From assembly GCF_017640745.1 (NCBI RefSeq), contig NZ_JAEPQA010000012.1, forward strand, positions 62,001 to 126,000: a stretch of DNA of 64,000 bases, written 5' to 3'. Position numbers and translations under genes: made by a program. Below, one piece after another: positions 1 through 64,000 of the stretch. Every line of letters starts with the position of its first letter. Position 1 is the first letter of the stretch. Under the pieces are notes generated by a model. The model ran no database searches. It worked only from the letters and a program-made list of their open reading frames with translations, and was not told the DNA's origin. The stretch comes from Nisaea sp. (GTDB lineage: Bacteria; Pseudomonadota; Alphaproteobacteria; Thalassobaculales; Thalassobaculaceae).

Positions 1-933
1 GCCTTCCGGCAGGACGCTGAGCCCGCCGATGGCGATCGGCAGCACGAAGAGGCTCATCAGCATCAGATACAGAGGGAACAGCCAGGAGGCCATGCGCAGC
101 TGATCCTCGCCGGTATTCTCGACCACGGTCACCTGGAACTGTCGCGGCAGGCAGATGATGGCCACGCCGGAGAGAAAGGTGAGGGCGACCCAGCGGGCAT
201 CGAACATGTCCTCGGTCTGCAGCACCTTCGCGGCTTCGCGGCTGAAGATGTCCGCGGGCCCGTCTGCCAGCGCGAAGATCACGAACAGGCCGACGGCGAT
301 CAGGGCCAGCAGCTTGACCAGCGCTTCGAGCGCGATGGCGGCGACGACGCCATGGTGGCGCTCGTTCGCGTCGATCGTGCGGGTGCCGAAGATGATGGTG
401 AAGAGCGCCATGCCGGCGGCGATCCAGAAGGCGATCTCTGAGGCCGGCTGGTCGCTCGGCGGATTGGCGAGGTTGCCCGGATCGGAGGACACGATGACCT
501 GGATGCTCGTCGTCACCGCTTTCAGCTGAAGCGCGATATAGGGCGTCGTGCCGATCACCGCGATCAGCGTTACCAGCACGGCGAGGCTCGTGCTCTTGCC
601 GTAGCGCGAGGAGATCAGGTCGGCGATCGAGGTGATGCGGTGGACATGTCCGATCCGGACCAGCTTGCGCAGCAGGAACCACCAGCCGATGAAGACCAGG
701 GTCGGCCCGAGATAGATGGTGGCGAACTCCAGCCCGCTGCGCGCCGCCGATCCGACCGCACCGTAGAATGTCCAAGAGGTGCAGTAGACCGAGATCGACA
801 GCGTGTAGACGACCGGGGACTGGATCCAGGAGGATTGCCCTGTGCGTGCCTGCCGGTCGCCCACGAACGCGACCATGAAAAGCAGCGCCACATAGGCGAG
901 CGAGATGGTGAAGATCAGATTGGCGGACAGCAT
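1..933 (-). CDS. Symporter-type (SSS) N-terminal part of a probable CbrA-like sensor histidine kinase, truncated by window edge
   Basis: Open from an ATG at 933 to the window edge (311 codons), so only the N-terminus is present. The visible part is a multi-helix sodium:solute symporter domain. It carries motifs typical of the CbrA/NahK kinase class (SWTFYGAVG near residue 40, IYLGPTLVF, HRITSIADLISSRYGKS), and these match that class better than ordinary PutP carriers. In that class a PAS, HisKA and HATPase tail follows; here it would lie outside the window, so the kinase call is inference. The start overlaps the stop of the 87-residue upstream gene by one base (TGATG), which suggests translational coupling. 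A CheY-type regulator lies just upstream on the same strand. A plain symporter remains possible. Confidence 0.75.
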   Translation of the reverse strand, partial: MLSANLIFTISLAYVALLFMVAFVGDRQARTGQSSWIQSPVVYTLSISVYCTSWTFYGAVGSAARSGLEFATIYLGPTLVFIGWWFLLRKLVRIGHVHRITSIADLISSRYGKSTSLAVLVTLIAVIGTTPYIALQLKAVTTSIQVIVSSDPGNLANPPSDQPASEIAFWIAAGMALFTIIFGTRTIDANERHHGVVAAIALEALVKLLALIAVGLFVIFALADGPADIFSREAAKVLQTEDMFDARWVALTFLSGVAIICLPRQFQVTVVENTGEDQLRMASWLFPLYLMLMSLFVLPIAIGGLSVLPEG

Positions 934-1196
934 CAGCGGCCCGGCGAGCTGGTGTCCGGCGGCGACGGCGCGTGATGTTCCGGATCGCTCAGCCGGTGGG
1001 AGAACCAGAAGGCAACGAGGATCATCGCGGTCCAGAGCCCGAAGACGTATGCGACGATCAGCGGGATGCCGAACAGCGTCTCATGCACGGCGAACAGGTC
1101 GATGAAGGGCGGCATCAGCAGGAACAGCCCCGCCAGCGGGAGCAAAAAGGCCGCGTCACGGTATTTTGCGGCCACGCTGGGGGAAGAGGGGCGCAT
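933..1196 (-). CDS. Small two-helix inner-membrane protein coupled to the SSS kinase
   Basis: 87 residues with two hydrophobic segments at about 15-32 and 40-65 and a hydrophilic Pro/His-rich tail. The second segment contains LFGIPLIVAYVFGLW, which resembles the small DUF3311-like proteins that accompany symporter-family genes; this family link is tentative. Its stop overlaps the start of the symporter-type kinase by one base, and it begins 3 bases after the response-regulator gene ends. The three genes therefore read as one leftward operon. A role as a small partner of the symporter domain is inferred only from position. Confidence 0.6.
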   Translation of the reverse strand: MRPSSPSVAAKYRDAAFLLPLAGLFLLMPPFIDLFAVHETLFGIPLIVAYVFGLWTAMILVAFWFSHRLSDPEHHAPSPPDTSSPGR

Positions 1197-1199
1197 CGT

Positions 1200-1571
1200 C
1201 TAAAGCCCGGCCAGCTTCTTGACCTGCTCGATCACGTCGCGGTTGGAGAACGGCTTGGTGACGAAGGCGTCCGCGCCGATCTCCTGCGCGGTCTTGCGAT
1301 CCTTTTCCTGGCCTTTTGCGGTCAGCACGATGACCGGCAGCTTGCTGGTCCGCGGCGAGGCGCGAAGCTGGCGCAGGATCTCGAAGCCGTTGCGGTGCGG
1401 CAGCATGATGTCGAGGATCACGACATCGGGCAGGGCCTGGTTATTGAGCTGTTCGAGGGCGGCGTTGCCGTCGAGGGCGCTTGTGACCTCCCATCCCTCA
1501 CGGCCGAGCAGAAAGCTCAGCGACTCAAGGATGTTCGGTTCGTCCTCCGCGATAAAGACGCGTGTTGTCAC
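1200..1571 (-). CDS. Single-domain response regulator (CheY-like receiver)
   Basis: 123 residues, a complete receiver domain with no output domain. The acidic pocket (EDE near residues 9-11), the phosphoacceptor Asp54 in VILDIMLP, Thr84 in IVLTAKG and Lys106 in FVTKPF are all present. It is the first gene of a tight leftward set (regulator, small membrane protein, symporter-type kinase), so the likely phosphodonor is that kinase or a phosphorelay through it. With no DNA-binding domain it would act by protein-protein contact or as a phosphate sink. The ATG at 1571 is the natural start because the receiver fold begins at residue 4. Confidence 0.9.
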   Translation of the reverse strand: MTTRVFIAEDEPNILESLSFLLGREGWEVTSALDGNAALEQLNNQALPDVVILDIMLPHRNGFEILRQLRASPRTSKLPVIVLTAKGQEKDRKTAQEIGADAFVTKPFSNRDVIEQVKKLAGL

Positions 1572-1672
1572 GCTGTTTCCCCCAATGCCTCCTTGTTTTC
1601 CCGGTCATTAACTGTTTGCCGGTTTTCCGGAGTTTAACCGAGGTTGAGGGTGACGCAAGCGCCACGCGCGGC

Positions 1673-3184
1673 CTAGCTCCCGGTGATCGGATGTTCCTGA
1701 CGATGCCGGCAGTCCTCGCGCGGGCAGACGCGGCAGGCAGAGCCGACGGGTTCGGCCGCAGACTTCGAGGAGAGGTCCAGCCCGTCGCCATAGACCAGGT
1801 CCGGCGCATAGAGCGCATCGCATCCGAGCATGATCGAGACCAGGTGCTGCGGGCGGTCGAACCCGGTGGCCTGTTTGGCGACGGTCCTGGCGATGAACAG
1901 GAACCGGCTGCGGTCGGCGAATTCGACCAGATGACGGAATACCCGGTCCGGAGTCTGGAAGGCCCGGTAGATCGCCCAGAGCGGGCAGGCGCCGCCATAG
2001 CGCGGAAGCGGCAGATCGCGGAGCGGCAGACGTTTCGTGATGTAGCCGGCGGGGTCCGAGCGCATGAAGGCGAAGGGAATGCCCTCCGCGCCGGGACGAC
2101 GGAGCGAGGCGAGCCGGTGGCAGACCTGTTCGAGGCTCACGCCGAAGCGGTATTGCAGCTTGTCGATGTCATAGCGCGACGCGACGGCCGCCTCGCGGAA
2201 CCGGTCATAAGGCATCAGCAGGGCCGCCGCGGCGTAAGACTGCAGGGCGCGCCGGGCTCTTACGAGGGCGGCGTCGCTTGTGAGCAGATCCGCCGAGGCG
2301 ACGATTTCCTCGATATTCTCGCGCAGGTCCGGGAGGAGAAGGGCGCGGGCGACGGCGAAGCGCCGGCTGGGCGCCGGAAGCGCAGCTGTGCCTGCATCCA
2401 GCGCTTCGAGGGAGCCGGCGCCGGCCTTTTCCATATAGGCCTGCGCGACGCTCTCGAATTCCGGTGCCACTGGGTCGCAGCCGAGGCCGGCGGCGAAACC
2501 GCTCACCGCACCTTCGATGGCGGCAAAGTAGTTCTGGTTCTCGAGCAGGAAGTCGTCCACCTCCTCCGCCGGCGTGACCGAGCCGAGGCGCGACGGAGCG
2601 CGGTCGAAATAGCCGGCCATCGCCTGCGCGATATCGGAGAGCCGTGCGCTTTCGTCCGCGAGGTTGCGGTGAAAACGCGCCTGTTGGTCTTCCGGAATGT
2701 CGCTCACGCTTGCCAGGATCTCCGAGGTCGAGCGGATGGCGGCGATGTTGGACAGCATCCCGTGCACCGCATCGGAGAGGAAAGGGTCCTGGCTCAGCCT
2801 GTCGGAAAGGGCCCTCAGCGCCGCGGTCTTGTCGAGATGGTCTCGGTGCAGCTTGACGATCAGACTGGCCCAGGGCCGGTGACGGGCGACAAGATCGGTG
2901 GTGCTGTCCGGATCGATGTCGAGATCCGCATGCGCCGGGTCGGCGGCGATTTCGTCCAGATCCTGGATCAGCCGCCGTTCCGCCGCGCCGTCGAGATAAT
3001 CGATGCCGACCTCGAGCGCTTCGCCGAGGCGCAGCAGGAGAGCGCCGCTCACCTGCCGCTTGTTGTGCTCGATCAGGTTCAGGTAGGACGCCGAGATGCC
3101 GACAGAGGCCGCAAGTTCCGCTTGCGTGCGGCCGAGACTTTTGCGCCTGTCGCGCAGTCGCATTCCGATAGGCGCACGGGCCAT
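1673..3184 (-). CDS. XRE-family short-chain acyl/carboxylate-responsive regulator (ScfR/PccR-like)
   Basis: 503 residues from the ATG at 3184, which has AGGGG about 8 bases upstream; a TTG two codons earlier is the alternative. An XRE-type HTH fills residues 7-65 (RTQAELAASVGIS, SYLNLIEH). The middle and C-terminal parts match the IrrE/DUF2083-type regulators of propionyl-CoA and short-chain fatty-acid genes (CPLWAIYRAFQTPDR, a late CRVCPREDCRHRQ cysteine cluster). Known relatives are PccR, RamB and PrpR-type regulators that respond to acyl-CoA or related metabolites. It is divergent from the ABC-importer operon starting at 3409 and shares an upstream region holding two palindromes. The ligand cannot be read from the sequence. 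Confidence 0.85.
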   Translation of the reverse strand: MARAPIGMRLRDRRKSLGRTQAELAASVGISASYLNLIEHNKRQVSGALLLRLGEALEVGIDYLDGAAERRLIQDLDEIAADPAHADLDIDPDSTTDLVARHRPWASLIVKLHRDHLDKTAALRALSDRLSQDPFLSDAVHGMLSNIAAIRSTSEILASVSDIPEDQQARFHRNLADESARLSDIAQAMAGYFDRAPSRLGSVTPAEEVDDFLLENQNYFAAIEGAVSGFAAGLGCDPVAPEFESVAQAYMEKAGAGSLEALDAGTAALPAPSRRFAVARALLLPDLRENIEEIVASADLLTSDAALVRARRALQSYAAAALLMPYDRFREAAVASRYDIDKLQYRFGVSLEQVCHRLASLRRPGAEGIPFAFMRSDPAGYITKRLPLRDLPLPRYGGACPLWAIYRAFQTPDRVFRHLVEFADRSRFLFIARTVAKQATGFDRPQHLVSIMLGCDALYAPDLVYGDGLDLSSKSAAEPVGSACRVCPREDCRHRQEHPITGS

Positions 3185-3224
3185 TCCCAACCCCTTGATT
3201 TGGTTCGAGTTGCTGCGCCGCAGC

Positions 3225-3273
3225 GTAAATTATTTACAAAACCGTGTTTTCACTGAAGGTAATATTTACAAAA
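3225..3273. promoter_or_regulatory. Twin palindromic operator candidates between the ScfR-like regulator and the ABC importer
   Basis: GTAAATTATTTAC (3225-3237) is a perfect 13-base palindrome. GTAATATTTAC (3259-3269) is a shorter one. Each runs into the same 11-mer TATTTACAAAA (3231-3241 and 3263-3273), exactly 32 bases apart, about three helical turns. The core octamer TTTACAAA differs by one base from TTTGCAAA, the half-site I recall for PccR-type regulators. The patch is AT-rich against a GC-rich background. Control of both the regulator and the importer is inference from position. Confidence 0.55.
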
Positions 3274-3408
3274 AAATACGCATATTTCAAATACTTATTC
3301 GCAAGTTAACTGACAGTGCGTAGTCTCGTTGACGGAGCGACCATTTAGCTCAAATTCGGGGAAGCGCGTTGGGGACGGTGCGCTCCTCAGGAATAACGGG
3401 AGGAAATA

Positions 3409-4764
3409 ATGGCAAAATTCGACACCGGCGTGAGCCGGCGTAATCTGCTTAAGGGCGGCCTTGCGCTGTCCGGCGCCCTTGCCGCGCCGACGTTTTTCAC
3501 GCGTCACGCCTTCGGCGCTGACTTTCTGAACAATCCGGGCAATGCGGCGAGCATCAAGCTCGGCTTCAACGTGCCGCAGACCGGTGCCTACGCCGACGAA
3601 GGCGCGGACGAGCTCCGTGCGTTCCAGCTGGCCGTCAAGCACCTGAACGGCGAAGGCGACGGCGGCATGCTGAACACCTTCTCCTCCAAGGCCCTGAAGG
3701 GCAACGGCGTGCTCGGCAAGAAGGTCGAGTATGTCACGGGCGACACGCAGACCAAGTCCGACGCCGCCCGCGCGTCCGCCAAGCGGATGATCGAGAAGGA
3801 CGGCGCCCTGATGATCTCCGGCGGTTCGTCCTCCGGTGTCGCCATCGCGGTCCAGGGCCTCTGCCAGGACGCGGGCATCATCTTCATGGCCGGCCTGACC
3901 CACTCCAACGACACCACGGGTAAGGACCGCCGCCGCAACGGTTTCCGTCACTTCTTCAACGCCTATCAGTCCGGCGCCGCGCTGGCTCCGGTGCTGAAGG
4001 CGAACTACGGCACCGATCGTGTCGCGTATCACCTGACGGCCGACTACACCTGGGGCTGGACCCAGGAAGAGTCGATCAAGAACGCGACCGAGGCCGTCGG
4101 CTGGAAGACCGCCGCCGCGGTGAAGACCCCGCTCGGCGCCGGTGACTTCTCCCAGTACATCACCCCGGTTCTGAACTCGGGTGCGGACGTGCTGGTGCTG
4201 AACCACTACGGCAAGGACATGGTGAACTCCCTGACCCAGGCGGTTCAGTTCGGTCTGCGCGACAAGAAGGTGAACGGCAAGGACTTCGCGATCGTCGTTC
4301 CGCTCTACAGCCGCCTGATGGCTCAGGGTGCGGGCGCCAACGTGAAGGGCATCTTCGGGTCCACCAACTGGCACTGGTCGCTGAAGGACGAGGGCTCGCA
4401 GGCCTTCGTGAAGTCCTTCGGTGCCGAATACGGCTTCCCGCCGAGCCAGGCCGCGCACACCTGCTATGTGCAGACCCTGCTCTATGCCGATGCCTGCGAG
4501 CGCGCCGGCACCTTCGCCCCGTGCGAAGTCGTCAAGGCGCTCGAGGGCTTCGAGTTCGACGGTCTGGGCAACGGTCCGACCCTCTACCGTGCGGAAGACC
4601 ACCAGTGCTTCAAGAAGGTGCTGGTCGTGAAGGGTAACGAAAACCCGACCTCCCAGTTCGACCTTCTCGAGGTCGTGCAGGAAGTGCCGCGCGAGCAGGT
4701 GACCTACGATCCGAACATCCCGCAGTTCGCGGGTGATCTCGGCCCGTGCAATAACGGCGCCTAA
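3409..4764 (+). CDS. ABC-transporter substrate-binding protein, branched-chain amino acid/amide (HAAT) family, Tat-exported
   Basis: 451 residues, starting with an excellent ribosome site (GGGAGGAAAT) before the ATG. The N-terminus has a twin-arginine signal (SRRNLLKGG) and a hydrophobic stretch ending near AFGA at about residue 37, so export in folded form by Tat is likely. The rest is a type-I periplasmic binding fold of the LivJ/urea/amide class (IKLGFNVPQTGAYADEG). It leads an operon with two permeases and two ATPases. The divergent ScfR-like regulator suggests a carboxylate or amide ligand rather than a classical branched-chain amino acid, but that is inference. An 11-bp hairpin follows the stop and probably raises its yield over the permeases. 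Confidence 0.9.
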   Translation: MAKFDTGVSRRNLLKGGLALSGALAAPTFFTRHAFGADFLNNPGNAASIKLGFNVPQTGAYADEGADELRAFQLAVKHLNGEGDGGMLNTFSSKALKGNGVLGKKVEYVTGDTQTKSDAARASAKRMIEKDGALMISGGSSSGVAIAVQGLCQDAGIIFMAGLTHSNDTTGKDRRRNGFRHFFNAYQSGAALAPVLKANYGTDRVAYHLTADYTWGWTQEESIKNATEAVGWKTAAAVKTPLGAGDFSQYITPVLNSGADVLVLNHYGKDMVNSLTQAVQFGLRDKKVNGKDFAIVVPLYSRLMAQGAGANVKGIFGSTNWHWSLKDEGSQAFVKSFGAEYGFPPSQAAHTCYVQTLLYADACERAGTFAPCEVVKALEGFEFDGLGNGPTLYRAEDHQCFKKVLVVKGNENPTSQFDLLEVVQEVPREQVTYDPNIPQFAGDLGPCNNGA

Positions 4765-4782
4765 TATCTGCCATAACGGTGT

Positions 4783-4808
4783 CCGGCCGCCGCCACAGCG
4801 GCGGCCGG
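4783..4808 (+). terminator. Intercistronic hairpin after the binding-protein gene
   Basis: CCGGCCGCCGC and GCGGCGGCCGG form a perfect 11-bp stem with a CACA loop, 18 bases after the binding-protein stop and 46 bases before the first permease start. Only a weak pyrimidine run (CTTTCT) follows. It is therefore better read as a partial terminator or an mRNA-stabilising stem than as an operon end. Such stems are common between binding-protein and permease genes. Confidence 0.6.
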
Positions 4809-4854
4809 CGCTTTCTGGACCAAGGTAGCGGGGGGCCCGTACGGGAATCGCGGC

Positions 4855-5871
4855 ATGGATGCCATACTTCTGCAAATTCTGAACGGTCTGGACAAGGGCG
4901 GCGCCTACGCGCTTATCGCCCTCGGCCTGACCCTGATTTTCGGCACTCTCGGGGTGGTGAATTTCGCGCACGGCGCGCTCTTCATGCTCGGGGCCTTCTG
5001 CGCCGTCAGCCTGCGCGAGCTGCTGACGCTGTCGATGAAGGTCAAGGACGAGAGCATCACCTTCTTCGACGCCTATAAAGAGGTTCCCTATCTCGAGGTC
5101 TGGTTCGGCGAGACCGGTACCATGATCATCGATCTGGCGGTTCCGCTGTCGATTCTCTTCGCCATACCGATCATGTTGTTGATCGGCCTCGCCATGGAGC
5201 GCGGCCTGATCCAGCATTTCTATAAACGCACACACGCCGAGCAGATCCTGGTGACCTTCGGTCTTGCCATCGTGCTGCAGGAGATCGTGAAGGCCTATTT
5301 CGGCGCCAACCCGATCCCTCAGCCGGCCCCGGAAGCGGTCGCGGGCAGCGCCAATATCGGTGCCCTGTTCGGACTCGGCGACTCAGTCGTCTATCCCTGG
5401 TGGAGGCTGGTTTATCTCGCCTTCTCGGGCGTTGTGATCGCGGCGGTCTTCGCCTTCCTGCAATTCACCACTTTCGGCATGGTCGTCCGTGCCGGCATGC
5501 AGGACCGTGAGACCGTCGGCCTTCTCGGCATCAACATCCAGCGCCGCTTCACCATCGTCTTCGGCATCGCCGCCGTGGTCGCGGGGCTCGCGGGCGTCAT
5601 GTACACGCCGATCCTGCCGCCGGACTACCACATCGGCATGGACTTCCTGGTGCTGTCCTTCGTGGTCGTCGTCGTCGGCGGCATGGGCTCGCTCGGGGGC
5701 GCCGTCGCGGCCGGCTTCCTGCTCGGTATCCTGCAATCTTTCGCGTCGATGAACGAGGTGAAGTCCATTCTTCCCGGCATCGACCAGATCATCATCTACC
5801 TTGTTGCGGTGGTTATCCTTCTCGTGCGTCCGCGCGGGCTGATGGGCCGCAAAGGCGTGATGGAGGGCTAA
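4855..5871 (+). CDS. Branched-chain amino acid/amide-type ABC transporter permease (LivH-like)
   Basis: 338 residues, almost entirely hydrophobic, with about eight predicted helices. It shows LivH-family signatures ([18 protein letters not shown] near residue 25, and a late [17 protein letters not shown] stretch). It is one of two inner-membrane channel subunits of the importer. It carries a hydrophilic insertion near residues 60-85 ([10 protein letters not shown]) that is longer than in E. coli LivH. Only one base separates its stop from the LivM-like start, supporting an operon. The ATG at 4855 sits at the beginning of the first amphipathic segment; its ribosome site is weak. Confidence 0.92.
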
Positions 5872-5872
5872 G

Positions 5873-7015
5873 ATGATCGCGCCTACGGCTAGAAACGACC
5901 TCATCCTGATCGGAGCCTTCGCGGCGGCGGTGCTGACCGCCCCGCTCTGGCTCGCACCGATCGGCGCCGGCTATCCGGACCTGTTGCAGAAATTCGCGAT
6001 CTACGGCTTGTTCGCGATCGGCTTCAACATTCTGTTCGGCTTCACCGGCTACCTTTCCTTCGGTCACGCGGCCTTCCTCGGCGTCGGTTCCTATGCCGCC
6101 GTCTGGTCCTTCAAGCTGCTGACCATGAACGTGCTGCCGGCCGTGTTCTTCGCGGTCCTTGTGTCCGGGCTTTTCGCGCTCGCCATCGGCTTCATCAGCC
6201 TCAGGCGGACCGGGATCTACTTCTCGATCCTGACCCTCGCCTTCGCGCAGATGTCCTACAACCTCGCCTATTCGGTCCTGACGCCGATCACCAACGGCGA
6301 GACCGGGCTGCAGCTGACGACCAGCGATCCCCGGATCCTCGACAAGATGGCCGGGATCGACTACGGCGCGGCCCTGCCGACGACCGATCTCTTCGGCACC
6401 GAGATGACCGGCTATCCCGGGTTCTATTTCTGCGCCGTGCTGATGATCATCGGCTTCGTCATCGCGGTCCGGATTGCGCGCTCGCCCTTCGGCACCATGC
6501 TGCGGGCGATCAAGTCGAACCAGAACCGGCTGAACTATACCGGCATCAACACCCGGCCCTATGCGCTGGCGGCCTTCGTGATCTCCGGCATGTATGCCGG
6601 GCTCGCGGGCGCGCTGCTCGCCTGTACCGACCCGCTGGCCGGTGCGGAGCGCATGCAGTGGACCGCGTCGGGCGAGGTCGTGCTGATGACCATCCTCGGC
6701 GGGGCGGGAACCCTGCTCGGTCCGGTCTTCGGCGCGGGCGTCATCAAATACTTCGAGAACATCTTCAGCGCCTTCAACCACGACATCCTGATGAGCATCT
6801 TCGACTTCCTGCCGGGATGGCTGCAGGGCATCGTCGTGACGGTTTCCGGCCTCTTCGTCGGCGAAGGCTGGCACCTGACGCTGGGCGCGTTGTTCATGAT
6901 CATCGTGATCTTCCTGCCGGGGGGGCTGATGGAGGGCGTTGGCCGGATCGCCAAACTGTTCCGCAAGGACGGCGGTGCGGCCAACTCCTCGGTTTCCACG
7001 GCTCCGGGCGAGTGA
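5873..7015 (+). CDS. Branched-chain amino acid/amide-type ABC transporter permease (LivM-like)
   Basis: 380 residues, about ten hydrophobic segments, with the LivM-type motif [16 protein letters not shown] near residues 59-74 and a late [14 protein letters not shown] loop of the EAA-like cytoplasmic contact region. It pairs with the preceding permease to form the transmembrane channel. The gene starts one base after the first permease ends and is followed 10 bases later by the ATPase gene. The C-terminal tail after the last helix is short and polar (Ser/Ala-rich). Nothing is broken. Confidence 0.92.
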
Positions 7016-7025
7016 GGGCGGCAAG

Positions 7026-7784
7026 ATGACAAGCATTCTTCAAGTCAAGAACGTCAATAAGAGCTTTGGCGGTCTGAAGGCCCTGAACAACGTCGAACTC
7101 TCGGTCGAGCAAGGCACGGTGCACGCGATCATCGGCCCGAACGGCGCCGGAAAGTCGACGCTGCTGAACTGCTTCGTCGGCCGTCTGACGCCCGACACGG
7201 GCACGGTGGATTTCGACGGCACGTCCCTGCTCGGCAAGCAGCCGCACGAGATCAACCAGGTCGGCGTTTCCCGGGTGTTCCAGACGCCGGAGATTTTCGG
7301 CGATCTCAGCCTGGTCGAGAACGTCATGATCCCGACGCTCGCGCGGCGGGACGGCGCCTTCAAGCTCAACCCCTGGCAGCGGGTTGACAGCATCGCCGAG
7401 GTCCGCGAGAAGGCCGAGCATCTGCTGGCGGACGTCGATCTGCAGGACAAGAAGGACATGATCGCGAACTCTCTCTCGCGCGGCGACAAGCGGCGTCTGG
7501 AGCTCGCCATGTGCCTGGTCCAGGATCCGAAGCTGCTGCTGCTGGACGAGCCGACCGCGGGGATGTCCCGTGCCGATACCAACAAGACCATCGACCTGCT
7601 GAAGCGGATCGGTGAGCGCGGCATCACCAAGATCGTGATCGAGCACGACATGCATGTCGTGTTCTCGCTCGCCAACAAGATTTCCGTCATGGCCCAGGGC
7701 ACCGTGATCGCCGAGGGCAAGCCGGAACAGATCAAAGGCGATCCGCGCGTCCAGGAAGCCTATCTCGGGGGAGCCCATCTATGA
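7026..7784 (+). CDS. ABC transporter ATP-binding protein (LivG-like)
   Basis: 252 residues from the ATG at 7026 (GGCAAG upstream); upstream in-frame codons belong to the previous gene's tail. Walker A is GPNGAGKST at about residues 38-46. The signature is LSRGDKRRLE, Walker B is LLLLDEPTAGM, and the switch His is in IEHDM. The R-G-D-K-R form of the signature, in place of S-G-Q-Q, is usual for LivG-type subunits. It overlaps the next ATPase gene by four bases (ATGA). Together the two ATPases power the importer as a heterodimer. Confidence 0.93.
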   Translation: MTSILQVKNVNKSFGGLKALNNVELSVEQGTVHAIIGPNGAGKSTLLNCFVGRLTPDTGTVDFDGTSLLGKQPHEINQVGVSRVFQTPEIFGDLSLVENVMIPTLARRDGAFKLNPWQRVDSIAEVREKAEHLLADVDLQDKKDMIANSLSRGDKRRLELAMCLVQDPKLLLLDEPTAGMSRADTNKTIDLLKRIGERGITKIVIEHDMHVVFSLANKISVMAQGTVIAEGKPEQIKGDPRVQEAYLGGAHL

Positions 7785-8566
7785 GCCAGGAAACCCTCCT
7801 CAAGCAGCCGGAAGACCGCATGGTCAAGCCGGAGAACCCGATCAAGAACGTCGGGACACCGTCAGCCTATTTCTCCTGCTGGGGCATGCAGGCCTATTAC
7901 GGCGAGAGCTACATCGTTCAGGATGTCAGCTTCAACATCCACGAGGGCGAGATCGTCGCCTTGCTCGGCCGGAACGGTGCCGGCAAGACCTCGACGCTCC
8001 GCACCATCGCCCGGATGGCCAACCCGGAACTGCAGCACGGCGAGATCTGGCTCGACCACAAGCCGTTGCACCGCATGAAGGATTTCGAGGCGGCGCAGAA
8101 CGGTGTCGGCTTGGTGCCCGAAGACCGGCGTATCATTCCGGGCCTCACGGTCGAGGAAAACCTGGAGCTTGCGCAGATCCACGGCCCGCGCGGCTGGGAG
8201 ATCGAGCGGCTCTACGAGCATTTCCCGCGCCTCGCGGAACGCCGCAATCAGGAAGGCGTGACCATGTCCGGCGGCGAGCAGCAGATGCTGGCCGTCGCCC
8301 GCGCGCTCGCCCGGGATGTGAAGCTGCTGCTGCTGGACGAACCCTATGAAGGTCTCGCACCGGTCATCGTGCGCGAGATCGAGAAGATCCTCGAAGAGAT
8401 CAAGACGCTCGGGCTCACCACCATTATCGTCGAACAGAACGCCATCGCCGCGCTTCATCTCGCGGACCGCGCCCTGATCCTCGATATGGGCCAGGTCGTC
8501 TTTGATGGCACCGCTCAAGAAGTGCTGGATGACGAGGCACTCCGTCAGGAGTATCTCGCGATCTAA
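7781..8566 (+). CDS. ABC transporter ATP-binding protein (LivF-like) with N-terminal extension
   Basis: 261 residues. Walker A GRNGAGKTS is near residues 65-73, the signature MSGGEQQMLAVARAL near 165, Walker B LLLLDEPYEGLAP, and the switch His is replaced by Gln in VEQNA, as usual for LivF-type subunits. The first ~27 residues (TLLKQPEDRM...) precede the normal LivF start and add a polar leader. The four-base ATGA overlap with the LivG-like gene fixes this start. It is the last gene of the importer operon and is followed by a strong terminator at 8605. Confidence 0.92.
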   Translation: MSQETLLKQPEDRMVKPENPIKNVGTPSAYFSCWGMQAYYGESYIVQDVSFNIHEGEIVALLGRNGAGKTSTLRTIARMANPELQHGEIWLDHKPLHRMKDFEAAQNGVGLVPEDRRIIPGLTVEENLELAQIHGPRGWEIERLYEHFPRLAERRNQEGVTMSGGEQQMLAVARALARDVKLLLLDEPYEGLAPVIVREIEKILEEIKTLGLTTIIVEQNAIAALHLADRALILDMGQVVFDGTAQEVLDDEALRQEYLAI

Positions 8567-8604
8567 CTGGTGTCGATTGTAGCTCCTGTCATCGTCACCT
8601 GACG

Positions 8605-8632
8605 GCCCCGCCTCTGGCGGGGCTTTCTTTTT
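8605..8632 (+). terminator. Rho-independent terminator of the ABC-importer operon
   Basis: GCCCCGCC and GGCGGGGC form a perfect 8-bp stem with a TCT loop, followed directly by TTTCTTTTT. It lies 38 bases after the LivF-like stop and before the histidine-phosphatase gene. Confidence 0.9.
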
Positions 8633-8723
8633 CCGGCCGCCGTTTCCCTTTTCCCGTCTTGCCGGCATGCGTCCCGGCGCTACCTCAGCTTCGGGCCCGG
8701 CAACCGGAACGATGAGGAGACGA

Positions 8724-9293
8724 ATGCGTACGCTGCTCTTTTGTCTTTGTGTTCTCGTGCACTCGGCGTTTCCCCTGCATCAGGCGAGGGCAAGTGCGAC
8801 CGGATGGACGCTCCTGGAGGAGCCCCGGACCGTCGCGATCATGCGCCATGCCATCGCCCCGGGCGGCGGCGATCCGGCCGGGTTCCGCCTTGGGGACTGT
8901 TCGACACAACGCAATCTGGACGAGACGGGACGTGAGCAGGCGCAACGGATCGGCGCCGCGGTGCGCGAAGCCGGAGTCGAAATCGACCGGGTGATGTCCA
9001 GCCAATGGTGCCGGTGTCTCGAGACGGCGAGACTGCTCGGTCTCGGCGATGTCGAGGAACTGCCGAGCCTCAATTCATTCTTTCAGGACCGCTCGACGGC
9101 AGGCGCCCAGACAGCCGAAACCCGCCGATTTCTCGCCGCTCTGCCGGCCGGAGAGACGGTGTTTCTGGTTACGCACCAGGTGAATATCACCGCGCTGACG
9201 GATGTCTTCCCGGCGTCGGGCGAGGTTCTGCTCCTCAGAATCGGGACAGACGGGCAAACCGAAGTGCTGGATCGCATCCTGGTGCGCCCCTGA
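8724..9293 (+). CDS. Secreted histidine phosphatase family protein
   Basis: 189 residues from the ATG at 8724, chosen because GAGGAG precedes it and because the protein then opens with a clean signal peptide (MRTLLFCLCVLVHS ... ARASA, cleavage near residue 25). The phosphohistidine motif appears as IMRHAIAPGGGDP. The downstream THQVN supplies the second catalytic His of the phosphoglycerate-mutase-like fold. The RHG motif is changed to RHA, as in several periplasmic members. Substrate unknown. It stands alone after the importer terminator. Confidence 0.8.
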   Translation: MRTLLFCLCVLVHSAFPLHQARASATGWTLLEEPRTVAIMRHAIAPGGGDPAGFRLGDCSTQRNLDETGREQAQRIGAAVREAGVEIDRVMSSQWCRCLETARLLGLGDVEELPSLNSFFQDRSTAGAQTAETRRFLAALPAGETVFLVTHQVNITALTDVFPASGEVLLLRIGTDGQTEVLDRILVRP

Positions 9294-9385
9294 TCCCCGC
9301 TTGCCGAAGCGCGGGAACGTACCTTGCCGCCCGGGCTTGGAGGATCAATGCTCCGACAACCGTTCAACGCATGGGAGGCCAGACG

Positions 9386-9751
9386 ATGAGCAACGGAAAT
9401 TTCTTCAATCTTCACGATCTCGATCAGGGCATTCAGCGCAAGCTCGCCGAAGGTCTGACGGCACGGATCTTTCCCGGCGAGAACCTGATGTTCTCCGTGG
9501 TGCGGATCGAGCCGAACGCGGAAGGTTCTATCCACAGTCACCCGGAGGAGCAGTGGGGCATCATGCTGGAAGGCAGCGGTGTCCGCACCCAGGACGGCGT
9601 CGAGCATCACGTGAAGGCCGGTGACTTCTGGTGCACGCCCGGCAATGTCGAGCACGGCCTGAAGGCCGGTCCCGACGGCTGCTTCGTGATCGACGTCTTC
9701 AGCCCGCCGCGGGGCGCCTACAAGAAAGCGGGCAGCGGCTACGGGGCCTGA
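9386..9751 (+). CDS. Small single-domain cupin protein
   Basis: 121 residues from the ATG at 9386, with GGGAGG 5 bases upstream. The cupin metal-site motif is seen as HSHPEEQWG near residues 50-58, and the second motif as the late G-DFWCTPGNVEHG. The His, Glu and second-motif His that normally bind a divalent metal are present. Small cupins of this kind are often isomerases, dioxygenases or sugar-binding sensors, and the sequence does not decide among these. No operon partner is evident; the next gene starts 248 bases later, with nothing recognisable in between. Confidence 0.8.
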   Translation: MSNGNFFNLHDLDQGIQRKLAEGLTARIFPGENLMFSVVRIEPNAEGSIHSHPEEQWGIMLEGSGVRTQDGVEHHVKAGDFWCTPGNVEHGLKAGPDGCFVIDVFSPPRGAYKKAGSGYGA

Positions 9752-9999
9752 TCGGGGACTTGTCGCGGGCGGGGGCGTGCTCTCGGGGCATATCGATGTC
9801 TGCGCCGCGGCGATCCGGCGCGGGCTCGACTGAAGGGTTTCCCGAGCGCCTTCGCCGCTGCGGGCGTGCTGCGGCGCAAAACAGGACTGGTTTCGGGGGC
9901 GGTCCCGCGCCTATGATCGCTCCGTCGGCCGCCAAGCGCCGCCGGCGCCATCCAGGGACGCCGTCCGGCCCTCCATCCATCTAACGCGAGTCTGAAAGA

Positions 10000-10854
10000 A
10001 TGCGCACAGTCTTTGTCAACGGCAGCTATGTTCCCGAAAACGAGGCCTCGATCTCGATCTTCGACCGCGGCTCGCTCTTCGGCGATGCCGTCTACGAGGT
10101 GACCTCGGTCCTCGACGGCAAGCTGATCGACTACGAAGGCCACATGACGCGGCTGCGCCGTTCGCTCGCTGAGCTGAAGCTGCCGTCGCCGGCCACCGAC
10201 GAGGAGCTGCTGGAGATCCATCGCAAGCTGGTGGAGCTGAACGGCATCGAGGAAGGCCTCGTCTACCTGCAGATCTCCCGCGGTGCCGCCGACCGCGACT
10301 TCCTCTTCCCCGGTCCGGACGTGAAGCCGACCCTTCTGCTCTTCACGCAGAAGAAGTCGCTCATCAACAGCGCGCTCGCCGAGCGCGGCCAGAAGATCAT
10401 CCTGGTCGACGATCTGCGCTGGCGCCGCTGCGACATCAAGACGGTGCAGCTGCTCTATGCCTCCCTCGTCAAGAACCAGGCGCATGACGCCGGTGCGGAC
10501 GATGCCTGGATGGTGCTCGACGGCGAGATCACCGAAGGCTCCTCGAACAACGCCTATATCGTCACGGCGGACGGCACCATCGTGACCCGTGATCTCTCGA
10601 CCGACATCCTGCACGGCATCACCCGCAAGGCGGTGCTGAAATGCGCCGAGGAGCTGCAGCTGAAGATCGAGGAACGTCCCTTCACCGTTGCCGAAGCCAA
10701 GGCCGCGAAGGAAGCCTTCTCGACCTCCGCGACGAGCTTCGTGAACCCGGTGATCGAGATCGACGGCGCCAAAATCGGCGAGGGCAAGCCCGGTCCGATC
10801 GCCCAGCGTCTGCGGCAGGTCTATATCGACACCAGCAAGGCGGCGGGGATCTGA
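10000..10854 (+). CDS. Class-IV aminotransferase, D-amino-acid transaminase-like
   Basis: 284 residues of the fold-type IV PLP family. The PLP lysine is in RRCDIKTVQLL (about residue 148). The sequence QISRGAADRDFLFP near residue 95 matches the pattern in D-alanine aminotransferases (RG-A-RD--FP) better than that in IlvE or PabC. SSNNAYIV and TRKAVL are typical family blocks. The expected reaction is transfer of the amino group between D-amino acids and 2-oxo acids, supplying D-Ala or D-Glu or degrading D-amino acids. It is monocistronic by spacing. Aminodeoxychorismate lyase is the main alternative. Confidence 0.82.
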   Translation: MRTVFVNGSYVPENEASISIFDRGSLFGDAVYEVTSVLDGKLIDYEGHMTRLRRSLAELKLPSPATDEELLEIHRKLVELNGIEEGLVYLQISRGAADRDFLFPGPDVKPTLLLFTQKKSLINSALAERGQKIILVDDLRWRRCDIKTVQLLYASLVKNQAHDAGADDAWMVLDGEITEGSSNNAYIVTADGTIVTRDLSTDILHGITRKAVLKCAEELQLKIEERPFTVAEAKAAKEAFSTSATSFVNPVIEIDGAKIGEGKPGPIAQRLRQVYIDTSKAAGI

Positions 10855-10937
10855 TCTCTGACGGCGGCGTTCCGGCCACGGCGCATTGCTCTTATCCGAT
10901 CGCTTCTCCCGGGGCGGGCCTAACGGTCCGGTGACCG

Positions 10938-11357
10938 TCAGCGGACCGTGCCGCTGCTCGTGGAAACCGCCTCTGCGGAGGCGGATACGAGAGCCAATAG
11001 TGCCGCTTCCAGCTTTTCGATCCCGACCGGTTTGGTCAGGCGGTCGGAGATCCTGATGTTGTTCGCCTTGGCGATTTCGACCAGGGCATCGGCGTAACTG
11101 GGATTGAAACCGCTCATGAGCAGAATGGGGACGTCGCAGTCCCGCTCGGCCAGCCATTGCACGAGTTCAATCCCGTCCATATCCGGCATCACGAGATCCA
11201 TGACGATGCCGGAAGGGTGCAACGTTTCGTAATGCCGCATGAAGGCTTTTGCGCTTCCGGCGGTCTCGGAAGCGATTCCGATCTCATACGCAACTTCGGA
11301 AACCAATTGCGCAATCTCAGGTTCATCGTCGACGATCAGTATCAATGGCTTCGTCAC
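10938..11357 (-). CDS. Orphan CheY-like response regulator
   Basis: 139 residues: one receiver domain followed by a short Ser/Ala-rich tail. The acidic pair is DDE at residues 10-12, the phosphoacceptor Asp lies in IVMDLVMPDMDG, Ser/Met replaces the usual Thr/Ala in LLMSGFN, and the lysine is in RLTKPVG. No kinase lies next to it and no output domain is present, so its partner is elsewhere in the genome. The long AT-richer upstream region (11358-11775) probably holds its promoter. Confidence 0.85.
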   Translation of the reverse strand: MTKPLILIVDDEPEIAQLVSEVAYEIGIASETAGSAKAFMRHYETLHPSGIVMDLVMPDMDGIELVQWLAERDCDVPILLMSGFNPSYADALVEIAKANNIRISDRLTKPVGIEKLEAALLALVSASAEAVSTSSGTVR

Positions 11358-11740
11358 TGAACTCTCCCGAGAAAAATTAGGGAAATCTCTGTTTAAAACG
11401 CTTTTCCGTTAATCTTGATTCAAATACTTATAACGCAGCATTCATATATAATCCGGCGCGGGTCAAGCGAATCATCGAATCTCCGGGCCAAACGTAATGG
11501 CTCCCACTGTTAGTTGATTGCGAGGAAAAGGGCGTGGTTTGCTGTCCGGGATGCGTCGATCGCAATATTATCGTTGTGATTACTTTTTGATGCATATCAT
11601 CCGGACGGTTCGTGTCGCCGTGGCATCATCGCTCTCAGTCCTTCGCCTCCCGCCGCAGTTTCCCTTTCCGAAGCGAGGTGGAAGATCATTCCCGGGTGTG
11701 TCCTCCGGCGCTGATCGTCTAAGCTGATCCAAGAACAGAA
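11358..11740. other. Long intergenic region without a recognisable gene
   Basis: The stretch lies between the divergent response-regulator and MFS genes. The part nearest the regulator is AT-rich and contains a perfect TATAAT at 11447-11452 on the plus strand, but no -35 at normal spacing. The rest reads through short frames without convincing coding character. I see no tRNA, riboswitch or terminator until the hairpin at 11741. Confidence 0.4.
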
Positions 11741-11760
11741 GCGCCTCAGGAACGAGGCGC
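11741..11760 (+). other. Hairpin directly before the ribosome-binding site of the MFS gene
   Basis: GCGCCTC and GAGGCGC form a perfect 7-bp stem with a six-base loop (AGGAAC). It ends one base before CGGGGAGGAG, the Shine-Dalgarno region of the gene starting at 11776. No T-run follows, so it is not a normal terminator. Its position would allow translational control of the efflux pump, but this is inference. Confidence 0.45.
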
Positions 11761-11775
11761 CGGGGAGGAGCGTGG

Positions 11776-13293
11776 ATGTCGGCCGTCACGGCGGAGGAGG
11801 GCACACAGGCGGACGGCGCCTACAAGATGCTGGTGCTGGTCACCATGGCCTGCGCCTGCATGCTCTACGCGCTGACGCTCACCATCGTGAATGTCGCCCT
11901 GCCGCAGATGCAGGGTGCCTTCTCGGCGACCACCGAGGAGATTTCCTGGGTGGTGACGCTGAACGTGGTGGCGACGGCGGTGGTGACGCCGCTGACCGGC
12001 TCCCTGGTCGCCTGGGTCGGCCAACGCAAACTTCTGGTCATTTGCCTTACCGGCTTCACCCTCGCCTCGCTCGCCTGCGCCATGGCGACCTCGCTCGAGG
12101 CGGTGCTGTTCTTCCGCATCCTGCAGGGCGGCTTCGGCGCGCCGGTGGTGCCGCTCAGCCAGGCCATCGTGCTTCAGACCTGGCCGAAGGAGGAATACGG
12201 CAAGGCAAACGGCTATCTCGGCATGTCGGTCGTCATCGGCCCCGCCATCGGCCCGTCGATCGGCGGCTGGCTGGCGGAGGAGTACAACTGGCGTTTCGTC
12301 TTCCTGATGATCGTGCCGTTCAGCCTGCTCGCCCTTGCAGGTGTGCTGCGCTGGATCCGCGAGGGCGGCAAGACCGCGCTGCCGCGCTTCGACTATCTCG
12401 GCTTCCTGCTGTTCTCCATCGCCATCGTCGCGCTGCAGCTCGTGCTCGACCGGGGGGAGCGGGAGGACTGGCTGCAGTCCGGCACCATCGTCACGCTGGT
12501 GATCGTGATGTGCGCCGCCTTCGCCATGTTCGTCGCCAACAGTGCCTGCGTCGACCGCCCCTTCATCCGGCCCACGCTGCTGAAGAACCGGAATTATGTG
12601 GTCGGGCTTTTCCTCGTCTTCGTCTATGGCGCGGTGAATTTCACGCCGCTGGTGCTGCTGCCGCAGTTGCTGCAGGCCTATCGGGGCTATCCGGACACGC
12701 TGATCGGCCTGGTGCTGGCGATGCGCGGCGTCGGGATGATCGCCGGTTTCTACGCGGCGGCGAAGATGGGGAAGATGGACCCGCGCATCGGGCTGGTGCT
12801 CGGCACGCTGGCGATCGGGACCAGCGGCTGGATGATGAGCCTCTACGACCTCAACATGGATTTCTGGGCCCTCGCCTGGCCGAGCATCCTGCAGGGCATC
12901 GGCTGCGGCCTCATGTGGGTGCCGCTCTCCATGGTCAGCTTCTCGACGCTGGAGCGCGAGCTGCTGCCGGACGCGACCTCGCTCTTCCACCTGATCCGCA
13001 ACATGGGGACCAGCCTCTATGTTGCCGCCAGCATCTTCCTGCTCGTGCGGACCTCGAAGATCCGCTACGCCGAGATGGTGGAGGGCATCGGCCCGTTCGA
13101 GGAGCGCCTGAAATTCCCGGAAGCGGTCGGCGCCGGCGCAGTGCAGTGGATGGATAGTCTCGGCCTGATCGCCGGCGAGGCCTGGCGCCAGTCCGCGCTG
13201 ACCGGCTTCACCAACTGTTTCTGGTTCTACGCGCTGACCTGTTTCGCGACCCTGCCGGTTCTGGTCTTCGTGAAGATCCGCAAGGTGGCGTGA
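11776..13293 (+). CDS. MFS multidrug efflux transporter, DHA2 (EmrB/QacA) family
   Basis: 505 residues with about 14 hydrophobic segments, the DHA2 pattern. Motif C-like glycines (IGPAIGPSIGGWL) lie near residue 155. The early block LTIVNVALPQMQG is characteristic of EmrB-like drug:proton antiporters. The ATG at 11776 has GGGGAGGAG upstream. Unusually, the EmrA-like adaptor gene is encoded on the opposite strand, tail to tail, with a 3-base gap. The two would be expected to work together with an outer-membrane TolC-type channel. Substrates unknown. Confidence 0.9.
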   Translation: MSAVTAEEGTQADGAYKMLVLVTMACACMLYALTLTIVNVALPQMQGAFSATTEEISWVVTLNVVATAVVTPLTGSLVAWVGQRKLLVICLTGFTLASLACAMATSLEAVLFFRILQGGFGAPVVPLSQAIVLQTWPKEEYGKANGYLGMSVVIGPAIGPSIGGWLAEEYNWRFVFLMIVPFSLLALAGVLRWIREGGKTALPRFDYLGFLLFSIAIVALQLVLDRGEREDWLQSGTIVTLVIVMCAAFAMFVANSACVDRPFIRPTLLKNRNYVVGLFLVFVYGAVNFTPLVLLPQLLQAYRGYPDTLIGLVLAMRGVGMIAGFYAAAKMGKMDPRIGLVLGTLAIGTSGWMMSLYDLNMDFWALAWPSILQGIGCGLMWVPLSMVSFSTLERELLPDATSLFHLIRNMGTSLYVAASIFLLVRTSKIRYAEMVEGIGPFEERLKFPEAVGAGAVQWMDSLGLIAGEAWRQSALTGFTNCFWFYALTCFATLPVLVFVKIRKVA

Positions 13294-13296
13294 GCC

Positions 13297-14415
13297 CTAT
13301 TCCGCCTTCGCCTTCGAGATCCAGTCGCCGGTCAGTTTCGCGAGCGTGTCGCCGAGATCGCGGCTGCGTCCGGTATCGATGGAGATGAAGGCGCTCATGC
13401 CCGCCCGGAGTTCCGGCTTGGCGGCATCGGCATCGACCGCGATGCGCACCGGCAGGCGCTGCACCACCTTCACCCAGTTGCCCGAGGCGTTCTGCGGCGG
13501 CAGGGCGGAGAATTCCGCGCCGGTCGCGGGGCTGAGGCTCTCGATCCGTCCCTCCCAGACCGCGTCCGGATAGGCATCGACGCGGATCTCGACAGGCTGT
13601 TCCAGCGTGATCGCGGCGAGCTGGGTTTCCTTCAGGTTGGCCTCGACCCAGACGAGTCCGGTGCCGATGATGCCGAAGGTCGGCGTCTCGGCCTCGACCC
13701 ATTCGCCGGCCTGCAGCTTCATGCGCGTGACGATGCCCGAGACCGGCGCCCGGACCTCGGTGTAGTCGAGATCGAGCTTCACCCGCTCGATCTCCGCGTC
13801 GACCGCGAGGACCAGAGGATGCTCCTCCACCGGCCGGTCGGGCTGTCCGCCGAGCTTGGCGAGCACGACCTCGCGCTTTTCCTTCAGGGAGCGCAGCCGC
13901 TGCTCGGCGGTATCCAGCTCCATCTGCATCTCGTCGAGTTTCGCTTCCGTGCCGGCGAAGCTCTTCACCAGCCGCTGCTGGCGCTCGACTTCCTTGGCGA
14001 AGAACCTGACACGCGGGCCGATCTCCGCCATCTCGGCGGCGATCTGTCCGAGTTCCGCCTTGGTCGCGAGCAGGTCGTTGATCACCGCGGCGCGCTTTGC
14101 CTCGGCCATCTTCAATTGCACCCGGTAGGGCGCGGGATCGATGCGGAACAGAAGGTCGCCTGCGGTCACCGGATGGTTGTCGCCGACCATGACCTCGACC
14201 GCGCGGCCGTCGATCGGCGGGCTGACCGCGATGATCGGCGCCTTCACATAGGCGTTCTCGGTGGTGACGAAACGTCCGGTCTGGGCATACCACCAGGACC
14301 CGGCCTCCCATGCCGCGAAACAGATGCCGCCGAGCAGCAGGATGCGGATGAGGGCGCGGCCCCAGCGCTTGCGCGCCTTCGGCGTCACGATTTGTGTCTC
14401 AGGCGTTTCCGTCAT
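13297..14415 (-). CDS. HlyD/EmrA-family periplasmic adaptor subunit
   Basis: 372 residues: a short cytoplasmic start, one membrane anchor at about 20-40 (ALIRILLLGGICFAAW), then a lipoyl-like half (VVTTENAYVKAPI-type block), a coiled-coil stretch around residues 95-195 rich in Glu, Lys, Arg and Leu, and the return beta-barrel (RAPVSGIVTRMKLQAG). This is the adaptor of a tripartite efflux pump. Its natural partner is the convergent EmrB-like gene ending at 13293. Separate strands mean the two subunits must have separate promoters, which differs from the usual emrAB order. Confidence 0.9.
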   Translation of the reverse strand: MTETPETQIVTPKARKRWGRALIRILLLGGICFAAWEAGSWWYAQTGRFVTTENAYVKAPIIAVSPPIDGRAVEVMVGDNHPVTAGDLLFRIDPAPYRVQLKMAEAKRAAVINDLLATKAELGQIAAEMAEIGPRVRFFAKEVERQQRLVKSFAGTEAKLDEMQMELDTAEQRLRSLKEKREVVLAKLGGQPDRPVEEHPLVLAVDAEIERVKLDLDYTEVRAPVSGIVTRMKLQAGEWVEAETPTFGIIGTGLVWVEANLKETQLAAITLEQPVEIRVDAYPDAVWEGRIESLSPATGAEFSALPPQNASGNWVKVVQRLPVRIAVDADAAKPELRAGMSAFISIDTGRSRDLGDTLAKLTGDWISKAKAE

Positions 14416-14581
14416 GCCTTCTTTCGCGGGCGGTCCCGCCTTGTCTGGAGCCGCCCGGACGTACCGGACGGATCGGTTGCGGAGAGCCTAGGCGCGGAGA
14501 CCGGCGGGTTCCAGCGGAATACGCCGGATTCGCGTGCGGAGAAGAGAGAAGTGGCGGAACGGAAAAGATCGGATGCCGGCC

Positions 14582-15823
14582 TCAGAGGGCGACATGCCCG
14601 CCGAACCAGAGCCAGAGCGCGGCGAACCCCATCGAGAGCAGGGTGATCGGTACCCCGGCTTTCGCATGATCGCGGAAAGTGAGCATGACGCCGGAGCGGG
14701 CGGCGCGCTCGGCAACGATCAGGTTGGCGAGGCTGCCGACAAGCAGCAGGTTCCCGGCCAGCGTCGAGAGCAGGGCGAGCGCGGTCAGCGCGCCGTCCGG
14801 CAGTCCCGTCCAGGCCTGCAGCAGCAGGATCACCGCGGGCACGTTCCCGATCGTGTTGCTGGCGGCGAGCGTGAAGGGCAGCAGGAAGGAGAGCCGTTCC
14901 GGCAGCCAGCCGGCCTCGGCGAAGGCCGCGACCGCCGCTTCCGGCAGGCCGGTCAGGGCGAAGGCGCCGTTGATCGCGAACAGGCTGGCGAAGAGGATCA
15001 GCAGCGGCGCGTCGATTTCGTCGAGCAGCTGGCGGCTCGGCACGGCGCGGCTCAGCATCAGCCCGCCGGCGACGAGCAGGGCGGAGATCTCCCGCGGCAG
15101 AGGCGTCGTGAACAATGCCAGCAAAAGGAAGAGCGCGCCGAGACAGAGCGCGGTCTCGCCCCGGTGCCCCTCGGCACGCGGAATGTCGGCGGGCGGCGCG
15201 GCGGGAACCTCGGGGACGGCGAGCAGATGGCGCCGCCAGACCAGCGCGATGCAGACATAGGAGATCGCGAGCGCCGCCAGCGCGGGAAGCGCGGCGCTGG
15301 CGGCATAGCTCCAGAACCCGAGCCCGCCGACCTGGCCGATCAGGATGTTCTGCGGATTGCCGATCAGGCTCGCGGCGGAGCCGGCATTGCTGGCGGCGGC
15401 GAGCGCGAAGAGATAGGGCCGGGGATCGAGCCCGCGCGCGGCGAGGCTGGTGCAGAGGATCGGCGCCATGGCGAAGACCACGATGTCGTTCACCAGCACG
15501 GCGGAGAGCAGGCCGCCGACACCGATGGTGAGGGCGAGCAGGCGGTGCGGGTTGGCGGATTGCCGGCCGATCCAGAGCGCGGCGCGGGCATAGATCCCGG
15601 CGGCCCGGACGCGGGCGGAGAGCACCATCAGCCCGGCGAGCAGCAGCAGGGTCGGAAAGTCCATCGCGCCCGCGACCTCGCCCGGCGGCAGCGCGCCGCT
15701 CGCGACCGCGACGGCGGCGAGCAGCAGCGCAATCCCGGCGCGGTCGATCTTGAGGCCCGGCACGCGCCCGGCGGCCATGCCGAGATAGGTCAGCGCGAAG
15801 AGGAGGATGGTGAAGGTCTGCAT
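14582..15823 (-). CDS. SLC13/ArsB-like anion transporter
   Basis: 413 residues, nearly all hydrophobic, with about ten or eleven helices. The block SNAGSAASLIGNPQNIL near residue 145 and its counterpart AASNTIGNVPAVIL near 335 are the paired re-entrant loop motifs (SNT/NP type) of the ion-transporter superfamily that contains ArsB, CitT and SLC13 carriers. The substrate cannot be chosen from the sequence; dicarboxylate, sulfate or arsenite are possible, and no ars or cit genes lie nearby. The ATG at 15823 begins directly before the first helix. Confidence 0.8.
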   Translation of the reverse strand: MQTFTILLFALTYLGMAAGRVPGLKIDRAGIALLLAAVAVASGALPPGEVAGAMDFPTLLLLAGLMVLSARVRAAGIYARAALWIGRQSANPHRLLALTIGVGGLLSAVLVNDIVVFAMAPILCTSLAARGLDPRPYLFALAAASNAGSAASLIGNPQNILIGQVGGLGFWSYAASAALPALAALAISYVCIALVWRRHLLAVPEVPAAPPADIPRAEGHRGETALCLGALFLLLALFTTPLPREISALLVAGGLMLSRAVPSRQLLDEIDAPLLILFASLFAINGAFALTGLPEAAVAAFAEAGWLPERLSFLLPFTLAASNTIGNVPAVILLLQAWTGLPDGALTALALLSTLAGNLLLVGSLANLIVAERAARSGVMLTFRDHAKAGVPITLLSMGFAALWLWFGGHVAL

Positions 15824-15993
15824 GGCGCGGCGTGTCTCCGGTCGGCTTTCTCATAGCACGCGGGAGCAAGCGGCGGCCGCAAGCGAAATTCGGCGGGGGG
15901 ATAAAGTCTCGTCGCGGATCGGCAAGGGCATTATCCCGGCAAATGGTTCTATGCTGGCGGCAAAACGAAGACCGTCCGTTCAGGAGGACCCCC

Positions 15994-17004
15994 ATGCTGC
16001 GCCTCTCCGTGCTCGACCAGTCCATCGCCGCCGTCGGCCGTCCCGAGGGCCAGGCGATCCTCGACACGATCGCCATGGCGGAACATTGCGAGCGCCTCGG
16101 CTACAAGCGCTTCTGGGTCTCCGAGCACCATTCCCATCCGACCATCGTCGGCACCGCGCCGGAGATCCTGCTCGCCGCCATCGCGATGAAGACGGAGCGC
16201 ATCCGCATCGGCTCGGCCGGCGTGATGCTGCCGCACTACGCGCCGCTGAAGGTGGCCGAGCAGTTCCGCGTGCTGGAGGCGCTGGCGCCGGGGCGGATCG
16301 ATCTCGGCCTCGGCCGTGCGCCAGGCTCCGACGGCCGCACCTCGCTGGCGCTGAACCCGCTCGCGGCGGAGCGCCCGAACCAGTTCCCCGCCGACGTCGC
16401 CGACCTCAGCGCCTGGGTCTCCGGGGCGCCGTTGCCGGAGGGCCATCCCTTCGCCGCCGTCCGCGCCCGTCCCGCCGGCGAGACCTCGCCCGAGATCTGG
16501 ATGCTCGGCAGCTCGCTCTACGGCGCCCAGGTCGGCGCCCATTTCGGGCTCCCTTACGCCTTCGCCTGGTTCTTTACCGAGGGCCAGGGCGGCCCGGAGG
16601 CGATCCAGATCTACCGCGAACGCTACCAGCCCTCCGAGCGCTTCCCCGAGCCCTGCCCCGGGATCTGCGTCTGGGCCCTCGCCGCCGAGACCGAGGAGGA
16701 GGCGCAGTACCATTTCACCTCCCGCGCGCGCTGGCAGATCTTCCGCGACCGCGGCCGCTACACGCCGCTGGAGAGCGCCGAGACGGCGATGAACGCGGCC
16801 TATTCCGAAAGCGAGGCGGCACGGATGGAGCAGCTCCGCCAGAGCGCCATGGTCGGCACGCCGGAGAAGGTCGCGGAGCAGATCCGCGCGCTCGCCGGGC
16901 GCCTCAATCTGAACGAGGTCGCGGTCGTCACCTGGGCACATGACGAGGCGGTGCGCCAGCGCAGCTACACGCTGCTGGCGAAGGAATTCGGGATGACCGG
17001 CTAG
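15994..17004 (+). CDS. Luciferase-like flavin-dependent monooxygenase (MsnO8-type LLM protein)
   Basis: 336 residues from the ATG at 15994, preceded by CAGGAGGA. The family blocks are clear: LSVLDQS at the start, GYKRFWVSEHHS near residue 45, GSAGVMLPHYAPLKVAEQF near 85 and GRIDLGLGRAPG near 108. These define the MsnO8-like group of LLM-class oxidoreductases that use reduced FMN. The physiological substrate is unknown. It is convergent with the small ORF and flavocytochrome genes downstream, and no flavin reductase gene is adjacent. Upstream in-frame codons lack a ribosome site. Confidence 0.88.
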   Translation: MLRLSVLDQSIAAVGRPEGQAILDTIAMAEHCERLGYKRFWVSEHHSHPTIVGTAPEILLAAIAMKTERIRIGSAGVMLPHYAPLKVAEQFRVLEALAPGRIDLGLGRAPGSDGRTSLALNPLAAERPNQFPADVADLSAWVSGAPLPEGHPFAAVRARPAGETSPEIWMLGSSLYGAQVGAHFGLPYAFAWFFTEGQGGPEAIQIYRERYQPSERFPEPCPGICVWALAAETEEEAQYHFTSRARWQIFRDRGRYTPLESAETAMNAAYSESEAARMEQLRQSAMVGTPEKVAEQIRALAGRLNLNEVAVVTWAHDEAVRQRSYTLLAKEFGMTG

Positions 17005-17011
17005 GCCCGCC

Positions 17012-17101
17012 TTACCGCAAAGCGAAGACGAGGATCGCGAGCAGGATCAGCGCGCTGGCGCCCCAGACGGCGGCCAGGATGCGGTGTCTCAGCTTTTCCA
17101 C
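17012..17101 (-). CDS. Candidate 29-residue single-helix membrane protein
   Basis: A GTG at 17101 opens a 29-codon frame: a basic start (VEKLRHRI) followed by one hydrophobic helix (LAAVWGASALILLAILVF) and a final Leu-Arg. It starts 9 bases after the stop of the ferric-reductase-like gene, and TTAGGAAC overlapping that stop can serve as ribosome site. The positive-inside start and single helix fit a small accessory subunit of a membrane oxidoreductase. It is too short to prove by composition alone. Confidence 0.45.
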   Translation of the reverse strand: MEKLRHRILAAVWGASALILLAILVFALR

Positions 17102-17110
17102 GGCCGGTTC

Positions 17111-18433
17111 CTAATCATAGTAGAACTGCTCGGCGAGGATGTTCTTCGGCGGCACGCCATGCGCGAGCAGCGCGTCCTCGACCAGCTCCAGCATCGCCGG
17201 AGGGCCGCAGAGGATATAGAGCCAGTCCCTCGCGTCCTCAGCGTCGAAAATCTCGCCGATCAGCTCCGCGCTGATCATCCCTTTCCGCCCGCTCCAGCCC
17301 GGCGCGGGCTCCGAGAGCACATGCACGACCTTCGTGTCCGCGCGGTCGGCCAGCCGGTCCAGTTCCTCTGCATAGACGATCTGCCCGGCGGTCCGGTTGC
17401 CGTAGAGCAGGGTCAGCGGGCGGGTGTCGCCGTCGGCCTGCATCTGCCGCGCGATGGAGAGCAGCGGCGCGATGCCGACCCCGCCGGCGATCAGCGCGAC
17501 GCCCTTCGCCTCTCGCCCCGTGAGCGTCAGGTTGCCGTGCGCCCGGCCGAGATAGGCATTGGTTCCGGGCGCCACCTTACCGATCCTCCGGGTGAAGTCG
17601 CCGACTTCCTTGATGACGAAGCGGACGTCCGGCCGCTCCGCCGGGGCGGACGCGATGGAGAACGGGTTCTCCGCCAGCGTGAAAGGGCTCGGCCCGAGTT
17701 TCAGCCAGGCGAACTGCCCCGCCTCGAAGGGGAGCGCGTCGCCATCTTTCGGGCGCAGCGTCAGCTCCCAGGTCTTCAGCGCGATCTTGGCGACCGAACT
17801 GACCTCGTAAGGGTGTCGCGCCTCGCGGAGCGGCGAGAGCAGGTATGTCCAGACCAGCGAGGCCAGCGCGCCGGCAAGCAGCAGGACCCAGAAGCCGGCG
17901 AGCAGCGGGTCGGCGCTGTAGCGCCCGGCCTCAAACGTGTGATGTGTCACCGCACCCGCGATGACGAGGGCGCCGAGCGCGTGCATCGCCCGCCAGGCCT
18001 CGTAGCGGTACGGCAACTGGTCGCGGAAGATCGACATCAGCACGAAGCAGGGCAGCGCCACCCAGGCGAGCACGCCGGTCAGCATCGAGCCCGTATCGAG
18101 GCCGAGGGTGAACTGGCCGGTGGGGTCGTAGGGCAGGGGCGTGCCCATGGGCGAGGTGAGGTAGAGGAAGGGATGCAGGATGACGAAACCCAGCGCCGTG
18201 CGCGCCACGAGCTGGTGGAAGCGCATGGTGACGTCCATGCCGATCCGGGCCGAGATGGTGCGGAAGCGCCCGGAGAGCACGAACTCGACCAGCAGGATGG
18301 CGAAGGCGCTCATGCCGAGGCCGGAGGCGATCTCGTCCCGCCAGTGTCGCGGCGGCAGGTCCTGCAGCGCGCCGAGCAGGAGCGGCATCAGGGCGACGGC
18401 GAGATAGCCGGCAAAGAGGAACAGGGGATGCAC
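17111..18433 (-). CDS. Ferric-reductase-like transmembrane flavocytochrome with FAD/NAD domain
   Basis: 440 residues starting at a GTG (18433) preceded by GGAGAG. The first half has about six helices with histidines in MRFHQLVAR, FVILHPF, MHALGAL and THHTF, fitting a two-heme ferric-reductase/NOX-type membrane domain. The second half is a ferredoxin-reductase-type module: FAD motif ENPFSIAS, nucleotide motif AGGVGIAPLLS and the C-terminal LCGPPAM followed by the aromatic end FYYD. It would pass electrons from NAD(P)H across the membrane. A 29-residue helix gene follows it closely. Acceptor unknown. Confidence 0.85.
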   Translation of the reverse strand: MHPLFLFAGYLAVALMPLLLGALQDLPPRHWRDEIASGLGMSAFAILLVEFVLSGRFRTISARIGMDVTMRFHQLVARTALGFVILHPFLYLTSPMGTPLPYDPTGQFTLGLDTGSMLTGVLAWVALPCFVLMSIFRDQLPYRYEAWRAMHALGALVIAGAVTHHTFEAGRYSADPLLAGFWVLLLAGALASLVWTYLLSPLREARHPYEVSSVAKIALKTWELTLRPKDGDALPFEAGQFAWLKLGPSPFTLAENPFSIASAPAERPDVRFVIKEVGDFTRRIGKVAPGTNAYLGRAHGNLTLTGREAKGVALIAGGVGIAPLLSIARQMQADGDTRPLTLLYGNRTAGQIVYAEELDRLADRADTKVVHVLSEPAPGWSGRKGMISAELIGEIFDAEDARDWLYILCGPPAMLELVEDALLAHGVPPKNILAEQFYYD

Positions 18434-18642
18434 AGGATGGCTCTCCGGGTCCGGTGTCGGGCGCTTCGTCGGTCGCAGCCGCCGAATCGTAGGACAGCAG
18501 AGCGCCCCCGATCAAGGGCCCCTCCCGGGACGGAACGCGCTCCGGTGCTTCGGCTTTGGAATTCGGGGTGACGGCGCGGGGCCGGGCGCGGCAAGATGGC
18601 GGCCAAAGCGAACACGGGATCTCTCTGGGAGGAGACAGGGAT

Positions 18643-19524
18643 ATGAGCAAGCTCGGATTTATCGGCCTCGGCATCATGGGCGTGCCGATGGCGGGGCACC
18701 TGATCGCGGCGGGGCACGAGGTGTATCTCAACACCATCGGCCAGGTGCCGCGCAGCCTGACCGACGCCGGCGGCAAGGCCTGCCCGACCGCTGCCGAGGT
18801 GGCGAAGCAGGCCGACATCATCTTCATCATGGTGCCGGACACGCCGCAGGTCGAAGAGGTCCTGTTCGGCGCGGACGGCGTCGCCGAGGCGCTCTCGGAC
18901 GGCAAGACCGTGGTCGACATGAGCTCGATCTCGCCGCTCGCGACCAAGGAATTCGCGACCAAGATCAACGAGCTCGGCTGCGAATATATCGACGCCCCGG
19001 TCTCCGGCGGCGAAGTCGGTGCCAAGGCGGCGAGCCTCACCATCATGTGCGGCGGCTCAGAGAAGGCCTTCAAGCGGGTGAAGCCGCTGTTCGAGCTGAT
19101 GGGCAAGAACATCACGCTGGTCGGCGGCAACGGCGACGGCCAGACCTGCAAGGTCGCCAACCAGATCATCGTCGCGCTGACCATCGAGGCGGTCGGCGAG
19201 GCCCTGCTCTTCGCCTCCAAGGCAGGTGCCGATCCGGCCAAGGTGCGGGAAGCCCTGATGGGCGGCTTCGCCTCCTCGAAGATCCTCGAGCTGCACGGCG
19301 ACCGCATGGTGAAGCGCACCTTCGATCCGGGCTTCCGCATCGAGCTGCACCAGAAGGACCTGAACCTCGCCCTCTCCAACGCCCGCGAGATGGGCCTCAG
19401 CCTCCCGAACACGGCGACGGCGCAGGAACTCTTCAACGCCTGCGCGGCGCATGGCGGCAAGGCCTGGGATCACTCGGCGATGGTCAAGGCGCTGGAGATG
19501 CTGGCCGGGCACGAAGTCGCGTAA
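18643..19524 (+). CDS. NAD(P)-dependent 3-hydroxyacid dehydrogenase, GarR/GlxR-like (tartronate semialdehyde reductase type)
   Basis: 293 residues from the ATG at 18643, with GGGAGGAG about 10 bases upstream. The N-terminal Rossmann motif is GFIGLGIMGVPMAGHL. The substrate-binding block DAPVSGGEVGAKAASL and the catalytic lysine block GDGQTCKVANQI are those of the beta-hydroxyacid dehydrogenase family. Its overall pattern is closest to 2-hydroxy-3-oxopropionate reductase, but 3-hydroxyisobutyrate-type substrates cannot be excluded. The CinA-like gene starts 16 bases after its stop and may be cotranscribed. Confidence 0.85.
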   Translation: MSKLGFIGLGIMGVPMAGHLIAAGHEVYLNTIGQVPRSLTDAGGKACPTAAEVAKQADIIFIMVPDTPQVEEVLFGADGVAEALSDGKTVVDMSSISPLATKEFATKINELGCEYIDAPVSGGEVGAKAASLTIMCGGSEKAFKRVKPLFELMGKNITLVGGNGDGQTCKVANQIIVALTIEAVGEALLFASKAGADPAKVREALMGGFASSKILELHGDRMVKRTFDPGFRIELHQKDLNLALSNAREMGLSLPNTATAQELFNACAAHGGKAWDHSAMVKALEMLAGHEVA

Positions 19525-19540
19525 GGGGGAGGACGCCGGG

Positions 19541-20035
19541 ATGGTCGCACTGGGGAGGCTCGGGGACGCCGCCGGACACCTGCTGAAGGCGCGCGGCGAG
19601 ACCATCGCCGTCGCCGAGTCCTCCGCCGGCGGCCTGATCTCCGCCTCCCTCCTCGCGGTCCCGGGGGCGTCGGCCTATTTCGTCGGCGGCGGCGTGATCT
19701 ATACCCAGACGGCGCGCGAGATCCTGGCGGAGATCGACTTCGAAAAGCATCCGGGCATGCGCTCTTCTTCCGAGCCCTACGCCGCCCTGCTCGCCGAGAC
19801 CATGCGCCGGCGGATGGACACGACCTGGGGCCTCGCGGAGACCGGCGCCTCCGGCCCGAGCGGCAACCGCTACGGCGACGCCGCCGGCCACACCTGCATC
19901 GCGCTCTCGGGCCCGGTGACGCGGGTGTTCACGCTGGAGACGGGGAAGTGTGACCGGGAGGCCAATATGTGGCTGTTCACCGAAGCGGCGCTGGATGCGC
20001 TGGTGGTGGCGCTTGGGGAGGCGGTGTCGGGGTGA
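19541..20035 (+). CDS. CinA C-terminal-type nicotinamide-nucleotide amidohydrolase (PncC-like)
   Basis: 164 residues from the ATG at 19541, preceded by AAGGGGGAGGA. The block VAESSAGGLISASLLAVPGAS near residue 22 and TGASGPSGNRYGDAAGHT near 103 are the conserved motifs of stand-alone CinA/PncC proteins. These deamidate nicotinamide mononucleotide in pyridine-nucleotide salvage. Common members read AESCTGG and GIAGPGG; here Cys is Ser and Ile-Ala is Ala-Ser, so the substrate may differ. It follows the hydroxyacid dehydrogenase gene at 16 bases. Confidence 0.78.
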   Translation: MVALGRLGDAAGHLLKARGETIAVAESSAGGLISASLLAVPGASAYFVGGGVIYTQTAREILAEIDFEKHPGMRSSSEPYAALLAETMRRRMDTTWGLAETGASGPSGNRYGDAAGHTCIALSGPVTRVFTLETGKCDREANMWLFTEAALDALVVALGEAVSG

Positions 20036-20099
20036 TCTTGAATTTCGGGAGGATGCGCGCGGCGTCAATTGAGTCTCGTGCACCGTCAATTCCCTGGCC

Positions 20100-20133
20100 A
20101 AAAAAGAAAGCGCCCGGCTTGGGGATGAGCCGG
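20100..20133 (-). terminator. Rho-independent terminator of the small membrane-protein operon
   Basis: On the minus strand CCGGCT and AGCCGG form a 6-bp stem with an eight-base loop, followed by GCG and CTTTCTTTTTT. It lies about 75 bases beyond the stop of the 52-residue gene. This supports a real leftward transcription unit here. Confidence 0.65.
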
Positions 20134-20208
20134 ATGTGGTGCGGGTGCAAATGATGCGGTTTGTCAGCCCGGCGGGTTTGGCGCATTGGGAAGCGGCTAC
20201 CTAATCTT

Positions 20209-20367
20209 CTATCCAAAATAGTATTCGATCAGCGCAACGCCGACGGTGCAAAGCCAAAGCGCAAATATGAGCTTTCGTGTTCCTCTTGCTTCGTGCCGGA
20301 TCATCATTTCGAGGCGCCTAAAGCGGTCGGGTTCGTCTTCAAAGTTGAAGTCATCAGGGTCGGTCAT
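20209..20367 (-). CDS. 52-residue single-helix membrane protein, second gene of a coupled pair
   Basis: The ATG at 20367 overlaps the stop of the upstream 78-residue gene by four bases (ATGA). The protein has an acidic start (TDPDDFNFEDEPD), a basic middle (RFRRLEMMIRHEARGTRK) and one C-terminal helix (LIFALWLCTVGVALIEYYFG). The same architecture, with an R-R-L-E segment and a final aromatic-Phe-Gly end, occurs in the partner gene, so the two look like diverged duplicates. A terminator follows at 20100-20133. Function unknown. Confidence 0.6.
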   Translation of the reverse strand: MTDPDDFNFEDEPDRFRRLEMMIRHEARGTRKLIFALWLCTVGVALIEYYFG

Positions 20368-20600
20368 TGCGCAGCTCCCCATCCGAAAAACCGTTCCGCA
20401 ATCATCCAGATGGAAAGCGCCAGAAAGAGCGTCGCGAAGGTTATGGTTCGCCGTGTTGCCGTTGCTTCGCGGGCTATCACTTTTCGCGCCAGAAACCCCT
20501 CGTTTTCAATTGTCACTTCCAGGCGCCGATGCGTATCGGTTTCTCTGTCTCGAAACCCTGCTAGGCGCAGTACCGCCTCGTCCTCATTGAATTTGGTCAT
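20364..20600 (-). CDS. 78-residue single-helix membrane protein, first gene of a coupled pair
   Basis: 78 residues from the ATG at 20600; a longer in-frame start 24 codons upstream has no clear ribosome site. The protein has an acidic/charged N-terminal half (FNEDEAVLRLAGFRD), an RRLE-containing middle and a C-terminal helix (TFATLFLALSIWMIAERFFG). Its stop overlaps the start of the 52-residue gene, which shares the same layout. Base composition is lower in GC than neighbouring enzymes. I do not recognise a family. Confidence 0.6.
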   Translation of the reverse strand: MTKFNEDEAVLRLAGFRDRETDTHRRLEVTIENEGFLARKVIAREATATRRTITFATLFLALSIWMIAERFFGWGAAQ

Positions 20601-20871
20601 TATTCGATCCCTTCGCTTATGTGCCTTTGTCGTCATCGTCAGTTGTCTTGAGGGTTTTGGCGATTGCGACAATCGACAACCAGAGCTCGATCAGCACGAC
20701 CACTCAAAGAATCACTGGAAGTGCTTGTCCGGTTCCGGGGGCACGAGATTCAATTCGATACGGGGAAACTACGCAGGTGCGCAAAGTGTCGAGCTATCGG
20801 GTAAATGAGCCTTGTGTCCCCGGATTTCCCGGTTCCTTTCTCCGGATATTCTCGTTTAGGCTTCAGCCGTT

Positions 20872-21231
20872 ATGTTCGATAAAGCGTTCGATAGATTCGT
20901 CAATGGCCTTGCCCTTATTGGTTTGGTTATAGCTTCCTTGGCTGTACAAACTGCTTGGGATTGGATCGAAGCCAACGGCTATGTTGTGTATGTCGTTTGT
21001 TCCGGCCTCCTTCTTGTGGAGGTTATCGTTCTGATCCTGTGTGGCCGGAAGGCTGCATTGACGATCCTGATCGCGGGGGCGGTTCTTTTTTTCACGATCT
21101 TCGGAACGGACCTGTTTAGGGGGGGATTCTCCGAACACGCCAATGCAGGTATTGCTACCGCTCTTCTTCTAATATCCGTTGTCGGGATCGGGTATCTGAC
21201 GGATCGATTTAATAAAAACAAAAGATCCTAA
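20872..21231 (+). CDS. Small four-helix membrane protein of unknown function
   Basis: 119 residues with four hydrophobic segments at about 12-28, 37-57, 60-80 and 92-108 and a Lys/Arg/Asn-rich end. Codon use is clearly less GC-rich at third positions than in the surrounding enzymes (many AAA, ATT and TTT codons), which suggests acquired DNA. The ribosome site before the ATG at 20872 is weak. It ends 8 bases before the decayed dehydrogenase fragment on the opposite strand. No family recognised. Confidence 0.55.
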   Translation: MFDKAFDRFVNGLALIGLVIASLAVQTAWDWIEANGYVVYVVCSGLLLVEVIVLILCGRKAALTILIAGAVLFFTIFGTDLFRGGFSEHANAGIATALLLISVVGIGYLTDRFNKNKRS

Positions 21232-21238
21232 TTTCTCT

Positions 21239-21475
21239 TCATCCCTCCGCCCCAGCGGCGACTCCTGTTCCGTCTCCACCGCCGCCTTCAGTTTCAGAAG
21301 GCCGACATTCCGGTCGCGGACAGTTCCTCCGGCTTTGTCGCCATGGTTGAAATAGATGGGCCCGTCCCTCACGCCCTGCGTGCCCGGGGCGATCAGCTTT
21401 CTGAGCGTTTTGCTCCGCCCTCTCGAAGCCACCACGAACGGTCATCTTGTAAAGCGCCCAAGTTGACGGCCCGAC
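21239..21475 (-). pseudogene. Decayed 3' fragment of a 3-hydroxyacyl-CoA dehydrogenase gene
   Basis: The minus strand encodes a stretch (KTLRKLIAPGTQGV ... RDRNVGLLKLKAAVE) that matches the C-terminus of the intact dehydrogenase at 25505-26473 (ETLEKLIADGKQGV ... RNRDVGLLKLKAAVE). DNA similarity is visible over roughly 235 bases. The match continues upstream only after a change of frame (ALYKM against ALANKM), and the aligned stop is also out of frame, so at least two indels are present. The first ~240 residues are missing. The fragment ends where the HicA-like gene's promoter region begins. Confidence 0.8.
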
Positions 21476-21526
21476 TGCTGGCTGTTGATATTTCTCACGC
21501 ACGTAAAAGTCGCACAAGTCAAATTG

Positions 21527-21560
21527 TTGACATTTGTAAACACGCAATCCATATTCGGAG
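21527..21560 (+). promoter_or_regulatory. Putative promoter and ribosome site of the HicA-like/HTH gene pair
   Basis: TTGACA (21527-21532) is a perfect -35 box; CATATT (21550-21555) is a 4-of-6 -10 box at 17-base spacing. GGAG (21557-21560) stands 6 bases before the ATG at 21567. CAAAT/ATTTG arms (21520-21524 and 21532-21536) flank the -35 and could be an operator for the HTH partner. The -10 lies so near the start codon that the GGAG might not be transcribed, so another start of transcription is possible. Confidence 0.45.
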
Positions 21561-21566
21561 CACGTA

Positions 21567-21797
21567 ATGACCCGCCCGCGCCATCCGGACAAAGAGGTCG
21601 AGGCGGCGGTCCGGCAGGCTGAGGCGCTGGGCTGGACCTGGAGGCCGCAGGGGCACTGGGGACGGCTCTATTGTCCCCAGCATGACCGCGAGGGTTGCCA
21701 GATCGGGGTCAATGGAACGCCGCGGAATGCGGGCAATCACGCGCGGCAGATCTTGCGGGCGATCAACCGGTGTCCGCACGGGGCCGGGGGAGAGTGA
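21567..21797 (+). CDS. HicA-like small protein, candidate toxin of a two-gene module
   Basis: 76 residues, basic. The order beta-alpha-Gly-His-Trp-Gly-Arg (AEALGWTWRPQGHWGRLYCPQ) followed by NAGNHARQILRAI resembles the compact dsRBD-like fold of HicA mRNA interferases. In these a conserved His lies in the first Gly-His motif and a second basic block follows. Two cysteines (YCPQH, EGCQI) and a third near the end are additional. The gene is immediately upstream of, and overlaps by one base (TGATG), an HTH-containing gene, the order expected for hicA-hicB. Toxicity is not shown by sequence. Confidence 0.55.
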   Translation: MTRPRHPDKEVEAAVRQAEALGWTWRPQGHWGRLYCPQHDREGCQIGVNGTPRNAGNHARQILRAINRCPHGAGGE

Positions 21798-22336
21798 TGA
21801 TGGAGACGTTTGAGTTCAGCGTGATCGCCTCCGGGCTGGACCCGGCGGCGGAGGATTTCGAGGCGCGGTTCTACGACCATGGCTGCGACGACGCGCTGGT
21901 CTCGTTCCAGAAGGGCCATGTCATCGTCGATTTCGCGCGCGAGGCGGAGAGCTTCGGCGATGCCGTCGCCTCGGCGCTGGAGAATGTCGCCGCGACCGGC
22001 GCGCGGATCGACCGGCTGGAGCCGGACCCGCTGGTCAGCCTCTCCGACATCGCGAAACGCGCCGAGATGACGCGGGCGGCAATCTCCAACTATTACCGGG
22101 GCTGCCGGGGCGAGGGCTTTCCGCCGCCAGTGGCGCGCGTGACCTCGGACAGTCCGCTCTGGGAATGGGCGACGGTCGCCCGCTGGCTCGCCTGCAACGG
22201 CAAGCTCGCCCCCTCGGTCGCGGTCGAGGCGGAACTGGTCCGGCAGGCCAATCTCGCCGTCGCGGGCGGCGAGGTGCATATCGGGCCGATGCTGCGGCAG
22301 CGGGCGACGGAATACGAAGAGACACTCTGCGCCTGA
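21797..22336 (+). CDS. HicB-like N-domain plus HTH protein, candidate antitoxin/autoregulator
   Basis: 179 residues from the ATG at 21797, which overlaps the stop of the HicA-like gene. The N-terminal ~85 residues (FEFSVIASGLDP, then a GCDDALVSFQKGHVIVDFARE block) form an alpha/beta domain reminiscent of HicB-type partial folds. Residues ~85-140 form an HTH with DIAKRAEMTRAAISNYYRG and a wing-like PLWEWATVARWL. The C-terminal ~35 residues are helical. DNA binding with self-repression and neutralisation of the upstream protein are inferred from the domain plan and coupling. Confidence 0.55.
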   Translation: MMETFEFSVIASGLDPAAEDFEARFYDHGCDDALVSFQKGHVIVDFAREAESFGDAVASALENVAATGARIDRLEPDPLVSLSDIAKRAEMTRAAISNYYRGCRGEGFPPPVARVTSDSPLWEWATVARWLACNGKLAPSVAVEAELVRQANLAVAGGEVHIGPMLRQRATEYEETLCA

Positions 22337-22351
22337 GGGCGCTCATGCCGC

Positions 22352-23959
22352 TCACCCCGCCGCAGCATTGATCATTTCCGCCGCCTTCTCGGCGATCATG
22401 ATCGTCGGCGCGTTCGTGTTGCCCGTGGTCAGATACGGCATCACCGACGCATCCGCGACCCTGAGCCCCTCGATGCCGCGGACCCGGAGCTCCGGGTCGA
22501 CGACCGCCAGCGGGTCGATCCCCATCTTGCAGGTACCGACCGGGTGGTAGAGCGTGGTGCCGCGCTCCCGGGCGAACTCAGCGAGCGCGGCCTCGTCCGC
22601 CGCCTCCGCGCCCGGCCAGAGTTCCGCCGCGCTGTGGCGTGCGAGCGACGGCGCGGCGAAGATCCGGCGCACATGCGCCATGCCGGCGAGCATCACGCGG
22701 AGGTCGTCGCGGTCGGAGAGGTAGTTCGGTTTGATGCGCGGCGGCGCCGTCGGATCCGGGCTCGCGGCCATCACGGTGCCGCGGCTGGAGGGGCGGGTCG
22801 GGCAGATCACCGTCGCCATGCCGGGCGCGCGCTCCAGCGCCAGCGGCTTGTCCGGATCGTAGCTGGCCGGGGTGAAGAGGAGCTGCAGGTCCGGGCTCTC
22901 CAGGCCCTCGCGGCTGCGGCAGAACACCATCGCGCTGGTCACGCCGAAGGTCAGCGCGCCGTTGCCGAAGAGGGCGAAGCGGCCGATCTCGCGCAGCACC
23001 CGCCAGCCGCGGGAGAGCTGGTTCATCGAGATCGCGTCCCTGACCCGGTGGGTGATGCGCGTGACGTAATGGTCGGAGAGGTTGGCGCCGACGCCCGGCA
23101 GGTCCTGCACCACCGGCAGCCCGAGGCTCGCGAGATGGCCGGCTGGGCCTATGCCGGAGAGCTGAAGGAGCTGCGGCGAATTGACGGCGCCGCCGGAGAG
23201 CACCACCTCGCACGCGGCTTTGACCGCGACCTCCTGGCCGTGGCGGCGGAACACCAGCCCGGTGCAGCGGCGTCCCTCGAAACTGAGCTTCTGCACCAGG
23301 GCTTCGGTCTCGACCCGGAGGTTGGGGCGTTTGCGCGCCTCGGCGAGGAAGGTGCGGGCGGTCGAGGCGCGCCAGCGGCCGCGACGGGTCATCTGCGAAT
23401 AGGCGACGCCCTCCTGGGCCGAGCCGTTGTAATCCGGGTTGAAGGCGAAACCGGCCTCCTCTGCCGCCCGCACGAAGGCATGGGTCAGCGGCAGGATGGT
23501 GCGGTAATCCTCGACCGGCATCGGGCCGCCCCGCCCGCGGATCTCGTCCTCGCCCTTTTCGTAGCGCTCGGAGCGGCGGAAGAGGGGCAGTACCTCCTCG
23601 AAGCTCCAGCCCCGGCAGCCGAGCTGCGCCCAGCCGTCATAGTCGGCCGGGTTGCCGCGCACATAGAGCATGCCGTTGATCGAGTGCGAGCCGCCGAGCA
23701 CGCGGCCGCGCGGCCAGTGGATCGCCCGTCCGGCCGTGCCTTCCTCCGGCTCGCTCGCATAGTTCCAGTTGACGGCCGGATTGTAGAGCAGGCTCTTCAC
23801 GCCGGCCGGAATGTGAATCAGCGGATGGCGGTCCGGCGGCCCGGCCTCGAGCAGCAGGACCCTCGCCCCGGTCTCGCTGAGCCGGCTCGCGACGACGCAG
23901 CCGGCCGAGCCCGCACCGACCACGACATAATCCGTTTCCAGAGTCTCCACGCGCATCAT
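22352..23959 (-). CDS. GMC-family FAD oxidoreductase (choline dehydrogenase-like)
   Basis: 535 residues. The dinucleotide motif [19 protein letters not shown] lies at about 10-28, the first GMC signature [18 protein letters not shown] near 85, the second signature [18 protein letters not shown] near 255, and the catalytic His in HPVGTCKMG near 475. It oxidises an alcohol to an aldehyde with FAD; whether the substrate is choline, an aliphatic alcohol or a polyol is not visible. It is the last gene of a same-strand set with an aminotransferase (48-base gap) and a 3-hydroxyacyl-CoA dehydrogenase. It is convergent with the HTH gene. Confidence 0.92.
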
Positions 23960-24007
23960 CCCTTCTTGCCGAGAGGCTGTTCGTTCTCCGCTTTTCCTTC
24001 GCTGCCG

Positions 24008-25357
24008 TCAGGCGTCATCGAGAAGATCGCCGCGGACCGTCAGGAATTCATCGAGCGCCCCGGCGAAACCGTCGAAGTCCGGCTGGCCGAGGGGCAGCGA
24101 CAGGGAGATGAAACCGCGCCGCGCCATGTAGATGCCCGATGCGATCAGATCGAGGTGGAGCAGCTTGCGAAGGCCTTCCCTGTGCGCGGCTGTCTTCGCA
24201 TCCGCGGGCCAGGTGTCCTGCGGCCGGCGGATGGGCGCGCGCTGGAAGTGAAGGGCGAGGATCGAGCCCATTCCCGTCACCTGCATCGGTGCATCGTGCC
24301 GGGCGATCACCGCGCCCAGCTGCTCCCTGAAGCGGTCGCCGCGGGTGTTCAGTGTTTCCGCCGCCTCGGGCGTATAGATGTCGCGCAGGCCGACAAGCCC
24401 CGCCGCCATCGACAGGACATTGTTGTTGAAGGTCCCGGGATGCGAGACCGCGTTGGGCGCGTAGGGGTCGAACATGCTCATGATATCGCGCCGGCCGCCG
24501 AACGCGCCGAAGGTCATGCCGCCGCCGAGATATTTTCCGAAGCTCGTCATGTCCGGCGTAACCCCGGTCTTCTCCTGCAGGCCGCCGGGGCCAAGCCGGG
24601 AGGTCATGACCTCGTCGAAGATCAGGATCACGCCGTGGGCGGCGGAACGTTCGCGGAGCGTTTCGAGGAACCCCGGAGCCGCCGGGATGGCGCCCGCGCT
24701 TCCCATCATCGGCTCGACGATGATGGCCGCCAGGTCGCCCGCATGTTCCTCGATCAGCGCGGCGGTGCCATCGATATCGTTGAAGGTCGACATGACAAAC
24801 GGGAACGGCGCATTGATCGGCGATCCGGCCTGGCCGAAATAGAAGACGCCGCCATGGTATCCGCCCGCGAAGGCCATGACCTTGCTGCGGCCCGTGAACG
24901 CGCGCGCCGCGGAGAGGGCGAAGAGGTTGGCTTCGGTCCCCGAATTGCAGAAGCGCAGCAGATCGACGGACGGGAAGCGCGAGCAGATCAACTGCGCCAG
25001 CTCGGCATCGTACCGGTTCGGCCCGCCGAGACCGACACCGGCCTCCACGGCATCGGTGACGGCCTTCACCAGTCTCGGATCGGAGTGGCCATAGAGGCCG
25101 GCGGTATACTCGCCGAGAAAGTCCGTATAGAGGTGGCCGTCGATATCCGTGATCGTCGCCCCCTTGCCGGACGCGATCGTCAACGGATAGGGCGTGTAGT
25201 GGACGACGGTCCGCGTGTTTCCGCCCGGCATGGCCCGTGCCGCTTCCTCTGCCCTCGCGCCGCTCTTCGGGTTCTCCGCCTTGTAGCGTTCTTCGGCGGC
25301 GGCCAGGGAGGAGGCCAGGTCGCTGTTCGATCGATCGGCCGATGCGCTCTGAACCAT
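24008..25357 (-). CDS. Class-III aminotransferase, glutamate-1-semialdehyde aminomutase-like
   Basis: 449 residues of fold-type I. Typical blocks are MPGGNTR, FCNSGTEANLFAL, FAGGYHGG, IFDEVMTS and the PLP lysine in SFGKYLGGGM. It resembles GSA aminomutase but stands in a catabolic setting beside a GMC oxidoreductase and a hydroxyacyl-CoA dehydrogenase, so a catabolic transaminase is likelier than tetrapyrrole synthesis. A second aminotransferase of the same class lies at 39203. Three copies of TCCGGATT or its complement stand in the 147-base upstream gap. Confidence 0.88.
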   Translation of the reverse strand: MVQSASADRSNSDLASSLAAAEERYKAENPKSGARAEEAARAMPGGNTRTVVHYTPYPLTIASGKGATITDIDGHLYTDFLGEYTAGLYGHSDPRLVKAVTDAVEAGVGLGGPNRYDAELAQLICSRFPSVDLLRFCNSGTEANLFALSAARAFTGRSKVMAFAGGYHGGVFYFGQAGSPINAPFPFVMSTFNDIDGTAALIEEHAGDLAAIIVEPMMGSAGAIPAAPGFLETLRERSAAHGVILIFDEVMTSRLGPGGLQEKTGVTPDMTSFGKYLGGGMTFGAFGGRRDIMSMFDPYAPNAVSHPGTFNNNVLSMAAGLVGLRDIYTPEAAETLNTRGDRFREQLGAVIARHDAPMQVTGMGSILALHFQRAPIRRPQDTWPADAKTAAHREGLRKLLHLDLIASGIYMARRGFISLSLPLGQPDFDGFAGALDEFLTVRGDLLDDA

Positions 25358-25400
25358 TTCCGTTCCAGCTCGTGATGTGTTTGCGTCAGGCGGCTTGTGT

Positions 25401-25490
25401 TCCGGATTATTTGATCATCTCCGGATTGTTCCGTCGATAAGCGCCGAAGGGTCGCAATTGGCCTGGCGTCGATGGGATCGGCAATCCGGA
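25401..25490. promoter_or_regulatory. Repeated TCCGGATT elements upstream of the aminotransferase gene
   Basis: TCCGGATT occurs at 25401-25408 and 25420-25427, 19 bases apart, with a TGATCA palindrome between them. Its complement AATCCGGA occurs at 25483-25490. All lie in the 147-base gap upstream of the leftward aminotransferase gene. They could be binding sites for a local regulator; no regulator gene is adjacent. Confidence 0.35.
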
Positions 25491-25504
25491 AGGCTTTCCG
25501 CCAC

Positions 25505-26473
25505 TCACCCCTTCGGCCGGAGCGGCAGTTCCTCTTCGACCTTCTCCACCGCCGCCTTCAGCTTCAGGAGCCCGACATCGCGGTTGCGGAACAGTTCCTC
25601 CGGCTTCATGTCGCCATAGTCGAAATAGCCGGAGCCGTTCATCACGCCCTGTTTGCCGTCGGCGATCAGCTTTTCCAGCGTCTCGCTTTTCCCCTTCACC
25701 TCGGGCGGGATGTACATCTTGTTGGCGAGCGCGCGGCGGCTCATGTCGAGGCCGGTGAAGTCCGCCTTCATCAGCGCGCCCATGGTCGCCATGCGGAGCG
25801 CGAGGCCATACTTGATCGAAGTGTCGATCGCCTCGGCATCGGCATAGCCCTCGTCGAGCAGGCGGGTGATCTCCAGCGTCATCGCCGCCTGCAGGCGGTT
25901 GGCGACATAGCCGGGCACGAAACGCTCGAACAGCACCGGCTTCTTGCCGATCGCCGCGTAATGGTCGCGCACGGCCTCCAGGATCTTGCGGTCGGTCTCC
26001 GGCCCGCCGGCGATATCGACCAGGTCGATGATGTAGGGCGGGGTGTACCAGTGGGTGATGATGAAGCGGCTCTGCAGGGACGCCGGCGCGAGCGGGAAGG
26101 CGTCGAGATAGGAGGTGTTGCTGGCGATGATCGCCGCCGCCGGGGCCGCGCTCTCTAGCTCGGCATAGACCGTCGTCTTCACCTCGCGGTTCTCGACCAC
26201 CGCCTCGACGATGAAATCGGCGTCCGCGACCGCGTCCTTCAGGGTCGCGACCGGCGTGATCCGGGCGAGGATCGCCGCCGTCTCCGACTTTGCGACACTA
26301 CCGCCGGCGACGAGGGTCTCAAGCGCGCTGCCGATCAGCTCCATGCCGGTCTTCAGCTGGCGTTCGCTGATGTCGGTCATCTTCACCGGATGTCCGGCGA
26401 TCGCGTGCACGAGGGCGAGCCCGTGTCCCATCAGTCCCGCGCCGATGATGGCGACCTTGCTTGTGCTGTCCAT
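25505..26473 (-). CDS. 3-hydroxyacyl-CoA dehydrogenase-family protein
   Basis: 322 residues from the ATG at 26473, which has GGGGAGGAA upstream; an earlier in-frame ATG lacks one. NAD motif: VAIIGAGLMGHGLA. The usual catalytic block (H-F-F-N-P-V) is changed to THWYTPPYIIDLVD, keeping His and Pro. The C-terminal domain ends GYFDYGD ... GLLKLKAAVE. Substrates may be hydroxyacyl-CoAs or free hydroxyacids such as gulonate or carnitine, which this subfamily also uses. A broken second copy of its 3' end stands at 21239-21475. It is the first gene of the leftward catabolic set. Confidence 0.85.
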   Translation of the reverse strand: MDSTSKVAIIGAGLMGHGLALVHAIAGHPVKMTDISERQLKTGMELIGSALETLVAGGSVAKSETAAILARITPVATLKDAVADADFIVEAVVENREVKTTVYAELESAAPAAAIIASNTSYLDAFPLAPASLQSRFIITHWYTPPYIIDLVDIAGGPETDRKILEAVRDHYAAIGKKPVLFERFVPGYVANRLQAAMTLEITRLLDEGYADAEAIDTSIKYGLALRMATMGALMKADFTGLDMSRRALANKMYIPPEVKGKSETLEKLIADGKQGVMNGSGYFDYGDMKPEELFRNRDVGLLKLKAAVEKVEEELPLRPKG

Positions 26474-26688
26474 TCCGCGTTCCTCCCCGGATGCCGTCAT
26501 TCCTTTGTTGGCAAGGAGGCTAGCAAAGCCAGATGGCGACGATTGATGAAGATTTGGCAGCAGGGCGGGGCAGAGCTGCGGAGAGTGGAGAAGTCCGGCA
26601 CCACACTCGTGCCTGCGCGTTGCTTTACGGCGCCTGTGCGGTGGCTCACACTCTTGGAAAAAGAGAATAATCCCAGGGAGACGTCGCC

Positions 26689-28401
26689 ATGTCCGCAGAG
26701 CCTACTCTGATCATCCGCAACGGAACCATCGTCGACGGCACCGGGGCGGAGCCGGTGGAGGCGGATCTCGCCATCGCCGGTGACAAGATCGTGGCCATCG
26801 GCGAGGTCGCGGGACGGCGCGGCGTCGAGGAGATCGACGCGCGCGGCAAGCTTGTCACGCCCGGCTTCGTCGACATCCACACCCATTATGACGGGCAGGC
26901 CGTCTGGGACAGCCATCTCGCGCCCTCCGCCTGGCACGGCGTCACCACGGCGATCATGGGCAATTGCGGCGTCGGCTTCGCGCCCTGCAAGCCGGCCGAC
27001 CGGGACAAGCTGGTCGAGCTGATGGAAGGCGTCGAGGACATCCCGGGCCCGGTCCTGCACCAGGGGCTGAACTGGCAGTGGGAAAGCTTCGAGGAGTATC
27101 TCGACGTGCTGGAGAAGCTGCCGCGCGACATGGATCTCGGCGTGCTGCTGCCCCATGCCGCGGTCCGGGTCTATGTCATGGGCGAGCGGGCGCTGCAGCT
27201 GGAAAACGCGACGGCGGAGGACATCGCGAAGATGCGGCAGATCGCGGCGGACGCGGTCCGCGCCGGCGCCTTCGGCTTCTCCACCTCCCGCACGATCAGC
27301 CACAAGAGCCTCGCCGGCGACTACACGCCCACCCTGCGCGCGCAGGAGGAGGAGCTGACCGGCATCGCCATGGGCATGGCGGATGCGGGGTCCGGTTTTC
27401 TCGAGATGGTGTCTGACTGGGACCAGCCAGACCCGGAGACCGAATTCGCCATGCTCCGCCGGGTGATCGAGACCAGCGGGCGGACCGCCGTCTTCACTCT
27501 CAACCAGCGCCACGACCGGCCGCATTTCTGGCGCGATCTCTTGCGGCTCGCGGGCGAGGCGGCCAATGACGGGCTCTCGATCCGCCCGGTGGTGGCGCCG
27601 CGCCCGATCGGCATCCTGCTTGGCCTCGAGGGCAGCCAGAATCCGTTCTCCGGCACCGCGACCTACCGCTCGATCCAGGACCTCCCGCTGAAGGACCGCG
27701 TGGCGGCGATGCGCGACCCGGAGGTGCGGGCGAAGATCCTTTCCGAGGATCCGGTGAAGAACAGCACCTTCCCGCTGATCCACCGGATCTCCTTCTCCAA
27801 GATGTTCCGCCTCGGCTCGCCGGCGAATTACGAGCCGGCGAAGGACCAGTCCATCGCCGCCATTGCCGAGCGGGAAGGCCGGACGGCGCCCGAGGTCGCC
27901 TACGACATCCTGCTGGAGCGCGAGGGGCGCGGCTTCATCTATACGCCGCTCGTCAACTACGCGAACTACGACATGAGCGCGCCGGAGGAGATGCTGGCGG
28001 ACCGGAACGCGATCATGGGGCTCGGCGACGGCGGCGCCCATGTCGGCTTCATCCTCGATGCGGGCTATCCGACCTGGCTGATGAGCTACTGGGGCCGTGA
28101 TCGCGCCCGCTTCCCTATGACCGACGTGATCCGGCGCCTGACCTCGGATACGGCGAGCGCCGCCGGTCTCTCCGACCGGGGTGTGCTCGCGCCGGGCAAG
28201 AAGGCGGACGTCAATATCATCGACTGGGACCGCGTCGGCTTCTCCGATCCCTACGTGACTCATGACCTGCCGGCGGACGGCAAGCGGCTGATGCAGAAAT
28301 CGACCGGCTACGAGGCGACCATCGTCTCCGGCAAGATCACCTATCGCGGCGGCGAGGCGACCGAGGCTCTGCCCGGCACGGTGGTGCGCGGGCAGCGGTG
28401 A
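26689..28401 (+). CDS. D-aminoacylase-type amidohydrolase (N-acyl-D-amino-acid deacylase family)
   Basis: 570 residues. The metal-site motif FVDIHTHYDGQ at about 63-73, the block IMGNCGVGFAPC near 88, and the late GLGDGGAHVGFILDAGYPTWLM with its metal Asp/His are those of the D-aminoacylase branch of the amidohydrolase superfamily. PGKKADVNIIDWD closes the composite beta-sandwich. Expected reaction: hydrolysis of an N-acyl-D-amino acid or a related amide or ureide. CCAGGGAGACG precedes the ATG. It is divergent from the dehydrogenase gene and convergent, 10 bases apart, with the subtilase gene. Confidence 0.85.
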   Translation: MSAEPTLIIRNGTIVDGTGAEPVEADLAIAGDKIVAIGEVAGRRGVEEIDARGKLVTPGFVDIHTHYDGQAVWDSHLAPSAWHGVTTAIMGNCGVGFAPCKPADRDKLVELMEGVEDIPGPVLHQGLNWQWESFEEYLDVLEKLPRDMDLGVLLPHAAVRVYVMGERALQLENATAEDIAKMRQIAADAVRAGAFGFSTSRTISHKSLAGDYTPTLRAQEEELTGIAMGMADAGSGFLEMVSDWDQPDPETEFAMLRRVIETSGRTAVFTLNQRHDRPHFWRDLLRLAGEAANDGLSIRPVVAPRPIGILLGLEGSQNPFSGTATYRSIQDLPLKDRVAAMRDPEVRAKILSEDPVKNSTFPLIHRISFSKMFRLGSPANYEPAKDQSIAAIAEREGRTAPEVAYDILLEREGRGFIYTPLVNYANYDMSAPEEMLADRNAIMGLGDGGAHVGFILDAGYPTWLMSYWGRDRARFPMTDVIRRLTSDTASAAGLSDRGVLAPGKKADVNIIDWDRVGFSDPYVTHDLPADGKRLMQKSTGYEATIVSGKITYRGGEATEALPGTVVRGQR

Positions 28402-28411
28402 GGGGCGCGGG

Positions 28412-30142
28412 TCAGTAGACCCAGTCGGTGTAGACCGGCTCCGGGCCGACGGCTTTCAGCTGGATATCGTCCGATTCGGGCTCCGGTGCCGGTTCGACCG
28501 CGGACAGTTCGAACGCGGCCGGTTCGTCCGTCGCGGAAGCGAGCATCGCATTGTGGACCCGCAACACATCGACCGTGTAGGTGCCAAAATGATTTAAGCC
28601 GCCGGTCACCATGATGTAATGCGTTCCGCTTTCAGTGGGCGTGTAGGTCAATGCGGCATCCAGACCGACGCCGCTATTGCGGTCGTTGGCCAGAAAGAAA
28701 CCGTCGCTGTCATAGATCGCGACGTATGGATCGTGCAGGTTTCCTCCACCCGAGTGACCACCGCGCGCGTGGATGACGACGGTTTGTCCAGCGACAAGGT
28801 CCGTACGAAACAGGTCCAGGTCGTACTGTCCTCCTACTGGAACTGCGACCGTTCCCGTAACGCTCTGGCCGACGCCTACGTATCCGTGGGTATTTCTGGC
28901 AAAGGGCAGATCGGTTGTCCCCTCTGAAATGCCCCAGCTGATCTGCGGAGCCCCTATGGACGGACCATCGAGGTCACCTGTCGAACGGCCCTCGAAATAA
29001 CCGCTGGTGATGTAGTGTCGGGTTGCCAGATCGTCGTCCCCGCCAAAGGCGGCAGCGAGATCCGGATTCGCTTTCATGTAATTGTCAGCGTCGAAATTGG
29101 TCAGGCGGCCTTCGCGGCGTCCGGTGTCCAGATAATGCGCGGCCGCCACTTCACGGTTGGTGCCGATGGACCCGATCAGGTCCGGGTGGCTGGCGACATA
29201 TTCCAGGCCGTCGAACTCGACCGTACGGCCTTCATAGACGCCGGCATTGAGAAAATGCGCCCGCGCCGCGCCCGCGTCCCTGCTGAACGCCGCCTCCAGA
29301 TCGGAGTACGAGGCGATGTACTCGAGCCCGCTGAAATTCGGATCGACATAGGTCGCGAGCGCGTAATCGACCGACCCGGTATGGGTATGGAGGAAATATG
29401 TCGTCACGCCGTTCGCCGGGTCGGCCGCCGATTGCGGACCGGCGCCGCCGAGTTGCAGCACGTCGATGACCTGACCGAAAGAAAGCCGGTGATCGGTGAC
29501 GCCTTCGACCAGCGCCTGGACGGTGGTGACCGTGGCGGCTACCTGCGGCGCCGCGAAACTCGTTCCGAAATCTGTCGAACCCGGGAAGCCCTCGCCGTCT
29601 GCAAGCACGTGGACCGTCGCAGGGCTGTTTTGCGAGAAGTTGCTCGGGTTGCCGGCGCCGTCATGGCTGCCGACCGAGATTACGTTGGAGAGACCGGCCG
29701 GATAGGTCGGGTTCTCGAGACCGGTTGCGCTACCGCTGTTACCTGCCGAGGCGACACCGTAGATGCCGCGATTGGCCAGAGCATTGATCTGCGACTGGAA
29801 CGACGAGGCCCAGGACGCATAGGGGCTGCCGAAGCTCATATTGTAGGCGCCGATATGCCATCCGGCGTCGTTCAGGCTTGCCAACTTGCCCAGAGCGTTC
29901 TGGATCGCCGGAATAGAGACGGAATATCCGCTGTTGCTGGTGACCTGCAGGTCGATCCGCTCGAGCGCGGCGTTGGTCCGCTCGACCGACTCGGCAACGG
30001 TCGATCCGTGAGAGGTCCTGCGCCCGCCGTCGGTCTCGCCGTTCCGGTAGTAGTAATCGTATTCGTAAAGATTCCGCCCGAGCCTGGCCTCGGTCTCGTT
30101 CGTTACCCCTGAATCTATAATTCCGACCGACCAGACACCCAT
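28412..30142 (-). CDS. Subtilisin-like (S8) serine protease with EGR repeats and a PPC-like domain, no signal peptide
   Basis: 576 residues from the ATG at 30142 (CGGAG 8 bases upstream). The triad is visible: Asp10 in GIIDSGV, His45 in RTSHGST, Ser195 in GTSFAAP; the oxyanion Asn is in SAGNSG near 135. Three 40-residue repeats follow at about 272-386, each shaped aromatic-IA-S-DL ... H(F/Y)---G--EGR. A beta-rich PPC-like domain covers about 420-535 (GQYDLDLFRTDLVAGQTV, GTHYIMVTG). The catalytic domain begins at residue 1 with no signal peptide or propeptide, so secretion would need a C-terminal type I signal, or the enzyme stays inside. Confidence 0.85.
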   Translation of the reverse strand: MGVWSVGIIDSGVTNETEARLGRNLYEYDYYYRNGETDGGRRTSHGSTVAESVERTNAALERIDLQVTSNSGYSVSIPAIQNALGKLASLNDAGWHIGAYNMSFGSPYASWASSFQSQINALANRGIYGVASAGNSGSATGLENPTYPAGLSNVISVGSHDGAGNPSNFSQNSPATVHVLADGEGFPGSTDFGTSFAAPQVAATVTTVQALVEGVTDHRLSFGQVIDVLQLGGAGPQSAADPANGVTTYFLHTHTGSVDYALATYVDPNFSGLEYIASYSDLEAAFSRDAGAARAHFLNAGVYEGRTVEFDGLEYVASHPDLIGSIGTNREVAAAHYLDTGRREGRLTNFDADNYMKANPDLAAAFGGDDDLATRHYITSGYFEGRSTGDLDGPSIGAPQISWGISEGTTDLPFARNTHGYVGVGQSVTGTVAVPVGGQYDLDLFRTDLVAGQTVVIHARGGHSGGGNLHDPYVAIYDSDGFFLANDRNSGVGLDAALTYTPTESGTHYIMVTGGLNHFGTYTVDVLRVHNAMLASATDEPAAFELSAVEPAPEPESDDIQLKAVGPEPVYTDWVY

Positions 30143-30458
30143 TATGAAACTCCGGCGCGGGAGCGCGCTCAAAAATTGAATTTAAGTTTATCTCGTTCGT
30201 TTTATCGGATGGCGCCGCGCGCTCCGTCAAACGTGCCGGCGCCGGGCCGAGCGGGGCGGGAATGTGCCAGTGGCCGTCATCTGTCTACTGCCTCTTCTCT
30301 TGTGACTTCTGGTAGGCGTGGCTGCGAGAAAATCGCATCACAACATACTCAGGAGTGTCCCACGAGGCGGCGAGATATGGCAATGGCCTTGCCGGTTTTT
30401 TTGCAACTTTCGGCGGCATCTAGGTGGGGGCGGTGCGGATAGGGAAATCATGTTGCCG
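30143..30458. other. Intergenic region between the subtilase gene and the tRNA-Ser gene
   Basis: About 315 bases. The part next to the subtilase gene is AT-rich and probably carries its promoter. GGCAA-TGGCC-TTGCC followed by GGTTTTTTT near 30374-30395 is a weak terminator-like element on the plus strand with no upstream gene to serve. I see no convincing gene here. Confidence 0.35.
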
Positions 30459-30499
30459 ACGGCGCTTCGACGCCGTGGCCCAGACAGCGGATTGTCTGG
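30459..30499 (-). terminator. Two hairpins downstream of tRNA-Ser
   Basis: CCAGACA/TGTCTGG (30480-30486 with 30493-30499) and ACGGCG/CGCCGT (30459-30464 with 30471-30476) are perfect stems of 7 and 6 bp, 21-62 bases after the tRNA 3' end. Neither is followed by a T-run, so they are at best processing or weak termination signals. Confidence 0.3.
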
Positions 30500-30520
30500 A
30501 ACCGGAGAGCCCGGAGGCTC

Positions 30521-30610
30521 TGGCGGAGGGAAGGGGATTCGAACCCCTGAGGGGCTTCCACCCCAACACGCTTTCCAGGCGTGCGCCTTAAACCGCTCGG
30601 CCATCCCTCC
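30521..30610 (-). tRNA. tRNA-Ser(GGA)
   Basis: 90 nt on the minus strand. The acceptor stem pairs GGAGGGA with TCCCTCC, and the discriminator G is followed by an encoded CCA. The D region begins TGGCCGAGC. The anticodon loop CTGGAAA gives anticodon GGA, reading TCC/TCT serine codons. A long variable arm (GGGGTGGAAGCCCC type) marks a class-II serine tRNA. The T arm holds GGTTCGAATCC. Confidence 0.96.
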
Positions 30611-30827
30611 TGAAGAGGCGCGGACCATACAAAAGGCCTTCCGGCTTTGCAACGGTTTGCGCGTCGAAATATTGCAAAAAGATGCGGGCGGGCTGTTCCG
30701 GCGATTGTGCGTGTCCGCTGTTTCGTCCACCTACCCGTTTGGTGTAGGCTTTCCAGCAGGTTAGGGGGCACAGCAGTTGGTGCGCGCGGGACCGCCGGGA
30801 AGCCGGTCGGGGCGCGCCGGGGGATGT

Positions 30828-31154
30828 ATGAGGCGGTTGTTTCGCTTGATTGCGCTGATCCTGATTCTGATCGCGCTGGCGCTGGTGGCGCGGGACGGCT
30901 ATGCGAGCTGGCAGGCCGAGGCCGTGCGCATCATGGATGCCGGCACGCTCTGGGCCGGGCTGCACCAGGACAGCCTGCAGCTCGCCGAGCCGGCGATCTC
31001 GCGTCATCTCCATCCCTTTCTCTGGCACCCGGTGATGGTGACGCTCCTGCTGCTCCCGGCCTGGCTGGTTTTCGGCGTGGTCGGGATCGGCCTCTGGCTG
31101 CTGACCCGGCTGCGTGCCCGCCCGGCTTCGCGGGACCTTTTCATGCGGCATTGA
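30828..31154 (+). CDS. Small membrane protein with two helices
   Basis: 108 residues from the ATG at 30828, chosen because the protein then starts with a basic end (MRRLFR) and a strong helix (LIALILILIALALVA). A soluble segment of about 45 residues (WQAEAVRIMDAGTLWAGLHQDSL) precedes a second helix near 72-97 and a basic tail (RLRARPASRD). The soluble segment is probably periplasmic. The gene stands alone between tRNA-Ser and a convergent lipoprotein gene. Function unknown; no family recognised. Confidence 0.6.
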   Translation: MRRLFRLIALILILIALALVARDGYASWQAEAVRIMDAGTLWAGLHQDSLQLAEPAISRHLHPFLWHPVMVTLLLLPAWLVFGVVGIGLWLLTRLRARPASRDLFMRH

Positions 31155-31194
31155 GGTCTGGGGGCGTCAGGTCCCCGTCCCATGTCGGACGGAA

Positions 31195-31968
31195 TCAGCT
31201 GTTGCCTGGAAACTCCGGCTTTACGGGCTCCTCCAGAACGATCTCGCGGCCGACGAGCGGGGCCAGTGTCTGGAGCGTCATGCCGCTGACATTGCCGACG
31301 ATCGGGGCGCCGTTGTCTGTCTCGCCCGGAACCGGAGCCTCATAGAGGGCCGAGATTCGCGGCTCGTGGACGATATCCGACGTCTGCCCGTCCCAGTATC
31401 CGGTTTTGTCGCGCACGGGGACCTGGAAAGTAACCAGCTGGCCATTGAAGATCAGGGTGCCGAGGCGGCTGACTTCGCCGTTGCGAATGTCGAATGTCGG
31501 CGCCCGCTCCACGAGGCGGCCCGAGGAATCCGCGAAGCGGACCGTGTCGGTCCGCTTGCTCGCGGCGATGACGGTTTGGGTCGTGAGTTCAAGGAGACTG
31601 AAGGCCGGGCCGGGGCGATAGCGTTCCTCGATGGCGGATATCACATAGATTCCGGGCGTGGCGGCGAACTGCCACATATGACAGGCGCGGCCATCTCTGA
31701 GGAAGGTCGCGTTCTGAAAAGAGATGCCTCTCGCCCGGCTATCGCCGGGGGCAGCGCTGATGACGGGTGTGCCGGAGCCGTCTTCGACTTTGCTGACGGC
31801 CACCAGATAGTTCCGGTCGACCACGTCTCCTTCGCGGCACAGCTTCAACGAGACCGCACCCTCGCCCGGACCGACGGTCAGCGGTGGAACCGCGACCGGC
31901 TCCGGGCCTAGGGTTTTGCAGGCGGACAGCAGGAGGGCGATGGCGATCGCCGCCATGATGGAACGCAT
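31195..31968 (-). CDS. Lipoprotein of a three-member local family (YWDGQ family), member 1
   Basis: 257 residues. The signal peptide ends in a lipobox with Cys17 (LLLSAC), so it should be lipid-anchored. After a Pro-rich linker come GPGEGAVSLKLC, a YVI-type core, RAPTFDIRNGEVSRLG and GYWDGQTSD, ending with EIVLEEPVKPEF. The same blocks in the same order occur in two lipoproteins at 40632 and 41454, although the three differ widely between blocks. It is likely an envelope protein with a beta-rich domain. The family is not one I recognise. It stands alone here, about 9 kb from its relatives. Confidence 0.8.
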   Translation of the reverse strand: MRSIMAAIAIALLLSACKTLGPEPVAVPPLTVGPGEGAVSLKLCREGDVVDRNYLVAVSKVEDGSGTPVISAAPGDSRARGISFQNATFLRDGRACHMWQFAATPGIYVISAIEERYRPGPAFSLLELTTQTVIAASKRTDTVRFADSSGRLVERAPTFDIRNGEVSRLGTLIFNGQLVTFQVPVRDKTGYWDGQTSDIVHEPRISALYEAPVPGETDNGAPIVGNVSGMTLQTLAPLVGREIVLEEPVKPEFPGNS

Positions 31969-32045
31969 CGATTTTCCCCAGAATGAGATGCAGGACGAAG
32001 TCCGGTCAGAGGCGTTTCTAGAACAATGCGCTGGGATTGTTGAGC

Positions 32046-32720
32046 CTATTCGTCCCCCGGCACGCCGTAGGACGGCGCTGCGCGCGGATCGAGCGCGCGG
32101 GTGACATAGGCATCCAGCTGGGGCTTGTAGACCTCCCAGGCTTCCGCTATGGACTCGATCGGGCAGTCCTCGGTCCAGTCGCAGCGCAGGTCCGCGACCG
32201 GCCAGGCGTATTTGTCCGCCAGCTGCATGCCCGCAGAATGCACTGGCCCAGCTTCGCCGCCGGCCGCGAGCCCGGCGCGCATGGCCGCGATCAGCCGGTC
32301 GCCGAGAGGACCGGTCGAGGCGGTGAAGGCGGCGACGATGGCCGCGGGGACGTCCTTGTTGGCGAGCAGGTTGCCGCCGGAGGCGACGTTCTCCGCCTTC
32401 GCTTCGGCCCAGATTCCGAGCGCGTTGCCGCCGGAATGGATCGCCGTGCCGCCTCTCCTGTCGACGGCGAGCACCTGGCGGTAGTCGAGATGCCGGGCTT
32501 CCTTCCGCATCGCCTCGATCGCCTCCTCGGCCGTCATTCCGGCCTGCATGTGGTTCAGCACCAGAGGCCCGAGCCGCGGGTCGGTCACGTTCTGGCTCGC
32601 GACGGCCCCGACTCCGGCACGGGTATAGGCGCAGCGCGCCGAGACGGCGGGCGAGGAGGAGGAGATCGCGATCCCGAACATGCCGGTCTCGGTGCAGCGG
32701 GCGACAAGAGAGAAGGTCAT
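32046..32720 (-). CDS. DUF1028 family protein (Ntn-hydrolase-like)
   Basis: 224 residues from the ATG at 32720. Family blocks at the start (TFSLVARC, GIAISSSSPAVSARC, VGAVASQNVTDPRLG) identify DUF1028, a family related in fold to N-terminal nucleophile hydrolases and usually found in amino-acid or purine-degradation clusters. Its biochemical activity is not established. It is the third gene of a leftward operon after a flavin monooxygenase and a RidA-like protein; the gap to RidA is 13 bases. Upstream in-frame codons belong to the RidA coding region. Confidence 0.88.
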   Translation of the reverse strand: MTFSLVARCTETGMFGIAISSSSPAVSARCAYTRAGVGAVASQNVTDPRLGPLVLNHMQAGMTAEEAIEAMRKEARHLDYRQVLAVDRRGGTAIHSGGNALGIWAEAKAENVASGGNLLANKDVPAAIVAAFTASTGPLGDRLIAAMRAGLAAGGEAGPVHSAGMQLADKYAWPVADLRCDWTEDCPIESIAEAWEVYKPQLDAYVTRALDPRAAPSYGVPGDE

Positions 32721-32733
32721 CGGGGGCTCCGGC

Positions 32734-33153
32734 TCAGTCGTCGGGGATGACGGCGGTGCCGTCGATTTCGACCAGCCATTCCGGCCGGGCGAGCGCCTGT
32801 ACGACGAGCCCGGTGCAGACCGGGTGCACGCCCCTGATGTACTCGCCAATGGTCCGGTAGACCGCCTCGCGGTGGCGGATGTCGGTGATGTAGACGACGA
32901 GCTTTACCAGATGCTCCATCGAGCCGCCGGCCTCCTCCAGCAATTGCCGGATGTTCTGCATCACCTTGTGGGTCTGCTCGGCCGGATCGTGGCTCTCGAT
33001 GTTCTTCGCCGTGTCGAGTTCCTGCGGGCACTGGCCGCGCAGCCAGACCGTGCGTCCGCCGCGGGTGATCACCGCCTGGGCGAGGTCGTTGTCGAGCTTC
33101 TGTTCCGGGTAGGTGTCCTTCGTGTTGAAAGTCCTGAGGCGCTCATGGGCCAT
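32734..33153 (-). CDS. RidA/YjgF-family protein lacking the canonical active-site arginine
   Basis: 139 residues. The blocks TVWLRGQCPQ, QTHKVMQNIRQLLEEAGGSMEHLVKLVVYITD and the final RPEWLVEIDGTAVI place it in the Rid superfamily. Canonical RidA hydrolyses enamine/imine intermediates with an arginine in a P-A-R-S segment; here the aligned segment is HPVCT, so that arginine seems replaced by cysteine. This points to one of the non-RidA subfamilies with another substrate. It sits between the monooxygenase (42 bases away) and the DUF1028 gene (13 bases), so it is probably part of one pathway with them. Confidence 0.85.
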   Translation of the reverse strand: MAHERLRTFNTKDTYPEQKLDNDLAQAVITRGGRTVWLRGQCPQELDTAKNIESHDPAEQTHKVMQNIRQLLEEAGGSMEHLVKLVVYITDIRHREAVYRTIGEYIRGVHPVCTGLVVQALARPEWLVEIDGTAVIPDD

Positions 33154-33194
33154 GTCGGGTCTCCGGTGGGAATTGCTGCGGGCCTCGGCGGTCC

Positions 33195-34469
33195 TTATTC
33201 GGCCGCGCCGCGCGCGCGGACGGCGGCGTCGTAGTCGAGATAGCTGCGCTGGATGGCGATCTGGTCGGCGATGTGCATGGCGTCGTGCCAGACGCCCCAG
33301 ATGAAGCTCGATCCCCGGCGCGAGAGCCAGGGCAGGCCGAGGAAGTAGATCCCGGGCTCGCTCGAGACGCCGCGCTGGTGCCGGGGCCTGCCGTCCGCGT
33401 CGAAGGCATCGACCTTGAGCCAGTCATAGTCGGTGCGGAAGCCGGTGGCCCAGAGGATGGTGCCGATCCCGGCCGCCCTCAGCTCCAGCTCCCGTATCGG
33501 ATTGGCGACGCAGTCGGGATCGGGGCCGATGACATGGGCTTCGGGTTCTAGCGGGAGGTCGAGCCCGTTCCGCGCGGCGAAGGCGTCGGCCTGGCGCAGG
33601 ACGGAGAGATAATTCTCGTCGCCCTCGGCGATATTGCGCGCGAGATCGCCGGCGAAACGCATGCTTCCGTCCTCGTAGCCTTCGGTCAGGCCGACGAGGG
33701 TGATGCCCTGGCGCGCGAGGTTCCGGAAATCGACCGTCTCGCCGCCGCGCGCACCGCTGACGGCGATCGCGATATGCTCGGTGCCCGGTTTCGGCGCGGC
33801 GATGTCCCAGAGGCCGAGCACGCCGAGCCACCAGCAATAGTCCCGTCCGCGATAGGCGCGCGGCGGGCGGTGATGCGGGCCGACCGAGAGGATGACCTTT
33901 CTGCCGGAGCGGTTCAGCTCGTCCGCGATCTGCACGCCGGAGGAGCCGGCGCCGACCACGATCACGCCACCGTCGCCGAGCTGGTCCGGGTTCCGGTAGG
34001 CGCTGGAATGAAGCTGCGCAATCCCGGCACTCGCGGGGACGACCGGCGGGATCACCGGGATCTGGAACGGGCCGGTGGCAATCACGACATTGTCCGCCTC
34101 GATGGAGCCTTCCGTCGTCTCGACATGAAAGCCGGGGCGGCCCTCGTTGCGCAGGACGGAGGTCACCTCGACGCCGGAGCGCACCGGCGCCGCGATCATT
34201 TCCGCATAGTCGGCAAAATAGTCCGCGACCTTCTCCTTCGGGATGAAGCTGTCCGGATCGGCATCCGGGAACTCCATGCCCGGGAAGCGGTCGTGCCAGG
34301 CGGGGCCGTTGGCGACCAGGGAGTCCCAGCGTTCCGAGCGCCAGCGCTCGGCGATCCGTCCGCGCTCCAGAACGAGATGAGGAATGCCGGCCTTGCCGAG
34401 ATGCTCGCTCATCGCGATCCCGGCCTGGCCGGCGCCAATGACGAGCGTGTTGATGTTCTCAACGGACAT
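33195..34469 (-). CDS. Flavin-containing monooxygenase (CzcO/FMO-like)
   Basis: 424 residues. FAD motif TLVIGAGQAGIAMSEHLG at residues 8-25; NADPH motif VVGAGSSGVQIADEL near 172. The late LWATGFRTDYDWL is the conserved ATG motif that links the two nucleotide sites. Relatives are single-component, NADPH-dependent monooxygenases acting on nitrogen- or sulfur-containing compounds or ketones. First gene of the leftward operon with RidA-like and DUF1028 genes, and divergent (188 bases) from an M20 amidohydrolase-MFS pair. The neighbours suggest breakdown of an N-containing compound. Confidence 0.88.
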   Translation of the reverse strand: MSVENINTLVIGAGQAGIAMSEHLGKAGIPHLVLERGRIAERWRSERWDSLVANGPAWHDRFPGMEFPDADPDSFIPKEKVADYFADYAEMIAAPVRSGVEVTSVLRNEGRPGFHVETTEGSIEADNVVIATGPFQIPVIPPVVPASAGIAQLHSSAYRNPDQLGDGGVIVVGAGSSGVQIADELNRSGRKVILSVGPHHRPPRAYRGRDYCWWLGVLGLWDIAAPKPGTEHIAIAVSGARGGETVDFRNLARQGITLVGLTEGYEDGSMRFAGDLARNIAEGDENYLSVLRQADAFAARNGLDLPLEPEAHVIGPDPDCVANPIRELELRAAGIGTILWATGFRTDYDWLKVDAFDADGRPRHQRGVSSEPGIYFLGLPWLSRRGSSFIWGVWHDAMHIADQIAIQRSYLDYDAAVRARGAAE

Positions 34470-34657
34470 GCGGAAGTCTCTTCTGGTTCGGTCCGGCAGT
34501 GGCGCCCGGCAGGATGGATCGCGTCAGTGTGCTTGGAGCCGGAGGCGCTTGTCGAGTCCGCGCGCGGAACGGCTTTCCCGGCGACATCGTTCGTTTTCCC
34601 GGACTAGAGTGATCCGCCCCGGGCCAGAACCCGCGTTCCGCAGGAGAGAAGCAACCG

Positions 34658-35806
34658 ATGTCCGACCTGTCCCTTCTTGAGCGGCAGATGACCGAGTGGC
34701 GCCGCGACTTCCACCGCAATCCCGAATTCGGCTTCGAGGAGCGGAGGACCGCCCGTTTCGTCGCGGAGGTCTTGCGCGATCTCGGACTTGAGGTCGCGGA
34801 GGGCGTCGGCGGGACCGGGGTGGTCGGGTCGCTCCGGCGGGGTAACTCGAACCGGGCCATCGCGCTCAGGGCTGACATGGATGCGCTGAGGATCACCGAG
34901 GCGACCGGTCTCGAATGGAGTTCCGCCACGCCGGGCACGATGCATGCCTGCGGCCATGACGGTCATACCGCGATGCTGCTCGGTGCCGCCCGTCTGCTGG
35001 CCGAGGAGGGCGGGTTCGACGGGACGGTTCATTTCATCTTCCAGCCGGCCGAGGAATGGGGGCGGGGCGCGCTCGCCATGCTCGAGGACGGACTGGTGAG
35101 CCGCTTTCCGTTCGACGAGATCTACGGGATCCACAACATGCCGGGCCTGCCGGTCGGTCATGTCGAAACCCGCTCCGGTCCCTTCATGTCGGCCGAGGAC
35201 AATTTCGAGATCGTGCTGAAAGGCAAGGGCGGACACGCCTCCCGGCCGCAAGGGGGACGGGAGGTGATGGTCCCGGCCTGCGCGCTGGTGATGGAACTGC
35301 AGACCATCGTCTCCCGGCGGATCAGTCCCGCCGACATCGCCGTCGTCTCGGTCACCGAGCTGACCACCGACGGGACCCGGAATGCCCTGCCGAGCCTCGC
35401 CCGGATCCTCGGCGACGCGCGCAGTTTCCGGCCCGAGGTCTCCGCCCGCATCGAGGAGGAGATGCGCAGGATCGCCGCCGGGATCGCGATGCTGCACGCG
35501 GTCGAGGCGGAAGTGACCTACAGCCGCGAATTCGTTTCCCTGGTCAACGACGCGGACCTTTCCGCAGCCGCGCTCGATGCCGCCCGCCCGGTTTCGGTTC
35601 GGGCCGGGGAAGCCGCCGAGCCGGTCACGGGATCCGAGGATTTCGCCCGCTACCTCGATCATGCGCCGGGCTGCTTCCTCTTCATCGGCAACGGCGAGGA
35701 TTGCGCCCCGCTGCATCATCCCTCCTACGATTTCAACGACGCCGCACTGCTGCACGGCGCGCAGGTGCACGCCTCGATCGCCCGGGCCCGTCTCGGGCAG
35801 CGCTGA
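34658..35806 (+). CDS. M20-family amidohydrolase (hippurate hydrolase/IAA-amino-acid hydrolase type)
   Basis: 382 residues. Metal-binding blocks LRADMDALRITE, HACGHDGHTAMLLGAA (near 88-103) and FQPAEEWGRGA (near 128) are the M20D signatures; MDAL carries the metal Asp and AEEW the general-base Glu. GHASRP marks the dimerisation lid, and TGSEDFARY the C-terminal metal region. It cleaves an N-acyl amino acid to acid plus amino acid. CAGGAGAGAAG precedes the ATG. An MFS carrier gene follows 51 bases later, a likely uptake partner. Confidence 0.9.
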   Translation: MSDLSLLERQMTEWRRDFHRNPEFGFEERRTARFVAEVLRDLGLEVAEGVGGTGVVGSLRRGNSNRAIALRADMDALRITEATGLEWSSATPGTMHACGHDGHTAMLLGAARLLAEEGGFDGTVHFIFQPAEEWGRGALAMLEDGLVSRFPFDEIYGIHNMPGLPVGHVETRSGPFMSAEDNFEIVLKGKGGHASRPQGGREVMVPACALVMELQTIVSRRISPADIAVVSVTELTTDGTRNALPSLARILGDARSFRPEVSARIEEEMRRIAAGIAMLHAVEAEVTYSREFVSLVNDADLSAAALDAARPVSVRAGEAAEPVTGSEDFARYLDHAPGCFLFIGNGEDCAPLHHPSYDFNDAALLHGAQVHASIARARLGQR

Positions 35807-35857
35807 TGTGAGGCGCCCGGGCTTGACAGCGTCCGGCATTCGGCGCCAAGCACGTCG

Positions 35858-37096
35858 ATGGATCAGGATCCTCCTCGCCCGAACTTTTACCTCTCGAATG
35901 CGCGCTGGCTTGCCGCCGGGCTGCTCTGCACCCTCGGCTCCTCCTTCGGCCAGACGTTCTTCATTTCGCTCTTCGCCGATCAACTCATGGAGCTGCACGG
36001 GCTGACCGCCGGGACATGGGGCAGTCTTTATGCCGGCGCGACGCTGACCTCGGCGGCGATGCTGATCAAGGGTGGGCAATTCGCCGACACGATGCGGCTC
36101 CGAACCCTGGCGATGGTGGTCGTCGGCGCCTTCGCGCTGGTTTGCGCCGGCATGGCGCTGCACGACTCGATCGTGATGCTGTTCCTCATGGTGCTGGGGC
36201 TGCGCTTCTTCGGGCAGGGGATGATCAGTCATGTCGGGATGACGGCGACGGCGCGCTGGTTCCAGGCGCGGCGCGGCCGGGCGATCGCGATCACCTCCCT
36301 CGGCTACGGGATCGGCGAGGCCGTGCTACCGGCGACCGCCGTGCTTGCGATCGCGCTGGTCGGCTGGCGCGGCGCCTGGTGGCTCGCGGCGGCGACCGTG
36401 CTGCTGGTCTTCGGCGGCGCTCTCTGGGTCCTCTTCGCGCGCGATCGCACGCCCCAGGGCGGCGAGACGAGCGGGCCGGCGCCGGGGGCGCTCGGGCGGC
36501 ACTGGACCCGTCCGGAAGCGCTCCGGCACTGGTCTTATTGGGCGCTCTTCCCGGGCATCCTGACGCCCGCTTTCATCGGCACGGTGGTCTTTTTCCATCA
36601 GGCCCATGTCTCCGGCGAGAAGGGCTGGAGCCTGGCGGAGATGGCGGCGGGCTACCCGGCCTATGCGTTTTCCGCCATCGCGGCGGTCTTCATTGCCGGG
36701 CGGATCATCGACCGGTTCGGCGCGCTCGCCCTGCTGCCGCTCTTTCTGTTGCCCATAGGGCTCGGGATCGTTCTGCTGCAGGCCAGCGACGAGGTCTGGA
36801 TCTGGGGCGTCGTTCTCGGCTGTATCGGTTTCGGCTCCGGGTTTTCCAGCGCCCTCAACGGAGCGGTCTGGGCGGAGATCTACGGCACCCGGAACCTCGG
36901 CGCGATCCGGGCGCTCGCCGTTTCGGCCATGGTGTTCTCCACTGCCATCGGCCCGGCCATCACCGGACTCCTGATCGACCGGGGCATCGTGCTCGAGACG
37001 CAGGGTATCGTGATGATGCTCTGGTGCGTCGGGCTCTCGGCGGTCTACGTGCAAGTGGCCGCCCGGCTTCGCGGGCTTATCGCCTCAGCGGCCTGA
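35858..37096 (+). CDS. MFS transporter, monocarboxylate/oxalate-formate-antiporter-like
   Basis: 412 residues with 12 predicted helices. The first helix is GLLCTLGSSFGQTFFISLFADQ; the loop between helices 2 and 3 is weakly conserved; WFQARRGRAIAITSLGYGIGEAVLP near residue 128 is typical of OFA/MCT-type carriers of organic acids. A central polar loop separates the halves near 205-225. It lies 51 bases after the M20 gene and probably imports the amide substrate or exports a product. A short inverted repeat follows at 37133. Confidence 0.82.
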   Translation: MDQDPPRPNFYLSNARWLAAGLLCTLGSSFGQTFFISLFADQLMELHGLTAGTWGSLYAGATLTSAAMLIKGGQFADTMRLRTLAMVVVGAFALVCAGMALHDSIVMLFLMVLGLRFFGQGMISHVGMTATARWFQARRGRAIAITSLGYGIGEAVLPATAVLAIALVGWRGAWWLAAATVLLVFGGALWVLFARDRTPQGGETSGPAPGALGRHWTRPEALRHWSYWALFPGILTPAFIGTVVFFHQAHVSGEKGWSLAEMAAGYPAYAFSAIAAVFIAGRIIDRFGALALLPLFLLPIGLGIVLLQASDEVWIWGVVLGCIGFGSGFSSALNGAVWAEIYGTRNLGAIRALAVSAMVFSTAIGPAITGLLIDRGIVLETQGIVMMLWCVGLSAVYVQVAARLRGLIASAA

Positions 37097-37132
37097 TTCA
37101 GCCGCTGGAGAAGATGGAAGATTTCCCGCAAT

Positions 37133-37153
37133 AAGAGATAGTTGCTGTCTCTT
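37133..37153 (+). terminator. Possible weak terminator after the MFS gene
   Basis: AAGAGATAG and CTGTCTCTT pair over nine positions (one G-U) with a TTG loop, 37 bases after the MFS stop. The following sequence (GTGTCAGTCTTTCTTCC) is only mildly T-rich. Confidence 0.4.
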
Positions 37154-37248
37154 GTGTCAGTCTTTCTTCCCTAATTCCTCAATCAAATCCCGACAAAATA
37201 GGCCGTGAATCGTCTTGACGTACGTGATGGCGACGCAAATCATGGTTG

Positions 37249-37254
37249 TATAAT
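37249..37254 (+). promoter_or_regulatory. Putative -10 element before the sugar-dehydrogenase-like gene
   Basis: A perfect TATAAT stands 33 bases before the ATG at 37288, followed by GCAGGGAGGAATGCA as ribosome site. TTGACG at 37215-37220 is too far (28 bases) for a normal -35, so an activator or another sigma factor may be involved. Confidence 0.4.
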
Positions 37255-37287
37255 AATGGCTGAAAACGAGCCGCAGGGAGGAATGCA

Positions 37288-38544
37288 ATGAAGCGGATTA
37301 TCGCAGCGATACTGGCGTCTTCTGTCATCTCGGGCGGGGCGCTCGCGCAGTCGGGCCAGGTGCCGGACAATCTGGAGAAGCTCTCCAGCTTCAAGACCAC
37401 CGGCGTCACTGAATTCACTTTCATCGAGCAGGGCGGGGACTATGCCGCCGGGATCAAGAAGACCCTGGAGCGGATCAAGCTGCCGGACGGGTTCAAGATC
37501 GAGCTTTATGCCGTGGTGCCGGATGCGCGGCACATGGCGGTCGGCCCGCAGGGGATCGTCACCTTCGTCGGCACCCGCAAGGACAAGGTCTGGTCGGTCA
37601 CCGACCGCAACAAGGACCGGGTGGCGGACGAGGTGAAGGATTTCGCCCCGTCGCTGCGTTTCGCCATCCCGAACGGACCGTGTTTTTCGAAGGACGGCTT
37701 TCTTTACATCGCCGAGCAGAACCGGGTGCTGCTGTTCCCGGCCGCGGAGTTCTTCTACGAGAGTCCGGATGTGGCGGCCTTCAATCTGGTGAAGCAGGGC
37801 GACCTGATCCCGCCGGAGGAGGAGAGCTTCAACCACACGGCGCGGGTCTGCAGGATCGGGCCGGACGGCAAGATCTATATCTCGCTCGGCCAGCCGTTCA
37901 ACGTGGCGCCGGCCAACAAGCTCGAGCTTTATGACAAGTGGGGCATCGGCGGAATGATCCGGATGAATCTCGATGGTTCCGGGCGCGAGGTCTATACCTA
38001 CGGCATCCGCAATTCGGTCGGGCACGATTTCCATCCGGCGACCGGTGAGCTCTGGTTCACCGACAACCAGGTGGACGGCATGGGCGACGACATTCCGCCG
38101 GGCGAACTGAACCGGCAGACCGCCGCGGGGCAGAATTTCGGACATCCCTGGTATGGCGGCGGCGATACCCGCACCAACGAATACAAGGACGAGACGCCGC
38201 CCGCCGACATCGTCATGCCGGCCGTGGCGACGGTGGCGCATGCGGCCGACCTTGGCATGACCTTCTATACGGGCCGGATGTTTCCGGAGAAGTACAAGAA
38301 TGCGATCTTCTCCGCCCAGCACGGTTCCTGGAACCGCACCACGCCGGTCGGCGCGCGGGTGATGGTCACCTTCATCGACGGTGACGGCAAGGCGACGATG
38401 GAGCCGTTCGCGGAAGGCTGGCTGGACGAGGCGACGGGCGAATATCTCGGCCGTCCGGTCGATGTCGCTCAGCTCCCCGACGGCTCGATCCTGGTCTCCG
38501 ACGACCTCGCGGGCGCGCTCTACCGGATCAGCTACGCAAAGTGA
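37288..38544 (+). CDS. Periplasmic glucose/sorbosone dehydrogenase-like beta-propeller protein
   Basis: 418 residues with a signal peptide (IIAAILASSVISGGALA, cleavage near residue 20). The blocks LPDGFKIELYAVVPDARHMAVGP, VGHDFHPATGELWFTDN and SAQHGSWNRTTPVGARV belong to the soluble PQQ-type glucose/sorbosone dehydrogenase family of six-bladed propellers. The second histidine block GHDFHP supports a redox enzyme. Cofactor and sugar are inferred. Its stop overlaps by four bases (GTGA) a diheme cytochrome c gene, which would be the natural electron acceptor. Confidence 0.85.
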   Translation: MKRIIAAILASSVISGGALAQSGQVPDNLEKLSSFKTTGVTEFTFIEQGGDYAAGIKKTLERIKLPDGFKIELYAVVPDARHMAVGPQGIVTFVGTRKDKVWSVTDRNKDRVADEVKDFAPSLRFAIPNGPCFSKDGFLYIAEQNRVLLFPAAEFFYESPDVAAFNLVKQGDLIPPEEESFNHTARVCRIGPDGKIYISLGQPFNVAPANKLELYDKWGIGGMIRMNLDGSGREVYTYGIRNSVGHDFHPATGELWFTDNQVDGMGDDIPPGELNRQTAAGQNFGHPWYGGGDTRTNEYKDETPPADIVMPAVATVAHAADLGMTFYTGRMFPEKYKNAIFSAQHGSWNRTTPVGARVMVTFIDGDGKATMEPFAEGWLDEATGEYLGRPVDVAQLPDGSILVSDDLAGALYRISYAK

Positions 38545-39119
38545 GAGTAGCGATGATCATCGGCCTCGGCGGGCTGCTGCTCGCCGGGGCCGTTCCCGCG
38601 ACTGCCGACGATCCGGCGGCGGGACGCAAGATTGCCAACATGTGCCGCACCTGCCACGGGCTCGACGGCTACGCGAAGATCCCGATCGCGCCGCATATCG
38701 GCGGCGAGCCGAAATCCTATCTCGAGGCCCAGCTCATGGCCTTCAAGACGGGGGCGCGGCAGCACGAGATGATGTCCGTGGTCGCGGCGGGACTTTCCGC
38801 CCAGCAGATTGCCGACGTGGCGAGCTGGTACGCGGCGCACGAGGTCACGGCGGAACTGCCGTCGGGCACCGATCCCGCAGGTGCGCCGCAGGCCTGCGTT
38901 TCCTGCCACGGGGCGGACGGGCTCGCGCTCTTCAAGGACGCGCCCAACCTCGCGGGCGAGACCAATATCTATATCGACACCCAGCTGAAGGCCTTCAAAC
39001 GCGGCAAGCGCAAGCACGAGATCATGAGCGCCATCGCCGCCGAGATGTCGGATGACGAGATCCGCGATGCGGCAGACTGGTACGCCGCCGTGAAGCTGAC
39101 GGTGAAGCCGGTCAGGTAA
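38541..39119 (+). CDS. Periplasmic diheme cytochrome c (cytochrome c4-like)
   Basis: 192 residues from a GTG at 38541 that overlaps the dehydrogenase stop; an ATG at 38553 is the alternative. A signal peptide (IIGLGGLLLAGAVPATA) is followed by two tandem class-I cytochrome domains, each with a heme site (CRTCH near residue 35, CVSCH near 117) and a distal Met region (QHEMMSVVAAGLS, KHEIMSAIAAEMS). The repeated YLEAQL/YIDTQL segments show the internal duplication. It probably takes electrons from the upstream dehydrogenase to a terminal oxidase. Confidence 0.9.
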   Translation: MRVAMIIGLGGLLLAGAVPATADDPAAGRKIANMCRTCHGLDGYAKIPIAPHIGGEPKSYLEAQLMAFKTGARQHEMMSVVAAGLSAQQIADVASWYAAHEVTAELPSGTDPAGAPQACVSCHGADGLALFKDAPNLAGETNIYIDTQLKAFKRGKRKHEIMSAIAAEMSDDEIRDAADWYAAVKLTVKPVR

Positions 39120-39202
39120 TCCTGTCTCGATACATTCTTCGCGTTGCAATGCTTCCGGCGCCTGTGCCTGAATGACGGCCGTACATTTGTGGGAGCATTT
39201 CG

Positions 39203-40474
39203 ATGGGCGGCACTCCGAGCCTCCAGGACTGGCGCGAACGGGCGGCGACGGTGTTGCCTGCCGCCGGGTTCGGCAATTTCGATCCGAGCGTCGTTATCGC
39301 CCGCGGCAAGGGCGCGCGGGTCTGGGACGCGGACGGCAAGGAATATGTCGACTACCTGATCGGCTCCGGCCCGATGATGCTCGGCCACGGCCATCCGGAA
39401 GTGCTGGAGGCAGTGCAGGAGCAGGTGGCGCACGGCTTCACCTTCTTCGCCAACAACACCCACGGCATCGAGCTCGCCGAGGAGATCGCGGCGGCCATGG
39501 CCTGCGCGGGCCAGGTGCGTTTCGTCTCCACCGGCAGCGAGGCGGACATGTACGCAATGCGTCTCGCCCGCGCCCATACCGGCCGCGAGAAAATCCTGAA
39601 ATTCGAGGGCGGCTATCACGGCATGTCCGGCGAGGCGCTGATGAGCCTCGCGCCGACGAAGCGGGTGAACTTCCCGCAGGCGGTGCCGGACAGCGCCGGC
39701 ATTCCGGAGGCGGTGCGCGAGGCGATGCTGATCGCGCCCTTCAACGATCCGGATTTCGTCCGCGGCCTGCTGGATGAGCACGGGCACGAGATCGCCGGCG
39801 TGATCGTCGAGCCGCTGCAGCGCCTGATCCCGCCGGAGCCGGGATTCCTCGCCATGCTGCGGGAGGAAACGGCGAAGCGCGGCATTGTGCTGATCTTCGA
39901 CGAGGTGGTGACCGGTTTCCGCCTCGCCTATGGCGGCGGACAGGAAAAATACGGCGTGACGCCGGATCTCTGCACGCTTGGCAAGGTCATCGGCGGTGGC
40001 TTCCCGCTCGCGGCGATTGCGGGCCGCGAGGAGATCATGCGCCATTTCGACAAGGCGAAGGCGGGCGACGGCTTTACCTTCCAGATTGGCACCCTCAGCG
40101 GCAACCCGGTGGCGAGCGTCGCCGGCCTCAAGACCATGGAGGTGCTGAAGCGGCCGGGCGCCTATGACACGCTCCGCGCCAGCGGACAGCGCGTCATGGA
40201 CGCGATCACCCGCGAGCTCGGGGCGGCCGGTATCGCGCACCAGGTGGTCGGCGACCCGGTCCTGTTCGACGTGATCTTCACCGGCCGGCCGGTGAAGAAC
40301 TACCGCGACACGACGGACGGCAACGCCGAACAGGCGAAGATCTTCAATGCCACGCTCCGGGCGCACGGCATCCTGAAGCCCGACAGCAAGTTCTATATCT
40401 CGCTCGCCCTGACCGAAGCGGATCTCGCGCAAACCGAAGAGGCCGTCGCGGCCGCGGCGAGGGCCCTTGTCTGA
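39203..40474 (+). CDS. Class-III aminotransferase, glutamate-1-semialdehyde aminomutase-like (second copy)
   Basis: 423 residues. Blocks GSGPMMLGHGHPEV, FVSTGSEADMYAMRLAR, FEGGYHGMSGEAL, IFDEVVTGFRLAYGG and the PLP lysine in TLGKVIGGGFPLAA define the class. It differs clearly from the aminotransferase at 24008, so it is a paralogue, not a recent copy. As there, the setting is catabolic rather than tetrapyrrole synthesis. The ATG at 39203 follows GGGAG within 12 bases. Substrate not determined. Confidence 0.87.
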   Translation: MGGTPSLQDWRERAATVLPAAGFGNFDPSVVIARGKGARVWDADGKEYVDYLIGSGPMMLGHGHPEVLEAVQEQVAHGFTFFANNTHGIELAEEIAAAMACAGQVRFVSTGSEADMYAMRLARAHTGREKILKFEGGYHGMSGEALMSLAPTKRVNFPQAVPDSAGIPEAVREAMLIAPFNDPDFVRGLLDEHGHEIAGVIVEPLQRLIPPEPGFLAMLREETAKRGIVLIFDEVVTGFRLAYGGGQEKYGVTPDLCTLGKVIGGGFPLAAIAGREEIMRHFDKAKAGDGFTFQIGTLSGNPVASVAGLKTMEVLKRPGAYDTLRASGQRVMDAITRELGAAGIAHQVVGDPVLFDVIFTGRPVKNYRDTTDGNAEQAKIFNATLRAHGILKPDSKFYISLALTEADLAQTEEAVAAAARALV

Positions 40475-40616
40475 GCAACGCAAGGGGACGCCGCCGCCCG
40501 TGAAGCGCCGCGGCGAGTTCATCCTGAGCGGCGAGGTCGGACGCTGGCAGCGGCTCGGGCGAATGATCTCCGCGCTCTGGCGCTGGCTTGTCCCGGGCGA
40601 CAAACCCCGGCAGTGA
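40467..40616 (+). CDS. Possible 49-residue basic ORF overlapping the aminotransferase end
   Basis: A TTG at 40467, overlapping the previous stop, opens 49 codons: a basic, Pro-rich start (SEQRKGTPPPVKRRGEF) and an amphipathic, Trp-rich end (GRWQRLGRMISALWRWLVPG). No clear ribosome site is separable from the upstream coding sequence. It may be a small coupled gene or chance in GC-rich DNA. Confidence 0.25.
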   Translation: MSEQRKGTPPPVKRRGEFILSGEVGRWQRLGRMISALWRWLVPGDKPRQ

Positions 40617-40631
40617 CAGGACCAGCGATCG

Positions 40632-41426
40632 TTACTGGGGGTCGCCCGGCTTGATCTCGGGGAAGTCCTCGAGCAGGAAAGTCTTCCCGGTCATGCCGGC
40701 AAGCGCGAACGGCTCGCTGCTGTAGGTGCCGAGACTGAGCCGCTCCGCGTGGTTCCTGATCTCGGCGCCGGGCTCGGAATAGTCCGCGACCACCTGGAGT
40801 TCGGTGATCCGGTCCGTCGACTGACCGTCCCAATAACCGTTCGCCTCCCGCACCGGGATGTCGCGCACGCGCGTATTGGCCCGGAAGATCATCTCGCCGA
40901 GATAGGCGACTTCGGCCTCGTTCACCTCGAACACCGGTGCTTCGGCAGCGAGGATGCCGTCGCTTCCGGTGAAGGTGATCACCTTCTTCTTCGCCTCGGA
41001 GACTGCGGCCGCGCCCATCTTGATGATCAGCAGGAACAGCGGGTCGACGGCGACGTCCGTGCCGGACACCGCGTACTGACCGCTGAAATCCGCGACCGTG
41101 TAGCGTCCAGGGTCAAGCTCCAGGTCCCAGAGCCGGCAGACCCGTTCGAATTTCTGCTTGGCCTGTCGGCGGAACTCGCTCTCGAAGCTGATCGTCGTCG
41201 TCTGCTTCACGGAGGCCGGTGCTTCGACGATGCGCTGTCCGTCGGCGGTCACGGGCGCCAGCGAGATCGAAAAGGAATAGTCCGTCACCGTCGGCTCGAC
41301 GCAGAGATTGAGTGCGGCGACGCCTTTGCCCGGCGCGATCTGGATCGGCGGCAACGGTTCGGGAACAGTCTGGCAGGCGGCGGTGAACAGCCCGAGAGCT
41401 GCTGTCATCAGGAAGGCTCGTTTCAT
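40632..41426 (-). CDS. Lipoprotein of the local YWDGQ family, member 2
   Basis: 264 residues. Lipobox LFTAAC with Cys18. The family blocks are present in order: APGKGVAALNLC, a WDLELDPGRYTV segment, GILAAEAPVFEVNEAEVAYLG, GYWDGQSTDRITEL and TFLLEDFPEIKPGD at the end. It is probably an envelope lipoprotein with one beta-rich domain. The next family member lies 27 bases upstream on the same strand, so the two form a tandem transcription unit that lies on the same strand as, and downstream of, the TpsB-like gene. Function unknown. Confidence 0.82.
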   Translation of the reverse strand: MKRAFLMTAALGLFTAACQTVPEPLPPIQIAPGKGVAALNLCVEPTVTDYSFSISLAPVTADGQRIVEAPASVKQTTTISFESEFRRQAKQKFERVCRLWDLELDPGRYTVADFSGQYAVSGTDVAVDPLFLLIIKMGAAAVSEAKKKVITFTGSDGILAAEAPVFEVNEAEVAYLGEMIFRANTRVRDIPVREANGYWDGQSTDRITELQVVADYSEPGAEIRNHAERLSLGTYSSEPFALAGMTGKTFLLEDFPEIKPGDPQ

Positions 41427-41453
41427 GGTGATTTCCTGCTGGATCGTCGGTGT

Positions 41454-42395
41454 CTACTGGCTCGCCGTTTTCAGGGCGGCTTCATACTGGCTGGGCGTGA
41501 GTGCGCCATCGAGATAGAGTCGTTGCAGTTCTGCCCGGCTCTTGCCGTCCAGCGCGCCCGGCGCCGGGGCTGCGGGGGCCGTGATTTCGGCGGATTTGTG
41601 CTCACGCTGCACCGACCGCTGGATCTCCTCCACGCCGTCATAATCCTCGAGGACGAAGCGCACGGTCTTGAAGACTTCGATCGGCTGCGGCAGCAGCGGA
41701 TAGGCCGAGAGGTTCAGTTGTTCCTCGTACGGCTTCAGCTCCAGTTCGTCATACTTGTAGTCCGCCATGTAGCGGTACTGGGTTTTGGTGATCATGCTCG
41801 TGCCGTCCCAGTGACCGTCCTTGTCGTATTCCGGGAAATCGGCGCTCTTCGAGTCCGTGGTCACCCTGATCTTGCCGAGATAGCTCACCCGGCCGCTCTC
41901 AACCACGAAGGTCGGGGCGTCCGCCATCAGCAGACCGGACTCGTTGATGAAGGACAGCTCGTCCACCGTCGCTTCGGAAATGGCGATGACGGTCAGGCCG
42001 ACCAGCAGGACAGCCAGCGGATCGGCGCCATAGGGAATTTGCCCCGGACCCATGCCAGTGGAGAGTTTCGCCTGGATCTTGGTGATCGCGTAGGAACCCG
42101 CAGGAAGCTGGCTTTTCCAGAACCCGACCCCGGCGTCCTGGAGATTGAAGCTCTGGGTGAAGCTCGCGCGGAACTTCGGGCTGTCGCCTTCCATAATGAC
42201 GCGTCGGGTGTTTGGGTCGAATTGCGCGACAGTGAAGATGTAATAGTTTTTCCCTGCGCTTTGATCGACGCTCACATTCATCGCCATCGCGCCGTTGCCT
42301 GCGGTCAGCTCGATCGGCTTCGGCGGTTCGTTCGGTGTGGTGACGCATCCGCTCAGGGCAAGGCTTGCCGCCAGTGCCAGTAACGCAAATCTCAT
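41454..42395 (-). CDS. Lipoprotein of the local YWDGQ family, member 3, with C-terminal SHOCT-like segment
   Basis: 313 residues from the ATG at 42395 (GGGGGACC upstream). Lipobox LALSGC with Cys17. Blocks AGNGAMAMNV, LPAGSYAITKI, LLMADAPTFVVESGRVSYLG, DGHWDGTSM and RFVLEDYDGVEE parallel members 1 and 2. An extra tail of about 50 residues is Ala/Pro-rich and ends with AELQRLYLDGALTPSQYEAALK, which fits the SHOCT pattern (a short oligomerisation motif). It lies 27 bases before member 2 and 93 bases after the TpsB-like gene, all on one strand, so cotranscription of the three is plausible. Confidence 0.82.
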   Translation of the reverse strand: MRFALLALAASLALSGCVTTPNEPPKPIELTAGNGAMAMNVSVDQSAGKNYYIFTVAQFDPNTRRVIMEGDSPKFRASFTQSFNLQDAGVGFWKSQLPAGSYAITKIQAKLSTGMGPGQIPYGADPLAVLLVGLTVIAISEATVDELSFINESGLLMADAPTFVVESGRVSYLGKIRVTTDSKSADFPEYDKDGHWDGTSMITKTQYRYMADYKYDELELKPYEEQLNLSAYPLLPQPIEVFKTVRFVLEDYDGVEEIQRSVQREHKSAEITAPAAPAPGALDGKSRAELQRLYLDGALTPSQYEAALKTASQ

Positions 42396-42488
42396 CCGGT
42401 CCCCCAGTTCATTGAGATTTGTGCATACCAAACTGAGACGGAGCTTTCCATACCGAATGGTGCCGGTTTTCAGGTCTTCCGGCGCGTC

Positions 42489-44207
42489 TCAGAAATTCTT
42501 GCTGAGCTCGAAGAAGACACGCTGGAAATCACCGCCGCTGTCGTCGACGGGGCGGGTCAGCCCCCGGGCATATTCCAGCTGAAGCCTGATGCTGTCGGTA
42601 AGGTCGAGACGGAGCCCCAAGCCGGCGGAGGAGAGACTTTCGTGCGGCAATTCGAACGTACCCTCGTTCCAGACCATGCCGGCGTCATAGAAGCCGTAGA
42701 CCTGGAACCAGGTGAAGTAATCGTCCCGCAGGCTGTCGCCGTACTGCAGCTCGACGCTTCCACCGAGGCCGTGGTCGCCGGTGAGTTCGCTGAAGTCGTA
42801 GGCCCGGCCGATGGAAGAGCCACCCAGACTGAACTCCTCGGAGGACAGCAACTCGTCGTCCGCATATTGCCCCGCGAGGTGGAGGCGTAGACCGATCTCG
42901 TTGGTGATTTCCTGCTGGCGGGTGAGCGAGGCACGGGCCTTGACGAAGCTGGCGTCGGCGCCGAGACGGGAGCGGAAGTCGCCTTTTTCGGACGCGCCGA
43001 GAACGTCGAGACCGGTCGAGACTTCGGTCCAGATCTGGTTCTGCCCGCCGAAATCGTCCGCCAGAAACATGTAGAGATCACCGCGCAGGACTCGGAGCTG
43101 GTCCTTGAAATTGCGCCCGCCATTGTCGTCTTCCGAGACATTGCGGGCGTCGGCCGACAGATTGAGCCAGAGACTCCTGTCCATGGATCGGATGAGGGGA
43201 TGCGCGGCTTTCAGCACGATCCTCTCGCTTTCTCCCTCGATGCCGTCGAAGGAATCGATCCCGCCGGCGTCACTCTGGCTGGCCGCGACCAGCGACCCTA
43301 TGGTCGTGCCCGAATTCCCGATCATGCGGCTGACTTCGAACTCGCCGTACCTGAGTTCCTGCGGCTGCATCGGGATCGTGAAAATTCCGACCCTTGCCTG
43401 CGTGTCGGGGCCGATGAAACGGTTGGTCGAGACCGAAACCCAGAGCTGCTCCTGGCCGGAGGTCGTCGTTCCGCGATTGTCCAGGACCACAACGCCGCTC
43501 TCGGGCTTGGCCTTGAGGGTGAGTTGAAGGGCATACCGCCCCTCGAGCGGGTCGATCTCCTCCATCTCGGCATTGTCGACGATCCGGCCGAAGGAATCCC
43601 CGATGAGCAGCAGCACGCGCTCGAGATCGGACCGTTTCAGCGGCCGGAATTCGTCGATCGCAGACGCCAGGCGCTGGATGTAGCCGTCCGTTTCTCCGTT
43701 ACCGTGAAAGTCGACCCGCTCGACATAACCTTCCGCAACGCGGATCCGCGCGATGCCCGCGGAGAGATCCTGCGGCGGGAGATAGGCCTGGGTCAGAAAA
43801 TAGCCCCGGTCCTGATAGTGACGGGTGATCCTCTCGGCCGCCGCCTGAAGGTCTGCCGAGGTTACGAGCCGCGCAAGTATGTCCTCGTAATAGGGGGCGA
43901 GCGTGTTCTTGTCGAACACCGTGTTGCCCTCGAGGGTCACCGCCGCAAGGAGAAACGTCTTTTCTTCTCCGGCGGTTTCGGCTGCGGGTTTAGGGGCGTC
44001 GGGAGTGGAGGGGCGAGAGGCGGGTCTTTCAGCGCCACGTGGAACCCGTTCTTCGATCTGCGCATCTGACGCGTTCCGCACGGGGGTCGCCTGTTGGGCC
44101 CCGGATGATGCCGAAAACGCGACAAAATACAACGCTATGACGCCGATGACGCAAATCGTATTCATCTTCAGCTTTTTAGGCGATTTTGAAGCAGAAGCTG
44201 TATTCAT
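42489..44207 (-). CDS. TpsB/FhaC/ShlB-family outer-membrane transporter (POTRA plus beta-barrel)
   Basis: About 572 residues; the start is uncertain (ATGs at 44216, 44207 and 44165, none with a strong ribosome site). A signal helix (TICVIGVIALYFVAFSASSGA) is followed by a Pro-rich linker that would thread the barrel. POTRA repeats begin at VTLEGNTVFD and RITRHYQDRGYFLTQAYLPPQ. Then comes a long beta-barrel with the loop-6 motif GGSSIGRAYDF (Arg kept), and the last residue is Phe, an outer-membrane signal. Such proteins export a TpsA cargo, but no gene with a TPS domain lies in the window. Confidence 0.88.
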   Translation of the reverse strand: MNTASASKSPKKLKMNTICVIGVIALYFVAFSASSGAQQATPVRNASDAQIEERVPRGAERPASRPSTPDAPKPAAETAGEEKTFLLAAVTLEGNTVFDKNTLAPYYEDILARLVTSADLQAAAERITRHYQDRGYFLTQAYLPPQDLSAGIARIRVAEGYVERVDFHGNGETDGYIQRLASAIDEFRPLKRSDLERVLLLIGDSFGRIVDNAEMEEIDPLEGRYALQLTLKAKPESGVVVLDNRGTTTSGQEQLWVSVSTNRFIGPDTQARVGIFTIPMQPQELRYGEFEVSRMIGNSGTTIGSLVAASQSDAGGIDSFDGIEGESERIVLKAAHPLIRSMDRSLWLNLSADARNVSEDDNGGRNFKDQLRVLRGDLYMFLADDFGGQNQIWTEVSTGLDVLGASEKGDFRSRLGADASFVKARASLTRQQEITNEIGLRLHLAGQYADDELLSSEEFSLGGSSIGRAYDFSELTGDHGLGGSVELQYGDSLRDDYFTWFQVYGFYDAGMVWNEGTFELPHESLSSAGLGLRLDLTDSIRLQLEYARGLTRPVDDSGGDFQRVFFELSKNF

Positions 44208-44483
44208 CGGCCGCATCGAAAATAGAAACGAAAACAAGTCTAAAGGGTAATGGTTAATCAATAATAAATATAAGGATAAGTGGATTTGTCGCCAGAAAAT
44301 ATTGTTGTAGTTTCGCGGGTCGGCAGGTACAAACGTACTCATAAGTCATTGATAAAGCTAGTTTAGTTCAGATTCAATAAAAATGTTCGCTAAATAATTC
44401 ACGGTTTATCGATAAGCGTCGTTGGTGATCGCAAATTGGCAGAAGCCAGATGGTCGCGGAGAAAATCCGCAAGGGAGAAACAG

Positions 44484-45902
44484 ATGACCTGCACTCGATC
44501 TCGCGCTCTTGGTGTGTTTGGCCTCGCATTCTTCGTGCTGGCGGCCATGCTGGCACCTGCGCCCGCACGTGCCCAGGACCGTGTCGTCTGGCAGGTGCTG
44601 GAGATCGCCGGCGAGGTCACGATCGCCGATGAGGCGGCCGGCATCGTGAATGTGTCGGTGAATTCAACCGTCACGGAACGGAGCGTGGTCCGCACCGGCG
44701 AGACCGGGCGGATCATTCTGACGCGCGGCGAGAACTCGATCGTCATCGGTCCGAACACGGAGCTCAACATTCCGGAGCAGGATCCGAGCTGGGGCACGCG
44801 GATCATCCAGACGCTCGGCACTGCTCTATTCAAGGTCGAGAAGAAGCTCGCGCCGCATTTCGAGGTCGTGACGCCCTATCTCGCGGCCGTCGTCAAGGGG
44901 ACATCCTTCACGGTGAACGTGCGTGACGGCCAGGGGCTCGTGCATGTCGTCGAAGGCGCCGTTCAGGTGACCGACGGGTCGACTGGTGCCAATGTCGTCG
45001 TCCGTCCGGGACAGACGGCGCGGACCTCCGCCGGCGGCGGGTTGCAGCTCGACAATACGCCGGTTGATAACGGCACGGATTCCGCCAGCGCGACGACCCA
45101 GGACAGCGCGGCGGATACAACGGACAGCCAACCGTCGAGTGCCGTGGAGGTCGCTGCGGCGTCTGTCACGCAGGAATCCGGCACGTCCGGCTCTGCGACC
45201 GTCGTCGAGACCGATCAGACCGTTTCCAGTGTTGCGGGATCCTCTTCCGCGACGGTGAAGGCTGCAGGCCTCTCCCTTGCCAGCCCTGTCGGACTGGCGA
45301 AGATAGACTTTGCCAAGGCGACGAACGGCCTTGTGCGCAGCGCCGCGGCTCCGGGGCAGCAGAAGAAAGCCAGCGGCAATGGCGGCAACGGTTTCGGCAA
45401 TGCGTCTGTGTCCGCGAATGGCGCGGTTGCAGCGCGGGCACCGGTTGAATCCGCACGCGTCGTCGACCGGTCCGCGAGTGCCAAATCGAACGGACGTGCC
45501 GCGACCCGGGTAGCGCTGGCTGGCAATGCCGGTGGCAACGGCAATGCCGGCGGTAACGGCAACGGCAATGCCGGCGGTAACGGCAACGGCAATGCCGGCG
45601 GTAACGGCAACGGCAATGCCGGCGGTAACGGCAACGGCAATGCCGGCGGTAACGGTAACGGGAATGCCGGCGGCAACGGTAACGGCAACTCCGGCGGTAA
45701 CGGCAACGGCAATGCCGGTGGCAACGGTAACGGCAATGCCGGTGGCAACGGTAACGGCAATTCTGGCGGTAACGGTAACGGCAATGCCGGCGGTAGCGGC
45801 AACGGCAATTCCGGTGGCAACGACAACGGCAATGCCGGCGGTAACAGCAATTCCGGTGGCAATGGCAACGGCAATGCCGGCGGCAACGGCAAGAACAAGT
45901 AA
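44484..45902 (+). CDS. Secreted FecR-domain protein with Gly-Asn octapeptide repeat tail
   Basis: 472 residues from the ATG at 44484 (AAGGGAGAAA upstream). A signal peptide ends at ARAQ (near residue 30). A FecR domain covers about 33-175 (VNSTVTERSVVRTGETGRIILTR, YLAAVVKGTSFTVNV, VVEGAVQVT). A Ser/Thr/Ala-rich linker leads to a low-complexity tail, about 118 residues of GGNGNGN(A/S) units. There is no membrane helix after the signal, so the protein is periplasmic or exported. It is followed 47 bases later by a CHASE2 kinase gene and is divergent from the TpsB-like gene. A linked FecR-CHASE2 pair is a known type of neighbourhood. Confidence 0.88.
   Translation: MTCTRSRALGVFGLAFFVLAAMLAPAPARAQDRVVWQVLEIAGEVTIADEAAGIVNVSVNSTVTERSVVRTGETGRIILTRGENSIVIGPNTELNIPEQDPSWGTRIIQTLGTALFKVEKKLAPHFEVVTPYLAAVVKGTSFTVNVRDGQGLVHVVEGAVQVTDGSTGANVVVRPGQTARTSAGGGLQLDNTPVDNGTDSASATTQDSAADTTDSQPSSAVEVAAASVTQESGTSGSATVVETDQTVSSVAGSSSATVKAAGLSLASPVGLAKIDFAKATNGLVRSAAAPGQQKKASGNGGNGFGNASVSANGAVAARAPVESARVVDRSASAKSNGRAATRVALAGNAGGNGNAGGNGNGNAGGNGNGNAGGNGNGNAGGNGNGNAGGNGNGNAGGNGNGNSGGNGNGNAGGNGNGNAGGNGNGNSGGNGNGNAGGSGNGNSGGNDNGNAGGNSNSGGNGNGNAGGNGKNK
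45549..45900 (+). repeat. 24-bp tandem repeat coding for GGNGNGN(A/S)
   Basis: About 13 in-frame units of 24 bases. Units at 45549, 45573, 45597 and 45621 are identical base for base; later units carry synonymous changes and A-to-S, N-to-D or N-to-S replacements, and one is shortened to 18 bases. Identity of the first four suggests recent expansion by slippage or unequal recombination. The array lies wholly inside the FecR-domain gene and keeps its frame. Confidence 0.95.
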
Positions 45903-45949
45903 GCGCCGGAGGTCTTGATGCCAGGCATGCACGGGGAGGCGCCAGTCTA

Positions 45950-48220
45950 ATGACCAGGTTCAGATGGTCGTTTCCGGACATGGGGGAGTTGGTCTCCCGC
46001 CGGGGAGACTGGTTCCTGATCGGGCTGGTACCTTTGCTCGTGATTTGCCTCGGTCTCGCAGGCTGGCTTGCACCGTTCGACCGGGCGCTTCTGGAGCAGA
46101 AATTCCGGTGGCTCTCGCATTCCGCGAGCGGCGAGATCGTCGTTGTCGAGATCGATCCCGTCACTATCGATGCCGTCGGAGTCTGGCCGTTCCCACGGAA
46201 AATCTATGCCGAGGTGATTTCCGAGTTGGATCGTGTCGGGGCCCGGACGATCGCGCTCGACATCGATTTCAGCGCACAATCTTCAGCCGACGACGACGAA
46301 GCCCTCCGGACAGCCATCGTCGAGAGCCGGGGGCGGGTCGTCCTGCCGAGATTCGTCCAGCGCGGGCATCGCGATGGGGGCGAGGATGCGCTTGTCGACC
46401 GGGCCGCAGAGCAGTTCGCGGAGGGGACCGGGAGCTACGGCAGCGTCAATGTCACCCCGGAGGCGGATTCCCGGATCTGGAGCCACGACGCGTTCGATCT
46501 TCATCGCGGCGTGAAACGGCCCTCCCTCGCCATGCTTGTGGCGGAGGGACAGGTCGCCGGCGACCGTTTCCTGATCGATTACGGGATCTCCTACGAGAGC
46601 GTTCCGCATATCTCGATGTGGTCCCTGCTGGACGGCACCTACGATCCGGCGAAAATCGCGGGGCGTCGCGTTCTCATCGGCGCGGCGGCGATCGAACTCG
46701 GCGATAACCTGCCGGTACCGCGCTACGGATTCCTGCCGGGCGTCTATGTCCAGGCCCTGGCCGCGGAGAGCCTGATCCAGGGCCGGACCCTGCAGGGCAG
46801 CACCGCTCTCGTCACGCTGATCGGCCTGCTCTGCCTGCTGCCGGTCGGGATGCAGATCGTCCGGCGCAGGTGGCAGGTCTCCGCCGCCTTCGTCCTCGGG
46901 ACCGGCGTGGCGCTCTTCGCAGTTTCGGTGGCGCTTCAAGCCTGGTCCACGCTGGTTCTGAACGTCGCGGGCTGGCTTCTGGCCCTCGCCGGATGGTGGC
47001 TGGTCGACCTGCTGCGGACGCTTCACGAACAGGCCATCAGGCTCTTCCGTCAGCGCATGTCCGGAACCTACCGGCGCGAATTGATGCGCCGCGTGGTCGA
47101 CGACAGTTTCGACGGCCTCGTCATGTCGGACAGTCTCGGCCGTGTCGAGAGCATCAACACGGCAGCGCAGAAGATGCTTGGGGTGACGAGCGCGCAGATC
47201 TACGGCCGGCCCCTGGCGGAGTTGTTCGCTCCAGAGCTGTTCCAGGAGATCTGGGGCCGCATCCAGGCGGACCTCACGGGGGAGCCCTTCGACCTGACTC
47301 TGCCGCAGCCCAACGGAGAACCGATCGAGACCGAGATGGTCGTGAGCACCATCACCCTGCCGCCGAGCAAGAGCCGGTTCGAGCGGCGGCGCAACGATCG
47401 GCGCGTCCATGTCATCACCTTCCGCAACATTTCGGAGCGAAAGGCGGCCGAGCAGGCCACGAACCTGGCTTTGCGCGAGGCCAACCGGGCCAACCGGGCA
47501 AAATCCCAGTTCCTCGCCAATGTCAGCCACGAACTGCGCACCCCGCTCAACGCGATCCTCGGCTTTTCCGACCTCATGCGCTCGCAGGTCTTCGGCTCGA
47601 TCGGGAACCAGCGCTACGTTGAATATATCGAGAGCATCAATCACAGCGGCACCCTGCTGCTCGAGCTGATCAACTCGATTCTCGACATCTCCCGCATGGA
47701 AAGCGGCGAGAGCGAGCTGAAACCGGAAATCTTCGACCTGTCCGCCCTTCTGAACGAATGCCGTTTGGTCATGCATGGCCTGATCACGAAGTCGCCGCGG
47801 ATCCTGACCTTCGAGGTCGATCGGTCGGCCGGCCATATTCATGCGGACCGGAGCCTGATGCGGCAGGTCATCGTGAATTTGCTGACCAATGCCTTCAAGT
47901 TCACCGACGAACGCGGCAAGATTGCCGTCAATGTCCGCGTGGACGAGAACCGGGAAATCGTCATCGAATTCACCGACAACGGTTTCGGCATCCCGGCAGA
48001 GGAACAGAGCGCGATTTTCGAGCCGTTCCACCAGTCGACCGGCGACTATGTGCGCAAATCGGACGGGTTCGGGCTCGGGCTGTTCATCGTGCACCGGATC
48101 GTCGACGCCCATGGCGGCCGTATCGAGGTGGAGAGCGAGCTCGATGTCGGCACCACGATCCGCGTTCTGTTGCCAGAGAGCTGTGTCGTGACTCAGCCGG
48201 GCGTCGCCCTCGCCGACTGA
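45950..48220 (+). CDS. CHASE2-PAS sensor histidine kinase
   Basis: 756 residues. One helix near 22-40, an extracytoplasmic CHASE2 domain at about 45-285 (WPFPRKIYAEVISEL, DIDFS, GRRVLIGAAA), three helices at 286-350, a PAS domain at about 380-500 (DDSFDGLVMSD), HisKA with His527 in NVSHELRTPLN, and HATPase (NLLTNAFKFTD; DNGFGIP; GFGLGLFIV). No receiver domain, and no response-regulator gene adjacent, so its target is elsewhere. It starts 47 bases after the FecR-domain gene, with GGGGAGG upstream, and is likely cotranscribed with it. A bidirectional terminator follows. Confidence 0.93.
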   Translation: MTRFRWSFPDMGELVSRRGDWFLIGLVPLLVICLGLAGWLAPFDRALLEQKFRWLSHSASGEIVVVEIDPVTIDAVGVWPFPRKIYAEVISELDRVGARTIALDIDFSAQSSADDDEALRTAIVESRGRVVLPRFVQRGHRDGGEDALVDRAAEQFAEGTGSYGSVNVTPEADSRIWSHDAFDLHRGVKRPSLAMLVAEGQVAGDRFLIDYGISYESVPHISMWSLLDGTYDPAKIAGRRVLIGAAAIELGDNLPVPRYGFLPGVYVQALAAESLIQGRTLQGSTALVTLIGLLCLLPVGMQIVRRRWQVSAAFVLGTGVALFAVSVALQAWSTLVLNVAGWLLALAGWWLVDLLRTLHEQAIRLFRQRMSGTYRRELMRRVVDDSFDGLVMSDSLGRVESINTAAQKMLGVTSAQIYGRPLAELFAPELFQEIWGRIQADLTGEPFDLTLPQPNGEPIETEMVVSTITLPPSKSRFERRRNDRRVHVITFRNISERKAAEQATNLALREANRANRAKSQFLANVSHELRTPLNAILGFSDLMRSQVFGSIGNQRYVEYIESINHSGTLLLELINSILDISRMESGESELKPEIFDLSALLNECRLVMHGLITKSPRILTFEVDRSAGHIHADRSLMRQVIVNLLTNAFKFTDERGKIAVNVRVDENREIVIEFTDNGFGIPAEEQSAIFEPFHQSTGDYVRKSDGFGLGLFIVHRIVDAHGGRIEVESELDVGTTIRVLLPESCVVTQPGVALAD

Positions 48221-48231
48221 TCCCCGAACGA

Positions 48232-48259
48232 AAAAGGGAGCGCCGAGGCGCTCCCTTTT
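48232..48259. terminator. Bidirectional terminator between the CHASE2 kinase and pntB
   Basis: AAAAGGGAGCGC and GCGCTCCCTTTT form a 12-bp stem with a CGAG loop, giving a T-run in both directions. It serves the rightward kinase operon and the leftward, convergent transhydrogenase operon or, for the latter, its downstream end. Confidence 0.88.
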
Positions 48260-48281
48260 CTGTCGGTTCGACGCAATCGAT

Positions 48282-49676
48282 CTAGTCGAGTGCCTGCACG
48301 ATTTCCTCGCACATCTTCTTCGCGTCCGAGAACAGCATCATCGTGTTGTCCCGGAAGAAGAGTTCGTTCTCGACCCCGGCATAGCCGGACGCCATGCCGC
48401 GCTTGACGAACAGCACGGTCTTGGCGTTCTCCACGTCGAGGATCGGCATGCCGAAGATCGGGCTCGACGGGTCGGTCTTCGCAGCCGGGTTGGTCACGTC
48501 GTTGGCGCCGATCACGAAGGCGACGTCGGTCTGGCTGAAATCGCGGTTGATCTCTTCCAGTTCCAGCACGTCCTCGTATGGCACGTTGGCTTCCGCCAGG
48601 AGCACGTTCATGTGCCCCGGCATGCGGCCCGCGACCGGATGGATCGCGTAACGCACCTTCACGCCCTTCGACTTCAGGATGTCGCCGAGTTCGCGCAGCG
48701 CGTGCTGGGCCTGCGCCACCGCCATGCCGTAGCCCGGCACGATGATGACGGAGGAGGCGTTCTCCATGATGAAGGCCGCGTCGTCGGCGCTGCCGGACTT
48801 CACCGAGCGGTCGCCGCCCGGTCCGCCCATCGCCGCCGCCTCGCTCTCGCCGCCGAAGCCGCCGAGAATGACGCTGAAGAAGGAGCGGTTCATGCCCTTG
48901 CACATGATGTAGCTGAGGATCGCGCCCGAGGAGCCGACCAGCGCCCCGGTGATGATCAGCAGCGAGTTGCCGAGCGTGAAGCCGATGCCGCAGGCGGCCC
49001 AGCCGGAATAGGAGTTCAGCATCGAGATCACGACCGGCATGTCGGCGCCGCCGATCGGGATGATGATCAGGATGCCGAGCACCAGCGCGAGCAGGAAGAT
49101 CGCCCAGAAGGCGGTCGGGCTCTGGCTGACGCAAAGCCAGATCACCAGTGCGATCAGCAGCAGGCCGAGCGCCGCGTTCAGCGGATGCTGGCCGGCGAAG
49201 GTGACCGGCTTGCCGGAGATCAGGCCCTGTAGCTTGCCGAAGGCGATGATCGAGCCGGTGAAGGTCACGGCACCGATGGCGAGGCCGATGGCCATTTCCA
49301 CCAGCGAGCCGACGGCGATGTTGCCGGGCGTGCCGATGCCGTAGGCTTCCGGCCGGAAGAAGGCCGCCGCCGCGACGAAACAGGCGGCGAGACCGACCAG
49401 GCTGTGGAACGCGGCAACGAGCTGCGGCAGCGCCGTCATCTCAATCTTGCGCGCGATGAAGGCGCCGATCGAACCGCCGATCACGATACCAGCGAGAATG
49501 GTGCCGTAGCTCATCACTTCCGGCATCGCCAGGGTGGTGAGGATCGCGATCGTCATGCCGGCAATGCCGAACATGTTGCCCTGCCGGGCGCTGTCCGGGG
49601 AACTCAGCCCCTTCAGCGCCATGATGAAGCAGATGCTGGAGATCAGATAAAGGAAGGCGGAGAGATTCTCGGTCAT
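48282..49676 (-). CDS. pntB: NAD(P) transhydrogenase beta subunit
   Basis: 464 residues: about eight helices in the first ~270 residues, then the NADP(H)-binding domain III (IIVPGYGMAVAQAQHAL, HPVAGRMPGHMNVLLAEANVPYE, VIGANDVTNPAAK, KRGMASGYAG). It forms half of the proton channel and binds NADP in the enzyme that couples hydride transfer from NADH to NADP with proton entry. Last gene of the pntAa-pntAb-pntB operon; 16 bases separate it from pntAb. Full length and intact. Confidence 0.97.
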   Translation of the reverse strand: MTENLSAFLYLISSICFIMALKGLSSPDSARQGNMFGIAGMTIAILTTLAMPEVMSYGTILAGIVIGGSIGAFIARKIEMTALPQLVAAFHSLVGLAACFVAAAAFFRPEAYGIGTPGNIAVGSLVEMAIGLAIGAVTFTGSIIAFGKLQGLISGKPVTFAGQHPLNAALGLLLIALVIWLCVSQSPTAFWAIFLLALVLGILIIIPIGGADMPVVISMLNSYSGWAACGIGFTLGNSLLIITGALVGSSGAILSYIMCKGMNRSFFSVILGGFGGESEAAAMGGPGGDRSVKSGSADDAAFIMENASSVIIVPGYGMAVAQAQHALRELGDILKSKGVKVRYAIHPVAGRMPGHMNVLLAEANVPYEDVLELEEINRDFSQTDVAFVIGANDVTNPAAKTDPSSPIFGMPILDVENAKTVLFVKRGMASGYAGVENELFFRDNTMMLFSDAKKMCEEIVQALD

Positions 49677-49692
49677 GTCTGTGTCTCCCGCC

Positions 49693-50109
49693 TCAGCGCT
49701 TTTTCTTGAACATGGACAGCATGCGCTGCGTGACGATGAAGCCGCCGAAGATGTTCACGGAGGCCAGCACCACGGCGCAGAAGCCCATGACCTGGGAAAA
49801 GTTCATTTCCGCCGGACCGGCGGCGATCAGGGCGCCGACGATGATCACGGAGGAGATCGCGTTGGTCACGCCCATCAGCGGCGAATGCAGCGCCGGTGTG
49901 ACCTTCCAGACCACGTAATAGCCGACGAAGCAGGCCAGCACGAAGACGGTGAAGAGCGAGATGAAGCTGTACGGCCCGGAATGCGTGGCCGTCGCGGCAT
50001 CGGTCGCGACGCTGCCCGCGTCGGCCGCGAATTGCGTGATCTCGCCGGCGAGGCTGGCCGCCTGTTCGGCAAGCGCCTTCGCCTTTTGTTCAATCTGGGT
50101 GGCATCCAT
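49693..50109 (-). CDS. pntAb: NAD(P) transhydrogenase alpha subunit part 2 (membrane part)
   Basis: 138 residues with three or four helices. [38 protein letters not shown]-type blocks (seen in short stretches from residue 48 on) are characteristic of the small membrane fragment of the split alpha subunit. The first ~45 residues are an Ala-rich, helical extension ([16 protein letters not shown]) longer than the minimal form. It lies between pntAa (3-base gap) and pntB (16-base gap), the three-subunit arrangement typical of alphaproteobacteria. Confidence 0.95.
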
Positions 50110-50112
50110 GGA

Positions 50113-51429
50113 TCAGGTATCCCCCTCTTTGTCGCTGGCTTGCGCCGGTTTCTCGGCGGCGGTTGCCGCCGCGGCCTTCGGCTTGGCGGCGCTTTTCGCG
50201 GCCGGCTTGCGCGGGGCCTTCGGCTTGGCGGCGGGCTTGGCGGCCGGTTTGGCCGCGGATTTCGACGCTTCGACCGCGAGCACGGACGGGTGCACGACCT
50301 CGCCGTCCCGGGTGATCAGCGAGCCCTTCACGATCTCGTCCTCGAGATTGATCTTCAGGCTCTTGGCCTCGGCGTCATAGAGCGGCGTCAGGAAGTTCAG
50401 CACGTTCTTGGCATAGAGCGCGCTGGCGTCGACGGCGATACGGCTCGGCACGTTGGCATGCCCGACAATCGAGACGCCGTGTTTCTTCACCACCTTGCCG
50501 AATTCGGAAAGCGGGCTGTTGCCGCCCTGCTCGACGGCGAGATCGACGATCACCGAGCCCGGCTTCATGGTCTTCACCATGTCTTCCGACACCAGCACCG
50601 GGGCCGGCCGGCCGGGAATCAGCGCCGTGCAGATCACGACATCCTGCTTCTTCAGCGTTTCCGCGATCAGCTCCGCCTGCTTCTTCTTGTAGGCGTCGCT
50701 CATCTCCTTGGCGTAACCGCCGGCGGTTTCCGCTTCCTTGAATTCCTCGTCCTCGACCGCGACGAAGGTGCCGCCGAGGCTCTCGACCTGCTCTTTCGCG
50801 GCCGGACGCACGTCGGTCGCGGAGACCACCGCGCCGAGACGCTTGGCGGTGGCGATCGCCTGCAGGCCTGCGACGCCGGCGCCCATGACGAGGACGCGGG
50901 CCGGCGGCACGGTGCCGGCGGCGGTCATCATCATCGGGAAGGCGCGGCCGAACTCGTTGCAGGCATCCAGCACGGCCTTGTAGCCGGCAAGGTTGGCCTG
51001 GCTCGAGAGCACGTCCATGGACTGCGCGCGGGTGATCCGCGGCACAAGCTCAAGGGCGAAGGTGGTTATCTTCTTGGCCGCCAGCGCGTCGATCAGCGCG
51101 CGGTCCTTGTAGGGCTCCATCAGCGAGATCAGGGTCGCGCCGCTTTTCATAAGCGCGATCTCGTCCGCTTCCTTCTCGACTTCGGCGCCGGGGCCGATCG
51201 GCTTGCGGACCTTGAGCACGATATCGGCGCTGCCGAGTGCATCCTTCGCGGTCTTGACGATTTTCGCTCCCGCGGCCTCGTAGGCGGCGTCGGTATAGGC
51301 CGCCGTCAGACCGGCGCCGCTTTCGATCGCGACCTCGAGCCCCATGGAGACGAACTTCTTGACCGTGTCCGGAGATGCGGCAACCCGCGCCTCGTAAGGT
51401 CGCCGTTCCTTAGCGATGCCGATTTTCAT
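50113..51429 (-). CDS. pntAa: NAD(P) transhydrogenase alpha subunit part 1 with histone-H1-like tail
   Basis: 438 residues from the ATG at 51429 (GGGAGAG upstream). The NAD(H)-binding domain I is complete: KIGIAKERRPYEARVAA at the start, VLVMGAGVAGLQAIATAKRLGA near 170, SVLVSEDMVKTMKPGSVIVD-type blocks and GHANVPSRIA. Unusually, the last ~50 residues form a Lys/Ala/Pro-rich, H1-like tail with AAKP repeats, ending in an acidic DKEGDT. The core protein is about the usual ~385 residues, so the tail is an addition. First gene of the operon. Confidence 0.95.
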   Translation of the reverse strand: MKIGIAKERRPYEARVAASPDTVKKFVSMGLEVAIESGAGLTAAYTDAAYEAAGAKIVKTAKDALGSADIVLKVRKPIGPGAEVEKEADEIALMKSGATLISLMEPYKDRALIDALAAKKITTFALELVPRITRAQSMDVLSSQANLAGYKAVLDACNEFGRAFPMMMTAAGTVPPARVLVMGAGVAGLQAIATAKRLGAVVSATDVRPAAKEQVESLGGTFVAVEDEEFKEAETAGGYAKEMSDAYKKKQAELIAETLKKQDVVICTALIPGRPAPVLVSEDMVKTMKPGSVIVDLAVEQGGNSPLSEFGKVVKKHGVSIVGHANVPSRIAVDASALYAKNVLNFLTPLYDAEAKSLKINLEDEIVKGSLITRDGEVVHPSVLAVEASKSAAKPAAKPAAKPKAPRKPAAKSAAKPKAAAATAAEKPAQASDKEGDT

Positions 51430-51522
51430 TCGTTTCTCTCCCGTGCGTTCCGCGATCATATTCAAACTTGCGCAGACGTTGGCGAGATTGCCGCGCCGCA
51501 GCAACCATGGCAAGTGTCCGGC

Positions 51523-52197
51523 TTATCGTATGGTGGATTGACGTCGGTTGACTTCCGAGGCCGTCAAGTCCGCCGCGCGCCGCTCTTCAAGGATTCTGCG
51601 GGCTTTGCGGCATTCGGGGCTCATCAGAATGAGACCTTTTGCCTCGGTTTTGCGATAACCGTCGCAGGCCGCGTTAAGCCGGAGTTCGATCTCGCCCCAA
51701 TCCTGCTGGATGCGGATAGCCTCCGCCGCGTAGTAGCGGTCGCGCTCCGCCGCCGTCTGAAAACTGCTTTCCTGCAGGGTGATACGGACCCATTGCGGAA
51801 AAGCCGATCCACCGGTGACCTGTTTCGCGTCCTGATCCGGGCCAAAAGCCGGATCCACCATGCCGGGCATCGAAAAGCGCCTGACGATATCCGCCGCCGG
51901 ACGTGCTGGGACCGCTTTGCGGAGACGGAAAAAGCCGTCGGCAAAGCAATCGATTACTGGCTCCTTTCCGAATTGAGACAGTGCGACAAGGCGTGGTGTC
52001 GTCAGGGCGAGCGGCGTTGCGGAGCCCCCTGAGACCTTGCAGCGCAAGCCGGTCGGAACCGTGTCGATCAGCGTGAGGGCCTCGGCGGCTCTGCGTTCCG
52101 GGTTCGGCGGAAGTTTTCCGCTCGGCGGCGGATCGCTGCTGCAGGCCGCCAGCAATAAGGCGGCGAGGGCGACAAGGCGTTTTGCCGAAATCGTCAT
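51523..52197 (-). CDS. Putative lipoprotein of unknown function
   Basis: 224 residues. The signal peptide ends in a lipobox with Cys19 ([12 protein letters not shown]), giving a Ser/Asp-containing mature start followed by Pro-rich linker. The C-terminal half is helical and charged ([41 protein letters not shown]). Two internal cysteines near 54 and 84 and two late ones could form disulfides. Its start overlaps the end of dtd by four bases (ATGA), so the two are coupled. No family recognised. Confidence 0.75.
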
Positions 52198-52637
52198 GCC
52201 GCGCTGTCCAGCCAGATCGTGACGGGCCCGTCATTGATCAAAGACACCTTCATGTCGGCCGCGAAGCGCCCTTTGGCGATTGGCAGGCCGGCCGCCTCGA
52301 GCGTGGCGCCGAAATGGTCGACCAGCGGGTTCGCGATTTCCGGCGCGGCGGCGCCGATGAAGCTCGGCCGGTTGCCCTTGCGGGTATCGGCGGCGAGGGT
52401 GAATTGCGAGACGACGAGAACACCGCCGCCGATATCGGCGACGGACCGGTTCATCTTTCCGTCTTCGTCCTCGAAGATCCGCAACTTCGCGGTTTTCGCC
52501 GCCAGCTTTTCGGCTTCCGCCGTACCGTCGCCGTCGACGGCGCAGACAAGCGCCAGCAGGCCGCGGCCGATCTCGCCGACCACCTCTCCGTCGACCCGGA
52601 CGGCGGCTTCGCTCACTCTCTGCAGAAGTACGCGCAT
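52194..52637 (-). CDS. dtd: D-aminoacyl-tRNA deacylase
   Basis: 147 residues from the ATG at 52637; in-frame codons upstream belong to another frame's gene region. The diagnostic motifs [17 protein letters not shown] near 78 and the cross-subunit [10 protein letters not shown] near 135 are present. It removes D-amino acids wrongly attached to tRNA. Its stop overlaps the start of the downstream lipoprotein gene, and it lies 26 bases after an Lrp/AsnC-type regulator on the same strand. Confidence 0.95.
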
Positions 52638-52663
52638 GGGGTTCGCTCCCAGGCTGTCGGGCC

Positions 52664-53170
52664 TCAGTCCTCGCCGTCGTCCTCGTCGTCCTCGACATCG
52701 ATCTCGACCGGTACGCCCGGCAACTGCTTGCGGGTCCGGAAGGAGAGCGCGGTCTTGACGTGGGAGACGTTCGGCGCCGGTGTGAGGCGGGTGGTCAGGA
52801 ATTTCTGGAAGGTGTCCCAGTCCTTGGCGACCACCTTGAGCAGGAAGTCGGTTTCGCCGGACAGCATGTGGCATTCCCGGACCTCGGGCCAGTCCTCGAC
52901 CATTTCCTCGAAGGCGACGAGGTCGTCCTCGGCCTGGCTGTTGAGGCCGACAAAAGCGAAGATCGTCACCTTGTAGCCGAGCGCCTCGGGATTCACGTCG
53001 GCATGATAGCCGCGGATGAAGCCGGCCTCCTCGAGGGCGCGGACGCGCCGGAGGCAGGGCGGTGCCGAGATGCCGGCCCGGTTCGCAAGATCCACGTTGG
53101 TCATGCGCCCGTTGTCCTGCAGGTCGCGGAGAATGCGCCGATCGATACGGTCGAGCTTGACGCGCCGCAT
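52664..53170 (-). CDS. Lrp/AsnC-family transcriptional regulator
   Basis: 168 residues. HTH at about 5-55 ([30 protein letters not shown], read in short blocks), then the RAM/ligand-binding domain ([32 protein letters not shown]). It ends in a strongly acidic tail ([13 protein letters not shown]), about 15 residues beyond the usual end. Such regulators respond to amino acids. The upstream gap of 158 bases, divergent to the ELM1-like gene, is AT-richer and likely holds its promoter. The regulated genes are not evident. Confidence 0.93.
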
Positions 53171-53328
53171 GGTGGGTGACTCCCTGAGTTCGGAATGGCT
53201 GGACCGGCGGAGGGGGAATTTCCCTTGCCGGTTATTGCAGTGCAGGATAGAGCAGATACCAGGGTTTGCGCAAGATTATTACATCTCTTTGTCATTATCG
53301 TGCGCATATCTTTTGAGTGGAGCGGGAT

Positions 53329-54297
53329 ATGAGTCCGCTGGAAAAAATGTCGGTCTGGGTCGTCAGCGACGGCACGCGGGGCATGGAGGTGCAGTCCCTC
53401 GCCCTGGCACGCGCGCTCGGCGCCGACCCTGTCGTGAAACGGATCCGGCCGGCCCCCTGGCTCCGCGTCTTTCCCTCTCTCGGCGCCTGGAGCGCGGTGC
53501 CCCCCGCAGCGGGTGGCGACCCGCTTTCGCCGCCTTGGCCGGACCTTGTGATCGGCTGCGGCCGCCGAACGGCCGGCGCGGTATTGTCGGTCAGGGCGCG
53601 CTCCGGAGGGCGCAGCTTCGCCGTGCAGATCCAGGACCCGCGAATCGATCCCGGACTGTTCGATGCACTGGTGGTGCCGGAACACGACCCCGTGCGCGGC
53701 GACAACGTGATCCTCACCACAGGCTCGCTGAACGCGCTTGCCGTCACCGATCTGAAAGCCGAGACGGAACGGTTCGCGGCCCTGATCCGTCCGCTGCCGG
53801 GACCGCGCGTGCTCGTCGCGGTCGGCGGTCCGACCCGCAAACAGGAGGTTGACCCGGCGCTTGCCGACCGCTTCGTCGGGCATCTGGAGCAACTGGTCGA
53901 CAGCGGTTGCGGCTTGATGATGACCGCGTCCCGCCGGACGCCGGAAAGGCTCGCGCAGGCCCTGAAGGCGCTCGCCGACGCGGAACCCGCGGCGCTGCTC
54001 TGGGACGGAACGGGAGAGAATCCCTATTTCGGCTTTCTCAACGCCGCCGACGCGATCGTCGTGACCTCGGATTCGGTCAACATGACCTCGGAGGCCTGCT
54101 CCTCCGGCAAGGGAGTTTATGTCGCCGATCTGCTGATCCCTTCGGGACGGATCGGGACCTTCCAGAAGACCCTGAGGGAGCGCGGGCTGACACGCCCCTT
54201 CGCGGGACATGTCGAGCCGTTCCTCTATGAGCCGCTGCGCGATGCGGAAAAGGCCGCCGAAGCTTTGCGGCGCCTGCTGTCCCGGAGGAAGAGCTAG
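53329..54297 (+). CDS. ELM1-like (mitochondrial fission ELM1/DUF1022) family protein
   Basis: 322 residues from the ATG at 53329 with GGAGCGGG upstream; a GTG four codons earlier is possible. Blocks WVVSDGTRGMEVQSLALARALG at the start, PDLVIGCGRRTAG near 65, VQIQDPRI near 100, VAVGGPTRK near 165 and TSDSVNMTSEAC near 250 are characteristic. The family has a GT-B-like layout and in bacteria is usually near lipid A or envelope genes; activity is not established. It overlaps the convergent GNAT gene by four bases. Confidence 0.85.
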   Translation: MSPLEKMSVWVVSDGTRGMEVQSLALARALGADPVVKRIRPAPWLRVFPSLGAWSAVPPAAGGDPLSPPWPDLVIGCGRRTAGAVLSVRARSGGRSFAVQIQDPRIDPGLFDALVVPEHDPVRGDNVILTTGSLNALAVTDLKAETERFAALIRPLPGPRVLVAVGGPTRKQEVDPALADRFVGHLEQLVDSGCGLMMTASRRTPERLAQALKALADAEPAALLWDGTGENPYFGFLNAADAIVVTSDSVNMTSEACSSGKGVYVADLLIPSGRIGTFQKTLRERGLTRPFAGHVEPFLYEPLRDAEKAAEALRRLLSRRKS

Positions 54298-54773
54298 GCC
54301 GGAAGCTCGAACAATGCTTCGATCTTGCCGTCGCCGAACTTGCCGGTGCGAAACCCCATCGCCCGGTAGAACAGGAGCGCGTGCTTGTTGTCGCTGCGAA
54401 TAACGGCGCGTATCCGGCGGTAACCTTGGTGCCGGACGAATTCGATCATGCGTTCGAACAGGGCACTGCCGACACCGTCACGGAATGTTTCGAGCGAGAC
54501 GAAGGTGCTGATGTCGCATTGATTTTCATCGTCCGGATCGGGCAGGCAGTCCTGTACTCCGAGGAGCTTGCCCGACGCGCCGTTCCATGCGGAAAGATAG
54601 ACCGCCCGTTCGGGCAGCGTGCCGATGAAATGTTTCTGATCTGCGACGCTCATCGTTTCGGACATGCTTGTATAGGAGCGTGCGTCGATAATTCTGTTCA
54701 GGAGCAGGACGATCTCGCCCGCGTCGTCCTCTGCAACAGGGCGGATATAAAGGTCTGGTGACCTGTTGAGCAT
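54294..54773 (-). CDS. GNAT-family N-acetyltransferase
   Basis: 159 residues. The fold is recognisable from the acetyl-CoA loop region (VSLETFRDGVGSALFERMIEF, the R/Q-x-x-G-x-G/A motif in degenerate form) and the final block HALLFYRAMGFRTGKFG. The start is polar (IRPVAEDDAGEI), as usual for this family. The substrate cannot be inferred. It lies 3 bases downstream of the PAS-domain gene on the same strand and probably shares its mRNA. Confidence 0.87.
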   Translation of the reverse strand: MLNRSPDLYIRPVAEDDAGEIVLLLNRIIDARSYTSMSETMSVADQKHFIGTLPERAVYLSAWNGASGKLLGVQDCLPDPDDENQCDISTFVSLETFRDGVGSALFERMIEFVRHQGYRRIRAVIRSDNKHALLFYRAMGFRTGKFGDGKIEALFELPA

Positions 54774-54776
54774 TTT

Positions 54777-55298
54777 CTAGTGCCAGATTTTTTTCGGAAC
54801 CGCGATACCAAGTAAGGTATCGACAGTCATACGATCCTCCGCAAGCGGGAACAACCCGCGCCAGAGATCGACTTTTTCGATCCGCTCGTGCGGTACGGCT
54901 GCGTCCCAGAAAGTCGGTTCCGCTCCGGTGACTGTGATATCGAAGCTCTTGAGCATGAACGCCCGGTCGCTTTCCTTGAAGACTTCCGAGGCAAGCTTGC
55001 TGGTCGGATCCCGATTGACCACGGAAACGTTGCTGGTTCCCGCAAGCCGGTACCGGTAGTCGAGCCGGCCGCCCGGTTCCCTCAGAACCTCCATGATGAA
55101 GAGCCACGGAAGAATCGGCCTCGGGACGTCGAGAGGGGTGAAATCTGAACGGGCGGGGAGCGCGGGCGCGTCAACGAGGCCGCGCCAGAAGGTATGGGCT
55201 TGCCGGACGAGCGATTCGTCCGGCAATTTCTCAAGCGAGATGCGCTCGGCATAGAGGAAGGTGGATCTATTGAAGTCAAATGGCTCCGGACGGGCCAT
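54777..55298 (-). CDS. PAS-domain protein (PAS_5/DUF1488-type single domain)
   Basis: 173 residues. The pattern FWRGLVDAPALPARSDFTPLDVPR-like start followed by LPWLFIMEVLREP and YRYRLAGTSNVSV is that of the stand-alone PAS_5 (PF07310-type) proteins common in Rhodospirillales and other alphaproteobacteria; the PF number is from memory. No kinase or output domain is present. It probably senses a small ligand or redox state and acts on partners. It is followed by a GNAT gene 3 bases later. Confidence 0.8.
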   Translation of the reverse strand: MARPEPFDFNRSTFLYAERISLEKLPDESLVRQAHTFWRGLVDAPALPARSDFTPLDVPRPILPWLFIMEVLREPGGRLDYRYRLAGTSNVSVVNRDPTSKLASEVFKESDRAFMLKSFDITVTGAEPTFWDAAVPHERIEKVDLWRGLFPLAEDRMTVDTLLGIAVPKKIWH

Positions 55299-55400
55299 GA
55301 CTGCCCTCCTGTTGGCTTCAATTTGACATTTTATACAAATGTTAGTCGAAAACCTTCCGGAGTCGACTCATTTTAGTTGTGTCCCTGTGTCCGCCCGGCC

Positions 55401-56609
55401 TCAGACAGCGTCGAGCGCCTGCCTGAGATCGCCGATCAGATCGGACGCGCTTTCGATGCCGGCGGAGATCCGCACCAGTCCCTGACCGATTCCGAGCGCG
55501 GCCCGGTCCGCTTCCTCCATCGCCCTGTGAGTGGTGGTGAAGGGATGTGTGATCAGGCTCTTGGTGTCGCCGAGATTGTTCGAGATATCGACGATCTCCA
55601 GTCCGTTCAGCAGCTTGAAGGCCTCCTCCTTGCCGCCTTTAACGTCGAAGGAGACGAGGGTGCCGAAGTCGCTCATCTGGCGTGCGGCAAGGGCGTGCTG
55701 CGGGTGGGAGGCCAATCCCGGATAGATCACCCGGCCGATCTTGTCGTGACCCTCCAGGAATTCGGCGATCTTCTGTGCATTTTCGCACTGCCGCTGGACC
55801 CGGAGCTCTAGGGTCTCGAGACCTTTCAGCAGGACCCAGGCGTTGAACGGACTGAGACAGCCGCCGGTATGACGCATGAACGGCTCGAGATGGTCCTTGC
55901 GGAACGTGTTCGAGCAGAGCACCGCTCCGCCGAGGGTGCGGCCCTGGCCGTCGATATGCTTGGTGCCTGAATAGACCGAGACATCGGCGCCGAGCCGGAT
56001 CGGCTGCTGCAGGATCGGGGTCGAGAACACGTTGTCGATCACGACGCGCGCGCCGGCCTTGTGCGCGATTTCCACCACGGCCGGGATGTCGATGATCTCC
56101 AGCGTCGGGTTGGACGGGGTCTCGAAGAAGAAGACCTTCGTATTCGGCCGGACCGCGCCGCGCCACTGGTTGATGTCTGTGCCGTCGATCAGGGTCGCTT
56201 CGATGCCGAACTTCGGAAAGATCTTGGTCAGGATGTGATGGCAGGAGCCGAACAGGGCGCGCGCCGCCACCACATGGTCGCCGGTCTTCAGCTGGCAGAT
56301 CAGCGCCGCCCAGACCGCGGCCATGCCGCTCGCGGTGGCGAAACAGGTCTCCGCGTCCTCCAGCAGCGCCATCCGGTCCTCGAACATCTGGACCGTCGGG
56401 TTGCCGTAGCGGGAATACATGTAGCCGTCTTCCTCGCCGTTGAAACGGGCCTCGGCGGAGTCGGCGCTTTCGTAGACATAGCCCGAGGTGAGAAAGAGGG
56501 CCTCGGCGGTCTCGCCGAACTCGGAACGGCGGGTGCCGCCACGCACGAGGCGGGTCTCGAGGTCCCAGTCTGCGGCTTCGGTGAAGGCGGGGTTGATCTT
56601 GTCGCTCAT
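55401..56609 (-). CDS. metZ: O-succinylhomoserine sulfhydrylase
   Basis: 402 residues from the ATG at 56609. Cys/Met-metabolism PLP family: start TRLVRGGTRRSEFGETAEAL, YSRYGNPTVQMFEDRMALLE near 70, and the PLP lysine in VYSGTKHIDGQGR near 208. The pattern fits MetZ more than MetB or MetC. It makes homocysteine from O-succinylhomoserine and sulfide. A SAM-II-type riboswitch lies in its leader, consistent with feedback by S-adenosylmethionine. The GGAG ribosome site is about 8 bases upstream. Confidence 0.93.
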   Translation of the reverse strand: MSDKINPAFTEAADWDLETRLVRGGTRRSEFGETAEALFLTSGYVYESADSAEARFNGEEDGYMYSRYGNPTVQMFEDRMALLEDAETCFATASGMAAVWAALICQLKTGDHVVAARALFGSCHHILTKIFPKFGIEATLIDGTDINQWRGAVRPNTKVFFFETPSNPTLEIIDIPAVVEIAHKAGARVVIDNVFSTPILQQPIRLGADVSVYSGTKHIDGQGRTLGGAVLCSNTFRKDHLEPFMRHTGGCLSPFNAWVLLKGLETLELRVQRQCENAQKIAEFLEGHDKIGRVIYPGLASHPQHALAARQMSDFGTLVSFDVKGGKEEAFKLLNGLEIVDISNNLGDTKSLITHPFTTTHRAMEEADRAALGIGQGLVRISAGIESASDLIGDLRQALDAV

Positions 56610-56636
56610 AGTTCTGACTCCCAGGTCTCCTGCGGG

Positions 56637-56708
56637 CCCACGGGAGCATTCCCCGTGGCGCTTTAGCACTTGGTGACGCGGATGCAAGCTGCCCTCAAAT
56701 CCCGCGGG
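56637..56708 (-). promoter_or_regulatory. SAM-II (metA-type) riboswitch and following hairpin in the metZ leader
   Basis: Reading the minus strand: CGCGG pairs with the CCGCG that follows GATTTGAGGGC and GCTTGCAT (P1). The conserved GATTT, CTTGCA and the 3' GTGCTAAAGC block, which pseudoknots back, are in the right order for SAM-II (56659-56708). A second stem CCACGGG/CCCGTGG (56637-56657) stands between the aptamer and the ribosome site. SAM-II elements typically precede metZ, metA or metX in alphaproteobacteria. SAM binding is inferred. Confidence 0.85.
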
Positions 56709-56930
56709 TCCTGTTGGCCGGACCGGGCCGAAAACAAAAAATCCGTCGCGGCGGCGCCGGACGGATCGAAATCCCTCTTTAGCCGCATTTGTTAAGCGCC
56801 CGCAATCTGAGATCAAATCGGCGCTGTTCCCGAGACATAAGCTTGGGTGGGCCGGACTGTCAAGAAAAGCCGCGCAAACATTGCATGCGTGCAGGAATGA
56901 AGCGCGCAGGACCGTCAAAGGCGAAACGAA

Positions 56931-56955
56931 AGAGCCCGGGAATGGCCCGGGCTCT
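56931..56955 (-). terminator. Terminator downstream of greA
   Basis: AGAGCCCGGG and CCCGGGCTCT form a perfect 10-bp stem with a five-base loop. On the minus strand it is followed by TTTCGTTTCG. It lies 33 bases after the greA stop and before the metZ leader. Confidence 0.85.
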
Positions 56956-56987
56956 GTGGTATTCGTCCGGCGCGTTACGCGCGTTCG

Positions 56988-57461
56988 CTACATCACGGCG
57001 ATGCTGAGGATCTCGTAGCTCTTCGAACCGCGCGGCGTTGCCACCTCGACGCTGTCACCGACCTTCTTGCCGATCATCGCACGGGCGATCGGCGAGGAGG
57101 TCGAGATATAGCCCTTCGAGATGTCCGCCTCGTAAGGGCCGACGATGGTGAAGGTCTGTTCCTCGTCCGTGTCCTCGTCGGCCACCTCTACGACGGTGCC
57201 GAAAGTGACGGTCTTTCCGCCCAGTTTGGCCGTGTCGATGACCTCCGCACGGCTGGTCACGTCTTCCAGCTCGAGAATGCGGCCTTCGATGAAGCTCTGG
57301 CGCTCGCGCGCGGAATGATATTCGGCGTTCTCGGACAGATCGCCGTGCTCGCGCGCTTCGGAGATGGCCTTGATGATCTCAGGCCGTTCCACCGTCTTGA
57401 GCTGCTTCAGCTCAGCCTGGAGCTTTTCCAGCCCCTGCGCGGTCATCGGAACTTTTTCCAT
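56988..57461 (-). CDS. greA: Transcription elongation factor GreA
   Basis: 157 residues, the standard length. The N-terminal coiled-coil carries the catalytic tip with the acidic pair in [18 protein letters not shown] (near 38-55). The C-terminal FKBP-like domain ends [25 protein letters not shown]. It stimulates transcript cleavage by backtracked RNA polymerase. Third gene after carA-carB on the minus strand, 96 bases downstream of carB, a conserved order in alphaproteobacteria. A strong terminator follows. Confidence 0.98.
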
Positions 57462-57557
57462 TAAACCGACCTCGGTTATTCACTCAATGCATTCAAAAAC
57501 AGGCGACCCGTCTCCTGAAAAAGAGTCACCGGTGGCGCCCGGTCCTACCGCCGGCCG

Positions 57558-60500
57558 TCAGAACGATCCGCTGAGATAGGATTGCAACGGTTCGACTTCA
57601 AGACGGCCTGCCCGCAGCGCTTTCATCGCTTGGACGGCGGCCCAGGCCCCTTCGACCGTCGTATAATAGGGAATATTGTGGGTCAGTGCGGTCTGACGCA
57701 AGCTGAAACTGTCCGAGATCGCCTGCGCGCCGCCGGTCGTGTTGAACACCAGATCGACATGTCCGGAGAGCATGTTGTCGACGATGTGCGGCCGCCCCTC
57801 GAGCACTTTCTTGGTCCGGTCGACCTTGAGGCCGGCCGCCTTGAGGGCGTTCGCGGTACCCTCCGTGGCGAGCAGCAGGTAGCCCATTTCGGCCAGTTCG
57901 CCCGCTAGTTTCACGATCTCTTCCTTGTCCTCGTCGCGTACCGAAACGAAGACCGTGCCGGAGGTCGGCAGATGCGTGTTGGCCGCCATCTGGCTCTTGG
58001 CGAAGGCGCGGCCGAAATCGCTGTCGATGCCCATGACCTCGCCGGTGGACTTCATTTCCGGGCCGAGGATGACGTCCACGCCGGGGAAGCGGTTGAACGG
58101 GAACACCGCTTCCTTCACCGCGACATGCTTCGGCATCTCGGTCGGCAGCGTGAAGTCCGCCAGTTTCTCGCCGGCCATCACGCGGCTCGCGATCTTGGCG
58201 ATCGGCACGCCGGTCGCCTTGGCGACGAAGGGCACGGTCCGGCTGGCACGCGGGTTCACCTCGAGGATGAAGACGGCGCCGTCCTTGACGGCGAACTGGG
58301 TATTCATCAGCCCGACGACCTTGAGGCCCTCGGCCAGCAGGGTCGTCTGGCGGCGGATTTCCTGGATCACGGTTTCCGGCAGGGTCTGCGGCGGCAGCGA
58401 GCAGGCGCTGTCGCCGGAATGAATCCCGGCTTCCTCGATATGCTCCATGATGCCGGCGATATAGACCTGTTTGCCGTCGGAAAGGCAGTCCACATCCACC
58501 TCGGTCGCACTCCGGAGGAAGCTGTCGATCAGCACCGGGTTCTTGCCCGATACTTTCACCGCTTGCTCCATGTAGCGCCGCAGTTGCGCCGGCTCATGCA
58601 CGATTTCCATTGCGCGGCCGCCGAGCACGTAGGACGGGCGGATGACGACCGGGTAGCCGATCTCGTGTGCGACCTTCTCGGCCTCCTCGAAGGAGAAGGC
58701 GGTGCCGTTCTTCGGCTGCCGAAGCCCGAGATCGTTCAGCAGCTTCTGGAAGCGCTTGCGGTCCTCGGCGAGGTCGATCGCGTCCGGCGAGGTGCCGAGG
58801 ATCGGGATGCCCGCGTCCTCGAGCGCCTGGGAGAGCTTCAGCGGGGTCTGTCCGCCGAGCTGGACGATGACGCCTTTCACCTTGCCCCTGGTCTGCTCCT
58901 TGCGGACCAGCTCGATCACGTCTTCCGCTGTCAGCGGCTCGAAATAGAGACGGTCGGAGGTATCGTAGTCGGTTGAGACGGTTTCCGGGTTGCAGTTGAC
59001 CATGATGGTCTCGTAGCCGGCCTCGGAAAGCGCGTAGGCGGCATGGACGCAGCAATAGTCGAACTCGATGCCCTGGCCGATCCGGTTCGGTCCGCCGCCG
59101 AGGATGACGACCTTCTCGGAATCCGTCGGATCGGACTCGCATTCCGGCGCGCCGTAGCCGTCGCTCTCGTAGCAGGAATACATATAAGGCGTTGCCGAGG
59201 GGAACTCGGCCGCGCAGGTGTCGATCCGCTTGTAGACCGGGCGGATGTCGAGCGCGTGCCGCGCCGCGGTCACTTCGTTCTCTTCCTTGCCGGTCAGTTC
59301 GCCGAGGCGGGCATCGGAGAAGCCCATCTTCTTCAGCCGGGCGAAATCCTTCGCCGCCGTCGGCAGGCCGTTTTTCCGAATCTCTTCTTCGACCGCGACG
59401 ATCTCGCGGACATGGCGCAGGAACCACGGGTCGAAATGGCTCGCATTGGCGATCTCCTCGAGGGAGAGCCCGACGCGGAAGGCCTGGGCGACGCGCAGCA
59501 GACGGTCCGGAGTCTGTTCGCTGAGAGCGGCCACGACACGCTCGCGGCTGACGCCCTCGCTGTCCACGCCCGGCAGCTCGACCTCGTTGAGGCCGGTCAG
59601 GCCGGTTTCCATGGAGCGCAGCGCCTTCTGCAGGCTCTCCGGGAAGCTGCGGCCGATGGACATCGCCTCGCCGACCGACTTCATCGCCGTGCTGAGCAGC
59701 GGGGTGGTGTTCGGGAACTTCTCGAAGGTGAAGCGCGGGATCTTGGTGACCACGTAATCGATGGTCGGCTCGAAGCTCGCCGGCGTCCGGCCTCCGGTGA
59801 TGTCGTTCTTCAACTCGTCGAGCGTGTAGCCGACCGCGAGCTTCGCCGCGATCTTGGCGATCGGGAAGCCGGTCGCCTTGGAAGCGAGCGCCGAGGAGCG
59901 GGAGACGCGCGGGTTCATCTCGATGACGATGAGACGGCCGTTCTCCGGATTGACCGCGAACTGTACGTTCGAGCCGCCGGTCTCGACGCCGATCTCGCGC
60001 AGCACGGCGATCGAGGCGTCGCGCATCCGCTGATATTCCTTGTCGGTCAGGGTCAGCGCCGGGGCGACGGTGATGCTGTCGCCGGTATGCACGCCCATCG
60101 GATCGACGTTCTCGATCGAGCAGATGATGATGCAGTTGTCCGCCTTGTCGCGGACGACCTCCATCTCGTACTCCTTCCAGCCGAGCACGCTTTCCTCGAC
60201 CAGAACGGATTTCACCGGCGATGCGCGCAGGCCGTTGCGGATGATCTGTTCGTATTCCTCGGCATTGTAGGCGATGCCGCCGCCCTCGCCGCCGAGGGTG
60301 AAGGAGGGCCGCATGATGGCCGGCAGGCCGACATGCTTCAGCGCGTCCATCGCCTCCTCGACGGAATGGACGAGGCTGGAGCGCGGCGAGTCGAGGCCGA
60401 TCTTGTCCATCGCATCGCGGAACAGCAGCCGGTCCTCGGCCTTCTCGATGGCTTCCAGCTTGGCGCCGATCAGCTCGACACCGTGCTCTTCGAGCGTGCC

Positions 60501-60815
60501 GTTCTTGGCGAGGGCGATCGCGGTGTTGAGCGCGGTCTGCCCGCCCATGGTCGGGAGCAGCGCGTCCGGCTTTTCCTTCTCGATCACGCGCGCGACCATT
60601 TTCGGGGTGATCGGCTCGACATAGGTCGCATCCGCGAGGCCCGGGTCGGTCATGATCGTCGCCGGGTTCGAGTTCACCAGGATGACCCGGTAACCCTCTT
60701 CCTTCAGCGCCTTGCAGGCCTGTGCGCCGGAATAGTCGAACTCGCAGGCCTGACCGATAACGATCGGGCCGGCACCGATGATCATGATGGATTTGATATC
60801 TGTACGTTTGGGCAT
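57558..60815 (-). CDS. carB: Carbamoyl-phosphate synthase large subunit
   Basis: 1085 residues, the standard size. Two homologous ATP-grasp halves: the first starts at [22 protein letters not shown]; the second at [23 protein letters not shown]-grasp blocks FTLGGEGGG and [10 protein letters not shown], and the C-terminal MGS-like allosteric domain ([17 protein letters not shown]). The allosteric domain normally binds UMP, ornithine or IMP. It makes carbamoyl phosphate for arginine and pyrimidines with CarA, encoded 8 bases upstream. Intact. Confidence 0.98.
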
Positions 60816-60823
60816 CGGATCGC

Positions 60824-62041
60824 TCAGTTCTTGCTGTCGATGAAATCGACAAACCGTTGGAAGAGATAATGGCTGTCCTTCGGCCCCGGCGAGGCTTCCG
60901 GATGATACTGCACGGAGAAGACCGGGCGGCCGGAGAGGCGGATGCCCTCGATCGAGCCGTCGAAGAGGGAGCGGTGGGTGATCTCCACGCCCTCGGGCAG
61001 GCTGCCCTCGCTGATCATGAAGCCGTGGTTCTGCGAGGTGATCTCGACCTTGCCGGTGGTCAGATCCTTGACGGGGTGGTTCGCGCCCCGGTGGCCCTGA
61101 TGCATCTTTTCGGTCTTGGCGCCGAGCGAGAGGGCCAGCATCTGGTGGCCGAGGCAGATGCCGAAGACCGGTTTGCCGCTGTCGACCAGCTTCTTGATTT
61201 CGGGCACCGCATACTCGCCCGTTGCCGCCGGATCGCCCGGGCCGTTGGCGAGGAAGATGCCGTCCGGCGCGTGCGCGAGCACGTCTTCCGCCTTGGTGTC
61301 GGCAGGAACCACCGTGACCTTGCAGCCGAGCGAGGCGAGGTTGCGCAGGATGTTGCGCTTGGCGCCGAAATCCATCGCCACGACATGACGCTTGATCTCC
61401 GGATCGGCCTCGAAACCGTCGTCGCCGTCGACGCCGCCGCGGGCGAATTCCCAGGTGCCTTCACGCCAGCTGTAGGTCTGCCGGCAGGAGACCTGGATCG
61501 CGAGATCCATGCCTTCGAGGCCGGGCCAGTCCTGCGTCTTCTGCCAGAGCGCGTCGAGATCGAGCTTGCCGTCCGGCGCATGGGCGAGGCAGCCGGTCGG
61601 CGCGCCGCCGTCCCGGATCCGCCGGGTCAGGCGCCTTGTGTCGACGCCGCTGATGCCCGGCAGGCCGAAGCTCTTCAGCCAGTCGTCGAAATGCCGCTCG
61701 GAGCGGTAGTTGGAGGGCTCCGTCATATCGGCGCGCAGCACCAGGCCGAGCGCCGCGGGCGTGGTGGTTTCCACATCCATTGAATTGGCGCCGACATTGC
61801 CGATATGGGGGAAGGTGAAGGTGATGATCTGACCTGCATAGGACGGATCGGTCATGATCTCCTGGTAGCCGGTGAGCGAGGTGTTGAAGCAGACCTCGCC
61901 GACGCGTTCGGTAGCCGCTCCCAGTCCTCGTCCCCAGAATACAGTCCCGTCCGCCAGCACGAGCACGGCGGTCGCGCCGTCCGGCTGGGGCACTGCGGAG
62001 AAGTCTGGCTTGGCTTGGTCGGCTTTCGAAGGCTGCGCCAT
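60824..62041 (-). CDS. carA: Carbamoyl-phosphate synthase small (glutaminase) subunit
   Basis: 405 residues from the ATG at 62041, which has AGGGA about 9 bases upstream; ATGs at 62050 and 62101 are alternatives. After an Ala/Pro-rich leader of about 20 residues comes the CarA N-domain ([31 protein letters not shown]). The class-I glutamine amidotransferase domain follows, with the nucleophile Cys in [10 protein letters not shown], then HRGANHPV, and the His/Glu pair in [11 protein letters not shown]. It supplies ammonia to CarB. Confidence 0.97.
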
Positions 62042-62338
62042 CGCGGTCATCCCTGGCAATTCGCTGCGGTTCCGGCACACGAGAACCGCGGAGGATCGCA
62101 TGGATATCCGCTTGGCAGACAGATTCTTTGTCTTCGGGTCGGGCCGGACGCTTCGAAGCCGACTAGATAAAGAATGCGGGACCGGAGGTCAAGGCCGTTA
62201 TTTTTCATATAAATGAGCAAATTCAGATAGTTAGTAAATGTGCCTTGCGTTTTGTGCCGCGATGGAGATGGTGTAGCCGAAATTCGCGAGCCGGTCTGGC
62301 GAGAAACCCGCCGCGAAATGGCTAGGGGTAATAATCAA

Positions 62339-62794
62339 ATGATGCGCGCCGCATTCAGTGACGCCTTGAAAGAGGCTTTGAAGAACAAGGATCAGTGTGC
62401 CGTCAGCACAATCAGATTGATTCTGGCGGCCCTGAAGGACCGTGACATTGCCGCGCGCGGCAATGGCAAGACGGACGGGATCAGCGAGGACGAAATTCTC
62501 TCCATGCTGCAGACCATGCTCAAGCAGCGCGCCGAGTCGATCAAGCTCTACGAGCAGGGCGGCCGCCTTGAGCTTGCCGAGCAGGAAAAGGCGGAGATGG
62601 ACGTCATCCGCCGTTTCATGCCGGAGCAGCTCGACGAAGCCGAGATGAACGCGGCGGTGGAAACCGTCGTGAAGGAAATCGGCGCGAAGGAGCTGAAGGA
62701 CATGGGCCGCGCCATGGCAGCCCTGAAGGAACGCTATGCCGGCCGCATGGATTTTTCCAAGGCGAGCGGCATCGTCCGGCAGATGCTCGCCTGA
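62339..62794 (+). CDS. GatB/YqeY-domain protein
   Basis: 151 residues from the ATG at 62339 (TAGGGG about 10 bases upstream); three codons later a second ATG is possible and a longer upstream frame has no support. The block TIRLILAALKDRDIAARGNG near 18 and the C-terminal DMGRAMAALKERYAGRMDFSKASGIVRQ are hallmarks of YqeY proteins, which share the C-terminal tRNA-binding fold of GatB. It stands immediately before dnaG (87-base gap), a conserved alphaproteobacterial pairing, and is divergent from carA. Confidence 0.95.
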   Translation: MMRAAFSDALKEALKNKDQCAVSTIRLILAALKDRDIAARGNGKTDGISEDEILSMLQTMLKQRAESIKLYEQGGRLELAEQEKAEMDVIRRFMPEQLDEAEMNAAVETVVKEIGAKELKDMGRAMAALKERYAGRMDFSKASGIVRQMLA

Positions 62795-62881
62795 GCTTTT
62801 CCCCACCCGGAAACCTTTGACCGCTTGAGCTGGCAAGTTCACACTCTTTGCCCCTTGGGCAAGGATTGATCGTCGCACGTC

Positions 62882-64000
62882 ATGAGCTTCCCGCCGCAAT
62901 TCCTTGACGAATTGAGGACCCGGCTTCCGGTTTCGGAAGTGGTCGGGCGGCGGGTGACGCTGCAGCGCCGGGGGCGGGAGTTTCTCGGGCTCTGTCCGTT
63001 CCACTCGGACAGCAAGCCGTCGATGAACGTGGTCGACGACAAGAACTTCTATCACTGCTTCGCCTGCGGGGCGCATGGCGACATCATCAAGTTCGTGATG
63101 GAGACCGAGGGACTCGCCTTTCCGGAAGCGGTCGAGAAGCTGGCCGACATGGCCGGTCTCGAGGTGCCCAAGGAAACGCCGCAGGACCGGGAGCGCACGA
63201 AGCGCCGCGAGACCCTGCACGACGTGCTGGAACATGCCTGCGTCTGGTTTGAGCAGAAGCTCGCGGGTCCCGGCGGAGCCGAAGCGCTCGAATATCTGCG
63301 CAGGCGCGGCCTGACCAGGGAAACCATCGCCCGTTTCCGCCTCGGCTGGGCGCCGGACAGCCGCACCGCCTTCGCGCAGTCGATGAAGGCGGAAGGCGTG
63401 AAGGAAGCTCTGCTGCTGGAAGCGGGGCTTCTGCGCAAACCCGAGGATGGCGGCGCGGCCTACGACTATTTTCGCGGCCGCATCATCTTCCCGATCACCG
63501 ACCGGCGCGGCCGGGTGATCGCCTTCGGCGGCCGCATTCTCGGAGACGGGCAGCCAAAGTACCTGAACTCTCCCGACACGCCGGTCTTTCATAAAGGCCG
63601 TGTGCTTTACGGTCTCGCGCAGGCGCGCGAGGCGGCGCGCAAGGCGGACGAGATCGTTGTCGCCGAAGGCTACATGGATGTGATCGCGCTCTCCCAGGGC
63701 GGTTTCCCGCAGGCGGTCGCCCCCCTCGGCACGGCGCTCACCGAAGACCAGATCGCGGAGCTCTGGAAGCTGGCGACGGAGCCGATCGTCTGTTTCGACG
63801 GCGACACCGCAGGGATGCGGGCCGCCGGACGCGCCGCCGACCGGGTGCTGCCGATGCTGAAGCCGGGGCATTCCCTGCGCTTTGTCACCCTGCCGCAGGG
63901 CGAGGATCCGGACGACGTGATCAAGCATCACGGCGCCAAGGCGATGCGGGAGCTGCTCGACGGCGCGATCCCGCTCTCCGAATTTATCTGGCGCCAGGAA
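62882..64000 (+). CDS. dnaG: DNA primase, N-terminal 373 residues (truncated by the window end)
   Basis: Open from the ATG at 62882 to the edge. The zinc-binding domain is complete (LCPFHSDSKPSM, YHCFACGAHGDII). The RNA-polymerase catalytic domain contains RGRIIFPITD, FGGRIL, PKYLNSP and the toprim acidic blocks VVAEGYMDVIAL and CFDGDTAG. The C-terminal DnaB-binding part lies beyond the window. It makes RNA primers for replication. A small TTGCCC/GGGCAA stem (62848-62862) stands in the 87-base gap upstream. Confidence 0.97.
   Translation, partial: MSFPPQFLDELRTRLPVSEVVGRRVTLQRRGREFLGLCPFHSDSKPSMNVVDDKNFYHCFACGAHGDIIKFVMETEGLAFPEAVEKLADMAGLEVPKETPQDRERTKRRETLHDVLEHACVWFEQKLAGPGGAEALEYLRRRGLTRETIARFRLGWAPDSRTAFAQSMKAEGVKEALLLEAGLLRKPEDGGAAYDYFRGRIIFPITDRRGRVIAFGGRILGDGQPKYLNSPDTPVFHKGRVLYGLAQAREAARKADEIVVAEGYMDVIALSQGGFPQAVAPLGTALTEDQIAELWKLATEPIVCFDGDTAGMRAAGRAADRVLPMLKPGHSLRFVTLPQGEDPDDVIKHHGAKAMRELLDGAIPLSEFIWRQE

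What the first reader, a model, noticed from the sequence alone, without database searches (positions are those of the whole stretch)
21567..22336. Candidate HicA-like toxin with an HTH-fused antitoxin
A 76-residue basic protein with the HicA-like GHWGR and NHARQI blocks is coupled by a one-base overlap to a 179-residue protein that joins an alpha/beta N-domain to an HTH. A perfect TTGACA lies just upstream. The domain plan differs from textbook HicB, and the pair sits beside a truncated gene in an accessory patch, as mobile toxin-antitoxin modules often do.
Basis: partly seen in the sequence, partly recalled or inferred. Interest (0 to 1): 0.6.

Follow-up and report, generated by a model that had tools for sequence, protein, structure and literature searches.

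The report
HicA-like toxin with non-HicB partner
This marine bacterium carries a small mobile two-gene unit, found from cyanobacteria to E. coli phage-plasmids, that looks like a toxin-antitoxin pair: a HicA-like protein and an acidic DNA-binding partner built unlike the textbook HicB antitoxin, behind a control site conserved across phyla; it is already catalogued as a phage-defence candidate but I found no report that anyone has tested it.

Summary
The two genes are real and under purifying selection. ORF1 (76 aa, pI 9.6) and ORF2 (179 aa, probably 178; pI 4.6) form a widespread unit: all 61 loci with ORF1 have ORF2 directly downstream, while ORF2 also occurs alone. PADLOC lists both as candidate defence system PDC-M06, and a phage homologue is annotated HicA/HicB, so the family is not new. 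The HicA reading of ORF1 is plausible but below family thresholds: alpha-beta-beta-beta-alpha order, an invariant G-H where HicA has its catalytic G-S-H, profile similarity above shuffled controls, but no Pfam HicA match. HTH-bearing HicB is textbook; what differs is the N-domain, predicted ferredoxin-like (beta-alpha-beta-beta-alpha-beta) instead of partial RNase H, followed by a MerR/AlpA-type winged HTH. New here: a 16-bp dyad, GTTGWCA-NN-TGWCAAC, on the -35 box of 46 of 53 loci (2 of 2480 control stretches) and unique in this genome; and a ligand swap in ORF1 (C36/C44/C69/H71, or a loop Cys/His replacing H71) that predicts a zinc site. Best explanation: an autorepressed, mobile type II toxin-antitoxin module. 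Toxicity, RNase activity, neutralisation and defence are untested. The 'one-base overlap' comes from a one-base insertion absent from seven relatives.

The parts
21526..21541 (+). Predicted operator, 16-bp dyad GTTGACATTTGTAAAC (family consensus GTTGWCA-NN-TGWCAAC), overlapping the -35 box
   Evidence: 46 of 53 ORF1 loci have it (<=2 mismatches) upstream against 2 of 2480 control stretches; only copy within 1 mismatch in the 4.5-Mb genome
21527..21555 (+). Sigma-70-like promoter TTGACA-17-CATATT
   Evidence: conserved in close relatives
21567..21797 (+). ORF1, 76-aa basic HicA-like protein, candidate toxin; invariant G22 W23 H30 C36 A59 C69 in the family; its last residues are altered by a one-base insertion relative to relatives
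   Evidence: fold of relative L031; profile comparison; PADLOC PDC-M06A E=1.3e-20
21797..22336 (+). ORF2, 179-aa (more likely 178 aa from 21800) acidic candidate antitoxin and autorepressor
   Evidence: PADLOC PDC-M06B E=1.1e-25; phrog_2620 E=2.6e-35
21803..22030 (+). ORF2 N-terminal ferredoxin-like domain (residues ~3-78), net charge -12
   Evidence: AlphaFold model pLDDT 94, strand/helix order E-H-E-E-H-E; structural matches to HMA/ACT/Lrp domains Z 6-8; charge
22028..22201 (+). ORF2 MerR/AlpA/terminase-type winged HTH (residues ~78-135)
22211..22324 (+). ORF2 two C-terminal helices (residues 139-156, 163-176), possible dimerisation element
   Evidence: helices predicted; the role is inference
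21239..21414 (-). Remnant of the 3' end of a 3-hydroxyacyl-CoA-dehydrogenase-like gene (intact copy 25505-26500), marks the accessory patch
   Evidence: 78% identity to 25505-25687

Best explanation
A mobile, autorepressed type II toxin-antitoxin operon. ORF1 is a HicA-like (dsRBD-fold) protein that probably cleaves or blocks mRNA through its invariant His30 once free, and carries a predicted structural zinc site tying the beta2-beta3 loop to the end of helix 2 (C36, C44, C69, H71). ORF2 neutralises it, most likely by docking its acidic ferredoxin-like domain on the basic toxin, and its winged HTH, as a dimer, binds the GTTGWCA-NN-TGWCAAC dyad on the -35 box so that excess antitoxin or complex shuts the operon. 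Loss or inhibition of ORF2 (for example on phage infection or loss of the element) would free ORF1 and stop growth. Shown by computation: gene pair, linkage, conservation, operator, domain order, charge. Inferred: toxicity, RNase chemistry, zinc, neutralisation, DNA binding, biological role.
For: ORF1 never without ORF2 (61 of 61 loci) while ORF2 occurs alone (L007, L098); 6 of 289 class genomes carry ORF1, all six with ORF2 next to it. Operator in 46/53 loci vs 2/2480 control stretches, across proteobacteria, cyanobacteria and actinobacteria; sole copy in this genome. Basic toxin pI 9.6, acidic partner pI 4.6. alpha-beta-beta-beta-alpha in relative L031; invariant G-H in register with HicA G-S-H, profile score 20.6 vs shuffles 8.9+-2.0 (max 14.7 of 150) and reversed profiles 12.4-13.0. 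On phages and phage-plasmids: SSU5, Cyrano, Horus, 213 plasmid records, 110 of 5426 E. coli genomes, all on plasmids. Cyrano homologues are transcribed 30x and 14x above prophage background in the lysogen (PMC9928086 Table 1). PADLOC PDC-M06A/B. ORF1-ORF2 distances correlate (Mantel r 0.73, permutation max 0.20). Patchy in the genus.
Against: No ORF1 family member reaches the Pfam HicA model (best E=3); hhalign probability is only 24%. The structural second look tested only the ORF2 part of the fused model, so ORF1's fold was never matched to a solved HicA. pTM 0.65 gives no reliable interface. The correlation of ORF1 and ORF2 distances is weak among distant pairs (r 0.16). Sampled chromosomal neighbours are mostly housekeeping. 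No toxicity data were found.
Confidence: 0.6

Rival explanations
1. [quoted passage not shown]
For: Gene order toxin-antitoxin, small basic first protein, HTH in the partner; annotation HicA/HicB in OV696614.
Against: ORF2 N-domain is predicted E-H-E-E-H-E with ferredoxin-like matches, in the window protein (pLDDT 94) and in relative L031, not the beta-beta-beta-alpha-beta described for HicB (PMC10865869); no HicB family among the 25 most frequent Pfam matches of 33 ORF2 members; HTH is MerR/AlpA-like and is followed by two more helices.
Confidence: 0.08
2. Regulatory pair without toxicity: ORF2 is an autorepressing AlpA/excisionase-like regulator of a mobile element and ORF1 is a small zinc-containing nucleic-acid-binding cofactor or antirepressor.
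For: phrog_2620 is labelled 'excisionase and transcriptional regulator'; NCBI calls the E. coli homologue AlpA/HTH regulator; winged HTH of Xis/MerR type; toxin activity unproven.
Against: The operator occurs once in the genome, at its own promoter; many copies stand alone in chromosomes among housekeeping genes; basic/acidic charge split and one-sided dependency of ORF1 on ORF2 fit a toxin-antitoxin pair.
Confidence: 0.22
3. Dedicated anti-phage system (PDC-M06) whose ORF2 domain senses an infection signal and whose ORF1 is the abortive effector. This is a role that could coexist with the toxin-antitoxin mechanism.
For: PADLOC candidate models match both genes; lysogeny-expressed on phage-plasmid Cyrano; next to the immunity repressor in phage Horus.
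Against: PADLOC candidates are predictions; no paper in the held library mentions PDC-M06; among 83 neighbour proteins only isolated defence-model matches, mainly one methyltransferase and one PDC-M28B; no sensor ligand known.
Confidence: 0.3

Closest known systems
PADLOC PDC-M06 (A and B)
   Same: Both genes match its models over most of their length (E 1.3e-20 and 1.1e-25)
   Different: A candidate catalogue entry; no experimental description found in the held papers
HicAB type II toxin-antitoxin, Class 3 (Gerdes 2024, PMC10865869; E. coli K-12 HicAB)
   Same: Small basic first protein, alpha-beta-beta-beta-alpha order, conserved G-(S)-H at the start of beta2, downstream HTH-bearing acidic partner, dyad in the promoter
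   Different: ORF1 not recognised by the HicA model and has a conserved Cys/His cluster; ORF2 N-domain is ferredoxin-like, HTH is MerR/AlpA-type with two extra C-terminal helices; not among the 14 published HicA classes as described in the main text
HicA/HicB of SSU5-like phage-plasmid Cyrano (CYRAN_51/CYRAN_50)
   Same: Homologous pair (about 35% and 40% identity), operator GTTGACAGATGTCAAC of the same form, transcribed in lysogens (PMC9928086)
   Different: Zinc ligands C-H-H-C with a loop His and no C-terminal His; 60-nt gap between genes; annotation HicB not supported by the predicted fold
phrog_2620 / AlpA-type regulators and excisionases
   Same: ORF2 matches phrog_2620 (E 2.6e-35) and shares the winged HTH
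   Different: ORF2 adds a ferredoxin-like N-domain and is linked to ORF1; its operator is at its own promoter only

Membership tests
HicA toxin (PF07927) | Recognised by the curated family model | tested here: not met
   0 of 31 members reach the cut-off; one member at E=3
HicA toxin (PF07927) | alpha-beta-beta-beta-alpha order of the dsRBD fold | tested here: met
   Model of relative L031: H8-19 E23-26 E33-38 E53-57 H63-75; order only
HicA toxin (PF07927) | Superposition on a solved HicA | tested here: inconclusive
   Fold searches of the fused model were filled by the ORF2 domain
HicA toxin (PF07927) | Catalytic His in a G-S-H motif at the start of beta2 | tested here: inconclusive
   G-H in register, H30 invariant in 31/31; catalysis untested
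HicA toxin (PF07927) | RNase activity and growth arrest | not testable with these tools
   needs bench work
HicB antitoxin | N-terminal partial RNase H fold (beta-beta-beta-alpha-beta) | tested here: not met
   Window ORF2 model is E-H-E-E-H-E with ferredoxin-like matches
HicB antitoxin | C-terminal HTH or RHH DNA-binding domain | tested here: met
   HTH present but of MerR/AlpA winged type and not terminal
HicB antitoxin | Palindromic operator in its own promoter | tested here: met
   46/53 loci, sole genomic copy here; binding untested
PADLOC PDC-M06 | Matches to both component models | tested here: met
PADLOC PDC-M06 | Anti-phage activity | not testable with these tools
   needs bench work; no paper found
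Type II toxin-antitoxin module | Tight two-gene operon, toxin gene not found without the antitoxin gene | tested here: met
   61 of 61 loci; 6 of 6 in an even class sample
Type II toxin-antitoxin module | Protein-protein neutralisation of a toxic protein | not testable with these tools
   pTM 0.65 of the fused model gives no reliable interface

The most novel reading that the evidence does not exclude
A separate toxin-antitoxin superfamily spread over several phyla by phage-plasmids and accessory hot spots: a zinc-stapled HicA-like RNase whose antitoxin replaced the HicB partial RNase H fold with a ferredoxin-like (ACT/HMA-type) domain, possibly a ligand sensor, fused to a MerR/AlpA-type repressor that has kept essentially one 16-bp operator across phyla.
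Probability: 0.4. Interest if true: 0.62.

Novelty: new variant of a known kind. Interest (0 to 1): 0.45.

Why it matters
If confirmed, an uncharacterised catalogue entry (PDC-M06) and many 'hypothetical protein + HTH regulator' pairs on phage-plasmids become a defined toxin-antitoxin type with a named operator, domain plan and candidate catalytic and zinc residues, all directly testable. An antitoxin with a ferredoxin/ACT-like domain would be an unusual way to neutralise a HicA-like toxin and might tie its release to a small-molecule or infection signal.

Tried and rejected
Pfam and NCBIfam give no family for ORF1 and only weak HTH matches for ORF2. Sequence search of solved structures, single and profile, found nothing significant. 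The fused read-through model of L031 (TAA read as Q so that both proteins form one chain) gave confident domains but pTM 0.65, so no interface is claimed; solved HicA chains do not appear in its fold searches, where the ORF2 domain fills the lists. A first hhalign with six HicA sequences gave only 7.6%; with 41 sequences 24%. A defence-island reading was tested on 83 neighbour proteins and not supported. A DNA hairpin at the operator is no better than shuffles, so the dyad is read as a protein site. Textbook HicB was rejected on fold. Rhodococcus (L047), planctomycete (L045), L025, L035 and phage Horus (L051) lack a recognisable operator copy, so it is not universal.

Full report
What is there. 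The window lies in a draft genome of 4.5 Mb; a contig of the same-genus genome G002 has the same length (550,725 bases) as contig NZ_AUFM01000015.1 of Nisaea denitrificans and holds the same pair, so the host is a Nisaea species, Alphaproteobacteria. Substitutions between close relatives are strongly biased to silent sites in both genes, so both are real genes. The one-base overlap is not the family's arrangement: seven close relatives lack one G of the run near 21783-21790, encode an 81-aa ORF1 and mostly overlap ORF2 by 14 nt. Only the non-conserved tail is changed. Relatives also start ORF2 at the codon equivalent to 21800, giving 178 aa.

Surroundings. The pair sits, convergent, at the 3' end of a GMC oxidoreductase-like gene (22352-23959), next to a 78% remnant of the 3' end of a dehydrogenase gene whose intact copy is at 25505-26500. 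In two sister genomes (G001, G004) the pair is in the same place, but G001 has an extra 352-bp copy of the GMC 3' end on the other side of it, and G004 has a 160-bp copy plus the 119-aa membrane ORF of 20872-21231 in a different order. G003 has no pair anywhere, and G002 carries it on another contig. This is an insertion hot spot, so 'accessory patch' is right.

Distribution. Relatives of ORF1 were found in alpha-, beta- and gammaproteobacteria, cyanobacteria, actinobacteria and a planctomycete plasmid, on SSU5-like phage-plasmids, and in Gordonia phage Horus (genes 53-52, directly after the immunity repressor). In E. coli, 110 of 5426 complete genomes have the Cyrano version, all on plasmids. 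In an even sample of the class, 6 of 289 genomes have ORF1 and all six have ORF2 beside it. Over all loci examined, ORF1 is followed by ORF2 in 61 of 61, whereas ORF2 occurs without ORF1 in L007 and L098. Distances within the two families correlate (Mantel r 0.73, best permutation 0.20), though only weakly among distant pairs (0.16).

Known labels. PADLOC matches both genes to PDC-M06A and PDC-M06B, a candidate defence system. PHROGs matches ORF2 to phrog_2620, 'excisionase and transcriptional regulator'. Phage Cyrano's authors call the pair HicA toxin and putative antitoxin HicB and measured transcription 30- and 14-fold above the prophage background in a lysogenic culture (PMC9928086, Table 1). 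No held paper mentions PDC-M06.

ORF1. The family has invariant G22, W23, H30, C36, A59, C69 and near-invariant H6, T51, P52, H58, R64. The model of relative L031 gives helix-strand-strand-strand-helix with high confidence outside the loop, the order described for HicA (PMC10865869). Profile comparison with 41 HicA domains extracted from related genomes aligns GW...GH with HicA's GW...GSH; its score, 20.6, exceeds 150 column shuffles (8.9 +- 2.0, maximum 14.7) and reversed profiles (12.4-13.0), but the hhalign probability is only 24% and Pfam's HicA model does not recognise the family. HicA-like is therefore a fair description; HicA member is not established. A feature not in HicA as I know it is a Cys/His cluster that changes in a compensated way. 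Short-loop members have C36, C44, C69 and H71; long-loop members lose H71 and gain a loop Cys; phage members lose H71, gain a loop His and change C44 to His. A four-ligand metal site is the natural reading; it is inference, and L047 and L034 are partial exceptions.

ORF2. The window protein was modelled at mean pLDDT 94. Residues 3-78 form strand-helix-strand-strand-helix-strand, with structural matches to HMA, ACT and Lrp-type ferredoxin-like domains (Z 6-8). Residues 78-135 form a winged HTH like MerR regulators and terminase small subunits, and two helices follow. These Z values show a common fold, not ancestry. The N-domain is very acidic (net -12) against a basic ORF1 (pI 9.6). HicB's N-domain is a partial RNase H fold (beta-beta-beta-alpha-beta; PMC10865869), so HicB membership fails on a tested feature, although an HTH in HicB is itself textbook.

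Operator. A 16-bp dyad GTTGWCA-NN-TGWCAAC precedes ORF1, overlapping the -35 box, with at most two mismatches in 46 of 53 loci, against 2 of 2480 equal-length stretches elsewhere in the same loci. The window has GTTGACATTTGTAAAC, one mismatch, and it is the only such site within one mismatch in the whole genome. Two spellings track the ORF1 subfamilies: GTTGACA..TGTCAAC with nearly all short-loop and phage types, GTTGTCA..TGACAAC with long-loop types (the script labelled L032 and L034, long-loop by eye or nearly so, as short). That the same dyad stands before the gene in an E. coli phage-plasmid and in marine alphaproteobacteria argues strongly for autoregulation by the conserved HTH. Many of the 53 loci are closely related (about 14 are Paraburkholderia, Burkholderia or Trinickia), so they are not independent observations.

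Mechanism and verdict. The best-supported account is an autorepressed type II toxin-antitoxin operon carried by mobile elements. Steps shown by computation are pair integrity, linkage, operator, domain order and charge. Toxicity, cleavage, zinc, neutralisation and role in defence or addiction are inferred. The family is already catalogued, so this is a new variant of a known kind, not a new category; what this work adds is the non-HicB antitoxin plan, the cross-phylum operator and the ligand swap.

Noticed in passing
window 21239-21414 and 22352-22700; L081, L082, L085: The 3' end of the GMC oxidoreductase-like gene is an insertion hot spot in Nisaea: sister genomes carry extra diverged copies of the 3' ends of GMC (352 bp, 160 bp) or of the dehydrogenase around inserted accessory genes, as if cassettes bring their own target-gene end.
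   Followed up: partly
window 20872-21231: A 119-aa membrane-protein ORF of unknown family that in sister genome G004 (reverse complement of L082, about 7733-8257) lies on the other side of the pair, next to a GMC fragment; it moves within the same hot spot.
   Followed up: partly
L051 2476-2787 and 2857-3444 (Gordonia phage Horus genes 53 and 52): A divergent copy of the pair, annotated as hypothetical and HTH protein, directly downstream of the immunity repressor, so probably expressed in lysogeny; it lacks the dyad operator.
   Followed up: partly
L098 1501-2067 and 2901-3338: Two ORF2-like genes with no ORF1 model match, separated by a 233-aa membrane-protein ORF; possible solitary antitoxins or a swapped partner.
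   Followed up: no
L044 4756-7504 (Polymorphobacter plasmid): The pair is followed, with a one-base overlap, by a large AAA ATPase gene and lies beside two tyrosine recombinases and HipA genes; possibly an expanded version of the module.
   Followed up: no
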